Below, piece by piece: positions 1 through 64,000 of a DNA stretch of 64,000 nucleotides. How positions within the stretch are numbered: position 1 is the first letter of the stretch; each line of letters starts with the position of its first letter. The position numbers and the translations under genes are program-made. Origin of the DNA: Coptis chinensis (taxonomy: Eukaryota; Streptophyta; Magnoliopsida; Ranunculales; Ranunculaceae); assembly GCA_015680905.1 (NCBI GenBank), contig CM027379.1, positions 102,227,001-102,291,000 of the forward strand, written 5' to 3'. A model generated the notes under the pieces. The model ran no database searches, was not told the DNA's origin, and saw only the letters and a program-made list of their open reading frames with translations.

Positions 1-289
1 TTCATGGCCCAATTTGCTCAAAAAAAAAACTTCTTGGCCCAAATTGATAAAACTAGCAAAGTTCATGGTACAAAACGTCCATTTTTTCTTATTTTATAAT
101 GAAAATACTATAATAAATGAGAACTCTTAAATGTTAAAATCCGGTGTAAAAGTGTCCGGTGAAAATTTAATGTGTCGCCCACATCTTTAGATCTCTCCAC
201 GCCTCTTTGATGAAAAGAAATGTTTATAACTAATGATGTCATGTGAAAAGCCGCCTTAGAGAGGAACTAAGGTATTCGCCTTGCGGGTT

Positions 290-545
290 GGTCGTATTCC
301 TTGAATGTACGGGAATGTAGGTTTGGGTATTCCTTGAATGTGGCGGGAATGACTCAGGGCATTCATTGAATGTGTCATGAATGGCCCGTTAGTGTTATGA
401 TGGGTATTTCTTGAATGTGGTGGAAATGACCCAAGGTATTCATTGAATGTGCCATGAATGACCTGTTAGTATTATGATGGATATTCCTTGAATGCGGCAG
501 GAATGACCCAAGGTATTCATTGAATGTGCCATGAATGACCTGATA
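290..545. repeat. 77-bp tandem repeat, about 3.3 copies
   Basis: Units start near 328, 405 and 482, each beginning TATTCCTTGAATG or a close variant, followed by CATTCATTGAATGTG and a segment ending in ATTATGATGG. A partial unit precedes them from about 290. Copies differ by a few substitutions, so the array is not very recent. Open frames through it on the minus strand are products of the repeat, not genes. Confidence 0.85.
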
Positions 546-559
546 TTTTGTTAAGCCCA

Positions 560-1862
560 GAGATAGATGTGACTCACAAGTTACGAGTTTACAAGATGAA
601 AATATGTTTCCCGGAAGTGATATCCCCGCTTGGGACATATGTCTTGTAGTGGTACTCGATGTGAGTGAGGCACACGGATATGTGTGATTTGGCAAATGCG
701 TGAAGTGCAAATCGTGGAGTAGGAACTAAAGGTTGGGCTGTGTCTTTTAATAAATGAGTCAACGAGATAATTAATAAGCAAAGTAAAATATTGATTTTAC
801 GTGTGATAAAGTTATTGCATATGAATATTTATATATTATGATTTCTTATGAGAAATGTTTATGTGGTTTGTGTGAGTTGATACTCACGAGGGATGAATGT
901 ACTCCCTGGTTGTGATTCTTCTCGTCCTCATAAGTAGACAAGTGGTTTTAAAGAAAAATATTGGTTTTATGTATGAGCGAGTTATTGGATATGATTGGTT
1001 GTGTATTATGATATGATACATATGATTTCTTACGAAGGAATGTAAATGTTGTTAACGTGATATAATTGATACAGTAGGGTGACATGAATGTTAATATTGG
1101 TGATATATTATGTCAGATTGTATATTCTCATGGTTATTGTGAGAGAAGTAGATGTATGAATTAAATGTTTAGATTTGGGAAACCTAACTTTGTTTTGCAG
1201 GAGGGTAGGACTTAATGATATTTTGTGCAGGGATGATGTCCTACCCTTATACAGAAGTGGATATCGGTAAGATTTAATTCAATTACTAAGTTTATTAAAA
1301 TGAGTTATTATAATGAGTTAATATAATGGATGTCTTGCTTGGGAAGAAACTATGTCGGCTGAAATGACGGAACTACCTGTCTTCCAAACTGAGAATAGTT
1401 AAGTTATGGGTACATATAAAGTGTTTGTTTGGATAATTAAAGTATGAAATTGTTTTTATGTTGTTAGTCTACTCATACCAGCAAATTCAATTTGCTTAGC
1501 CATGTTTGCTTTCTTTTACAACGTGGGTGTGTTCTTGGAAACATAGATGGTAGAATGCAGTGGATGAAGACGCTTGATTTGGATTCACTCTTAGAGTCTT
1601 ACTGGTATAAGTTTTATGAAGTATAAAGTCTTGATTTGAAACAAATATAATAGAGTTGTTTAGTAATTCTTGAATTCGTACATTTAGAGTTGTTCTTTTG
1701 GTTTTAATTTGATCTCATTTTTCTATATCGTGTTTAGTAATGGGTTATTAGGGTTTTGTTTCACCCTGGGTTTTCAGATGATTGAATAGGGTGGCGATTG
1801 AGATATTTATATCTTGAAAAAAATTCCCTATTTTAATTTTCTAGAAATTTAGGGTGTGACAC
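560..1862 (+). mobile_element. Probable LTR-retrotransposon remnant (non-coding)
   Basis: No coding exon is visible here. The text ends TTTAGGGTGTGACA near 1849-1862, which resembles the 3' end of Ty3/Gypsy (Tekay/Reina-like) LTRs. The low-complexity, T-rich, tandem-repeat-bearing composition upstream also fits an LTR. No matching 5' terminus or target-site duplication was found, so the call rests on terminal resemblance only. Confidence 0.3.
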
Positions 1863-2904
1863 GACTCCTCCTCCTAGCAATAGTACTGTGTTTAAAGAAC
1901 GGTTATTGAGAACCATTTTCTGAGGTACAAAAGAGAAAAACTATCAACTGAAGAAAGTAAGGATTCTTTCGTAAAGATCCTTCGGTTGTATTATTTACCC
2001 TATCGTCTGATATTCATTATAATACAAACAAGTAAACAATTTTCTGCCAAGTTGTAAATATGCTGTAATTATTGAATAAGAGAAATATACAAAAAAATGG
2101 GGAAGAAGAGAGAAAAGAAACATTACTCATTATCCGAATAACTCTCCCTTATTTCACAGTTCCACGTATTTCCATCCGGTCCTTCATCACCTTCTTTGCC
2201 TATATTTCTACCAGCTGGTACTGAAATGGTTTATATTTTGAAGTGGTAATAGAATTTCTCTAAAATTTCATTTTCCATTTGATGCGAAATACCCAATCTA
2301 TTAGCTGTGGGAACTATCATTCGTTTAATCTAATTAGCTACATCATTCTTTGATGATTCACATTTGTGCAAACGAGCCAAGAGATTATGCATCTGTTCAT
2401 GTCCCCTAAAGACCTTTTGCTCCACAACGTTACATTGCGCCCTAGGGGCTATGCTTGTAGGTCTCAACTCCATATTTTATGTTATTTTTTAATTGGCAAG
2501 CCTGTTTTAAATGAGATCGGTAACTCTGATGCTGGCGGCGAACCACAGACCTCTGGTATCATCACCCAAAAGTTTTACTGACTTTGCTATCGGCCACCTG
2601 CTCAGCTCCAATATTCTCTAAATTGATTGGATTTTTATGTATTTCCTTTTGATAATTAACGTTTTTATGCGGGACTTCATTCAAAAATCTACTGACATGG
2701 GCTTATAGAAGCACCAATCTACACTCTCTCCCTATCAACTTAAACAATAATTGATCATGGTATGCATATTTCATTCATTGATGTTTATTGTAATGTTTTA
2801 TTCTAGTGTCCTAGTCTTTCAATCATTGTGTCCGTGTTGGTGTCCTACCAATAATATTTGGGTAATCTGTAACCGTTTGATGTTAACAAGAAAAAAGAGC
2901 TTAC
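1863..2904. other. Non-coding, nothing recognised
   Basis: AT-rich sequence. A 71-codon open frame at 2366-2581 has no recognisable motif. I see no gene, tRNA or transposon terminus. Confidence 0.5.
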
Positions 2905-3033
2905 CTTCATATTCTATCCTCTTAGCATCATAGGTGATATCAGGATACAGTTGGTGAACGCCCTTTTGTTCTGTAGAAAAACAAGATAATCTATCAATGA
3001 ATGAAAAACCCATCTCAGCATAAATGGAGCACC
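2905..3033 (-). pseudogene. Possible orphan exon of an unidentified gene
   Basis: On the minus strand a 129-nt block lies between a good acceptor (TTTGTTTCTTAG at 3034 and above) and a good donor (GAAG|GTAAGC at 2905/2904). It is open in one frame; the translation includes the stretch GVHQLYPDITYDAKRIEY. I do not recognise the family. The LINE begins about 30 bp away, so this may be a host exon separated from its gene by the insertion. It could also be a chance open block, since no second exon can be joined to it with confidence. Confidence 0.25.
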
Positions 3034-3064
3034 CTAAGAAACAAATATATATATATAACAAAAA

Positions 3065-6000
3065 CAAAACGTAAAGCTTAGGCAGGGTGGCGTCAAGTAC
3101 TGGAATAAGAATGAATTTGGCATGCTCAGTACCAATATCGCCAAAGAGACCGCAACTCTGGAAGCCCTGCAACAACAATTTGAACAAGATGAAAATGAGA
3201 TGCTGGCCTTAGAGATTGCAGAACAGGAGTTACAGGTGGAATCTTTGCTTGAGCAGGAGGTAGTGTATTAGAAACAAAGATCAGGAACTCAATGGGATAA
3301 AGAGGTTGATAGAAGTACAAAATACTACCACAACCTTGTTAACATAAGAAAATCAAGAGCTATGATCAAGGAACTGCAAGATTATCAAGGTAACATGCTA
3401 ACTGAGCAGGAGGAGATCAACAACTTCATTATAAGTCACTACACAGAGAAATTCAGAGCAGAGAATCTGGACTTAGATGAAGGTCTCCTACAGCTCATCC
3501 CACAGACTGTAACTGAGCAAGAGAATGAGGATATGTCAAAGATGCCGAACCATGAAGAAATTAGAAAAGCAGTTTTTATCCTATGCCCAGATAGTTCACC
3601 AGGACCTGATGGTTTCAATGGCCATTTCTATCAAGTATGCTGGAACGTTATTGGAAGAGTTGTAGTCAGAGCTGTGAGATATTTCTTCATTAAGAGTAGA
3701 CTACCCTCAAGTTTCAACTCAAACTTTATAGTTTTGATACCAAAAGAAAGGAATACAAACCAGTTGAATAAATTCCAACCTATTTGCCTCTCCAATTTCT
3801 CCTATAAAGTTATCACCAAGATCCTAGCTTCAAGACTGGCTCCAGTTGCCACACGGATAGTTTCAAAGGAACAATATGGTTTCATCTCGAACAGAAATTC
3901 TCATGAAGCAATTGGATTGGCGTCAGAAATGATTAATGAGTTGAAAGTTCAAAGACATGGAGGGAACATAGCTCTCAAATTGGATATTTCCCAGGCTTTT
4001 GACACTCTTGATTGGAAATTTCTTTGGGCAGTTTTATCAAGATTTGGATTCTCTCACACATGGATCTCTTGGGTACAAGGAGCAATTTCAAACAACAATG
4101 TCTCAGTGATGATCAACGGAGGGCCAAAAGGTTTCTTTACAGCTAGTAGGGGGCTCCGGCAGGGAGACCCACTTTCACCACTTCTCTTTGCTTTTGCTGA
4201 GGACTGCCTCAGTAAAGGAATGGAATGGCTTGTAACTCAAAGGAGAATCCAGAAGATGATCATAAATGCGAACTACACAAGCCCCTCTCACCTCATGTTT
4301 GCGGATGATATTTTTATATTTTGCAATGCGAACAAAAGATGTCTTAAACACTTACTTCTTCTTCTTTAGAGATATCAGAATTCAGTTGGCCAGTACATAA
4401 GCAAGGGAAAATGTAAGATATTCTTGAGCCCCATGACTCCCACAAGAAGAAATGCCACTGTCGAGTTACTTGGGATTCAAGAAGGAGCATTACCAGAAAA
4501 ATACCTCGGTGTACCACTCATTACTGGCAGAATTACTAAACAAGCTTTGGCTCCATTGGTAGATAAGGTTAGATTGAAAGCATCAAGCTGGGCCAGCAAA
4601 TTGTTATCTTTTCAAGGTAGAGTGGTGTTGGCAAAGCATGTGTTGAATAGCATACCTATTCATAATATGGTAATCTATAAATGGCCAACTGCTACAATCA
4701 AGGAGTGTGAAAAGATCATCAGAAATTTTATTTGGAGTGGCGACGACCCTTCAGAACAGAAGTTCATGACACTAAATTGGGAACAGACATGCAAGCCGAA
4801 AGAAGAAGGTGGATTAGGAGTAAGGAGACTCAAAGATATAAATCTCTCGATGCTACTAAAAATGTCTTGGTGTATAGTAAACGACAACAGTGACTGGGCA
4901 TGCTTTATGAGAGGGAAATATGGGGGAAGAAATGGTGAATGGACAAAGTACAAGAAATCATCCATTTGGTCTGGCATGAAGTGGGCACTCGAGGAAGCCA
5001 AGACGCATACTAGTTGGACCATTGGCACAGGCAAAGACATCAGCATCTGGAAAGACAATTGGATAGGTTTAGATGCTTTCTGTGATCTAATCCCTATGCA
5101 CAACGGTTTCTGGAGGCAATGCAACTCCAAGTTGAGTGAATGTATCAAAAATGATCACTAGGAATTCACCGCAAAGTTCACAAAAATTCTGAACAGGGTG
5201 GGAGTGAACTTGAACTTACTACAACAACCTGATTCTACACAAGAGGGTACCCGAATCTGGATGCCAGCCACAGATGGGCTATTTTCAGTCTCTACTGCAT
5301 ATGAAGCTACCCAGAAGAAAGAAACAAAAGTGAACTGGTATTCATTCTTATGGAAGTCCGTACTTCACCCTAGTGTTCAAGGAATTGGATGAAAAGTTCT
5401 TTAAGGAGTGATGCACACTGATAATAAGCTAAAGGCAAGGAAATTCAGCTTGGCGTCCATTTGTTGCATGTGCAAGCAATATGAAGAGACTCAAGAACAT
5501 ATACTCTTTGATTGTAGTTTTGCACGAAAACATTGGGAGTATCTCAAACAAATCTTCTATATTCAGGGAACAATTTCTTAAGGAATGATGTTCTCAATGC
5601 TTGCAAGAAGAGAAGCCCGCTAACAAGAGATATATGGTCTGCAGCAGCCATCACGTGCCTAGTACACATTTGGAAATCAAGAAACAAGAGACTATACGAC
5701 GAAGTGCAGGTCAAGGACAGCTATGTAAGAGCACAGATCAGAAAAGCAATTCTAGAAGCCTACATGCAATCAGCTGGAACTATGGACAACACATCTCAGG
5801 AACTTGCCACTTTACACACTCTTGGATTACAAAATAAACTCAGAAGAGCACCTAGGATTATGGAATGTTATTGGTCTCTTCCTCCGCAAGGTTTTCTAAA
5901 GGTGAATACAGATGGTTGTGCTAGGGGAAATCCAGGGGATGCTGGCTGGGGAGTGACTCTCATAATTCACACAGGCCAGGTGATAAGAACACTCATAGGA

Positions 6001-6790
6001 GGTCTCGGGATTACAACTAACTATGTGGCTGAAATAGTTGCAATTGTTGAAGGTGTTAAGAACAAGGCCCAAAATATCGATATCGATGAATATATCGGTG
6101 TACCCAAAAACCGATATATATCGGATATATCGGATATTTCGGATATATCTATTTTTTTGGTAACCAGTCCAAACTATTTAAAATATCGGAAATATCGGAT
6201 ATATCGGAAATATAATATCGGAAATATCGGATATATATCGGAAATATATTGGAAATATCGGATTTATATTTTAAAATGGTCAAAAAGTCAACCGATATAT
6301 ATCAATTATATCGGAAATATCGATTACATCGGCGATATAAAGTTTCATATCGGAAATTCCGATATATATCGGAAAAAAAAGAATTCTATATTCGGTGGAT
6401 ATATGTCGGAAATATCGATGTCGGTGTACCAAAATACCGATATATATCGGCGATATATCGGATATATCGGCGATATTTTGGTCCATGGTTAAGAAGGCTA
6501 TCGAGTTGGGGTGGGATCGAATTGTGGTAGAATCAGACTCGAAAGCTGCAATTCAAGCCTTCCAGACAAGCAAGGTACATTGGAGATGCAAAGCAGAATG
6601 GAATAGACTCAAGACCAAAGCAAACATCATTCTCACTAGTACATGGAGAGAAGTGAATTTTAGAGCAGATAAATGTGCCAAAAGAGGAGCAACTTTAGCG
6701 AATGGGCAGCAACAATGGTGGCCTCACAGACCAGATTTCCTACAGAGTATGGAGAACCAACACTTCACCTATTATAGATTTATTGCTTAA
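3065..6790 (+). pseudogene. LINE ORF2 (reverse transcriptase-RNase H), inactivated
   Basis: Encodes the C-terminal part of ORF2p, which copies LINE RNA into DNA. Visible RT motifs: SSPGPDGFNGHFY near 3595, KLDISQAFDTLDW near 3978, GLRQGDPLSPLLFAFAED near 4151 and the catalytic FADD near 4300. The RNase H part has DGCARGNPGDAGWG near 5910 and, beyond the MITE, VESDSKAAIQAF near 6530. Breaks: in-frame stops at 3268-3270, 4367-4369, 5159-5161 and near 5391 and 5403, a frame change near 5560-5580, and the MITE. 3362-5390 is otherwise a single frame, so decay is mainly point nonsense mutation. The archaeal-type RNase H at the C terminus is known from a subset of plant L1 lineages. Confidence 0.92.
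6063..6487. mobile_element. Non-autonomous hAT-type MITE inside the LINE
   Basis: 425 bp flanked by identical 8-bp target duplications GTTAAGAA at 6055-6062 and 6488-6495. Terminal inverted repeats are CAAGGCCCAAAATATCG (6063-6079) and, on the reverse strand, CATGGACCAAAATATCG (6487-6471), with two mismatches over 17 bp. The CA..GG start and 8-bp duplication are typical of hAT elements. The interior is packed with TATCGG/CCGATA hexamers on both strands, resembling subterminal transposase-binding repeats. It encodes no protein; open frames across it are a by-product of the ATATCGG repetition. Confidence 0.93.
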
Positions 6791-6893
6791 ATCGTTGTAA
6801 TCTTGGAAGGGCTATAATAGTCTCTCACCTGATATAACTGTATCTTTTTCTTTTTGCTATATACACAATTACCTTTTAGCAAAAAAAAAAAAA

Positions 6894-7861
6894 GGGTACC
6901 GTCAACTTGAGCGGCAAAACCTCTGGAATTTTATATCAGGAGAAACACAGTAAATTCTGCGTTTGGCTTCGTCTTCACTTCCGAGAACATTAGCAATACC
7001 ACCTGTTTTCGTACTTTCGGTAAGGACTAGGAGTTCGCAAGAAATAAAACGAGATCATAGGGCCAAGTTTAGGCGGATACTCTGGCTTGTTAGCCATTGT
7101 CGGGTAAGATAAAGGTTGTGTTGGTACATTTGTTTTTCCTCTTGACAGAAGGCGAGTCATTCTTCCTCGACCTGCAAACATTGTTTTTTTCTTTTCTTCT
7201 TCTTCTTCTTTTGTTATACATGTTTATGTTGTTTTCAATTGATAATCATGTGTAACAAGCTCACAATTACCACAAACAAGTCCGATAGTTTTCAGATTGT
7301 AAGAATCAAGTTTAACCTTTTCTTGGCTGAAGAATCAAGTTCACAAAAACTCAAAGAAAAGAAGAACGAACATGTTTCGTTTGACTAGCTTCAACAAATA
7401 AATAGTTATGTTCTTGTGAGTTGTCACCTAAACTTAAGATCTTCACATTTTCAGCAAGACAATTGTAATCATTCACATAATCAGTCTTAATGGAAAACAA
7501 TTAGGTTCTCTGAAACAAAACACCAACATATGGTTTATCACCAGAAAACAGTAACCAGAAAGTGAACAAAAGCAGGAACACACCCCATAGTTGCCAATAA
7601 AATTTTCATTTCTACATAATCCAGTCGCACTTAAACAAAAACGGAGAAGAAAAGCTAGGTTCATAAAGCAATAAATTACAAAACCCTTCCAGCGACGAAA
7701 ATCAGCAATCACGGATGCCCGCCAACACTTTAGCAGATTTCTCATTGCATGTGTAGGAGGGTCCATATTGATGATAGTCATAAGGCCGATGCTAAAAACA
7801 AAACTAATGGACAAAAAAAGACATACTAAATAGTACTGAAGTAAAAAAAGAAAAGAACTCT
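6894..7861 (-). other. Intergenic and 3' flank of eIF4A; one orphan open frame
   Basis: The part next to 7862 should hold the eIF4A 3' UTR. Further away, on the minus strand, a block ending near 6990 follows a good acceptor (TTTGCAG near 7176) and stays open for about 60 codons, including the stretch TMANKPEYPPKLGPMISF. I do not recognise it. It may be another host exon left beside the LINE. No other gene-like signal is seen. Confidence 0.35.
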
Positions 7862-10190
7862 TCAGAGAAGATCAGCAACATTCATTGGAAGCTCTTCGAT
7901 TTCCGTATTATAGAACTTCTTAATATCAGACATCGTTCTCTCATCGTCATGCGTCACAAAGTTGATAGCAACACCTTTTCTTCCAAACCGACCACTACGC
8001 CCAATACGATGGAGGTAGTTTTCTGGTTGAGTAGGCAGATCGTAGTTAATAACCAGAGATACCTGCTGAACATCAATACCACGGGCAAGGAGGTCAGTAG
8101 TGATGAGCACACGCGATGACCCAGATCTGAATTCTCGCATGATAATGTCTCTAGTATTCTGGTCCATGTCTCCATGTGTGGCGGAAACAGTGTGGTCATT
8201 ACTACGCATCTGGTCAGTAAGCAAGTCAACCTTCCTTCGTGTATTGGCAAATATGACGCTCTGGGTAATGGCCAATGTCTCGTACAGATCACAGAGTGTA
8301 TCACATTTGAACCCTTCTTCTCCAACATTGATGTAAAACTGCTTGATACCCTCAAGGGTGAGCTCATCACGCTTCACCAGAATCCTCACAGGTTTGTTCA
8401 TGAACTTCTTCGTGATCTCAAGAGCTTCGGGAGGCATTGTTGCTGAGAAAACACCAACCTGAACTTTGGGAGGGAGAAGCTGGAAAATCTCGTAGATCTA
8501 ATAATATAGGAAAACAACCAATTAGCAACTAGTAGATCAAACATTTACTCCACTAAGAGATGACAAGTATTACCAGAATTTCAACTACTAGTCAAAGTAT
8601 GAATTCTTGGTGTTGGTGAAAAATAACTTATAGACTGACCCCCACTCCCGAATCAAGTAAAGCAGGCAACAGATTAACATAACCAGAATCAAAGTTATAA
8701 GGGTCATTGAGAAGGCCAACAATGACCGTCATTAAGCTAAATTCTAGTACAGTACGTATAAAGGTTGGGAACGAACCTGATCCTTGAAACCTCGTGAAAG
8801 CATTTCGTCTGCCTCATCCAATACAAACATTTTAATGTCATTTGCAGGAAGTGAACGTCTCCGCAGCATGTCAAACACACGACCAGGGGTCCCAACAACT
8901 ACATGCACGCCATCAGAAAGAATACGTTGATCCTCACGAACACTGGTTCCACCAACACAGGCATGAACCCTCACTTCCAGATAATCACCAAGTGCTCGCA
9001 TTACTCTCTCAATTTGTTGCGCAAGTTCACGAGTAGGTGCAAGGACCAAGGCTTGGCAGTAAACCGAACAATAATCAAGCTGCTGCAAAATACCTGAGCA
9101 GAAAGTTGCAGTCTTCCCAGTTCCAGACTGTGCTTGCTGAATCACATCAAGCCCCTTGCAGAAGGGCACAATTCCTCTCTGCTGAATTGCAGATGGCTTC
9201 TCAAATCCTTCAAACAAATAAAAGCAATTAATTTTCTTTATGGCTGTTGCCTGTTGGATTACCAGTCAGACTTAAAGAAATTGTAATTTCTTATCACAGT
9301 GAACTCCCACGGTTATTGTTTCATTTATTATTTGGATAGGTCAATAAACACCACAAGTCACCTGGTGGCCTCACAGGCTTTGATGGTTTCTAAAATAATC
9401 AGCACAAAGATATATGCATAATGATATATGATAGTTACTAAATGGTTGAAGCAATAGTATGATACTACTCCTGGGCTTTGGTAATTTCTGTATTAAATCA
9501 GCCCAATGAAATTAGCCGAGAAATTTGATATACCACCATCAAATCCATTAAATGAAACAAATAAAAATAAATTCGATGCTTCTGACTCCTATCAGAAAAA
9601 CTCTTGGACCCTTATTATCCATGCATGGGATTGACAGAATGACTGAAAGCTCGCAACTCTTGGATTTGATTAATCGTACCAATGAAATGCGCCTAGTAAT
9701 TTCTACATAACCATATCATTAGGATAAAAGGGAAGAAAGGATAAGATGCTTATGACACTAATCAGGTTCACTCTGGTGCCCCTAACATTTATGGTATGGA
9801 TGGTAGCAAGATCACAGAAACAATCAACTAAGCATGCAAAATCAACTTGTACAAGTCATTTCAATATTGAAAATACTAGAATAGTACAGACGAAAGATTG
9901 TTGCCTACCATATGCATAAATGCCCCTCAGAAGGTTCTCGTGGAGACCCATAGCATCAAAAGTTTCATGAACCACATCATATGATTCAATATCTTGTCCA
10001 TCTGGCGAGAGCCTGATCAATCCATTTAGCAGCTTATATTATTATGCATATATTAATGATATAACAAATATGGATTTCTTCTATCTTTTAACTAAAAAGT
10101 AGTATATGTGAAAAGTGCTTACAGTTCATTCATTCTGCTATCATAACGTTGCGCATCAAATTGTGATCCTTCTGGTTCCAATCCCGCCAT
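7862..10190 (-). CDS. eIF4A: Eukaryotic initiation factor 4A (DEAD-box RNA helicase)
   Basis: ATP-dependent RNA helicase of the eIF4F cap-binding complex, acting in the cytosol to unwind 5' UTR structure for 40S scanning. Coding exons on the minus strand: 10190-10123, 10012-9909, 9207-8777, 8497-7862, all GT-AG with compatible phases, giving 412 residues, the usual plant length. Motifs: Q motif [11 protein letters not shown] (59-69), Walker A GTGKT (86-90), PTRELA, TPGR, DEAD (188-191), SAT (219-221), [22 protein letters not shown] (from 364), ending VADLL. The start [12 protein letters not shown] matches the family N terminus and lies two bases after a leader-intron acceptor. The second exon starts after GATCAG rather than at nearby AGs because only that joins in frame to give LLSPDGQD. 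No damage is seen. The intact catalytic set argues for a functional gene. Confidence 0.97.
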
Positions 10191-11095
10191 GACTGCAATA
10201 TAAAAGTCAAAACTCAAAACTTCAATTCCCTATTAGCGTATTAGACAAAAGCGAGTGAAGAGGACAATAAGGAACTGATTTAACTGCTAGAAACTCTAGA
10301 AAAGCAAGAAATTAAGATGTAAGTATCAGTATGTCAAGTAAGGTACAACAACTTAAGAGTAATAAAAGCACTACAACAAGAAGCAAAAACACTTCGATGC
10401 ATGTAACAAATACTCGGACAAGTTGGAAGCCTAGCGCCTCGCTCTAACAACATAGCAATTAACAACAAGGGAAAAACTAGAGCATAATTTGAGTTTTGGA
10501 AAACACAACAATGGCACAATATGGATTCTGAATCACAAACATGAAAATAGCGCTGACTAACTAACTTTACAAAAACCAACATAACACAAACAAAAAGCGT
10601 ACCACATGCACAACATCAATACAAACACGTAAGCTACTTGACATCCCATAAGCTGGACAAGGAATTGAAAAACGAAAGAGAGTAGACGCATGTATATTAC
10701 TAAGAGTCATGCATGCATGTGAATATCATCATCATCCTCACATCATATAACTCGACTCTCTCTTCTCCAGCTGTATCAAATAAACAAGAAAAAGACAGTA
10801 CGTGTTTTCTGTAAATCCTAAACAAAAAAATTTAGCAGCATATTGTTTCTGTGAATAACATTTTATCTTCAACATTATCATAAAACAAATATATACACAA
10901 ACAAACAAATACCAGATCCTACTCATAAAACATAACAAACACCCATCTATGAACAAACAGAAGAAGAGGAGGATAAAAGAATGGACCTGAAAAGTAGATT
11001 AAAGAAAGAGCTAGTTTTTGATAGATATATTATTAGGGTTTCCTTTTTGCCGTAGAGTTAAGAAAGAAAGCAGAAACGTTTTTAGTTTTTTCGAA
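10191..11095 (-). promoter_or_regulatory. eIF4A 5' UTR with leader intron
   Basis: Just before the ATG the minus strand reads TTGCAG|TC ATG, an intron acceptor. A plausible donor, TTTTCAG|GTCC, lies at 10987/10986. This gives a leader intron of about 790 bp (10193-10986) and a first non-coding exon of roughly 100 bp rich in CT and CCCTAA-type sequence, as expected for plant translation-machinery genes. The transcription start is inferred, not seen. Confidence 0.65.
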
Positions 11096-11120
11096 GTGAG
11101 AGTTTAAGGCTCTCACCGGG

Positions 11121-11130
11121 TGTATTTATA
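11121..11130 (-). promoter_or_regulatory. Putative TATA box of eIF4A
   Basis: The minus strand reads TATAAATACA about 30-35 bp upstream of the inferred transcription start of the leader exon. Spacing and sequence fit a TATA box. Confidence 0.55.
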
Positions 11131-11139
11131 TGTGATGTT

Positions 11140-12611
11140 AGGAAAGTTTCTATTTTGTAGGGTCGGTCTCGAGTTTAACCGAATTAAACTAGCTCCATAA
11201 TTGGGTCGGTTTCAATAAGTCAACCTCTGTTTTTGTTTTAAAAGCCTTTCCAAATTGGGTCGGATCTCCGTTTCATAATTGGTCCACGTGTTACCAAAAT
11301 CGGGCGGCACGCACCATTCTACATAACAGTCTCAATCGTACTTGCCATTGTAGCAATCACAACAACTACTCGCCCGAACGCCAAACCTCAAACAACCTAC
11401 TTTTCAAAGTTCATCAACTTTGTAACTCTGGTTTCCATATATTTCATGGCTACAATTCTTACCATAACTTCTCCTTCCAGCTTGTTCATCAACAATGTTC
11501 GCTATTCAAGATAAGACCTTCTTTGGTATCATAACTCCTGTTAAGCTTTCTTTCTTTAGATGATCTTTTGAAACAATAATTCCAAGATAGTTGTGTTCTT
11601 ACATTGCTTAATGGAAATAATCTTTCTATTACAAAGATTGGTTGAAAACTTGAAATCAACGGAGTTTTGATTTCCCAACATGGAGGTCGCGCCGTTCTCT
11701 TCGATGAATCATACATTGAAGCAAAATCAAGAATGGGGTTTCTCGCATGTTTGTGGTCAAAATGCCAATCTAACACAAGCAAGCTAGAAACATGTGGAGG
11801 TTCCTTTTTGGTCAATTAGTCTTAATAAAAAAGATAGCTAAATTGCTTCAAAAACCAGCTCTAGACATTAACACGTGAACCAAATCAACCAATTACGGTG
11901 CTGGTAGAATGTAAGTGAGCTGGGCTAGGTGTCTAGGTCTCATGCCAGTTAAACCCATTACGAAACTAGCAAAAGATGAGGAAATGTATCTAGGAGGATA
12001 CAGATTAGGTTCTGCAACGCTTTTAATTACTATTTGACGTTTACTCTGGTTAGGTTCTTTATCAGCTCGAGAGAAAGATGAATATCTTCCACAATATGCA
12101 AAACAAACAGTGCACTTTAAGTACAAAAAACGGTAGCCAAATAAGGTCAGTGTAGTTTATTTAGATTACAAAAGGCATTGTAAATGGGTTTGGGGGGTGC
12201 CAACCTAGCTGGGTTTAGATGCGAGCATCCAAACCTTGAGATTACTAAGACATCATAATTCTGGAATGCTATGTACATACGACGCATGCATAAAGTAGAC
12301 CTCTGCAAACTACATTACTTTGGAAACCTGGACGAGACAAATGAAAATTTTAATAAAGAGAAAGTAGTATCAAAAGTGGAAGATTATACACATTTAAAAA
12401 CATTGTAAGTACTAAATATTATATACCAAATGACCAAAAAAGGAGGCTGTTACTGATCAAAATGCACGTACTGATACTTCCTTCAAACGAGAAAAATTCA
12501 ATCATGTGATTGCAGAAGCCTGTACAACACTCCCCATCCTGACAAGCAACTTTCTAGCATAAGAAAATCTTGCAATTACCAGGCATTAGAAAATCCAGAC
12601 AAAGCAATACA
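11140..12611. other. Intergenic, no gene recognised
   Basis: Lies between the eIF4A promoter and the 3' end of THO6. A minus-strand open frame at 11489-11815 has no family-like motif. The first 200 bp probably belong to the eIF4A promoter. Confidence 0.5.
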
Positions 12612-15600
12612 TCAACGACCACGGCAACAAAACGTGCACAAATGGCTTCCAAACTGAGATATAATGTCCACTAGTCCCCCATAGCCTCCAACTGCAGTGA
12701 CCTGGCAGCAAAAAAACAGGTTTATCATAAGCATGGGATACATGCTCCAAGTACTAATTCTATAATTTTGTCCAACACTTTTTATAATCACTTCAAGGAC
12801 TATACAATTCCCAATGCACTTCAATTCATTATCAATCAAACCAACAGGATGGATTGCCCTTGAATAGATGTAGCAACCTTGAATCTCATCAATGTCAACT
12901 TCAACTGAATTCATGTTGGGAATTTATATACTGCTGTGCATATGTAAAGGCAGTTAATTTGAGGCCCTGAACAAACCCAAGCAAACATCCTTGATCTAGT
13001 CCCACACCCAAACAGGTTCCCTTAAAGAAAAATTACACAGTTCAACTTCAAACGGGGTGGGATTATTGACAATTTAAATCTCATTTCCAGGATCACAATT
13101 TCATTGTCATTTCCTGATTTCCAAGTAATGGCATTACGAAAACATTCACAGCAACATTTATAATGCTAAAGACAATAGTACGTGCAGATAGTACTTATCA
13201 TTGCTCAAGGAGCCAATTTTCCCAAACATAGTATAAACAAAAGTATGATAATAAGATGGCAAAGAAGATAGGATTAACCAGAACATACCCCACAAGAATG
13301 AAGGGATACAGAAAATCCTGACTGAGGAGCACAATTTATCTGAGAGAGAGTTGTTCCATTCATGTCAAAACGACTGAGTACTGGCTCTGCTCCAACTGCC
13401 AAAATCTGAATTGCAGATGAAAACCAAAGTTAGAAAATACAAATATATATAAAAAAAACGGGTATAAAATGAGAGAACTTAGATGATTAATATATGAACT
13501 GAACGAAGACATTGCACTCAAGATTTCACATTTTCACTACAGAGTATCATTACTCAGTATAGTAGATGATCACCATTCATCAACATCATATTGAGTTGTG
13601 AAATTAAGGAGATTTCTGGTGCAACATAACAGCAATATAAAGACAAGGAAAACGGTAAATTATTTGCTAAAATGGAGGACAATGGAGCATTGATATGTAT
13701 AACAGTCTAAGCCACATATCATGAATTAAGACTTCTAAAACTTGGACAAATGATTATTCACCATTGGCAAATAAACAAAAGGTACTTTAAAACTACATAA
13801 GAAGAATGCTAGCAGGCACGCCTCATGAGTTGCATACATGCTCAGCACTAACGCACTTCTTGTCTTGGGATTCTAAAAATGGTTATTGGAATTCCAAAGA
13901 AGTTGGAACCCTGAAACAAGAAGTGTCTTTTGGTGCAGAGCATGTATGCAACTCACAAATCCAGCATTCCTCCATACATTGTATTCCAAACATCAAATAG
14001 ATACCTAGATGGTATGCTGGAAAGAGCGTCTTTGGGAGTTTAGTTGCACGTCACTTAGGTACCATCCAGCATGGTACAAATTCCCATCACGACATTTGTT
14101 GTTTTTTCAGGAATCCGAATAGCTATATCATGCGACAATGTTTTACCTGTCGAATTTTGTCAGCTTGACCTTTTCCTTCGTAAAAATCGTAATCAGCCAA
14201 TTTTGATATCTGGAGAAATTTTATGGGTTGATATTTCAACCAATATCTACCCTCTGTCTTATGTTGTCCAGGACCTATTTTCTTCTGTGATGATTGATCA
14301 CTACAATGTCACGGCCTTTTGAGGAAAATCCACCCCTCTATTGACAGGTTTTTAAGGCAGTATCATTGGTAGATTGGGCTGTGTATTCAAAATCTTCATA
14401 GAGTAGTATTTAAGCCGAGGCTAACATCCTAAAGGTGGGGTAACTGTGATACCTCAAGGGTATCCTAGCTCAAAGCAGTGAAGGTTGCCTAAAAAACAAA
14501 GTCACTAATCATGCACTCACCCATCAGTTAGGTTACTTCCGGGACCTGATTCCTATGTTATGTTAAAACTCTTCTTAGAACTGATGCCGTTTATGGGCAA
14601 CCCCACATCTCTGGTGAGGGTGGTTCAATTAAGTGGGAACAGTATCAGTGGTAGAGTGGAATGTGTCGTCACAAAGCTCAGTCAATTGGTTTGTATTTCA
14701 CAAAGGGCCAGTTGGACTGTGATGCTATTATGAGAAACAATAATATATGTGAATAGCCAAATAGTAGACCAGGAAGCATAGGAAAAAGCAGCTACTATTT
14801 AACTTATAAGCTAAGTCACATTGACATGGACAAGTGTGTCGGTGTCAGGCAAGGCGACCTATATGAAGTGGGATACGGGGACACAGCTAATTAAAAAGCA
14901 AACTATTATTTTTCTTTAGTTAACACCTAATTCTTGGGCTCAAGACCTTACAAAGCGCCTTTTTACAAATAAAAAACTATGAAAGTGGCATATCATGGGA
15001 GTCGTAACCACGTTAATAGATTATTTTCTTAGTCGTTTAAGGTATAAAAGAAACCCTAATTTGAAATTGTATGCACAACGTCTGTGTGCCCAACATGACT
15101 GTGTATATGTGTGTCCGACACGGACTTTTTTAAGAATATGAAGTGTGTGTTATTTAACTTATAAGTTACAGGTTATAACTAACAAACTTACAAAAATAAT
15201 ACAGGTACTTTAGCAGCATATTATCGTCACGTTCAAAGCGAGTTACAAGAATAATATTTAAAGAAACTATAACAAAAGAGCCTACAGCTTACTTGGTTCT
15301 CATCAAATAATAGGTCTTGAATAGGGTAACCAGTCACAACCCTTGTAACGGGCTCAGAAGCAGGAAGGTTCCAAATCGATAAAGTTTTACCACTGCTAAA
15401 AGCCTGTAGAAAAACCAAAAACTGTATAAAATCTTTGAATGTTACAAATAGAAAAGGATAACAGATACATAATCAGATGCAATGCCAAGGCAAACAACTT
15501 TTAATTTTTGAATGCTGAAAGAAACTCTTTTAAAGGAGCCACTAATGAAGAAAAAAGCACTACAAAATCTCACACATCGGGGAATCCAAACTAAAAACCA

Positions 15601-18600
15601 GTTGGCAATGTCTGGAACGGTCTCAAGAACTTATATATTGTTGTCAAAGACTTCAAACTACCAATGTGGGATTATATATATCAACGCAACTCCTCACCTA
15701 TCGTGTGAGTTAAGCACAACAGATGGACTAATTTTAATTTGGTCAAGCTGAGTAAATGGGCCTCTGAGCCAGACACAATAGACTGCTCAAATACCATCTT
15801 AAATTTCAAAGCATCCAACTCAAAACCAATTGGCGCTGAGTAGAGCAGCCCAGGAACTAATATGTTGTTGTGCAAGGCTCTACATTCCCAATGTGGGGTT
15901 ATAAAGAACACGCGATCCAACTGGTATCAGGAACATATCTTGAGATTTGGTCAAATTTCTCAAATGTACCAATTCCTAAATTAGGAAATACTAGTTGAAC
16001 CTAGCATCCTAGTACTATCATTACTGTTCTCACTGTATTTATATTTAAAAGATCTCCATACGGTATCTGCCACAGTCAGCAGATCAAGAGTGATGATATC
16101 TCAAAGTTTTAATATATCCTATGAAACAGGATATTTACTATATGCTTATATTTCATAGGAGATATCGGTCCTTTATTTATACTTCTTTCCTTGCCAGTCC
16201 AGAACTAGGTATAACTATGTCACATGCCCATGTTTCTACGATCTCAATCTGTATATACTTGAATGAATGCTAGAAATGTCCATCAAAATCGTTACTTTTT
16301 TTCTAATTAATTTATTCATTCTAATTTTGGAGCATCCAACTCAAAACTAATTGGTCACGAGCGGAGCCGCCCCAAGAACTTATATACTATTATGTACAGA
16401 TATGGGATTATACTGTATATATCTCTGACATTTTGAATCACATATCATAAAGTTATAGTTAAAATATCCATAAGACTAGGAATGTTGTAATTGCACAGAA
16501 TTCTATTATAGGTCACAACTTCACACAGTAGCTCAAATTGTTCAATTAAGACTTAAGAGATACCATGAACAACATGCTTATCTTAAAGAGTTAGTGAACT
16601 GAAAGTCCCCAGATCAATAGCAGTCTAGCCATCAACTCAACCGACACAAGCCCCCTCTCGACCTACCGCAGTTTCAAATGGTCTGCCATCAGAACAAATG
16701 GTGAAATAAGCTTTTGAGTTGTATATGGACTTATAAGTAAGGCTGCCAGTATCAAAACCACAAACCCGGTTGGAATTATATGTATAATAGTAGCCCTTAA
16801 AGACGACAGAGTGCCTGCTTCCGGCTTCAGTAAAGCATATAATATTCCTTTGCTTTCTGTTCTTACTCTTCTCCCCAAAGAGCACCCACCAAACCTCCCT
16901 TTGCAGTTACTTCAGCACTTTTGAGAGAAGAAGATAGACTAGTATCCTCTGTCTGCAACACAGGGTGGGAAGTAGGGACAACTATGGAAAACCAAAACTG
17001 GAGGGGACCTAGGGTAGGGAGAAACACCTGCCTAAAAACCAAAAAGACAAGATGAAACTAAAAACCCAATTCTACAGAAAAAACAATCTTGAAAGGAACT
17101 ATGCTTAGGTCTCCACAGAACAACTTATTCGTCTTGCAAAAAAACTGACAATAGAAGTCCATAGATTAACATCTAGGGTTCACCAACCCCAATAAAATAG
17201 GCCACCTGTCCGATAGTGAAGGTAGAGACAGAATAGGCATCAAAATCGAGGAAAAACAGGTTCTATTTCTGCCCTCTATAACAAGATTTGCGAAGAACAA
17301 AAAGGGTAAAAGATAAGTTTAAAAAAAATAGATTGGAGAAAACCGCACTATGTTTTTGTAGGAAGTCTTACCAGCCAAGTTTCACTTGCATCAAGAGCAA
17401 TGCAACTAATCCATGAAAAAGTTCCTTTTAACTCTGTGTTCTTGGCTGGATCTATGACATGTACGCATTTACCACTTTTGCAATCTAAATCACCATAGCA
17501 CACAACACTGTTAGAATAGTAACCATGGTTGAAATCAAGTGCCAGGTAACACACCAACGGATAAATAGACTACAATTGCATCTAAGATACTTCTTTATTA
17601 AAGATGTGGTAACAGTTACATCTTAGTGTAGCACTTAGCCATAGCACACACACACACACACACACAGATGCACAGAATATATGTTCTGTCTATAAAATGG
17701 CTTTTTAAAATTGATTAAACAAATAAACCTCACCCCATGTTCGTACTGTGCCATCCTCTGAACCAGTTATAATCTGAAAACCGAAAAATTGAGTATGAAT
17801 TAGGTAAATTACCATTATGTATCATATCCAACATAAACTCATTTTGGATGCAAAAATAGTTTAAAAAGCCCATGAATGTCACACATGCAGGTCTGCATTA
17901 GATGTAATATATCCACCACAAATTCATTCTTCAATTGCAGGCTGCACTTATGACTTTGCTGCATTGATTCCTAATTATGGTATCATCATGTTGTTCAGCC
18001 TACCACCAAAGGAATACGGAAACTGGTAACATAGGTTGACACGAATTCGAAACAATTGCGCCTTCGATAAAAAAAAAGATGATGATGATGACTGACCTGA
18101 TTACTTGAGTTGCGTGCAGCAATACAGTGCAAATAGTCTGAATGCCCCTTGAAAACCATTTTGATCTTAGTTGTTTCCTAGAAACAGAATCAACTATTTG
18201 GTTAAAGTCAGCAATTTAAGAACAAAAGTAAAAAAAAAAAAAAAAAAAATCAAGTGCACGCAAGTCCTTTGTTAAACAATTGTTCCAACTTTGCAATTAT
18301 CATGAAAAGGAAAAATTGTTGCAACTTCGGATATGTTTTCAAAAGGAGGAGCATCAAATGTTTTTGATGAATAACAACCATTAAGTATAACTGTCACCAC
18401 CTTCAAGAAATACGTACCACATCCCAACAATATGCAAAGGAATCACCAGCTGCCGAAAATATCGATCCTCCCTATTAAGCAAAATTAAACAATACACTAT
18501 ACTCATTCACATATGTTACTGAATTCTAACGCTACAACCTATCAACAGCATTGCGGTAAAAAATTAATTATAAAAAAATAAGCACAAGGCTCAGGATATG

Positions 18601-21448
18601 GATGCCTCAAAAGTCAAAAGATAAGACTCACTATATGTGGTTATCAATGTGTCATCAAAGGCACAAATATTTATCTTCTTCCAGATTACCAAAAAGGTAT
18701 GGAAGAATAGTCTAAACAACATGTATATCCAATTAAAAGGAAACTAAGAAACTTAAAAGTAGAACAGATTAACTCCCAGTCTCCCTTTTGTTTCGTAGTT
18801 TCATATCAGCATGTTGTACGTATATCATACAAGTTGAGTCAATCAGTAATCTGATAAGTCAAGTATGGGATCACGTCATACGAATACCAAAACTGCTATA
18901 TGAATCAGGAAAAGAACTCTTCATTTCCAAAAAAATTAACCGTTGATATAAGATGTAATCGATCTATTACGAATTTTAGCATATTCTTCTACAATATGGG
19001 TTATTTTCCTTCTTTCGTTTGGTGGCTGATGGGTGGAGGGTCTCCTCGAAGAGAAACCATTATGTCATATTATACATAAACCACTTTGTCCAATCTCACT
19101 ATACCTATATTAGAGAGGTATTTATGCCCAGAAGTACTTTCATGCCTCGAGCATACTACAATTGAATTAATCAACTTAAGTAAATCATATTAAATATGAG
19201 AAGAATATACAACCATCACTTAAAAAGGATAATTGGGCACATTATAAGTCACCAAACAATCTGGCTCTGAATAAGAATGTTTGTATTTAACTGTTTGTAT
19301 GAATTTGGCAATTAAAACCCTCAAATTAGTGATTATGATATAAGATTTATTAGCAATAGGTGCTACTTTCTAAACTAATACTCTCTTCTACTTCTTTTGA
19401 TACTCAAACAATTTATCATTTGAGTTTAAAATTATTCACCGTGCCATTACACTAATGGCCCCGAAGTGTGCATGAAGACTCTTATACTGATTACTACTGA
19501 ACTTAGTGTGATAGGACACGAACATAAAGCACTACAACTAACATTAGCAGAGGATATGATTCTTTACTTCATTCTCCACTAGTGGCTTCACACCTAAATC
19601 TACAACTAACACCGTGAAAATAGAGAGAAGGATGTGAAGGTGCAAGTTTAAGATATTCTTTGCATGGAGATGTACAATCAACATGTGCTCAACATTCATC
19701 TACGTAATATATATCGACCAATAGGCACAAAATCCAATTCCAACAGGTTATCATATCAGAAAAAAAGAGAAACAAGTGAAAACAGCCACAAAAGTACAGA
19801 CCTGGCTATCAATGGCAATGGCATTATTTTCAGGGATTGGGGAAAGAGCACCCCAAGGACCCCTACAACACAAGAAAAGTAACAACACGTGAACATATGA
19901 GAAAAAAGAAGAAACGTAAAATCCAAATGGTACAATGGAATTTATGGCATGTAATTACGTGAGCAAAACATAAAAAAAAATAATAACACATAATTGCTAA
20001 GTTCTACTGACACTGGTAGGTGTATTCGTATCGACAAGGACACGAAGTGTCCAGACACGTCGAAATACCAAAAAATGGAGGCATATCACATACAATATGT
20101 GTGCGTGTCGCATCCGACATGTATATGTGGACACGTATCAAACACATATTATTCTTAGAATATGGTGCCTACATGTAACTTAGCATAATTGTGGTTAAAT
20201 AATGAAAAGTATTTTACCAATGAGTTTCTTAACAATGACCCATCTCGAGTTCCTCCAGGGATTTAAAGGATTTTTAAAAAAACAAAATGTCTTGATAATA
20301 ATTTCCTACTCCTAAGGAGAGTGTAAGAGTTAACATGGAGAATGGGAACCTCTCAACCAAGGCGAGGGATTTCAAGAACATTGAACATATACAAGATCGC
20401 CATGCTATGGATCAAGTGAGTTATCCATCATGCAGGAGCACCTATGCTCAATGGTTTGGTTTAAACTTCAAAGTTACTTGTGCAACCTTTTTCATCCTCG
20501 TGTAGTGAGAGGAATCAGAGCACTTGCTCCTTTCAATCACTGAAAAGGATACATGATGACACCACAACATTTAACTTTTGTTCATAGCAATCTTCATATT
20601 CTGCTTGTTTTTTTTTTATGAATAAAATTTATTTTTCGTATCTATATATTCACCATGTCCTATTTGTATCTGTATTCTAGTTTCTCGCTTAATACGGTGT
20701 TCAGGTGCCCATGTCCATGTCCCTGTTGTGTCTCCCTATCCTTGCTTCTTACAACTATCGATATTTTTTTGGTACATTTTCCATTCTTCTTATCAAATTT
20801 AGTGAAGCGGCAAGTAACTTACTTATGTTGAGGATTCACTAAGTTTAGAATCGGCTCCATATCTTTCCCTGAAAGAGAAAAAGAAATAGTAAAGACACGA
20901 AATGTAATGACTGAGATTTTGAGGAAGTACCTTGCATAGTAGAGATAGGTATCTCGGAGTCCAAAAGTTGGTTCCACTTCCACCCTTGGATCCTACCATC
21001 ATCTCCACAGCTGTATAAAAATAATTTAATTATTACAAATCAATCTTATTATAATCGCAGTAAAACAGACAAACCTTAGTAGTAGAGAATCATCATAAAA
21101 CTTGACATCATAAGCAGGGCCGTCATGTCCTCTGAGTAAACAAATAGGTTCAGCCACTAAATATCCAGACGCTGATTTCTGATCATCAACAAAACACACG
21201 TGTCAAAACTCAAAACTAAACTAATGAGTAATAATAATAATAATAATAAGTCTTACGTAAGAAGAGATTGAAGATGAAATTGAATACGGAGCAATTGATC
21301 CATCACTTGAAGCAGCTACGATGATTTCTGGAGTATTTAGGTTTTGACACGGAGCGAAAACGGTTCGGAAAACGGTTAGTGATTGTAACTCTCTTTCTTT
21401 CAAAATGCTGCTTTTATATTCTTCCTCGTCCCACTTTCTCGCGTCCAT
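12612..21448 (-). CDS. THO6: THO complex subunit 6 / DWA1, WD40-repeat protein
   Basis: A WD40 beta-propeller. In Arabidopsis the orthologue is a nuclear THO/TREX subunit (mRNA export) and was also described as DWA1, a substrate receptor for CUL4-DDB1 in ABA signalling. Twelve exons join in phase: 21448-21257, 21178-21075, 21010-20931, 20868-20823, 19862-19802, 18471-18418, 18177-18097, 17773-17734, 17484-17372, 15403-15293, 13405-13289, 12701-12612. Together they give 362 residues, close to the Arabidopsis length of about 367. Landmarks: MDARKWDEEEYKSSILKERE at the N terminus, WNLPASEP, GSEDGTVRTWDCK (a WD-repeat end with WDxK) and the conserved ending VGGYGGLVDIISQFG. No stop or frameshift interrupts the chain. 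Several introns are long (1.9-2.1 kb) and full of diverged repeats. Exon edges were chosen by phase and family match. Confidence 0.93.
13804..13969. ncRNA. miRNA-like foldback in a THO6 intron
   Basis: An imperfect inverted repeat. The left arm contains TGAGTTGCATACATGCTC (about 13826-13843) and the right arm its exact reverse complement (about 13937-13954). Pairing continues through GCAC, then CACTTCTTGT (about 13854-13863) with its complement near 13918, and at the base GAATGCT pairs with AGCATTC. The loop is short. An 18-bp perfect core with small bulges fits a MIR-like precursor, or a decayed short MITE. I do not recognise a known miRNA. It lies in the intron between exons 15293-15403 and 13289-13405 of THO6; either strand could be transcribed. 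Confidence 0.45.
14825..15170. repeat. Diverged GTGTCCGACAC-type dispersed repeat
   Basis: Contains GTGTGTCGGTGTC near 14834 and GTGTCCGACACGG near 15111. This resembles the repeats at 20010-20170 and 28990-29130. It is probably an old transposon remnant; the boundaries are unclear. Confidence 0.35.
15590..16420. repeat. Three diverged copies of an interspersed repeat in a THO6 intron
   Basis: Copies near 15595-15675, 15806-15900 and 16329-16410 share the pattern ATCCAACTCAAAACCAATTGG, a variable GAGTAGAGCAGCCC part, AAGAACTTATATA, and end near AATGTGGGATTA. They are parallel copies of one dispersed family that recurs in plant introns and intergenic DNA. I cannot assign a class; no coding capacity is seen. 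Confidence 0.55.
17645..17666. repeat. (CA)11 microsatellite
   Basis: Uninterrupted CA dinucleotide run of 22 bp within a THO6 intron. Confidence 0.95.
20010..20170. repeat. Dispersed repeat copy in a THO6 intron
   Basis: Contains ATCACATACAATATGTG followed by GCATCCGACATG. The reverse complement of the block at 28990-29130 reads ATCACATACAATGTGTC followed by CATGTCCGACATGGACAT. The two are therefore inverted copies of one family, about 9 kb apart. Confidence 0.6.
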
Positions 21449-22023
21449 TTTTTAACACTGGTCTACTCACTGAAAGTGAGGCAGGGCCAGATATTTAAAT
21501 TGTACCCAGGCCCATATCTTTGAGTAACACGGAAGGGTTAGACTTTAGAGTGTTTGTTACTTTGTTGTTATGGAGAGACTTGATTAAAGATCAATCAAAT
21601 CTTCGAGAGGGAAAATTTTTTAAAAAAAATGAATGGCTGAAACTGATAGCAAGTTAAAGCATTACTCAGTAGTGATAACCGAAGAAAAACATTTTTTTAC
21701 TGACGGGCACATAAAGAGTTTCTTTAAACAAAAAAATTAGTGGATTGGTGGATCACAAAATGAAAATGAACTTAAGGAAGTGTGTTTTTAGATTTGAAAT
21801 ATTTATATGATGTGAACATACAAAGATACCATATGATCATAAAGGTTGATACGAAAAAATTAAGGGGGGGGGGAGGAGGGAATCCAAAAGATTTCAAATT
21901 AAAGATCTCTAGTGAATGAGTTATATATGTCTATTTCTAGGTGAATGTCAAACCTCACTAAGAGCATCTCTAGGTGAATGTCAATCTAATAACATCCCAC
22001 CTATCTGCTAGAAAAAACATTAA

Positions 22024-22285
22024 AAAACAGCTCAAGGTGAATGTTAATCAGCATCAATATTTTAGTGACCAATCTTTTTATTTTAAAAACAAACTATTTC
22101 AATAGGTTTTTTAGATGATGTTTTATACGTAATCTTTCGCAAAAATATTGTTAGATGCGTAGCTAAAATGGGGAATTGAAGACGAAATTCACAATTTTTT
22201 AAAGGTAATAATTTTACTTTTGAAATCTCTTGCGTGCTACAATTTCGTTTGAGTTGTGTGTTTTCAATATAAAATTTGTTTAGGT
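22024..22285 (+). repeat. Copy 1 of a 270-290 bp dispersed repeat
   Basis: Matches 31154-31442 in the same orientation. Shared blocks include AGGTTTTTTAGATGATGT, ACGTAATCTTTCGCAAA, ATTGTTAGATG, GGTAATAATTTTACTTTTG and GTTTGAGTTGTGTGTTTTC. The copies differ by small indels. Probably a MITE or another non-autonomous element. Confidence 0.8.
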
Positions 22286-23089
22286 TTTACATGTTCTATC
22301 ATGAATATTTGTTAAATTAGGAAAATAAACGCTTGATTTGATGATAATAATAAATATTTGTATTTGTGGTCCACCGCCCAACCCAAAAATATTATTTATG
22401 CTCTCAAACGACACTACTTTGAGTTGTATTTTCAAGCAAGTACATATATGTTTTATGTAGCAGCTCGTGAAAGTTAATTTTGTTTTATGGTCTTTTATGT
22501 TTTAGTTAATTTATTTTTGCTTTTGCATGTCTTGATGTTGTTAGTCTTGAGTCACTTCTTCTTGAGCCACTACCTGAACTAGTACAAGATTATGACAAGA
22601 TTATTTTTACATTTAGATTCTTCTTGAGTCACTTCTTCTTGAGCCACTACCTGAATGTAGATGGCAACGCAAATGCTTTTGCTGGATGCATACGCAATTA
22701 TGACAAGATTATTTTTACATTTAGTGTAAGACATGTGTTGGAGAAATCGTATAGAGAGTGAGAGGAGGAGAGAGTAAGGTTGCACGAGTTGTATGCTATT
22801 AAATAACGAATGTCATCAAACACCTTTACACCACAAAACCTTACTAAATTTAATTGTTTTTTACCAATATTATTTGAGACACTCCACTGTTTAGTTTAAT
22901 AATATTTTAATCAATCCCAAAACTAAAACCACTTCAACAAAAAGTAACTGAATGATATACGTCTTGTTTTGCAATGTTGTGGTGGTTAAAACAAATTGAA
23001 ACCAATGTTCTCTAATAATCTCTAATAAGCAGATTTAACAAGATTAATTTGATGTTCGGTGTAAATTAAATGATTGTGAGTAACTTAAG

Positions 23090-23290
23090 AAGGAGCACAA
23101 AATATTATTACTTCGAAGTATTTATATATTATAATAATTTATCGCAATTTAGATTCAAATTAACGTGAAAAATACAAGTTGACAACATTGTTATTGGTTT
23201 ACATCTTTGTCTCTCTCTCCAGTTGTCACATACTATTTCGTTATTTAACATGAGATTCAAACTTTTTAAGTTTGTTATTCCGAGTTGTTT
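23090..23290 (+). repeat. Repeat copy inverted relative to 29640-29930
   Basis: The stretch with ACATACTATTTCGTTATTT and AACATGAGATTCAAAC matches the reverse complement of 29640-29930, which reads CATATACTATTTCGTTC and TTTAACATGGGATTTC. A CT-rich run (TCTCTCTCTC) precedes it in both copies. Confidence 0.7.
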
Positions 23291-23499
23291 GATCGCATTC
23301 GCGTGTTCAGAAAATTGAAAACTCCAGCTCTTTTAAAACCTAAATTGAAACTGATGTTAGTTCTCTCGCAAGATTTGACAAGATTAATTTATTTTCCGTA
23401 AATCTTTACTTACTTATACACATGTTTGCTGTTTATACACATGTTTGCTGTTTGCAAAGAGACATGTAATACAAACTAACTCACGCATACTTGATCCAG

Positions 23500-23720
23500 C
23501 AAAATCCAGATGGAAAACTTATTGGTACAAGACTTTCATATACAATTTTTTCTTTCAGTTATATCCCAAAGGATGATTCCTTAGCTCTTTTTAACACGTT
23601 TAGCTTAAATATCAAAAGCTTAACCCGTGAGCAAAATTTCATCTCGGGAACCTGGACGAAGAAATTTGATAGTAGTATAGATTTTCAAGAAAATGAAAGA
23701 ATTCAGGGGGAAACATAAAC
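23500..23720 (-). pseudogene. Diverged copy of a TRB-like gene 3' end
   Basis: This block matches 27309-27510 in the same orientation, sharing TTGGTACAAGACTTTCATAT and AAATTTTCAA-type stretches. On the minus strand, after an acceptor CAG at 23654-23652, the frame reads SRDEILLTG then stop (23651-23630). The better copy at 27442-27411 reads CRGEIVLMA then stop. That resembles the CSRGEIVLL-type C terminus I recall for TRB4/5-like single-Myb-histone proteins. It is a duplicated, drifting terminal exon plus 3' flank without the rest of a gene. Confidence 0.5.
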
Positions 23721-25710
23721 GGAATTTCAGGTTATCTGTAATTCTGTATTACAATGTTCAAAAGCATGCAATATCTCATTGGCTAGCTGAAACGAACAAG
23801 TCAATATGAGAATAAGCAGGTGTAACGTGCAAATAGTATCTGCAGTCACGTTCCCAAACTAGTGGAGTTCCGAGGTGAGTCCCATCTATAACTCAAATCT
23901 CTTATGCATATGACTACTTTGAAAAACACATGGAAGTAAGGGACACCAATCACACCATTAAGCAATTCACCAAGGACTCATTTTTCGTTAGGCATGGAAG
24001 GTAAGGGACATCATCAAGCATTTACCAAGAATGCACAAACTGACAAACTATGAGCAGATGAGGAATGCAAAGGTGTACAGAGGAAAGGAAATGTAGAAAA
24101 CACACGATGACTCCTACTGTAACAAGTACAGAACCACTGATTGATGCATTTCACGTCCTCTCTGATGCAATGATCTCTTCATCTAACTTCTGCTCAGGAT
24201 TTTCCACCTACAAAGCAAATTCTACATAAGCTTCCTTATTGAAACAAAGATGATTCTGAACAAACAAAGATGATTCTGAACAAACACGGTGACTTTTACA
24301 TCACAAGAAAAGCATATACGTATGCTTATGTAAACAAAGAAGACCAACAGCCCAAGGTACGGGTAAGTGGTATTCTGAACATTTTTATGGATCATGATAT
24401 ACCATGCCATTTTTCTATTCATAGTAGACTACAGATCGAACATATAATATACTCAGATATTTTAAATTATATATATAAACTGAATACCCAAATTAAAGCT
24501 CAGTTACAGTCGCTTATGTAAACTGATTCAAGCTAGATATTTAAACTTTGTGGGCATGCAATAGATATTTAAACGAGCCTCAATCCCACCCTTATCACTT
24601 CACTAGACAAGCTAGATAACAAGGCCTAACTGAAATAGAAAGCCAGAAGCACTTATCCTAAATGCCCTACAATAAGACTCGGTTATACCCATCAGGATTT
24701 TCACATTTAGTCAGAAAGCCAGGAAAGGTAATGACCAGTGAAACATATCTTGCATACATGTCAGCTGAAACAGTAAAACAAGAGCTTAACTGGCGCCTCA
24801 GTATCAAGTCCCCATCAATCAAAAGGCATAATAATTTCACAAAGACGTCTCTGGTCGCCTTCTTTTAATCGAATAAATCTAGACAGAGTAAGGTATTCCT
24901 ACTTCCAAAATGCACATATTTCATCAAGAAAAATATCACCTTGACCCACACAATCGTCCACAATAAGGCAAATTATCGACTTAATAACAGGAGGAACAAT
25001 ATTAACTAATATGAATATTGGGATACCAAACGATTAAGAAATCCTGCAAGTGCTAGAAGGCGATACCAATCAGATGTATAAACCTACACACCGAGTTACA
25101 TGCATTAATCCATGCGAGTGCTTAAAACAGTGATATGAAGGATACTAGCTACCATGTAACCCACCAAACACTTTATCATAACCCCAGCGATATCTTCCTA
25201 CTCTTGCTTACTAGGTTTATTACACTTGCTCAACCGCATCATTAACACAGAACACAAGTTATAACCAGTTGAATCACACCCTACTCCACCAATCAAAAAA
25301 GCTTATAAGAACTTCGATGAGAAAAAAAAAAATTGCTCCACTAGGCATGCGTCAACCGTACCAGATAGGAAGACTGTCCTACAGTTCATACTCTCACAAG
25401 CGCACACACACACTGTAGGTTGATTTAAACAATCAACACAATTCAATAACAAATAACTTAACTTTCTACACCAAAATATACTGACAACTTACAAGTGCAC
25501 TAAAATATTTTTCACAATGTTTACCACCCAAAATTCTTAGACATGTACCTGAAAATCCCTCACATTGACTAAGAACATTACCAATTCCACCAGAATAACA
25601 ATACATGAGTTTCATGCTAAGTAATAAATTGAAACTAATAAGGAGCTTGAACAATGCAATAGTGGATCAGAGGTGAAAAATAAATAAAAATGAATCCAAT
25701 TATTACTTAC
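23721..25710. other. No complete gene; one possible terminal exon
   Basis: Mostly AT-rich, unrecognised DNA. On the minus strand, 24207-24151 follows an acceptor (TTTGTAG) and reads 18 residues, VENPEQKLDEEIIASERT, before a stop. This could be a last exon of a broken gene but I cannot assign it. A short direct repeat (AAACAAAGATGATTCTGAAC, twice) lies near 24242-24282. Confidence 0.35.
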
Positions 25711-26343
25711 AAGATCAATAGTGAATGGGTCTTTTAGATTCTTCTCTGAAAATTTTCTTAGCCAAGTTGACATTGAGCTAGAAAATATCATGCTCTGTCG
25801 CTTCTTGGGTAACTTGCCTAGAATAAATTTGAGATCCTCATCAAAGCCGGCAAGTTCATGAGCCTCATATAGAACGACAGATTCGACATCACTCAAAACC
25901 AAATTATCGGCATTAAACTGAAGAGCGACTAAATCAGGTGTTCCGACAACCACTTTAGTTCGAAGCCAACAGGGATAGAGGTTTAGTTCTTGATCAGAAT
26001 CATCAGATAGTGTAGGCAAACCCTTAGTCGCAATACATGTGTACAGTCCCGTGGGATCAAACCCACCTAATTTTTCCAAGACATGTTCAACTGTTGGAGC
26101 CATTAGAAAAATATGCAGGTAAATGATTAAATCTGGGTGAAATAAGGAAGTTGTCCATAAAAAGCATTTACAGTAATACAAAAGTTGGCAGAGCTAGATG
26201 TCAGCAAACCTATAATAATAAAAAGTTTCCGACCATACGAGCTTATCCATAATTGGAATTGCAAAGGATAGAGCCTTTCCTTCCCCTGGTCTAGCTAGAC
26301 CGATAATGTCACGCCCCTGCCTAGCTGGTTCCAGCACAGCACT
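25711..26343 (-). pseudogene. Degenerate DEAD-box helicase fragment, RH9/RH53-like
   Basis: Two adjacent exons on the minus strand, 26343-26239 and about 26120-25711, keep GT-AG edges. They resemble the mitochondrial DEAD-box helicases RH9/RH53 from the segment before Walker A to just past motif III: SAVLEPARQGRDIIG, then VVVGTPDLVALQFNADNLVL, then GKLPKKRQSMIFSSSMSTWL and DPFTIDL before the donor. The catalytic motifs are spoiled: the GTGKT position reads GEGKA, DEAD reads YEAH, and SAT reads SSS. N- and C-terminal exons were not found. It is most likely a pseudogene fragment; a divergent non-catalytic paralogue with distant exons is less likely. Confidence 0.7.
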
Positions 26344-27410
26344 CTACATTTTCAATATCAGTTTAGTTACAAAGACGATCGAGATATGGGAATAAGGTTT
26401 TGGATCCCAATGTAATCCAATTGAAGACATAAACTGAAATGAACGCCAAGGGTCTGGTCAAATTGTCGTACCGACGAGTATACTTACTAATATAATAGCG
26501 GAGATATGGAGATGCTCAGATGTTTGGGGAATTGCACAACACACGATTGCGGCAGGGTACAGAAAAAGACGAAATACCAGCGACTGCTGATTTCCTAATC
26601 AAATGATTCATCATGTTCCTAGGCGAAGACTCAAACCCGCTTAAATAGTCGGTGGGTGGGCTATGTGTTGGATCATGGTAATACAAACGAACCAACCAGT
26701 GGGATGGGCTTTAAACCCTTTAAATCTTCCTTGTTCAAATTTAGTAGTTTTGATTTTTGAATTGACAGCAAAGTTTTCAGACGATCGGTTAAAAGAATCC
26801 TTATCACGTTTTTGGTTTTTACCTTGTCGGAAAAGGCTGCGAGAAAGTGAAGCTATATAAATTGTGGTAGTGTCAGTAACAGATAACCAATTGTAAGCCC
26901 CAGTTTTCTAGCAGAATTACTGAAGACAACAACGAGAATCATCTGAAGTTAAGTAAATTGCATTTGGCATTTGAATTCCAGCCTACTACACTGCTAACGT
27001 TGCCTCCATCTCCTTTGCTCCATTACCTCCATCCTTGTTAACTTGCCCCCCTCGAAACCTGTTAAAATTTGCATAGCTGGAAATATGTTTTCATCTACCC
27101 GTGACTAACAGGATGATCAAAACAGCAATTAATCAGAAAATGCCATCAAATAGATGAGACGCATAGAAAAATCAGTTAAGACTTAAAGAGTTCATGTCGG
27201 TGTTTTGTCAAACTGTCAATACTGAAACAGGAGCCATACACGCGTTTATTGTGTATACAAATACTTTAAGACAAACCAGCTCACCTCTACTTGATTAAAT
27301 AAAATCCATATCAGAAATATATTGGTACAAGACTTTCATATACAATTCTACCAGTTATATTCCGAAAGACGCTTCCTCTGCTCTACACCTTTAACTTAAT
27401 TATCACAAGC

Positions 27411-27873
27411 TTAAGCCATGAGCACAATTTCACCCCTGCAACCTGAAACAGGAATTTGATGTAAATTTTCAAAAAATGAAATAAACTAAGGGAGCATAAA
27501 CAGAAAGTCAAGTTATCTGTATTACATAGATCGTGTACATCCTTTGCCATTAGTAAACAAAGATAGTCTAATGTAGAAGCAGGAAACATCTTGAAACAGA
27601 CAGAGTAATACGAGGAACTACTAAATAGTAAATACCAATCAAGCTAATGTAGAATGATCTAACCATTTGCATTTGTTTGGATTAATATGATAACTTATAG
27701 TTGTTACTTGGAACTATTCGATATAACACTGTGGATCCTCTGAAGCTGGGTCCAGCCAAATACTTGTATCTAAAGGAAGAAGCAATCACCTTTTCAAGTT
27801 TACCCTGTCCAACAAGTCTTCTCAACTTCGTACTTAACAGCTTCCTAAAATTGGGTGGCACCTCATGCCTTTG
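27411..27873 (-). pseudogene. TRB-like (single Myb histone) gene fragment
   Basis: On the minus strand, exon 27873-27790 (after TTCTCAATGCAG, before GGTGATTG) encodes 28 residues beginning QRHEVPPNFRKLLSTKLRRL and ending GKLEK. This is the helix-turn-wing part of the linker-histone H1/H5 domain of telomere-repeat-binding TRB proteins, closest in memory to the TRB4/5 type. A second block, 27442-27411, reads CRGEIVLMA then stop and resembles the family's C terminus. I could not find the N-terminal Myb exons or the coiled-coil exons, so the gene looks truncated. A second copy of the terminal exon lies at 23630-23651. Confidence 0.6.
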
Positions 27874-29140
27874 CTGCATTGAGAAGAAAAAGAAGAGTAT
27901 AAGATTTCATGCTTCCTAAAGCTTATGTTACCATGGGAAAAAAATAATGCTTAGCTAGTATATGTGTTCAATAGAAGTCCAACGATAAGACATGGGACAA
28001 ACATAGAATATCATTGTATAATCAACCAGGACAATTAGGATTGTTTTCTTGTGTCTTGCAAACCTGTGTATAAGATTTTTGTTTCGGGCACAAGTTACAT
28101 TGATCCACACTCAGCTCGAACAGTTATAATTGTTTTTACGCCTTAAGTGCGCCATATCACAGTGCCAAAATTGGCAGGGAATTTAGAGAAAGCCAATTAA
28201 GTACATCACATTCCCAACAAAAACATACAAAAGCATCTCACAGATGGTGCCTCGAACCCTACCATCGGTGCAGGCATGCAGCACATTTGTGAGCTTTATG
28301 CATGCCAAGCAAGTTCATCAGATCCCCAACTATTAAAAACTTGTTGAGACATCTAATACATCAGTGCCTAAAGCCCCAACACCATTAAAAGTTATGCCTC
28401 AAGTTGAATCAGGGAGGAACTTTCTGCAATCCCAACAAGTTCACCAGTTCCTCGCCGCAAAGGAATCTACAGTTTTCTATTAGTGTTTCTGTTTTTGTCG
28501 TTCTTTTCTTTTTCCCTGATATAAACTGTAAGGAACAGTCACAATCAACTAAAGTTTTAGCACCCCATTTAACCAGCGTGGGGGATTTTGCACACCAAAG
28601 TACGAAACACTTACGCAAGTTGATCACTTCAAACATGCAGGAGATTACATAAGTTGTCTTGTTAGATGCATAAAGAAAATAGTGCTTCACATCTAGTCTA
28701 CTCATCAGGTAGAGGACTTAATGTAGCACATAAAAATGGGGCTGTAACACATGCAAGTAGGACCTTTTCAGCCAACACATAGTTCTTTTTTAATTTCCCT
28801 ATTCATTCTTTGGGTTAGGGGGTGGGGGGTCGTAACCTTGCCATGTGATCTAGAGGACATAAAAGGGACCCTTCAAGGCTGGTGAGATGACTCCTCCAGT
28901 GAACAGGCACCGTAACAAGAAAGCTATTTCACTAAGGACGAAGATACCCTCATGATCGTGAATATACAGCATGTTCAAACAACAGGTATCCTAAAATGTC
29001 ACCATCTATGATTCATGGACACGCCATATGTCCATGTCGGACATGACACAGACACATTGTATGTGATATATACCTCAGACACTTAGTATCCGTATCGGAT
29101 ACAGACACACGTATCCGTGTCAATGTAACTTAGGTCATCA
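27874..29140. other. No gene recognised
   Basis: Open frames at 28404-28705 on both strands have no family-like content. The 3' part (28990-29130) is the GTGTCCGACATG repeat listed separately. Confidence 0.5.
28990..29130. repeat. GTGTCCGACAC-type dispersed repeat
   Basis: Contains ATGTCGGACATGACACAGAC, CGTATCGGATACAGACAC and CGTATCCGTGTC. It is the inverted counterpart of 20010-20170, next to a LINE remnant. Confidence 0.6.
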
Positions 29141-29159
29141 TGTGTACCTAACACCACAA

Positions 29160-29395
29160 AGGGACTCCACCGACCTCGATTACACTCCACCGACCTCAAT
29201 TACAAATAAAGTGGCGAAACTGATACAAAATGGTGAATGGCACATTCCACAAACAGTTAGAGTTCACATACCTGAGATAGTAAAGCAAATAGAAGTTGAA
29301 GTGAGTATTGAAGGAAGAGAAGACATAGTGGTCTGGGCTGTTTCTTTAAGAGGAGAGTTTACGCTGAAAGACACTTATCATGCAACACAGTGAAA
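29160..29395 (+). mobile_element. LINE remnant (region before zf-RVT)
   Basis: Reading plus, the frame includes NGEWHIPQTVRVHIPEIV, then IVVWAVSLRGEFTLKDTYHA and a stop. The pattern W.IP ... vW..s..GeFt.kd.Yha is the linker before the reverse-transcriptase zinc-binding region of plant LINEs; the corresponding part of the LINE at 5257-5310 reads RIWMPATDGLFSVSTAYEA. Only this piece survives. Confidence 0.6.
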
Positions 29396-29639
29396 CAGAA
29401 AGGCATCTCTTCTTCGAAAGGTTGTGGGAAAGTGTATGTCAGGATGTAACTCACTCTATTTTACAATTATTAATGAAAAGAGGACCTCTCAAACTTTCCC
29501 TCATTTCAACTTCGATTCGGCTTTCTCTTCCTTTCTCCAAGCCAATATCATGGACATTTATCATCTTTGTTTTCTTTAAGGCATCAGAAATCCTTATCAA
29601 CCCAAGATGCACTCAAAATCCCCACAACAGGACTTGTTA

Positions 29640-29930
29640 AATAACGAAATAGTATATACTTTTTAGATCAAACAACTAATATTCAAACTTTTAAATTTTG
29701 TTATTCTCATGAAATCCCATGTTAAAGAACGAAATAGTATATGGCAACGAGAGAGAGAGAGATTACAATGTTTTTTTCACGTTAACGTAGGTCTATAACA
29801 TGAGGAATATCATGAAATATAAACTGTGATAAATTATTATTATATAATATATAAATACTTTTATTTTTTCGTAATTCATTTTATCTACACCGAACATAAA
29901 ATTAATCTTGTTAGAGAACATTCGTTTCAA
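29640..29930 (-). repeat. Inverted partner of the repeat at 23090-23290
   Basis: Two near-copies of AACGAAATAGTATA occur at about 29644 and 29729. The reverse complement of this block aligns with 23090-23290, including the (GA)n/(CT)n tract at 29750-29762. Confidence 0.65.
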
Positions 29931-30119
29931 TTTAAAAAGTATGAATCTCGATCATGAAATCTCTCGATAAATAACAAAAGAAAATAAAAATGCGATTAAA
30001 GCTTTTAAAACACCGGATATGCCCTCTGAGTTTTCATCATCAATCTTTCTTGGACCATGAGTAAATATTATGAATGTGTTAGACAAATTCAAATTTTAGT
30101 AAAAGATTATATATTGAAG

Positions 30120-30273
30120 CAGGGCGGCCCTAAAAGTTTATTTACTTTTTCTGGGCTATTGTTTGGGTTCTAATATCATAGCGAGCTTTGTATAGCTTAA
30201 TGGGGAGTTTAGTTTCGGTTTAATTTGGGCCCTATGGAATGGCTCAGACAGCATAGGCCCAGGACTGGCCCTA
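30120..30273. mobile_element. 154-bp hAT-type MITE
   Basis: Flanked by identical 8-bp duplications TATTGAAG at 30112-30119 and 30274-30281. Terminal inverted repeats: CAGGGCGGCCCT at the left and TAGGGCCAGTCCT at the right on the reverse strand, typical of hAT (YAGGG start). No coding capacity. Confidence 0.88.
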
Positions 30274-30309
30274 TATTGAAGATGCAACTTAATAATATCT
30301 AACTTCTTT

Positions 30310-30625
30310 AAAGAAAACGGTGGGAGGAACAGTGAAATTCATCACGCCATTAATTTTTTTTCTAATTTTGTCCCTTTCCAAACACGAATATTACAGCTCA
30401 TGCCATTTGTTTGTTTTATTTTTTTATTTTGTTTTTTGCATGGATAAAATAGTAGTTTCACGTCTATAAATTAATGAAAAATAAAATAAAATCAGAGATT
30501 GTTAAAGAAAACGAGAGTTTCAACTGTAAATTCATCACGCTATTATTTTTTTTTTCTGATTTTGCCCCTTACCAAACCCAACTATTACAGGTCATGCCAT
30601 TTTTTTTGTTTACGTGGCAGAGACA
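30310..30625. repeat. Diverged direct duplication, period about 190 bp
   Basis: Blocks 30310-30425 and 30502-30620 share AAAGAAAACG, AAATTCATCACGC, a T-run, ATTTTG.CCC.TT.CCAAAC and TATTACAG.TCATGCCATTT. An old local duplication in AT-rich DNA. Confidence 0.7.
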
Positions 30626-31153
30626 CGTACAAATAGGCTAGTATATCATGTAAACAATAATTTTTTAGTTTTGTTAGATTTTATTTTTGTACACGCTAAA
30701 TAACTTAGTATATATATTTTTGTTTCAAGATAATGCACGTGTACATAGAGCTGAATAAGAGTGCAGATTATCTAGTGCTATATAATGCAAGATCATTGGA
30801 CCCTAATGCTAGGAGATTTGGGTTTCCAACAGAGTGCTAGAAGAGATTGTGAGGAAGGATTGGAGCAGTAAGTTGGTGAAGTGATTCTAGATGGATTACA
30901 TAAATAAATTCCACATAATATATCGAAGATTTCCTTAGTTTTTGTATTTGTAACATTATATATTAATGTACAAGATGTAATAATATTTTTCGTTTCAACG
31001 TTCATGACTCTTGTAATAAGTGTAGTAGATGATGATTAATGATTGTAGGTTAATTTTGAGTTCAATATTCATAACCAACTCTGTAAAAAATGTGGGTGTA
31101 GTGTAGTTTTCCACTTTTGTCATTGTATCAACTTACTTGTATTCAGTGTCCAT

Positions 31154-31442
31154 ATTAAAAAACAGCTTGAGGTGAATGTCAATATGGTAGCATCAATATT
31201 TTGTGACCAATATTTTTATTTGATACTGTTCTATTTAAGATGAGTATTATTTTAAAAAAAACTATTTAATAGGTTTTTTAGATGATGTACGTAATCTTTC
31301 GCAAAGATATTGTTAGATGTATAGCTAAATTGGATAATTGAAGATGAAATTAACAATTTTTTTATGGTAATAATTTTACTTTTGAAACCTCTTGCTTACT
31401 ACAATTTTGTTTGAGTTGTGTGTTTTCAATCTAAATTTGTTA
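31154..31442 (+). repeat. Copy 2 of the 270-290 bp dispersed repeat
   Basis: Same orientation as 22024-22285 with the same ordered blocks and about 30 bp of extra sequence near 31225-31245. It lies just upstream of the nested MITE at 31485. Confidence 0.8.
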
Positions 31443-31484
31443 AAAACAACTTATCTAAAGAACAGTGCCTCCACAACTCACTGA

Positions 31485-33022
31485 GGCTGAGTCTAATGGC
31501 TCCCTATCTCCTTAAAAATAGAGTTAAAGTTAGGGGTGGGCAATGGGCCGGGTCGGGCTAGCCCGGCCCTAAACATTTAAAGCCCTTCAGATATTAGGGC
31601 CGGGTCGGCCTGGCCCTAAAGTCGATATAGGCGGGCCGGGCCGGTCACAAGTCTAAATCTCAAGCCGACCACGACCACTAGCCCTCTTTAAAGGGCTTTT
31701 TAGGTGGTCGGCCTTTAGGGCCGGCCTATATATTTTATTTTTTTACTACATCAGGTTTTAAAACTCATTTATATTACAAAATGTCTAATAATCTACAAAC
31801 TCAAAGTCAAACAATCTAAGTAATAATCCTCATAAGTCCAAAAATTTAAAATGACATCCACAATCTAATGAATCAAGACATCGAGAGTTCGAATTTGTTC
31901 TTCCTTGACTCAAACCTCACTAAAATTACATTTAACATTGAAATACATGACAAAATAATTATATTATCATTTTAAAGGAAGAAGTAATAGATATAAAGAA
32001 GAAACATAATAGTTTTGGTTAAAGGTGGTCAGTTGTTAAACTATTTGTAATATCATAAATTATTTCTATAATAGATTCAAACAAATATAATATTACCTTT
32101 CTTCTAATTTAAAAGTGATTCAAGCTTTGTATATGGAAATGAAAAATATTGGCTTTTGAACAAGTGATGGAGAAAGGTTTGAGATTACAAATGTCATTTT
32201 TCCGACAAAGGGTGTTTTTGGTTTTAATGTTACAAATGTCCGCTTCAGATTTTTTTTAATTAATGGTGTGGAAGGAAACCTTTAGTTTTAGACTTGGTTT
32301 GGATGTAAATAAAAATATAATTTATAAGAAATAAGTGAGAAAAAAATTGAGAATAATAAGTTATGGACTTTGACTTGATGATCAAAGGAATAAAGTATTA
32401 TTTTTTTATTAAAGGCTAGTGCTTCATTGTTCTTCACATACCGCTGCTTAAGTTGACAAGTTTTTGTTATATAAAACAAGTTATTGGAAGACTCTTGGGT
32501 GTAAGTGATAAATTACAAGGACAATGTTATTTTAATTGAAAATATTTAACAAAGAGTTGGACACAATTATGGTATGTGTATTTATAGTGAAAGTATGAAA
32601 CGAGGGGCCGGTTAGGACTTGGTTAGGGCTTGGTTAGGGTTCGGGCCTATGTTTTAGAATCTTAGCCCAGCCACATACTCTAGAGGCATTAGGTAGCAGG
32701 GCCGGCCCTAAACTCTGTGAGGGGGCTTTAGTTGTGAGGGGGCTTATAGGGGCTTAGGGTTAGTGGTCTGGGGCGGGGTAGGGTTAGAGTCGTTAGGGCC
32801 AAATTCCCACCCCTAGTTAAAGTCAACAGATTTTACTCTCTATCATTAATTTCCTCTCTATATATACAAATAATTTTAGTTTCTATCCTTATAGAGAGTA
32901 AAATAAGGATAGAGAGTAAAATCTTGCATATATACAGAAGAAATTAATGATTAATGATATAGAGTAAAATTTGTTGACTTTAACTCTACTTTTAAGGGGA
33001 TAGGGAGTCATTGGACTCAGCC
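31485..33022. mobile_element. Tourist-like near-palindromic MITE, interrupted
   Basis: Ends GGCTGAGTCTAATGG at 31485 and, on the reverse strand, GGCTGAGTCCAATGG from 33022. Flanks are TGA and TAA, probably a decayed 3-bp duplication of the PIF/Harbinger type. Removing the hAT insertion (31531-32815 plus one duplication copy) leaves about 245 bp. Its arms pair over roughly 100 bp, including GTTAAAGTCAACA and ATTTTACTCT.TATCATTAAT, so a transcript would form a long hairpin. Confidence 0.85.
31531..32815. mobile_element. 1.29-kb non-autonomous hAT element
   Basis: Flanked by identical 8-bp duplications GTTAAAGT at 31523-31530 and 32816-32823. The termini are TAGGGGTGGGCAA (left) and, on the reverse strand, TAGGGGTGGGAATT (right). 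Subterminal parts are rich in GGGCCGG, AGGGCC and TTAGGG words. The inner part is AT-rich with no transposase. It is inserted into the older 245-bp MITE. Confidence 0.92.
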
Positions 33023-33396
33023 TAAGACTATAGAAAATTGGTTTGTTTTTTGAGTTTTAGGGTTTCTCAATTTTCTAAACACATTGAATTAATAGATCAA
33101 ACAAATAAAAATAACAAAATCAAGTACTTTGAATCTCATCAAATTTCACCAAAGAACAAAATGATTAGAACAAGCAGACGTCAATGAGAGACAGATTATA
33201 ACACATAATAATGTTGTCAAATTGTTATATTAAAAAAGTAAATAAAATGTGTTAGTATGGTTTAAATTGTTATCACATTCACGGGCAAGTAGACAATTAT
33301 TAGAGTGTTAGAGGCAATAAGAGTACTTCAGTTTAAGAAAAAGAATGGAAATAAAACGAGAGGAAGAGAAAGCTTGGTTGATGTATATATAATATT

Positions 33397-33538
33397 AGGC
33401 TAAATCTTATGTGCGCAGGGTGTAGAGAATCTGGACCACTCATCACAAAGGGGTGAGGGTGTATTGCATCACAAAGTACTGAATCTATGGTTTATTGAGG
33501 CTTGCGCACCATACAGCCTGCGCACCGAAGAACTGCTC
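33397..33538. mobile_element. 142-bp MITE with GTGCGCAGG termini
   Basis: Inverted repeats CTTATGTGCGCAGGGTGTA (33406 on) and CTTCGGTGCGCAGGCTGTA (reverse strand from 33530). The flanking 8-bp ATAATATT at 33389-33396 and 33539-33546 suggests a hAT-type insertion, though an AT-rich duplication could be chance. Confidence 0.7.
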
Positions 33539-33928
33539 ATAATATTATAGTGTTTGTTTAGTATTTGTGTTCTACAAAATCTTCCTTGATGTGGTACATA
33601 TATATAGTCATTTTAAGTAGCCCCAAAATCAGGAAGTTAAAAACCTTGCGGTGCACGTTCCAACTTCCAAGCCCAAAAATACCGTCATTATTAGGCCCTA
33701 TAAACAATATTATCATTTGCAAAAATACAATAGACAGACAAAACCCCGTCCAGTCATCAACACTAAATCCAATCACCTACCTCCACGTGTGATCTAAATA
33801 AAAATGGATAACAAAAGCCTCTCTTTCCCTCCCTATCTCTTCTCTTCCCCACACTTTCACAACTGAGTTTCTTGGATGTTAGTGTCACATTCTTCTTCTT
33901 CACGTGCTCTCCCACTTTCTTTAATGTC

Positions 33929-36900
33929 ATGAACAAAATGTTAACTATGGAGTTACTTGGTTCTTGTAATGTTGTTTCTTCTTGTTCTGTTTCAACTCAT
34001 GGAGCAAGAAACTTTAGTTCTGGAATGTCGTGGGCTGGGCGTCGTTTTCGTGGAGTCAGTTTGAAAGTGAAGGCTAGTAGTAGTGGTGGGAGTAGTTTTA
34101 TTGCTGTTAAGGAGTGTTTTGCTGATGAAGATGATTATGTTAAAGCTGGTGGTTCGGAGATTTTGTTTGTTGAAATGCAGCAAGCTAAACCCATGGACAA
34201 ACAAGCCAAACTCGCCGAAAAGGTTATTTTTTTACGCAACTTTTGTTGTGTTAAAAGTGTTATTGTACTGTAATTTTGACAAAAGACCTTAGTTTGTAGC
34301 TTTTTAGTGAATTTAGAACATAGGATCTTAACATTATTTAGATAACTAAGCTTTGTGTAATAGGCATTGGTTGTGTAGAGTGTAGACTCGTCTCATATGA
34401 TGCTAGTCCCTTTAAGTACAGCATGTAGCTTATATATATCCAATGTAAATTGGTGTAATGTAGGACGCTTTGATATCAGATGATAGGGACATATACACTA
34501 AAAGCTATATATGTTTAGGATCTCAACAGTGATATACTGGATTTTGGAGAAATTTAGAACACTCAATCACTCCCATTTAGATATTTGGAGATGTACCAGA
34601 AGGATGTATAAGATATTAATGCAGAGGTGTACATTCAGGCATCATATGCACTTCCATTTAGTTAGAGTTGTTGGTGAGATTGTGAGACATATATGCTCAC
34701 CAAAAAGCAGCCTTGAATTCAGTGTACATATATATTGCTCTTACGAAATGTTTGTCAGCATGTGCATGAGTTTAGTCTAGTTCCTTAAAGTTGTTCATCA
34801 ATTCCTTTTCCCTGTAAACTCTAGGTTTTCAACATCTTCATAACCTTTTAGGATATCTTTGTTATTGATCTATGATGCAGTTGCCGCCGATAGCAGTTAG
34901 AGAATCTGTGATGGATTTGGTAGTAATTGGTTGTGGTCCTGCTGGTCTTTCACTGGCTGCAGAAGCGGCTAAGTTAGGTCTGAAAGTTGGCCTTATTGGT
35001 CCTGATCTTCCTTTTACAAACAATTATGGTGTGTGGGAAGATGAGTTCAAAGGTAACTATGTCTGTCCTGTTAGAAACCACTGAAAAAGGTGGACTATAT
35101 TCTCTTGGATTATATATTTGATTAATGTTGGCTGATTCATCTTCCAGGCCTTGGGCTTGAACGGTGTATCGAACATGTTTGGCAGGATACCATTACATAC
35201 CTGGATAATGATGAACCCATTCTAATTGGCCGTGCATATGGACGAGTTAGTCGACATTTGCTACATGAAGAATTGCTAAAAAGGTGAGAACACCTGTTTT
35301 CTCTCCACTCCCTCCCCAACTATTTTTTTTTTCTCTTTCAACACATAAATTATGCTTCTCTAACATATATCCACTTATTGTCATTTCTAGACTGGCTTAT
35401 AATGCCTATAGTTGTTTTCTAGGTGTGTCGAGTCTGGTGTTTCATACCTTAATTCCAAAGTGGAAAGGATCATTGAAGCTGCAGATGGTCATAGTCTTGT
35501 AATTTGTGAAAGTGAGATCTCTATTCCTTGCAGGTACAATGCAGTAATCTGAATCCTAACTATAACATAAATGTATCCTTTCTAACATCATACATTTATA
35601 GGCTTGCTATTGTTGCATCTGGAGCAGCTTCAGGGAAACTCTTGGAGTATGAAGTAGGCGGTCCTCGTGTTTCAGTCCAAACTGCTTATGGTGTGGAAGT
35701 TGAGGTATGGTTCTTCTTTTTCTATTTTCAGATAAGTTATAATTTAAATGCCGACAATAAGTAGCTTAAAATCTTCTTCATTTCCTTAGAACACCACTCT
35801 CTTCTTTTCTGCCAAAAAATACCCCCTTTTCCACTGATAGAGATAGGTGAGAGCCTCTGCACGAGTGGCCTCTATGACGGATTGGCGAAAGTATCAAGAT
35901 CTATACTTGCAACAATTTTCCACCCTCAGTAGCTAAGTTGGTAGAACTAGGACCAAACAGACACTCTTTTGCTGTGTTACTTTGTAAATAGTGTAGCTTT
36001 ATCATTTCTTGTTTTATTTGCAAAGGAATATCCTGTTTTACTAACTTGAAGAAGGTAAATATATATTCCTTTCCTTGTTTCAATTTCTTAATGTAGTTGG
36101 TATAACAAGACCTTGTATCTTGTCTTGTTTGGCTTGACTGATGCTACTGGCTTGCTGAATTACGGCCCTTGGTGGAATGGGCACATGAATGCATGTTGTG
36201 TTAAAAGCTTGATTCTCATTCTTTTGCATTTAACCTTTTGATAAAGATGCATAACTGGTTCAATGGACCATACCCTCTGTCTCACTGTCTTATATGTTAT
36301 CTCCAGCATGTATTTGCAAATAAAATTTATTATTTGGAGTAAGCCGCACCGTATGAGTACTTGAAGAGAAATGCCAGTATATTTATGATGAAAAAATTAT
36401 CTTAGGACCTTAAATTGCATTTGATGTTGTTCAATCTATTTCACATATCCAGGTGGAAAACAATCCATATGATCCCAACTTAATGGTCTTTATGGACTAC
36501 AGAGATTACATGGAACCAAACGGGCAGTGCTTGAAAGAAGATTATCCGACATTTCTTTATGTCATGCCCATGTCACCAACAAGACTTTTCTTTGAGGTTA
36601 GCTGATTTTTTATATTTCCAACTTTTCCACTTTCTGACATATTGTATATCATGTAATAAGACTGCAAAACCAACACAGGTGTGACGTCTCAAAGCACTCT
36701 GGTTTGAGTCATCATTTTCATCACCACCTTTTCATCCCAATTTTTATTTCGTGTCATTGGTCCTATTCTATTGTTCTCTTCTGTTGAAAACCAGTCATTC
36801 AATCTTGTCGCCATTTGAAGGGTCTCATCTTCCGTTTCATATCTTTCTCCGAATCCAATCCCTCCGTGAAACCTATCATATCCTCCATTTTCTTTCTTTT

Positions 36901-39900
36901 TAACTATTCAAGTCTTCATGAATATGTATCTTCTCTCCTATAGGATACTGAACTAGTTGATGCAATCTTTCTGATATTGTGGCTTACTATTTTTTCCCAA
37001 CCACATAGGATTATATGAGTTTATTGTGATAATTTTTGTCATTAATTCTTTGTTTATCTGGTTGCAGGAAACCTGTTTGGCTTCAAGAGATGCCATGCCA
37101 TTTGATCTCCTGAAGAGAAAACTGATGTCACGATTGAAGACCATGGGCATCCAAGTTACTAAAGTTTATGAAGAGGTTATATATTCATCCAGTCTGTTTC
37201 TCTAGTATTAAGAGTATAACTAGTTCTTGTTTAGATCTATGTAGTTAATTAACTATGAGAGGGAGACTGAATTTGATTCTCTATGGTTAGTTGGTTACAC
37301 TTTTAATATATTTGGTAGTTTACTTCATCTGCAGTATGAATAACATGTGAGATAGGCCCTGGATTTAATTTGCTCGCAATGCTAAGACAAATAGGGGCAT
37401 TTGTATTTTGATATGTCGTTGGAAGATTTTAGCAGACTATTATATATTCTTTAATATTTTTGTGTTAGTACATGACCAGATAATTTTAATGCAGCTTCTT
37501 ATGCTTGAGGGCTATTGTGTTTCTCTCACTTTTTATTAATCGTTGATCCTGCTTCACTTTGATAATGAGTTCCACATGCAATTTCAGCTATTTTTTCCTA
37601 CTCACCATACACAGTGTAGCCAATATTCTTTGTTGGTTGTGTTTAAATTCATGTCTGCTTTTCTCAAAGAATATTATCTTGGTTCGAATTGGAGATCTTA
37701 TATTAGGAGTATGCACATGATTTGAAGTAATGGAAGTTAACCTCTTTTAATTAGGATCAAACCTTTTAAAGGTCTTAGCTGTTAGCATTCCCTACTAGAA
37801 GGTTTATATAAATCTTTCTTTACTTCCTAATACTTATACTTTGTAGCCGACATTGATATGATGTTGGACAGACGAACCATACAGTGAGGTATGAAGACCA
37901 AACTTGGAAGGAAAAAGGAAAAGAGTTCATAAAGGATACAAGTAATAGAAAAAATTGACTCTCAACAAGTTCATTCATGTCAACATTTTGTAGGGTTAGT
38001 GTAGTAGCCATATTTATGATCAATGACATCACATATATAAGAGGCCTAAAGTATAACACTTGCATGAGATGGGAGCACAAGAACTTAACTCAAAAGGGAT
38101 AGAGAGAGACAAGTGGGTAACTATAGACCATGAGATAGAAAATAAGGATCAGGGGTTAGGAGAAGAGTTAAGGAATGATATAAAGCCCATAAGAAATAGG
38201 GTTAAGAGGGGAGGCTACTCCAAAAAAGAAAGGGGAGGGATAGAGAGGAGAGAAAAAGGGAGAACTACGGTGCGGCTTGATCCCCCGGTAAGGGGTACGT
38301 AGGCAACCCAAATGGGTTCAGCCAATCAATTCAAATGACTTCTTTCCCCATCTAAAATCAAGCATTCCCACACACTTGAGCTGATCATTATTCATTAAGG
38401 GTGACATACAAGGTTAATGGTATGAAATTGGGTTCACACAGTTAGCAATGCAATAATGATCTGATGTGTGGCTTTACATAGAGGTAGCTTGGTTGAGCTG
38501 TTTAAAATGGCTCCATGTAATTTGCAAGTAGGAGTACAAAATAGATGTAACAGCAGGATTTGTGGAATAACCATTTAAAGTACCGTATGATGTCTAGTAC
38601 ATGCACTTTTTTGTACTCAATATGCTTCATGTATACCACTTACTGATGCGCACATCCTTTTTGATTTTGTATATAGGAGTGGTCTTATATTCCTGTTGGC
38701 GGTTCTTTACCAAACACAGAGCAAAAGAACCTTGCATTTGGTGCTGCCGCAAGCATGGTGCATCCAGCAACAGGTTATAAGACAAGCTTTTGGTAGTTTG
38801 ATTCTATTACCAGAAAAAATGAGTAAAACTCCCTCTTCTGTTTTCTTCAATCAGGCTATTCAGTTGTGAGGTCTTTATCAGAGGCTCCAAAATACGCTTC
38901 TGTGATTGCAAAGATATTGAAGCAAGATAATTACTCTAAGCACATGATCACTCAGCAAAGGAATGCAGAAAACATCTCAATGCAAGGTATACATGTACAC
39001 TCCAGAATATTGTTATCTACTTTTTAGCAAGAATACTCGACTATGACTCTAAGAGTCTGCACCCACACGTTTTTCATACTATACCGCATGATTTAACAAC
39101 TGAAGTGGAATCTGATTCTATTCATATACCCAGCCACTCATTCGAACTGCACGTTTTGCCCCTTCCACCCCAGCTCAAAACTTGATCATGTAATTTGATG
39201 CACCTTTTCTTTCTTTAACAATTGAGGAGTTCAGTTTTGTATTCTATCACGAGATATTCTTACATATCAGTAATTTGTAATCTTATGCATATACATATCA
39301 AACAACTACAATTTATTGATGCTGAAAACACACACTGTAAAGTCCATTTTTTGATGTTTTATTTTTTTGCGTTTCTTTCTTTGTCAGCTTGGAACACTCT
39401 TTGGCCAAAAGAGCGAAAACGTCAAAGAGCATTCTTTCTTTTTGGACTTGAGCTTATTTTGCAGCTAGATATTGAAGGGATCAGAACTTTCTTTCACACT
39501 TTCTTCCGCTTGCCAACTTGGTATGATCTAATATATGGGGCTTTATAATTCAGTAGATCTTCATCCTTGATGCCTTACTCTGTATAATAATAAAAGATTC
39601 CATTGAATATGCCTGCCATTTTAGAGTTGAACTCAACTATATTGGTTAAAGTCAAATTAAGTACGAAGACAGAGAGCTTGTACTGGACTACTGGTAAGGG
39701 TGAAATTGTTTGAAACAGGATCAGGTAGTGATTATAGTTGGTGGATAAACAAATACGTAGAAGATGAATATGAACACCCAGTTATTTATAGAAGATAAAT
39801 GTTGAGACGTAGAGAAGATGACGGGGTTTAAATTTTGCTTGAAGTCCTCAAGATACAGATGGACAAAAAGATTGATTTATACTTGATTAGTATCATGTGT

Positions 39901-40789
39901 AGCATATGAACTTTTTTTAAGTTTACCAATATGAAGTTAAGTAATATGAAGGAACTTTACTCATATTTACTCCTGTGCTTAGTGGACCAATTAAATATGG
40001 TAGCATATGAACTTTTTTAAGTTTACCGATATGAAGTTAAGTAATATGAAGGAACTTTACTCATATTTACTCCTGTGCTTGGTGGACCAACTAAATATGG
40101 TGCAAGAGTGAAACAGTTTTTAGACAGGTTGCATGTGTTACAGGATTGCTTCCTGATACAGCTAAGACCAATGATCGATTACTTATTAGTCCGTTATAAA
40201 AGTTATATGCAGTCTCTTACACATGCATCTAAAAGTATCAGTCAGTGCCTTGCATCAACTGTGGGATTGGACACATGACTCCTTATCACTTTCCAATCTG
40301 TCTGAGGCCAAATTCTAAAATAATATATAGTTGAAAGGTGTTCTGCTGGGTACCTGTGCCTCTGTGTCTCTTACCAGCTTCATCTTCCTAATCGAATTTA
40401 GGCATTTTAAAATTTAGTCACCAACCCGATTATAGGTTACATTAGTTTAGGCTCAATACCGAAACTAGTGAAATGCTAACAAAAGCTGAAAAGCATTATC
40501 AAACAAGGCAAGTGAAAACACATTGTTTGTATAAGCATTAATTCCATAAACAAGTTTCCGGTCTGGGGACTTGATTTCCTGTTTCATGAGAGTGACACTG
40601 ATTAATTAACGTGTAATTTGCAGGATGTGGCAGGGCTTTCTTGGCTCTTCATTGTCATCATTGGATCTAGTTTTGTTTGCATTTTATATGTTTGTTTTGG
40701 CCCCAAACAGCATGAGGATGTTACTTGTGAGACATTTGCTTTCTGATCCTTCTGGTGCATCTATGGTAAAAGCATACCTGGAATTTTAG
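33929..40789 (+). CDS. LCYE: Lycopene epsilon-cyclase, chloroplast
   Basis: Converts a linear psi end of lycopene into an epsilon ring (EC 5.5.1.18 type), committing carotenoids to alpha-carotene and lutein; plastid membrane-associated. Exons: 33929-34222, 34881-35052, 35148-35283, 35423-35533, 35602-35704, 36453-36596, 37068-37175, 38677-38773, 38855-38986, 39388-39520, 40624-40789, giving 531 residues (family 524-533). The N terminus is Ser-rich, as expected of a transit peptide. The dinucleotide-binding motif VIGCGPAG begins near 113; conserved blocks NNYGVWEDEF, MDYRDYMEP, FGAAASMVHPATG, WNTLWPKERKRQR and MWQGFLGSSLSS follow. Leu455 in FGLELIL occupies the position that is Leu in mono-epsilon Arabidopsis cyclase and His in the bi-epsilon lettuce enzyme (from memory), so one-ring activity is expected. 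The ATG at 33929 is the first in frame; 33938 and 33947 are alternatives. All splice phases agree; no damage is seen. Confidence 0.97.
37820..38640 (+). mobile_element. LTR-type remnant in LCYE intron 7
   Basis: Near 38277-38308 the intron reads CTTGATCCC, then GGGGTACGTAGGCAACC. The same pair of motifs, CTTGATCCC ... GGGTACGTAGGCAAC, occurs inside the solo LTR at 46750-46787, and TACGTAGGCAAC is typical of Ty3/Gypsy LTRs. No termini or target duplication were located, so the extent is approximate. Confidence 0.4.
39900..40102. repeat. 101-bp tandem duplication in LCYE intron 10
   Basis: Two adjacent copies begin AGCATATGAACTTTTTT at 39901 and 40002 and end near TTAAATATGG and CTAAATATGG. 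They differ by only about four changes, so the duplication is fairly recent. Confidence 0.9.
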
Positions 40790-40986
40790 TTTGTAGCACC
40801 CAGTTTCTCTTTACCTAGAGTATTATCACCAAATGAACAGGATCTCCTCGTATTCAAATCCTCCGAATGTGTATATTTTCATTTCTATGTATATACTGTA
40901 ATCTCGTAAATCCAGTCAGAAAAAGAAAAGATACGTCCTTAAATACTACAAGTGTGCCTCTGTTTTCTAATTTTTGTAATCTATCA

Positions 40987-40992
40987 ATAAAG
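40987..40992 (+). terminator. Putative LCYE polyadenylation signal
   Basis: AATAAA about 200 bp after the stop codon, in a T-rich 3' UTR context. The position fits a plant 3' UTR; the cleavage site is not visible. Confidence 0.45.
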
Positions 40993-41447
40993 AGCTCGAT
41001 GTTAATACAGCATTGTGGTGCTGTCATTATTTTACCGTTACAATTAAAGCTTCCAATTTCCACCATTTACCAATTATCATTGCAGTGTATTCTGCCGCTT
41101 TGTGGTTTTCCAGTTACTTGTTTATACCGTCGCAGGCTATGGCTGTTTTTCCCCATATTTCTCTCCATACGACCATTTCTGTGTTCGGCTTGCCTAAAAG
41201 GCTTGGAACATGTGCAGATTAATGGTGTCTACATGTTCAGACTTCACACCCGTCTCTACTACTTGGAACTTGTGCAGATTACATTCCTAACCTTATTGGC
41301 AGATGTTGTCGTTCAAGTTTCAACACAAGGGCATACAGGGTGTGAGGAAAACCAACAGATGGTCAAATACACCACTACCAAGTGGATTGCAAAATGAAAA
41401 GGGAATAAACTTGTGGTGGTGTGTTTTTTCTATTTGAAAATCTTTTA

Positions 41448-41852
41448 GAACAAGTCCAATGGAGGGAAAAGTGTCATATAAGTGCCACACAGGCTTTTTA
41501 GCTTGCCCACTCAAATTTGGTTCTCCAAAATCAAAAAATCAATCCAATCGCGTTGTCTGTTTTGAAGGGCTAAATGATACGGACGACATAGTTATTATTT
41601 TTTGAATTTTTTTTGGACGGACAACACAGTTTTTGCCGTCCGTCGAAATTTAACACACGGACGACAGAAACTATACTGTCTGTCTCCCAAATTTATTATA
41701 GCAGCCTGCTAACGAAAGTCTTAATTTTGGCTGGATTTTTTACTCTTTCTAAATTTAAGACCCTTTTAGCAGCCCCATTAGAATGACATTTTTGTGGTTA
41801 TGGTGCTATATTTGCCTTTAACAACTCATCTAGCCGCCCATCGGACTTGCTC
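41448..41852. mobile_element. 405-bp Tourist-like MITE
   Basis: Termini GAACAAGTCCAATGGAGGG (left) and GAGCAAGTCCGATGGGCGG (right, reverse strand), flanked by TTA at 41445-41447 and 41853-41855. The 3-bp TTA duplication is the PIF/Harbinger signature. Inside, at about 41580-41690, the word CGGACGACA or its variants recurs on both strands and may mark a second, nested remnant. Confidence 0.82.
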
Positions 41853-42436
41853 TTATATAGACTGGAATGTTGAATAAATACAGGTTTTTTATTTCAAGAA
41901 TTTCAATTCAAAACAACTGTAGAGGATATTATTTTGTTATAATCACTATCAAACCCATTTCCCACGTCAAAACAACTCACGGACCCAGTTTTTCTATTTT
42001 AATAACCCTCAAAGACAAATTAAGTTAGCCCAGTCCATTATAATTTTATTAAATACCTATTTTACCCTTTTGTGTGTTAAGCTATAAATCGAAGATGTTT
42101 TCAAAATTAGAAATAAACAACGCGCTCTGGTTTCAATCGATTACTTCTTCTCCCTCAATTGAAAATTGAGTGGGTTCCTCAACTGAAGGTTTCAATCTAT
42201 AACTTCTTTCAATCTATAACTTCTTCTTCTTGCCGTCTAAAAATATTCTTATTCAAACTTTGTATCATGTTTTTATATCATGTTTTGTTTTTTAGATCAG
42301 ATCTGTGATTTTGGAGATATAATTTGTTTATAGCAATGATATAGTTTTAATATCATGTTTGTTATGAAAACGTTGTTTTATGTATTTTTCTTAATTGAAC
42401 TTTAGGTTTTGATTTTGATTTTTGCTATAAACAATT

Positions 42437-42670
42437 ATTGTTCATACGAATTTGTCGTATGAATAATAATTGTTCATACACAAATAACTATGAACAACCA
42501 ATATTCATAGTAGTTTTAAATACATTTGTCGATGAATTTTTTCTTAATTGAACTTTAGGTTTTGATTTTGTTTTTTGCTATGAACAATTATTGTTCATAC
42601 GTATTTGTTGTATGAACAATCATTATTCATACCCAAACAGCTATGAACAACCAATGTTCATAGTAGTTGT
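42437..42670. repeat. Palindrome array A (MULE 5' leader)
   Basis: Repeats of TATGAACA-N5-TGTTCATA-type near-palindromes, for example ATGAACAATTATTGTTCATA and ATGAACAATCATTATTCATA. They lie upstream of the transposase ATG and are separated by short unique pieces. Parts of a longer direct repeat (AGGTTTTGATTTTG) are shared by 42400 and 42550. Confidence 0.85.
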
Positions 42671-42713
42671 AAATTCATTTGACGATGCATTTTATTATGA
42701 TTTTGCAGTTTAT

Positions 42714-45155
42714 ATGGATCATAGTGTGATTGAAGTTTTTTGTTACAATGGTGGTAGTTTTTCCATTCGTATTGGGTTGGATTCTTTTATTGGTGGTGTT
42801 GCACAAGAGTTACATGAAAAATGGCCTGAGTTGGGATTAAAATGTTATAATATGTGTTTTAACCGTGACGAGAAAGATAACCTGATTGAATCTGATGGAG
42901 AGTTGCATTCTTTGGCTTGTTAGTGTTTTGCAAATAAGATTGCAATTGTTGAGATCAGAGTGATTGTTTGTGTCACTTCGTTGATTACCTCTAGTGGTTC
43001 TATTTCTGCAAGTTCTTCAAGTTCATCAAGTTCTTCAGTTAGTGGTGGTAGTGGTGGTGGTGGTATGGTTGTTGTTCGTAAACCTTTCAAGTCTGATTTT
43101 TGGGCAAGAAACTTTGATGGTGGTGTTGGGCAGGGATTTGCTTTAGGTGTGCCTGAGTTTCGCTGTAAATTGATAGAGTATTCGATTGTCAATGGTTACA
43201 AATATGAATTAATCAAGAATGACGAGTTTAGAGTGAATGCGGTTTGTGTGAATAAGAAGGAGGGAAACTGTGAATGGTGTATACACTCTTGCGATACATA
43301 TGGAAGTTTTGAAATTAAGAAGATTAATCTCACACACACTTGTGGTTTTGCATTTAAATACTACAACCATCATCCTCTCACTTCTTATCTTGTAATGACT
43401 CATATTTTGGATTTTGCTAGAGATAAACCATCTTTGTCATTGGGAGATATTACTTCTTTTTATAGTCGTGAGTATGGGCTTAAGATTTTTAAACATATGA
43501 GTTATGCGGGTAAGAAGTTAGCATTGACAGAGTTGTATGGTGATGTTGTTTTATCCTATAATGAATTTTTGTGGTATACGAAGGAGTTTAAGCAAAGAGA
43601 TCCTGGGAATTGTGTTGATCTTTAGGTGAATGAAGAGAGTGAGAAGTTTGAGAGGGTGTTTGTTGCTTTTGAATCGAGTATTAATGGTTTTAAATACTGT
43701 CAAGCAATGGTATATTTAGATGGAACCTTCTTGAGATCAGAGTATAAATGGTGCTTGTTGGCTGCTACTGCCAAAAATGGAGATCAAGGTGTTCCTTTAT
43801 TTTTACTTTCATGTTTTATTTTTGAACATGTATTATTGTTCATATCTGCTTAGAAGTATGAACAATGAGTGTTCATATCTATTTTGGGTATGAACACTCA
43901 TTGTTCATATCTATTTTGGGTATGAACACTTATTGTTCATGTCTGTTGTGGGTTTATCACTCATTGTTCATATCTATTTTGGGTATGAACACTCATTGTT
44001 CATATCTGTTTGGGGTATGAACACTCATTGTTCATATCTGTTTTGGATATGAACATGTATTGTTCATAACTTTTCAGTTATCTCATATTTGGTTATTTTT
44101 TGTGGTTTTGTAGGATTATTCCCTCTTGATGTTGATGTTGTTGATATTGAAAATGAATCAAATTGGTTTTGGTTTCTCAATATGTTTAAGAAGGTTTTTG
44201 GGTATGAGAGAAGATATATCTTTTTTAGTGATAGACATCATGATTTGCTTGTGAACATTCCTCTTGTATTTCCTGATTCATATCACAGTTTCTGCTTGTG
44301 GCACATGGAGAACAACCTTCGAACAGCTTTGTCAAAGACATGTGGTGTTTCGAAATATTTGGTGGGCTTATTTAAGAAATGTGCTTATGCTTCCACGCAT
44401 AAGGAGTTTCAGGAGCACATGGCTGAATTGTTGAATATAGGTGGAGATATAGTATTTAATTTTCTATCTATGGCACCTTATGATAATTGGGCTAATGCAT
44501 ACTTTTGTGGCGCTCGGTATGGTGAGATGTGCTCTTCTTTGGGAGAGTGTTTCAATAGTTGGATAGACAAAGAGCGTCATCTGCCCATCACAGCCATGTT
44601 AGATGAAATTCGCATGAAGATGATGAAAATGGCATTGGACCGGAGGATGGAGTGCAAGAATTGGAAAACTATTCTTTGTCCTAAAATGGAAGTGAAATTG
44701 GCTGAGAAGATTGAGGAGGCTGGCTTCGTGACCCGGTAAGGTCAGATGAGCACGTGTTTCAAGTTGTTACGGAGAAGCATGAGTATCGGGTTGACTTGCT
44801 TAGTAGATATTACACTTGTAATAATTGGGGCATAGACGGGTTTCCTTGCCGGCATGCAATTACGAATATTTATTGCAAAGGGGATTCAGTGTATTCATAC
44901 ATTGAGGTTGCATTTCTTGCCACTTCGTTTAGCAACACGTACTCTCATGGCATCACTGCAATTAGCCGCAATGAGATCTGTTCAGATGTTTCTGATGAAG
45001 TAGAAATTCTTCCACCAGATTTGAAGAGGGCTCCGGGTAGACCACGAGTTAAGAGGATTGAGAGCACGGGTGTTATGCGTTATACTGCCCACAAATGCAG
45101 AAAATGCCACAAAACCGACCGGCACGATCGGGACTTGCCGTGGGAAAACTTCTGA
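42714..45155 (+). pseudogene. MULE transposase (MuDR/FAR1-related), inactivated
   Basis: Exon 42714-43788, intron 43789-44113 (GT-AG; joins AKNGDQ to GLFPLDVD in phase), exon from 44114 to 45155. It would cut and paste the element. Order: N-terminal acidic/PB1-like segment, Ser/Gly linker, MuDR DNA-binding region (VIDFWARNF-like, from about 43100), DDE core with first Asp in YLDGTFLRSEYKW and second in FFSDRHH, SWIM zinc finger YTCNNWGIDGFPCRHA (about 44812), and C-terminal CRKCHK remnant of a zinc knuckle. Breaks: stops at 42921-42923 and 43623-43625 (both TAG where the frame otherwise continues) and a one-base frame change near 44735. The intron contains palindrome array B. Confidence 0.88.
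43823..44075. repeat. Palindrome array B (transposase intron)
   Basis: About seven units of 38-41 bp: core TATGAACACTCATTGTTCAT followed by spacer ATCTATTTTGGG or ATCTGTTTTGG. It fills most of the 325-bp transposase intron and stops before the acceptor. Confidence 0.93.
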
Positions 45156-45414
45156 CACTCCTGATGTGGAATCTAAAGCAATGTTAAGGGATGATTTCTC
45201 TAGTGTAATGGTTGAGCTGCCTAGTGGTAGTGGTGATATGGTATTAAGGTCTTGGCAATTTTTTGATGTGGGAAACACTAGTGATGCTGTTTGATATTTT
45301 TGTATTAAATATTTTTTGATTGAATGATAGTTATTAATACAGGTTTGGAATTCATTTTTAAAGTCTCTTATGATTTCATTCATTTATTTAATTTTGATTG
45401 CATGACACTTATTT

Positions 45415-45790
45415 AGGGTATGAACAACCAATGTTCATACCTATTGGTGGGTATGAACAATCAATATTCATACATGAATAGGTATGAACAATCAATGTTG
45501 ATATATCAATTCATTCATGGATATAATAATTGGTGGGTATGAACAATCAATGTTCATAGCTATTGGTGGATATTAACAAGAATGTTCATACATGGATAGC
45601 TATTGGTGGATAGCTAATAGTGGGTATGAACAATTAATGTTCATAGCTATTTGTGGGTATGAACAATGAATGTTCATACATGGATACCTATTGGTGGGTA
45701 TGAACAACCAATGTTCATAGCTAATGGTGGATATGAACACTCAATGTTCATAGCTATTGGTGGATATGAACAATGAATGTTCATACATGG
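45415..45790. repeat. Palindrome array C, left part (between MULE genes)
   Basis: About ten units with core TATGAACAATCAATGTTCATA and spacers such as GCTATTGGTGGG and CATGGATACCTATTGGTGGG. Interrupted at 45794 by the solo LTR and resumed at 46907. Confidence 0.92.
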
Positions 45791-45836
45791 ATACTGTTCC
45801 GGCCCCCACAAATGTGGCCCAATATAAGCCCAATTC

Positions 45837-46030
45837 AATACAAGCCCATGCTCAGAGCCCAACTATAAACAAGCCCATGCTCAGAGCTTAACTATAAACA
45901 AGCCCACGCTCAGAGCCCATGCTCAGAGCTTAACTATAAACAAGCCCACACTCAGAGCCCAACTATAAACAAGCCCATGCTCAGAGCCCATGCTCAGAGC
46001 TTATCTATGAAAAAGCCTATGCTCAAAGCC
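45837..46030. repeat. About 30-bp minisatellite in the solo LTR
   Basis: Repeats of AAGCCCATGCTCAGAGC plus CCAACTATAAAC or TTAACTATAAAC, about six copies with partial units. Confidence 0.85.
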
Positions 46031-46035
46031 TACAT

Positions 46036-46670
46036 TCCACGAGCTGACAGTTCTCCCGCCAGTTCTCCAACTTCATCCCACGAGTTGACAGATGTCCCGG
46101 CAGTTCTCCAACTTCAATCCACGAGCTGACAGATGTCCCGGCCATTCTCAACTTCATCCCACGGTGACGGATGTCCCGCCAGCCTCTCAACTTCATCCCA
46201 CGAACTGATCGTTCTCCCACCAGTTCTCCAACTTCATCCCACGAGCTGACAGTTCTCCCGCCAGTTCTCCAACTTTATCCTACGAGCTAACAGATGTCCC
46301 GCCCACGAGCTGACAGTTCTCCCGCCAGTTCTCCAACTTCATCCCACGAACTGACCGTTCTCCCGCCAGTTCTCCAACTTCATCCCACGAGCTGACAGTT
46401 CTCCCGCCAGTTCTCCAACTTCATCCTACGAGCTGACAGATGTCCCGCCCACGAGCTGACAGTTCTCCCGCCAGTTCTCCAACTTCATTCCACGATCTGA
46501 CAGATGTCCCGCCAGTTCTCCAACTTCATCCCACGAGCTGACAGTTGTCCCGCCAGCTCTCCAACTTCATCCCACGAGCTGACAGTTGTCCCGCCAGCTC
46601 TCCAACTTCATCCCATGATTGGACAGTTCTCCCGCCAGTTCTCCAACTTCATCCCACGATTGGAATATTG
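46036..46670. repeat. About 41-bp minisatellite in the solo LTR
   Basis: Roughly 14 copies of a unit reading ACGAGCTGACAGTTCTCCCG then CCAGTTCTCCAACTTCATCC. Variants replace AGTTCTCCCG by AGATGTCCCG. Open frames through it are artefacts of the repeat length. Confidence 0.92.
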
Positions 46671-46906
46671 GAGAACGAGGAAGTAACTATCACCAATGCT
46701 ACCTATAAAATCCAACCTTCGTCATTTTTCCAGAACTACGCAATCGAGACTTGATCCCAAGCAATATCTTTGGGTACGTAGGCAACTTCAAAACCGAAGT
46801 CCAGTCTCATCTTTTCCCAACCACCATCTCCTTCACCATTTCCAAAAAAAACATTACTTCCGACCTTCAACTGGTGTGTTTTGGCAAATCTTGCTGAAAC
46901 AGATAC

Positions 46907-47090
46907 CTATTGGGAGGATAGCTAATAGTGGGTATGAACAATCAATGTTCATAGCTATTGGTGGGTATGAACAATGATTGTTCATACATAGATACCTATT
47001 GGTGGATATGAACAACCAATGCTCATAGCTATTAGTGGGTATGAACAACCAATGTTCATATATCTGTGTATGAACATTGATTGGTTTAAT
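46907..47090. repeat. Palindrome array C, right part
   Basis: Continuation of the array at 45415-45790 after the solo LTR: four to five units with cores TATGAACAATCAATGTTCATA and TATGAACAACCAATGTTCATA. It ends about 50 bp before the first ULP exon. Confidence 0.92.
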
Positions 47091-47143
47091 GTTTTGATTT
47101 ATTGGTGTGTAAACTAATATGGCTTTCGTCACGTGCGTTGCAG

Positions 47144-49564
47144 TTTTGGTTTTGTGAGCACTCTGTAATCATCAAGAAGGTAGAGAACCATGAAACCAAA
47201 TTCCCGAGGTGTGTAAGGTGGAATTTGAAGACCTTGCTTGATGCTTTCCGAAAGACACCAATAACAGAAATAGCTGCAAGTCAGATTATTGTTGATGTTG
47301 AAGCAGCAACGGAGGCTAAAAAGACTTTACTTCATGACATGTATAGTGATTTAGTCACAAACAATGAAGTAACAGTCCAGGCTACAACAGAAAATATTGA
47401 TGCATTGAAACTGGAGAACAAAGAACTGAAGGAGAGGGTCATTGAGCTTGAAAAGCAAATTATGTCTTCCAGAGATGAAATTGAAAAGTTAAAGGAGCAG
47501 CAAGAGAGGGATATGTTTGATGAGGTTGAATTGCAACCTAATGAAGTAACGGATGAAGTCCACCCACCTAAAGAAGTGCAGCAGGGGCATCCTGATGAAG
47601 TCACGGATGCAGTCCACCATGCTGAAGTGCATCAGGTGCATTCTGATGAAGTCACAACTGAAGTAATGGATGAAGTCCACCCACCTATAGAATTGCAGCA
47701 GGTGCATCCTAATGAAGTCACGGATGCAATGGCTAAAGTGCAGCAGGGGCACTCTGACAAAGTCACAACTGAAGTAATTGATGAAGTCCCCCCATCTAAA
47801 GAATTGCAACAGGTGCATCCTGATGAAGTCACGGACGCAGTGGCTGAAGAGCAGCAGGGGCATTTTGACGAAGTCACAATTGAAGTTGCGGATGAAGTTC
47901 AACAGAGTAAGAATGTCGCAAAACCCTTTGATGGTCCATCATTTGATCTACGCCTAACCTTGTCACCTTCAGATAAAGATAAGGAGAAGGATGTCGAGGG
48001 AGCAAAGAAACCTTGCTCACTTGTAAAGCGAATGAAGCAAAATAAAGAAAGGAAAAGTAAAGTGATTGGCGAGGATTTCACTGGAGATGGGCGAAAAAAG
48101 AAGAAGAAAGGTGACACTGGCAAGCAAACTCTTGTTGATGACAGTATCGTCCGTTCTCTGTTTGACCTGAAGACGTGTCGATACTATGTGGGTTTGGAAG
48201 AAACCCATCGAGAAGTCATTGACACGTTCTTCAAAATTGTGGATAGTGGGTAAGTTTAAGATACCAAAAAATAATATTTTGAGTAAATATGTTGTTTGAC
48301 TAATGGTTATTTCTTATGGTTTTTGAAGAGCTATTGCTTAGTCAAATGGAACATTACAAATTCAAGGTGTTCTAGTTGAAGATATTATCTTTGATAGAGA
48401 AATTGATCACCAGGTAAATTTTATTCATACCACAATTGGACTATGAACACTCATTGTTTATACCCACAATTGGACTATGAACAATCATTGTTCATAGTTT
48501 TTACCTATGAACAATCATTGTTCATACTCCAGCAATGGGTACGAACAATCATTGTTCATACTCGAGCAACTTGCCAAAAATCTGGTAGCTATGAACACTC
48601 ATTGTTCATACCACAATTGGACTATGAACATTATTTGTTCATACTCCAGCAATGGGCACGAACATTCATTGTTCATAGTCATAAGCTATTTATGTGATGC
48701 CAATTTAAAAAAAAACTTATCCATTCAACAGGTCATTGACTGGTGGACGATAGAACTTCAACAGAGAAAGACTGGAAAAGTAGAGACTTGTCTAGTATTT
48801 GCAAACTCTAAGGTTAATTTTTTATTAAAAAAAAATATTGTGTCATCTATTATTATTGTCACATTCTTATTATTTCACACAATTGTTGACACAGAGATTG
48901 TTGGAAGAAGTAGGATTGGAAACCATATTGAAGAACATCGACTTCAATATGAAATTCATTGCTATTCCAATTCATTCGGACAATCATTGGACTCTTCTTG
49001 TCTTGGAGTTGGTGAAGGGACAGCAAGCAAGATGGTATTACTTCAACTCCCTAAGCCAGACAAAAAAGGGGTTGGAAGTTGCAAAAGAATTTGTGAGTTC
49101 GACAATAAACACTTAAATTATATAAAATTTTATATGTTGAAATATAAAGAAATAACTTATTGTAATTTTGCAGAAGAAGGTACTAGTTGAGTCAATAAAC
49201 AATCTTATAAAAAAGGGGGATTTGAAAATCCAGCCTGTCAATAATAAAGAAATAATTCTTTCAGCAAAATGTCCGCAGCAAAATAATAGGTAATTATTTA
49301 TTTATATGTTACATGTGTGGACTATGATTGTTCATACCTCAAATAGCTATGAATACAATCATTCGTTATATTTTAGCACTGATTGTGTATTATCTAAATT
49401 GCAGCGTTGATTGTGGGCTCCATGTCTGTAAAATGATGGAAATTTTGTATGAACAAGGTCATATGGATTTCTTTCAATTTATAAATGAAGAGGAAATACA
49501 AAAGTTGCGCCCTCACATTGCATGCAGAATGCTTTTAGACTTGCCGAGAAGTTGGAGTAAATAA
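47144..49564 (+). pseudogene. ULP1-like cysteine protease gene of the MULE (nonsense-bearing)
   Basis: C48-family SUMO-protease-like domain carried by Kaonashi MULEs; its role in the element is unknown. Exons: 47144-48249, 48329-48413, 48732-48812, 48895-49092, 49174-49289, 49405-49564, all GT-AG and in phase, about 580 codons. The first exon has a coiled coil (about 47400-47510) and a tandem peptide repeat of about 39 residues rich in DEV, HPDEVTDAV and QQ (47530-47890), then a basic KKKKK stretch. The protease domain shows catalytic His in DNHWTLLVLEL, YYFNSL where the family usually has Asp (here Asn), and catalytic Cys in SVDCGLHVCKM. One in-frame TAG lies at 48339-48341. Upstream exons are not seen before the acceptor at 47143. 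Confidence 0.82.
48424..48690. repeat. Palindrome array D (ULP intron 2)
   Basis: Six to seven units with core TATGAACAATCATTGTTCATA, separated by CCACAATTGGAC, CTCCAGCAATGGG or similar spacers. Confined to the intron between 48413 and 48732. A single related core lies in ULP intron 5 near 49322-49350. Confidence 0.92.
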
Positions 49565-49892
49565 AATCATGATTTTTAGGAAAATTATAGGAAGGGAATG
49601 TTTGCTGAATGAATGTGAGATTTTAGAAAAGGAATGTTTTACTGAATTAATGTGAGGAAGGCAAAAAACAATATATTTTATGGTGTGTTTTGTGCACAAT
49701 TATATTTTGTTTATGAACAGGGAGCGACTCTAGATATTTTGTGGTGTTTTTTGTGCACAATGATATTTTGTTTATGAAAGTTAAATATTGGTGTTCTCAA
49801 TGTGTTTTCTTGTTATTATTTATATTATGTTTATTTATAACTAATTTTCATATTATTTATATCCTTTTTCATAACTGATTATCATAATTGGG

Positions 49893-50545
49893 GCTATGAA
49901 CATTGATTGTTCATACCTTTAAACAATGAGTGTTCATAGCTTCAATAGGTATGAACAATCAATGTTCATGTCTGGTTTTGGGTATGAACAATCAATGTTC
50001 ATATCTGTTTTGGGTTCATGTTTTTTTGGGTATAAACACGGATTGTTCATACCCAAAGAAGGTATGAACAATCAATGTTCATATCTGTTTTGGGTGTGAA
50101 CATTTATTGTTCATATCTGTTTTGTTCATACATATTGTTCATAGTTAATGTTCATAATTTGGGGTATGAACAATCAATGTTCATAGCTATTGTTCATACA
50201 TTGATAGGTATGAACAATCATTGTTTATAACTGATGTTCAAAATTGGGGATATGAACATTTATTGTTCATACCTTTAAAGAATGAGTGTTCATAGCTTCA
50301 ATAGGTATGAACAATCAATGTTCATGTATGGTTTGGATATGAACAATCAATGTTTATATCTGTTTTTGGTTCATATTTTTATGGGTATGAACACAGATTG
50401 TTCATACCAAAAGAAGGTATGAACAATCAATGTTCTAATCTGTTTTGAGTGTGAAGATAGCTATTGTTCATATATAGATATGTATGAACAATGATTGTTA
50501 ATTGTTCATACTTATTGTGGGTATGAACAATCAATGTTCATAATC
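49893..50545. repeat. Palindrome array F (3' part of MULE)
   Basis: The longest array, about fifteen units with core TATGAACAATCAATGTTCATA and spacers TCTGTTTTGGG, CCTTTAAA or CTTCAATAGG. It contains a higher-order duplication: the block from about 49895 to 50100 recurs at about 50255-50450. Confidence 0.93.
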
Positions 50546-50755
50546 GGGTTGTTTTAGTTGGGTCGGGCCATTTATTTTTTTTCTTCAGGGGCATACTTGA
50601 CCTTTCATCTATTCGAGCCGTTTTTATTTCGCGTCAAGGATAAACTTGAACTTTCATCCACCCGATCCTTATGAGTGATTACAAAAATAACGTGTCTTCT
50701 AGAGTTTCTCTTTTGGCCGAATTGTCCTCTAAAGTCGCTCCCTGTTTTTTATTTT

Positions 50756-51000
50756 TCCACGAATACAATAGAAACAAAATTGTTGTCGCCTATAAATTTG
50801 GACACTTCCACATATAGGGGTTGCATTTAAGAATTAGTAGAATTGGTAAGGGCCAATATATATAAAGTTAAAATAAAAGCAGGGACCTGAAAGCAATATA
50901 TAAAAAAGCATAAATGGAAATGAATTTCTCTGGAACATTATTTAGGGTAGGAAACACAGAAGCTTGTTTTTCATTTCCTCAATAACAATTATAATAAAAG
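50756..51000 (+). promoter_or_regulatory. Upstream region of the E2 gene, abutting the MULE
   Basis: Only about 250 bp separate the inferred MULE end from the E2 start codon, so the promoter and 5' UTR of the E2 gene must lie here or extend into the element. An AT-rich TATATATAAAG stretch near 50856-50868 could serve as a TATA element; this is inference. Confidence 0.4.
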
Positions 51001-54000
51001 ATGACGTACGCTTCTCAACTCTTGCGTCACTCCAGAAAGGTACATCTTCTTAAAACTCTCATCTCTTCCTTTGAATTTTTGTTCACGACTGATTATTTGC
51101 ATGCGATTTCAGTTAAGGAGCGCTCCTATTATGGTTCGTTGGTTTGGTAAAGAGGCGAGAACATCGATTGATGGAGGAAAAGGTTCAAAGCTATCCTCAA
51201 TTTTAGTGTCAGACTCAATGTAACTTAATTTACGATAGCTTTGTATTTGGATTTGCTTTTGTCAGATCTTCTAAAGGTTCGTCAACCTAACTATCGAGAG
51301 TCAGTTGGCTTTGGAGGTCGACCTAGTATGGCAGGGAAATTAAATATGGAGATATACTCGGTGATTATACCATTCATTCTTGCTTTTCTTCTTTTTTGTT
51401 CCTTCATCATTTTGAATCTCTCTTTAGGTATCTATGCAAGGCCATTTAGCAAGAACGTCAGCAGTATTAAGCAATACTACTTCGAATAGGTGGTTGCTCT
51501 CCACTTGTGCATTTTAGTCTTGTATTGTGATGATTTAGCAAACTGATAAGTTTTTATTTGTTTTTTACCAGCCGAGCCTTATCAACTGATTCAGGTGTGT
51601 TTTAGACTTATCTCTTTTGGTCGAACTTATAATTGTCACAAGCATTTTGCATATGCATTGCGTGTGATTTACTGTTTAAGATAGTATGTTAATATGAAAA
51701 AAGAAGAAGAAGAAGATTTCAATGGTATGGATCGAAAAGAGAACATAAAACTTCTAAGAAAAAACAATCTCAAATGTACATGTGTGCAGTCATATATCAA
51801 ATTAGTGTAATTATATAATGCTATATATGTTTAGGCCTATGGGCTCAAAGCATGAAGGACCATGATATCAAATAAAGAGTTGAAAGAGATTAAACAAACT
51901 ATCATATGCGTGAATGTGAAAACTGAATAATGGTTTAGACTTTAAAGCTACACATGTTGTAATTGGTTCCACCAGTTCTCAGCTATACATGCCAAATTCT
52001 AAATTACAGGTTTAGCCCCAGTCCACACTCAAACAATAATTCCATAGTTTGTGTGGAAAAGCTATTGAAATTATGTGATAAATAAGGGGAATATCGGCAT
52101 AGAGGGATAAAAAGTATTGGAAAAAAATGTGGTGGACTGAAATAAACACATGCATAGGCACTGTAGCTCATCCCATAGACTTTAAAGTAGTTAGATATTG
52201 TTAACTAATTGTCTTCTTACTTCTCATTTTTATGGGTTAGGATTCACCTCATTCAAGAAGTGTGTAATATATGCAACCATACTATAAATAAGTTCTACAA
52301 ACATTACATGCTTTCTTTTGGTAACTTCTTGGGTAATTTGAATAGGAGCTTTATGCGAGTTAATTATCAAAGATAGAAGAATAGCTGAAATCAACACATT
52401 AATCCTGTGTGGAGGTTAGAAAAACACATCGAAGTGCACGCCTTGAGACAAACACCACTTGGTTTCCTCACAACCACCCTCAATCTTTGTTTGAAGGACA
52501 AAACAACCTATTCATGTGGAAAATTGTTCCTTTCAGAAAAAGTAAATAAAATAAAGTTAAAAATTGAGTTGTTTTTGCCAGAGGTTTATGCTCCTGAGAG
52601 GCTCCTTAAGCCTCTTGGAGCTGTAGCTAGCGCCTTAAGGTTCTTATGAGGTTTTTTAACCTTGATCCTGTGGAAAGTAAAAGCTTTTTAAAGAATAAAA
52701 GTGTTGTTTGTGAAGGTTTAGATTGTTATAGGCCCTCCTCGGTATGCTATATCTTAACGCGCTAATGAAAGTGCATTCATATTTAGTTCATTCATATGTA
52801 TTTATTTACTATTGATTGATAAAATGTAATTTCATTGCTAATATGAAGTAGTGTTACAATCATTAAAGGACAGCCTTTCCTCAGCAAGAAGTGTTACAAT
52901 TAATAAAATGTTTTGAGATGTGTTTGGTTTAAGTAGTGGTTTTGTTGGGAATTACGATAATGTAAGAGGTAAGAACAGTAAAGGAGATGGGAAGAAATTG
53001 ACTTAGTAGGAAAAAAAAGAAAAAGAAAAAGAAAAAGAATACAGGGTAGAAGTGTTCTCTGTGAAAACCTAAACTATAAGAACCCTGAGAAGCTTGTTGG
53101 ATTTTATTACAAAGGATAAACCTGCTTTCTTTGTCAGGTGGGTTTCATGTACTGCTACTTTCACTATAGAGCTAGAGGTGTCCTGTGCCTCACGACACAA
53201 TCACGAGTTCTTGAAACTGATATATATCTCCATCTATTGAAGTAATCTAACGCAAGTAGCCATGACATAGCATTGAATTGCAAGCAACACTCGCTATGTC
53301 CACTTTTCTGTTGGAAAGAGAAAGAAAGACAGTTCTTATTTTACAACGAACCCAAATCATCATGGGCTGTGTGTGACTAAGTAAACTACGTTGTGGTCCA
53401 TAAGCCTACACAAAATGCTTTGACCTGAATATGCATGGATTCTTTGGTCATACTTGCTTTCCACCTTTGTTGGCTTAAGCAACGTCTTTTGAGCTTTTGA
53501 AATAGGCGCTATCAAATTGACGCCTTGCCACACAACCTTCCTAGATCTACTTTTGATAGTGTGGCTTACTGGTCAAGCCTTGGGATATTGGGCCCAAGTT
53601 CTTGGGTTAGATTACCACCTTCACAGTGGAAAAGAAGGGTAGCGAAGGGTTTGGGAATAAAAGTCTATCTATAAAACAAATGAATAATTTGACTTCAGTA
53701 TATCCTGTTTGGATTGAAATGAGAAAATTTTGTCAACCATTGGATTAATACAACTATTGTGCAAGTGGAGACTGAGTTTGTTTTGTAAATTATTTTTGCT
53801 TTTGAAGAGGAAGACATTTTATTGATTGATCTATAATCTGTTAACATCCTGGGTCTTGGAGTTTCATTCTCCCGCGTGTAGCAAGCTTTGGAACATCATC
53901 CTTTCCCAATTATGTGGGAACTTTGTGTGGAGAGGAGGAGACATAGTGAGCAGATCCCTGTAATGCAGGAGGTCGTCATTCAAGGGGCTGAGTGTTTAGT

Positions 54001-57000
54001 TGCTAAAGAAGTGGGAGGACTGGAAGGGTAGGGGTGCACTTTTTTTGGAAGCTTGGTCTGTTGTTGGAAATCTTTGTTGGACAGTTGTAGCTTTGGGTCA
54101 TTGTGATATATTGCTTCTGCTTTTTCTGTATTCTGTTGTGGTTTCTTGATGTTCATAGGCTATCTAATCCTAGAAATTGTCTCTTTATTTTGATATAATA
54201 CATCTCACCTTTAGCGATGTAAAAAAACAGATTGTCATGGATTAGGTAAAGTGAGTACTCTATTAACATTAAGTCACTCAGATATTTAAAGAACTAAAAA
54301 TAAAAGGTTTGTACTTCTTTTAATCTATTGTGAAGAAAATCTAGTTTTACTGATAAGAAGAGAAGTTTGACAGACAGATCTTCACTTATTGCATCTAGTT
54401 TGGAGCATTAATTTTATTTGAGTGGGACTCCAAATTAAGGAAAGACGTTATCTAGTTACCTAATATGGGTTGGTGGGGTTTGTATTGGAGGAGAGGTGCT
54501 TTTGATTGGGCACTGGGCAAACCTACTTTTAGTGGGATGAAACTCCAAATTGGTATTTGGGATTCAATGGTGTTGTAACCTTGTTATGTTCATTTGGGGG
54601 ATTAGCTTTTCTTAGTGCCATGCTAAGGAAGCAAGAGGTGTGATGGCATACAAGGAGTGGGTTAAGGGATATCCTCTGTCTTCTTGATTACTTTCCAATT
54701 AGCCTCTTCGTTAGTGAAAAACGATTGTTTCATGATAGTAAAGTTACTTTTCATCCTTTACTATCTTTTTTGTTGTTTTTGTATATGCATACAGTTTGGG
54801 TAAGTAAGAATTCGATTTACGAAGAACATTGTATGCAATGTGTTTTCAGGTCTTCCTCCGCACCAAGAGATCGGAATGCCATCTCTATCTCCTACGATGA
54901 CAGAGGTATATACCTTTCCACTGCATGAAGTTAGAAGAATAAAATAAAATAAAAAATACAACGCCCTAATTTTTTAATTTGTTGTATTTATATCCTTACA
55001 GGGTAACATTGCACGGTGGTTGAAGAAAGAAGGGGATAAAGTTGCTCCTGGTGAAGTACTTTGTGAAGTTGAAACAGTAGGCTCTTTGCTTACAATTTTC
55101 TTTGTTCAAATTTATTTTGTTTTTGGCTATCTGGTTTATGAATTTAGCTTAGAATCTTAATTGTCACTGTCCTCATGCATATATAGGATAAAGCAACAGT
55201 GGAGATGGAATGTATGGAAGAGGGTTTTCTTGCTAAAATAATCCATGGTGATGGTGCAAAAGAGATAAAAGTTGGCGAGGTATTTATTTCTTAACTGTTA
55301 TCAGAACAACTGCACCAATTGTTTTTTTTTTTTTCTAAAATATTCTTGTGTGATAATGTTCTCTTGCTTTCATTACTTTTTGTTTGCTTGCAATTTGTGG
55401 AAAGTTTGTTATTCCTACGTTATTAAGCCGAGTGAAACTCTTGTTACTATTATATGTATGAATATAGTAATCAGCGTATCCCACTGTATACATATCACAT
55501 ATCCACGTGTTGTCAACTTGTTGTCTCCTATCCATATCTGTGCTTCGTTCCCTGAATCTCTTTGCATTTCATATGTACTCTGGTTTTCCGGCATAGATGA
55601 TAATATACATAATTGTTCCCGTTACTGTTGTAGTTTGTGTCGTTACAACTGATTTTGTATTCTCTTATGAGATTCTGATGTTCTCTCCCCCAAAGTCTAA
55701 AACTGGAGTTCAGCCACGAGTCTCTTCAATTCTATTAATCTGCTCAGTCAATTCTCCAAACTCTTCCGTGTTTCTAACTTTGCAAAATCTTTCAAGAAAA
55801 TTACAAAGTTGCTCAGGGCCCTTCAAATTGTTGAGTATTGGTAGTTGAGGTAACATGTTAGAAATTGATCAAATTGGGACATTGTGGAGTACATATTAAT
55901 GGTCCTCACAGTGAATAATTTAGGCAATTGATATATTGAAGGTGGCAGTTTGAGGCGTATGCTTTTTCGGCCGAGATCTGCTCTTTGCACTGATATGTTT
56001 AGTGCAAATATTTAAAAATTTGAAATATTTTGTGTGGTACTACTGGATCTCATTCTATATTCTAATATGGTAAGACATGTTCTATTCCATTAGGTGATTG
56101 CCATAACTGTGGAAGAAGAGGATGATCTTGGCAAGTTTGCAGATTTCAAGCCTTCATCATCAGGCTCTGGTGATGTAGTTAAAGAGTCGCCCACCCCACC
56201 CAAAGAAGAGGTGAAGGAGCCAGTTCGTTCATCCGAGCCAAAAGTTTCAAAGACTGATGAAGCTCCTCAATCGGGCGATCGCCTTTTTGCAAGTCCTCTT
56301 GCAAGAAAGTTTGCGGAAGATCACAAGGTTAGTTAGGCGATGTCTTCCTTGTTAAGTGAAAAATGTCATGATTGTTTCATTATCCTCTGACTTGCAATTT
56401 GGGTGGTTGGCTGGGCTGCCGTTCTGATCAATTCAAACCGAGCTGCACCCAGTTTAGTCCCAGTTCAATTGGGTTTGTTTGGATTTGGTTTGGTGGGTGC
56501 TTACTGACGTGCTCCTTGCTCAGGCCCATGCCAAGCCCAACCAAAGTCAAAATAGATCTAGCTTAAACCTGAACCACATTGTGAATGCAGGTACCTCTAA
56601 CAAGCATAAAGGGAACTGGTCCTGATGGGCGAATTGTGAAGGCAGATATTGACGATTACCTGGGTATACTTTTCTCCGTTTGTTTATTTCTTTTTGATTA
56701 CCAGTGCGAAGGCAAATATTGGTTATTTAGTAGCTGTTCTGCTAACTCGAATCTTCTTAGCCACTTATGTTTTGTATTTAAATATCTATTTTCTTAACGT
56801 TTTCTTTTGTTGATGGTGTAGCTTCAAGTAGGAAGACTGTAGAGCCACAAGTCTCCAAAGCCAAGGACACCTTAGATTACTCGGACCTTCCACATTCTCA
56901 AATAAGAAAAGTAATTTTTCGTTGACTTTTTGTGTGTTATTTAGTAATAAATATGGACCTCTATCTGACATGCCCTTTGTTGCAGATCACTGCTTCACGC

Positions 57001-58703
57001 CTACTGCTCTCGAAACAAACTATTCCTCATTATTACTTAACAGTTGATACATGTGTTGACAAACTTATGGAGTGAGTATCAATGTGATAGATTTTTGCAC
57101 TTTTGAAAAAATTGAAATTGTCAAAAGGAATGTATACATGTTCAATTCTTACTATTGTCTTAAACTTTTCTTATGGCTGACAGTTTGCGGAACGATCTTA
57201 ATTCTCTGCAAGAAGCATCTGGTGGCAAGCGGATATCTGTGAATGATCTCGTAATAAAGGTACACTGTTTTCATGTTAGCCCCAAAAGAAAACATTGAGC
57301 GACAATGGACGAGAGACTCTAAGCTGTTGAGGCAAACTGAAGAATGGATATTAGGGCTGAGGCATTAGACCATCAGTCGCACTGCATAACATGAAATGAC
57401 TCATCTATCACATTAGATGTTAAGTGTAGTTTCCATTGGTTGTATAATTTAATGTATTAAGTGTACATCTTGTGTCCTAAGGTGTATTTTTATGTGTTTT
57501 CATTTTTTTCTCTTTAAAAAGCAAATGCTGGGGTGCAAGATTGGGTGCATTGGGATATAGGGTTGGGCGTAGTAGGGACGGGGCATTAGATCGTCAGTAT
57601 TTGGCTGGTGGTTTAATGATTTGATGTAATCTGTTGGTTTTATCAATAAAATTAACTTTTATTGTTTGAAAAAAACGAAATAAAGAAGCGAATGCTGACT
57701 GGGTTTGAACTGTGTATTAGGCGGCTGCTTTGGCTCTTCGAAAAGTACCTCAATGTAACAGTTCATGGACCAACGATTATATCCGCCAGTGAGTAATGAG
57801 GGCTATGTATTATACTTAACATTGTATATATTGTGATTAATGGTTTTGGTTTTAATGGTTTTCTGTCTACTTGTCTAGGTTCAAGAGCGTGAATATCAAT
57901 GTTGCAGTGCAGACAGAAAATGGATTGTATGTACCCGTTATCAGGGTGAGTGATGGGATCATTCAACATGCCATATATACTCTATTTTGTGTTACTTTTC
58001 AAGTCTTATGCATTTTTGAAAATTCATTTTGCATATTTGCAGGATGCGGACAAGAAAGGGTTGTCTACGATCTCTGAAGAGGTTAAATTCTTGGCAGGTA
58101 AAGCTAGAGATAATAGCCTGAAGCCAGAAGATTATGAGGTGAGAGATACTAACGTGTTACGAGAATCTCTTATTGGATTATCATAATTCTCATGTCATCA
58201 GCGAGTAAAATTTTATAATTCATTTGCAGGGAGGTACATTTACAGTATCGAACTTGGGAGGACCCTTTGGAATTAAACAATTCTGTGCTATTATAAATCC
58301 TCCCCAGGCTGGAATTCTTGCTGTTGGTTCAGGTAATGTTGACTGTTCAAGTGTTCTGCTTCTTCTATAACTCAATTTTCTTCTTCTTAATAGATTTTCC
58401 CCCTGTCAATGTTGATGGTTTTACTTTATTATGGGCAGCTGAGAAGAGGGTGGTACCTGGTGCTGGTTCTGATCAATTTAGTTTTGCTTCTTTCATGTCG
58501 GTCACACTAAGTTGTGATCACCGTGTAATTGATGGTGGGTAACACATTTTTTGAAATATTAGATATTTAACCATATTCTTCCAGGTGCACTTCATTGCGA
58601 TTGGTATATAATACTGTCATTTTCTTTTTCAGGTGCAATTGGCGCAGAATGGTTAAAGTCATTTAAGGGCTACGTTGAGAACCCGGAGTCTATGTTGCTC
58701 TAA
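51001..58703 (+). CDS. Dihydrolipoamide acetyltransferase (E2) of mitochondrial pyruvate dehydrogenase
   Basis: Transfers acetyl groups to CoA (EC 2.3.1.12) and forms the core of the mitochondrial PDH complex; closest in memory to Arabidopsis LTA3. Nineteen exons, all in phase: 51001-51039, 51113-51182, 51266-51360, 51428-51489, 51572-51594, 54850-54905, 55002-55076, 55187-55279, 56094-56327, 56591-56663, 56822-56910, 56986-57071, 57184-57259, 57721-57788, 57879-57945, 58043-58138, 58230-58332, 58439-58534, 58633-58703, giving 523 residues. A basic N-terminal presequence comes first, then one lipoyl domain (lipoyl-Lys142 in VETDKATVEM), a Pro/Ser/Lys-rich linker, an E1/E3-binding domain ([13 protein letters not shown] to ADIDDYL, about 237-273) and the catalytic domain with DHRVIDG (His496, Asp500). 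It ends SMLL as in the family. Exons 3 and 4 code for poorly conserved presequence and are less certain. Intron 5 is 3.25 kb. Confidence 0.95.
51595..54849 (+). other. Large intron 5 of the E2 gene
   Basis: No gene is recognised inside. Around 53880-54030 the plus strand gives short LINE-like words ([18 protein letters not shown] and, in another frame, VAKEVGGLE) that recall the FIWSG and EEGGLG region of plant LINE ORF2, so an old LINE remnant is possible. The rest is AT-rich. Confidence 0.45.
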
Positions 58704-59990
58704 ATCACGGTGTCCCTTCTCAACATTTTTTCTGTGCCAAACTGAAATAAGGTACAAATTGAAGCCCGATTCTGAGCCAAATTACTATAAGAGTTATTAC
58801 CTATAGCTAACTGAGAGTTCACCGATTTCATGATCTTAGGACGAAGGGGATTGAGGCGTGAGACCTGGTTGTATTGAACATTGATCAATTGAAGTTTGTT
58901 TTTGTATAGAGTGTAAAGACTTCCCCGTCTTGGAGGAAAGTTTAATTCCCTGCTTTCCCATTTACTTGGTAATTCATACTTGAAGTGATCAAAATTTTCT
59001 TAAAATTTTGCTCGATGTGTTGAGTTCATTGATTTCTGTCTATGTTTGATCTGCCTATAGTGTGAATCTGCAGCAGTTTTTTCATCTCAGTTTTCCATGG
59101 GTCAATTCAAAATATGTCCGAAAATGTTACAGGAGCTATATGTTAGACATGTCCGGACATTCAAGATATCAAGATGTCAATGGCCCAGAAAAGGTTGCCC
59201 AGTTTTTTACTCACTTTTTGTTAACCCATGAATTTGTTTGCAATCAACCTGCTAAGGAGAAAATTAGAGTTACTAGACGCATTGGTAAGTCATTATAGAA
59301 CCGAATGAGACAGATTCTGATGCATGAAGAAAGACCAAGATACGATATATTTAGATAAAAATAAGGGTTAAGTAGTATTATCTCCTACTAGATGGGAAAT
59401 TAGGGTCTCTCCCAACACACAGTCAATTTGGTTTGACTTGACTGTTAACTTTTAAGTCAAATGGTTAAAAATGACACAATTGCCCCCACCTGGTGAACAT
59501 TTGTTTTTTGAAAATAATAAAAACATTTGTATAATTTTCAGTTACTTGACTTGAAATTTAACGGTTAATTTGTGTTTAGGAGGTAATACTAGTTAACCCA
59601 AAAAACAATACTAATAAGTTTTCTTGCATATAGCTACTTTCACATTAGAGATCCTATGTATTTTGAACGGATACTTAATGTCGTTTCTAATGTGATGTTA
59701 AGGGATGCGACAGAATTGGTTTTTCTTGCATGATAGCTCATAGTTGATGCTAGAAGCTATTAAGGTTCCTTTTACATTAATATATTTGACATTGGATGTA
59801 TAATATGTGTCTACATATGAGGCAGATAATGATGCTAATGATTTGAGTATTTTTGTCACTATGAATATTAAAGTACTGCCCCAGTTCACATAACTGATTT
59901 GATGATCCAAATTTGATCTTGGCATTGTAAATAGACTAATAAATCTAAGAACGAAGTGAAGAAAAAACTCAATTTTGTGCGTCTGTGCTA
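58704..59990. other. E2 3' UTR and intergenic DNA, nothing recognised
   Basis: The first 200-300 bp are presumably E2 3' UTR. An open frame at 59062-59298 has no motif. No gene is seen. Confidence 0.5.
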
Positions 59991-60640
59991 GATGTGTTTG
60001 CAATGTTTAGGTTGTGTGTGGATTGACTGTTAGACTTGAGAACTGATTGCAAACTTTTTAGTGTATTTTAACTTTTTTCTTTTTCCTTGAACCAATGATT
60101 TGAGCCAACAACAAAGCTAACTCGCCCCATTGTGACTAACTGAGCTGTGAAATCTCGTTATCTTCCTCTCAATCAGGGAGTCTAAAAGGCCCAGGTCTAC
60201 TGCAGAATGCTATACGAGGCCGGTGCCCTTTCATGGGTATCGTCCCCAAATTTTGAACAAACAGTTTAGGCGAAGCAAGATTCTAAGCTAGGGGTGCGAG
60301 ACCCCACCCTACGAAGATGTGTTTGCAATGTTTAGGTTGTGTGTGGATTGACTGTTAGACTTGAGAACTGATTGCAAACTTTTTAGTGTATTTTAACTTT
60401 TTTCTTTTTCCTTGAACCAATGATTTGAGCCAACAACAAAGCTAACTCGCCCCATTGTGACTAACTGAGCTGTGAAATCTCGTTATCTTCCTCTCAATCA
60501 GGGAGTCTAAAAGGCCCAGGTCTACTGCAGAATGCTATACGAGGCCGGTGCCCTTTCATGGGTATCGTCCCCAAATTTTGAACAAACAGTTTAGGCGAAG
60601 CAAGATTCTAAGCTAGGGGTGCGAGACCCCACCCTACGAA
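59991..60640. repeat. Perfect 325-bp tandem duplication
   Basis: Copy 1 is 59991-60315 and copy 2 is 60316-60640, both starting GATGTGTTTGCAATG and ending ACCCCACCCTACGAA. I compared them base by base and found no difference. The unit contains AGGTCTACTGCAGAATGC and GAGGCCGGTGCCC but no gene that I recognise. Confidence 0.95.
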
Positions 60641-61910
60641 AAAAAAATATGCAATTTTTTTAAAATTTTTTTTGTCAAAAAGTCTAAACAATAAAAATAA
60701 CAAAATTATGCATTTATTTTAATTTACAAAACTAGAGTGGTTTGACTACTAAGAATTTAATATGGACTGATGAATTTAACTACTTAACCACTTAAGTCAT
60801 TAATTGATACTACTATGTCTATATATATCTACATAATCTAGTATACAAGTCTACAACAATTCAATAAATGGTTAACTTGTTAACTTCATATAATATTATA
60901 AGTCTATATAATAATCCTACTATCATGTGGAGAAAACTATAAAAGATTAACATTGAAAGTATTTTTTTTAAATTTAATTTTATTATTAATTTTATTATTA
61001 TTATTATTATTATTTTAATTTTTTTTATATTTATTTTTTAAGTGAAAATTTTATTGATAATGATAATGAATTTTACAAATAATTAGGACAAACGTGCAAC
61101 AAGCTGAGCCGCAAGTCCTTTATGAATTTGTTTTTTGTTTTTTGTTTTTTTTGGGTTGAGTTCTAATTTAAGAATTGAGAGTGAAAGAAAGAAATGAGAG
61201 CTTACGAGTTTGTTATGGGTGATTACAATTATACAAACTGACCGGGCTTTGGACCTTTGACTATTTATTTTAGTCTCATTAGCCCATCAAACATTCAAAG
61301 ATGCATTTGTCCATCTTTAATAGTTTTGGACTCGAAATAAATGAGAAATGATAATTCTGGAAGGCAAAAAGAAAGGTTAAAAAAAAATATTGGTTAATTA
61401 GAATGTTTTTTGTTAGTTCTTTTTTCATACTATTTTTTTTTGTTGATTATATTCTCATTATTCTCACTGTAAATTTTTTGGAATGCGGTAGTGGAAGTTT
61501 GTTAAAATAATTGAATGTTTATAGTTTGAAGCCCTATATCTCCATCTATGCAACTTTTAAGCTATAGCTAGCTTGCATATACTGACATACATAATTGGAA
61601 AAAAGTTATTTTATTTGTATGTGTTAGCTAGGATCGCTTATTTAATTTGGAGAATCAGAATGGAGTTTAATGTAGTTACATATATTTAGGACTTCCAAAA
61701 AAAATGAGTTGAAACATTGTAGAAGCATCATAGTTTCATGCCAATATATATCATAATCTAAAGATTTCAAAGAGATATATGATGGTGAAGCTAGAGAGCA
61801 TATTATATATACATATATACAAAATACCAGTCAAATATGGAAGTAGAAGCCTATTTATTGGCATATGCAAACATGAAGAACCACTTGACCATAATTTGTA
61901 CATGTTCTCA
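60641..61910. other. AT-rich intergenic DNA
   Basis: Long A and T runs, an (ATT)n tract near 60978-61010, and no coding signal. The last part probably holds the 3' flank of the proline-rich gene. Confidence 0.55.
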
Positions 61911-62411
61911 CTAACAAAGATACAAGACATGAGAGAAGAAGATGAGGAACACAAGGAAGAACGAGAAGGAAGTTGGAAGAGAGTTGTGAGAAGCATTAGA
62001 GCCATAGAACATATAATAAGGATAGGAGTAGCCTCGGGGATCAACATTTGGCGGTAAAGGTGGCGAAGGTATGTCCACATAAGTCAATGAAGGAGGAGGT
62101 GTTGCTAAATAGTATGAAGTCGTTGAAGGACTTGGCGGTGCTGGTGGTTGGTTGATATAATATGACTCCGGTGGTGGATATTGAATAAATGGCTGTTCTG
62201 GACGTGGTGGTGGTGATAAAAACAGTACTGGTGGAGGTGATGCACATATCATTGGGCATGTTGGACAATCACTAATACATACTAAACCTGTCGCCGTCTG
62301 AGCATCAACTTGATCGCCGCCCAATGCTACTTCCATAAATAAGATCACCGGCATTATTCGGACCCTTAGAAGCTTGGACATATATCCTCTGGCCAACCCC
62401 TTGCGACCCAT
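61911..62411 (-). CDS. Proline-rich, probably GPI-anchored cell-wall protein
   Basis: Single exon of 166 codons. The N terminus has a hydrophobic stretch (MPVILFMEVAL) followed by DAQTATG, fitting a signal peptide; translation could begin at residue 1 or, more plausibly for a secretory signal, at Met11 (MSKLLRVRI). Next come a Cys cluster CISDCPTCPMIC and a Pro/Ser/Tyr-rich body with SPPP, APPSPS and TPPPS motifs like extensin/hydroxyproline-rich proteins. The end is SNASHNSLP followed by a hydrophobic tail FSFFLVFLIFFSHVLYL, typical of a GPI-attachment signal. Likely a small extensin-like arabinogalactan-type protein of the outer membrane face or wall; biochemical role unknown. It resembles short Arabidopsis proline-rich proteins with an N-terminal Cys motif; a specific orthologue is not claimed. 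Confidence 0.72.
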   Translation of the reverse strand: MGRKGLARGYMSKLLRVRIMPVILFMEVALGGDQVDAQTATGLVCISDCPTCPMICASPPPVLFLSPPPRPEQPFIQYPPPESYYINQPPAPPSPSTTSYYLATPPPSLTYVDIPSPPLPPNVDPRGYSYPYYMFYGSNASHNSLPTSFSFFLVFLIFFSHVLYLC

Positions 62412-64000
62412 CTTACTTATTAATTAGCAGTTGCATAAGCTATAGGGACTAACCGTGTGCTATATCTTTGTCACTCAAAGTGTGTGATGTTTATTTGTTT
62501 CTTAACTTTATAATATCTTGGCTCTACAGCCATATCTAAAAGAATTGATCTCCATAATCTTCCTCTAATCTTTTTGTCAAAAGTGTACTCTTCTTTTCAT
62601 GAATGGAAAAGCCCAAAAAGGAGTATTTGTCTGCTGTAAGCTGGCTCAATGCTTCCAATTGCTTTGTTATTTGATCTTAAAGAGAGAGAGGTCAATAATT
62701 CTGTAGAATCAACTTGTCCGTAAATTATTGAAGTGAAAGTATAACGGTACAGTTTCTCTTTCGGTGGTGATTGACAGATTGACACAGAGAGTAACATTTA
62801 TCAAGACTGACCCTACTTGATGACACATGACAGTACTTCATTTTTTTTTTGACAATGACTTTTATGACAATATTGCTTATACGAAAGACTTGACCAAAAT
62901 CTTTGGCTCCAAAGTTAATCATTTGTTGTTCCGAAGTATTAGTGTTTATTTTGTGACTATAATATACAAATGAATTGATCATGATCATGCCAAAGCTTGA
63001 TGTGGACATGCTTAATGTGTGGGTTCAGCTCGACTACTCAAAGTGCAAAAGTTTAGCTTAACTTTTGTACCATTTGACCAGTTTAGGCATGGTATATTGA
63101 TCCTTTTATTTTCATGGAAGGGATCCAAAGCTGAACGTGTTGGCAACTTGGCATGCAGCATGCTGTACGCCTGTACCAGGTTGCTTTCTGAATTCGCAAA
63201 TCCTTCAAAATGTATAGGTAAAATTTTCTTCAGAGTAGTAAACTGTAAACTCATGTTTTTGACAACTCCAAAGCCACTTTTATCAAGTAAAATCTGCCTT
63301 ATATCACAAGAAGTATTTGTTGGTTGCTGTAGCATCCTTTTAACTTGAATCAATGGAACTAGAACAAGAGAACATCAAATTGCGCCCTGAAACTGGTTGT
63401 ATAAAACTGAAACTGATACTAATTTGTTCGTTTGGAACAAACTTAATTTTGCAAATTCTGTTTCCTAGAGGTCTTTTCATGGAATCCTGTTCAAAATAGG
63501 CCTTACTATTTCCATGCTACTTTGAAACTAAAAAAGCAAAAAAAAAAAAAAAAAAAAAATAAAAGGTAAAAGAAAAATATAACATTTGGCATTTTGGCAG
63601 TTGCAAGATATATAATTTTCAAGAACATGAAATGAAGAGCGAGGTTGAGATAGGCACACAGCTCCTTTAATTCCTTACAACATGAATACTCTATCTGATT
63701 GAACACGAATTGCACAAAAGAATTGAAATTTCTGACAGAGTAAAAACTGTCGAGGGTTTCTACCATACACATCCTAAAAAGATTCAAACGCCAACTCAAT
63801 ATTGGTCTATGTATCTTCTTTCCGACTGATTTTTGTTTTCCTTTATTTGCATGCAAAAAGAAAAAAGCAGAACGTAAATTCTGTTTTAAACCTAAGGTAA
63901 GGAACAGTAAATCTGTTAACTCAAACTTTTAAAACAGAACCTAAACTGAATTAGGTAAACAAAAATTTAACACTAGAGTCTGGAAAGCTATATTACACTT
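62412..64000. other. Upstream of the proline-rich gene; no further gene recognised
   Basis: Contains the presumed promoter of the proline-rich gene. Overlapping open frames on both strands at 63012-63353 carry no recognisable motif. A long A-run lies at about 63539-63559. Confidence 0.5.

Follow-up and report, generated by a model that had tools for sequence, protein, structure and literature searches.

Arrays of a 21-base near-palindrome in the non-coding parts of a decayed MULE

A 21-base core, TATGAACA-N5-TGTTCATA, is repeated in arrays that occupy the non-coding parts of a decayed MULE carrying a Ulp1/C48 gene. In the window, i.e. the whole 64-kb stretch of DNA analysed here, a pattern search allowing at most two mismatches over the 16 fixed bases found 48 cores, all within 42426-50542 and none elsewhere; in 100 dinucleotide shuffles the mean count was 0.08 and the maximum 1. 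The initial annotation, which had described such arrays and seen no core outside the element in the window, is fully supported on this point.

The core and its arrays

Most cores are intact: 28 match the pattern exactly, 16 carry one mismatch and 4 carry two. When the search is relaxed to three mismatches the count rises to 50, still with none outside the element, and with four mismatches it reaches 57, plus 4 sites in other parts of the window. Five mismatches bring the element to 62, including an exonic site (47153), with 48 outside it, and this level has to be regarded as background. The element region also contains 13 orphan exact half-sites, one of which (49448) lies inside a ULP exon.

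The five central bases had been read as a free spacer, a view that we have to correct: the fourth base is A in 47 of the 48 cores and the second is T in 39. In 38 of the 48 cores these two inner bases are complementary, which indicates that the dyad includes the inner pair, and the end pair of N5 matches in just 10. No clear extension of the dyad into the flanks appears among the 48 cores.

Once the solo LTR described below is removed, the cores form five arrays of 6, 6, 13, 7 and 16 copies. Array 1 lies in the 5' leader (42426-42662; 6 cores) and takes the form of a 153-bp block present twice. Array 2 (43857-44068; 6 cores) largely fills the transposase intron, and array 3 (45419-47060; 13 cores) stands between the two genes. 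Array 4 (48442-48677; 7 cores) is found in ULP intron 2 (48414-48731), and array 5 (49895-50542; 16 cores) in the 3' region, where part of it is duplicated 356 bp apart. As for the single core previously placed in ULP intron 5, its exact half-site (49329) is genuine, but the full core (49316-49336) is degenerate, with three mismatches.

Array 3 had been presented as two intergenic arrays (45415-45790 and 46907-47090). It is better described as one, split by a solo LTR of 1107 bp (45795-46901, limits set by eye) that has TG...CA termini and GATAC on both sides. As the LTR inserted within the array, the array is the older of the two. The interior of the LTR shows a tandem repeat of about 41 bp, richer in G+C, in about 15 copies.

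The period of 38-41 bp first proposed is not typical of the arrays: 26 of the 43 within-array spacings measure 30-34 bp and the usual period is 31-34 bp, so that neighbouring cores are most often about three helical turns apart. The 17 spacings that fall outside the 30-34 bp class lack helical phase at 10.5 bp (R = 0.09, P = 0.88). Scanned for a period, the full set of 43 gives its peak near 8 rather than 10.5, and helical phasing beyond that class was rejected.

None of the 48 cores overlaps an exon of our gene model, in agreement with the initial annotation. In the segment that starts at the first core and ends at 50545, the numbers of cores are 6, 6, 13, 7 and 16 for non-coding stretches of 288, 325, 1849 (LTR included), 318 and 984 bp respectively. 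All five non-coding stretches of at least 288 bp are thus arrayed, an intron of 114 bp holds the degenerate core, and three introns of 80-81 bp hold none. The non-coding share of the segment, LTR excluded, is about 43 percent, and the chance that five independent arrays would all be non-coding is about 0.015, for a segment cut at its outermost cores, which favours this result. A placement beyond chance is therefore suggestive but not strong; besides, selection against broken exons would equally yield it.

The letters of the core, searched in the literature as half-site words together with “transposable element”, gave no relevant title among the matches listed. A pattern scan of the non-plant IMG/VR collection returned 8 stretches with one site each, listed on both strands, and no arrays, and the exact tandem pattern of the core had 0 matches in prokaryote genomes. 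One piece of the transposase gave 2 pattern matches in the protein scan of IMG/VR, also non-plant, neither confirmed as a relative, and no match against plasmids. These three collections hold no plant genomes, so that their negatives are uninformative on the host.

The MULE, its genes and its neighbourhood

The transposase gene lies on the + strand. Its exon 1 (42714-43788), with the DBD_Tnp_Mut domain, is interrupted by two in-frame stops; the GT...AG intron (43789-44113) that holds array 2 follows, then exon 2 (44114-45294, end estimated), with the MULE domain, in which the frame is lost near 44739. A domain search of the open pieces scored DBD_Tnp_Mut at 28.2 bits (cut-off 25) and MULE at 32.8 bits (cut-off 27.6); SWIM, at 19.4 bits, falls just under its Pfam cut-off of 19.6.

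The ULP gene (47144-49561, + strand; exon limits approximate and partly set by eye), which places a Ulp1/C48 gene inside the MULE as in KIU-type elements, encodes Peptidase_C48 at its C end (72.5 bits, cut-off 20.7), with a match to SENP2 at E 2.7e-5. This alignment preserves the His and Cys positions and has Asn at the Asp position; we take these three positions to be those of the catalytic residues. Exon 1 encodes a coiled-coil-like stretch, peptide repeats of about 37 residues and a Lys-rich stretch; about three copies of the 37-residue repeat, with a period of 111 bp, are seen at 47542-47898. Exon 2 contains an in-frame TAG under the splice chosen. An acceptor-like cgttgcag stands right before exon 1, which means that array 3 might lie in a ULP intron rather than between genes, and the N-terminal part of the gene may be missing. 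Neither DUF1985 nor DUF287 was found at E up to 1 in the hand-joined ULP protein, whose gene start is possibly lost or unseen.

The ends of the element were not located. No convincing terminal inverted repeats were found: the best flank-to-flank match outside the arrays has an E of 0.12, and none of the 25 inverted pairs listed, of 686, is convincing as terminal repeats. The target-site duplication of MULEs is described as 8-11 bp at the ends (PMC6446971); our search for it gave many chance repeats of 9-11 bp and no convincing duplication flanking the MULE.

Other features of the window were noted in passing. Just left of the MULE, at about 41449-41854, a MITE-like stretch with inverted ends AACAAGTCCAATGG... 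/ ...CCATCGGACTTGCTCTT is visible by eye. At 49674-49778 a stretch of about 44 bp occurs twice around CAGGGAGCGACTCTAGA, and a near reverse complement of CAGGGAGCGACTCTAGA lies at about 50728-50744 (also by eye); these repeats may be the trace of an element end or of a small insertion. Farther away, 3272-6790 shows by eye reverse-transcriptase-like and RNase H-like frames, probably of a LINE, with an ATATCGG-type tandem repeat at about 6116-6476, and the minus strand of 7862-9265 has frames resembling, by eye, an eIF4A-type DEAD-box helicase gene. A 325-bp unit is present twice in tandem at 59990-60640 with 100% identity, either a very recent duplication or an assembly artefact.

Origin and possible function of the arrays

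The clearest sign that the core behaves apart from its surroundings comes from a block of the 5' leader, where three adjacent cores 31-32 bp apart are alike at 15-16 of 16 arm bases and their flanks at 6, 4 and 0 of 20. Near-identical cores between unrelated flanks are not explained by plain tandem duplication followed by neutral decay. In ULP intron 2 the picture is mixed, the flanks of 21 unit pairs being alike at 2 to 14 of 20. Mean flank identity is 0.34 in the 5' leader and 0.35 in ULP intron 2, versus 0.28 for shuffled flanks; the arm identity set beside these flanks, 0.93, is partly built in since the sites were chosen by their arms. Elsewhere the flanks are more alike, 0.71 in the transposase intron and 0.60 in array 3, as expected from local duplication. 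Moreover, the flanks of the transposase intron resemble those of the 3' region (0.51) more than the latter resemble one another (0.42), which suggests that some spread occurred as whole units. The earlier statement that the core stays constant while spacers differ between arrays thus needs a correction, as some flank similarity extends from one array to another.

That the core is constrained, or was repeatedly seeded, had also been suggested. The 5' leader block agrees with this and ULP intron 2 does so in part; in two aligned segmental duplications, 10 of 152 arm positions and 21 of 178 spacer positions have changed (gap columns omitted), so that the arms are not significantly slower than the spacers (Fisher P = 0.13). 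Our reading is that the cores of at least one array were seeded, or preserved, independently of their flanks, and that local duplication multiplied them afterwards. Overall, constraint on the core is suggested rather than proven.

What the arrays do is a matter of interpretation, and we consider it somewhat probable that a DNA-binding protein from this MULE family's own genes, most likely an anti-silencing factor of VANC type, uses them as target platforms. Such a protein, for which the ULP-type product would be the first candidate, would recognise TATGAACA-N(T)N(A)N-TGTTCATA at its many occurrences in the leader, the introns, the intergenic spacer and the 3' region, and would probably be dimeric in view of the core's two-fold symmetry. 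Once bound, it would strip methylation or silencing from its own family and spare the host. Local tandem duplication and segmental duplication would enlarge the arrays, which would be retained wherever they leave coding sequence uninterrupted. Among the roles initially listed, distributed protein-binding sites appear the best fit; the choice of the transposase as the binder is less favoured, as precedent points to a VANC-type element protein.

That the cores are nevertheless sites for the MULE transposase, whether as substitutes for terminal inverted repeats that are missing or as a means of titrating it, seems to us unlikely. A palindrome would suit a dimeric binder, the transposase still has its DBD_Tnp_Mut match, and no convincing terminal inverted repeats were found. 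Sites in introns and in the central spacer would, on the other hand, presumably invite internal synapsis, and in the literature consulted MULE arrays located in introns are bound by VANC rather than by the transposase (PMC5735166). It is similarly improbable that the core is a functionless palindrome, selfish or prone to slippage, tolerated only where it breaks no gene. The local and segmental duplications are evident, the non-significant arm/spacer comparison above suits this explanation, and flanks are more alike within arrays (0.483) than under label shuffles (mean 0.396, largest 0.430). It accounts less well for near-identical cores set at regular spacing between unrelated flanks—although a mobile palindrome could also give them—and for the 0 copies elsewhere in the 64 kb.

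We are still more doubtful of a role as RNA hairpins, with small RNAs or double-stranded RNA as products, even if folding at first appears to favour this. Three stretches fold far better than their shuffles (z -12.2, -11.1 and -15.3), and with the cores held constant, native spacers outperform shuffled ones in five stretches (z from -2.6 down to -6.1), four of them beating every shuffle and the 5' leader beating 59 of 60. A stricter control, run on four stretches, gave z values between -1.3 and -3.7 for the + strand and between -1.7 and -4.0 for the - strand. But palindromic arrays fold by construction, the stem of a single core is 8 bp, and the excess is alike on both strands, which is expected from the symmetry of the DNA rather than from a transcript-specific hairpin. 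Small RNAs from the arrays are possible.

Coming back to the element-encoded binder, a bolder version of it, rather unlikely in our opinion, would set this MULE outside the described VANC types: a dimeric Ulp1-type protein devoid of DUF1985 would recognise the dyad-symmetric 21-bp site, tethering a SUMO-protease-like factor to introns and spacers and so undoing silencing, by a separate origin of sequence-specific anti-silencing. If the proposal of target platforms is right, a palindromic-site version would join the few cases of a transposon marking its own non-coding DNA against silencing. The core, with 21 bp and 48 natural copies, would then be a compact and easily made probe to find the element protein that reads it, and finding this reader would open a way to the role of the Ulp1 domain in plant MULEs.

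Comparison with known systems

The subterminal repeats of En/Spm, an element of the CACTA superfamily, resemble the present arrays in offering many short sites to an element protein, TnpA, able to reverse methylation; unlike them, they are limited to the element ends. For VANC systems, motif sequence, density and helical periodicity are reportedly the determinants, according to the abstract of Sasaki 2022.

The nearest likeness is with VANC21 of the Arabidopsis MULE VANDAL21 (Hiun). This protein binds YAGTATTAY, a motif dense in the non-coding DNA of its own family, both in introns and in intergenic and terminal regions; binding removes silencing and the density of the motif matters (Hosaka 2017; PMC5735166). 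RdDM is described as targeting the same kind of non-coding regions as VANC21 (PMC10398659). Here too a short motif forms dense arrays that occupy introns, spacers and terminal parts and spare the exons. VANDAL21 arrays form and change as tandem repeats, as ours appear to do, and the variable regions of VANCs often contain tandem peptide motifs (PMC5735166), a feature that our candidate protein shares through ULP exon 1. VANDALs are described as having terminal inverted repeats absent or short and degenerate (PMC6446971); in this element, whose ends were not located, no convincing ones were found. The differences are that the VANC21 motif is 9 bases long and in one orientation whereas ours is a 21-base palindrome, that the DUF1985/DUF287 of VANC21 were not found in the ULP protein, and that binding, shown for VANC21 in Arabidopsis, is a prediction here.

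VANC6 and VANDAL6 likewise show motif arrays in non-coding regions, each family having its own motif; those of VANC6 are AGTTGTCC / AGTTGTAC. The published VANC21 and VANC6 motifs have 8-9 bases and, unlike the present core, are not palindromic (PMC5735166). The Ulp1 C48 gene beside the transposase recalls the Ulp1-bearing VANC genes (Kaonashi/KIU) of VANDALs and other non-TIR MULEs: a review describes some VANC genes of non-TIR MULEs as carrying Ulp1, strongly conserved in eudicots, and reports motif-directed hypomethylation among KIU-carrying VANDALs (PMC13317346).

The palindromic motif, and the fact that no DUF1985 or DUF287 was found in the ULP protein as assembled, set the system apart from VANC in the strict sense. 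The likeness thus concerns placement, density and partner genes but neither domains nor palindromy, and we accordingly claim, by analogy, a probable mode of action resembling that of a VANC target array rather than identity with one.
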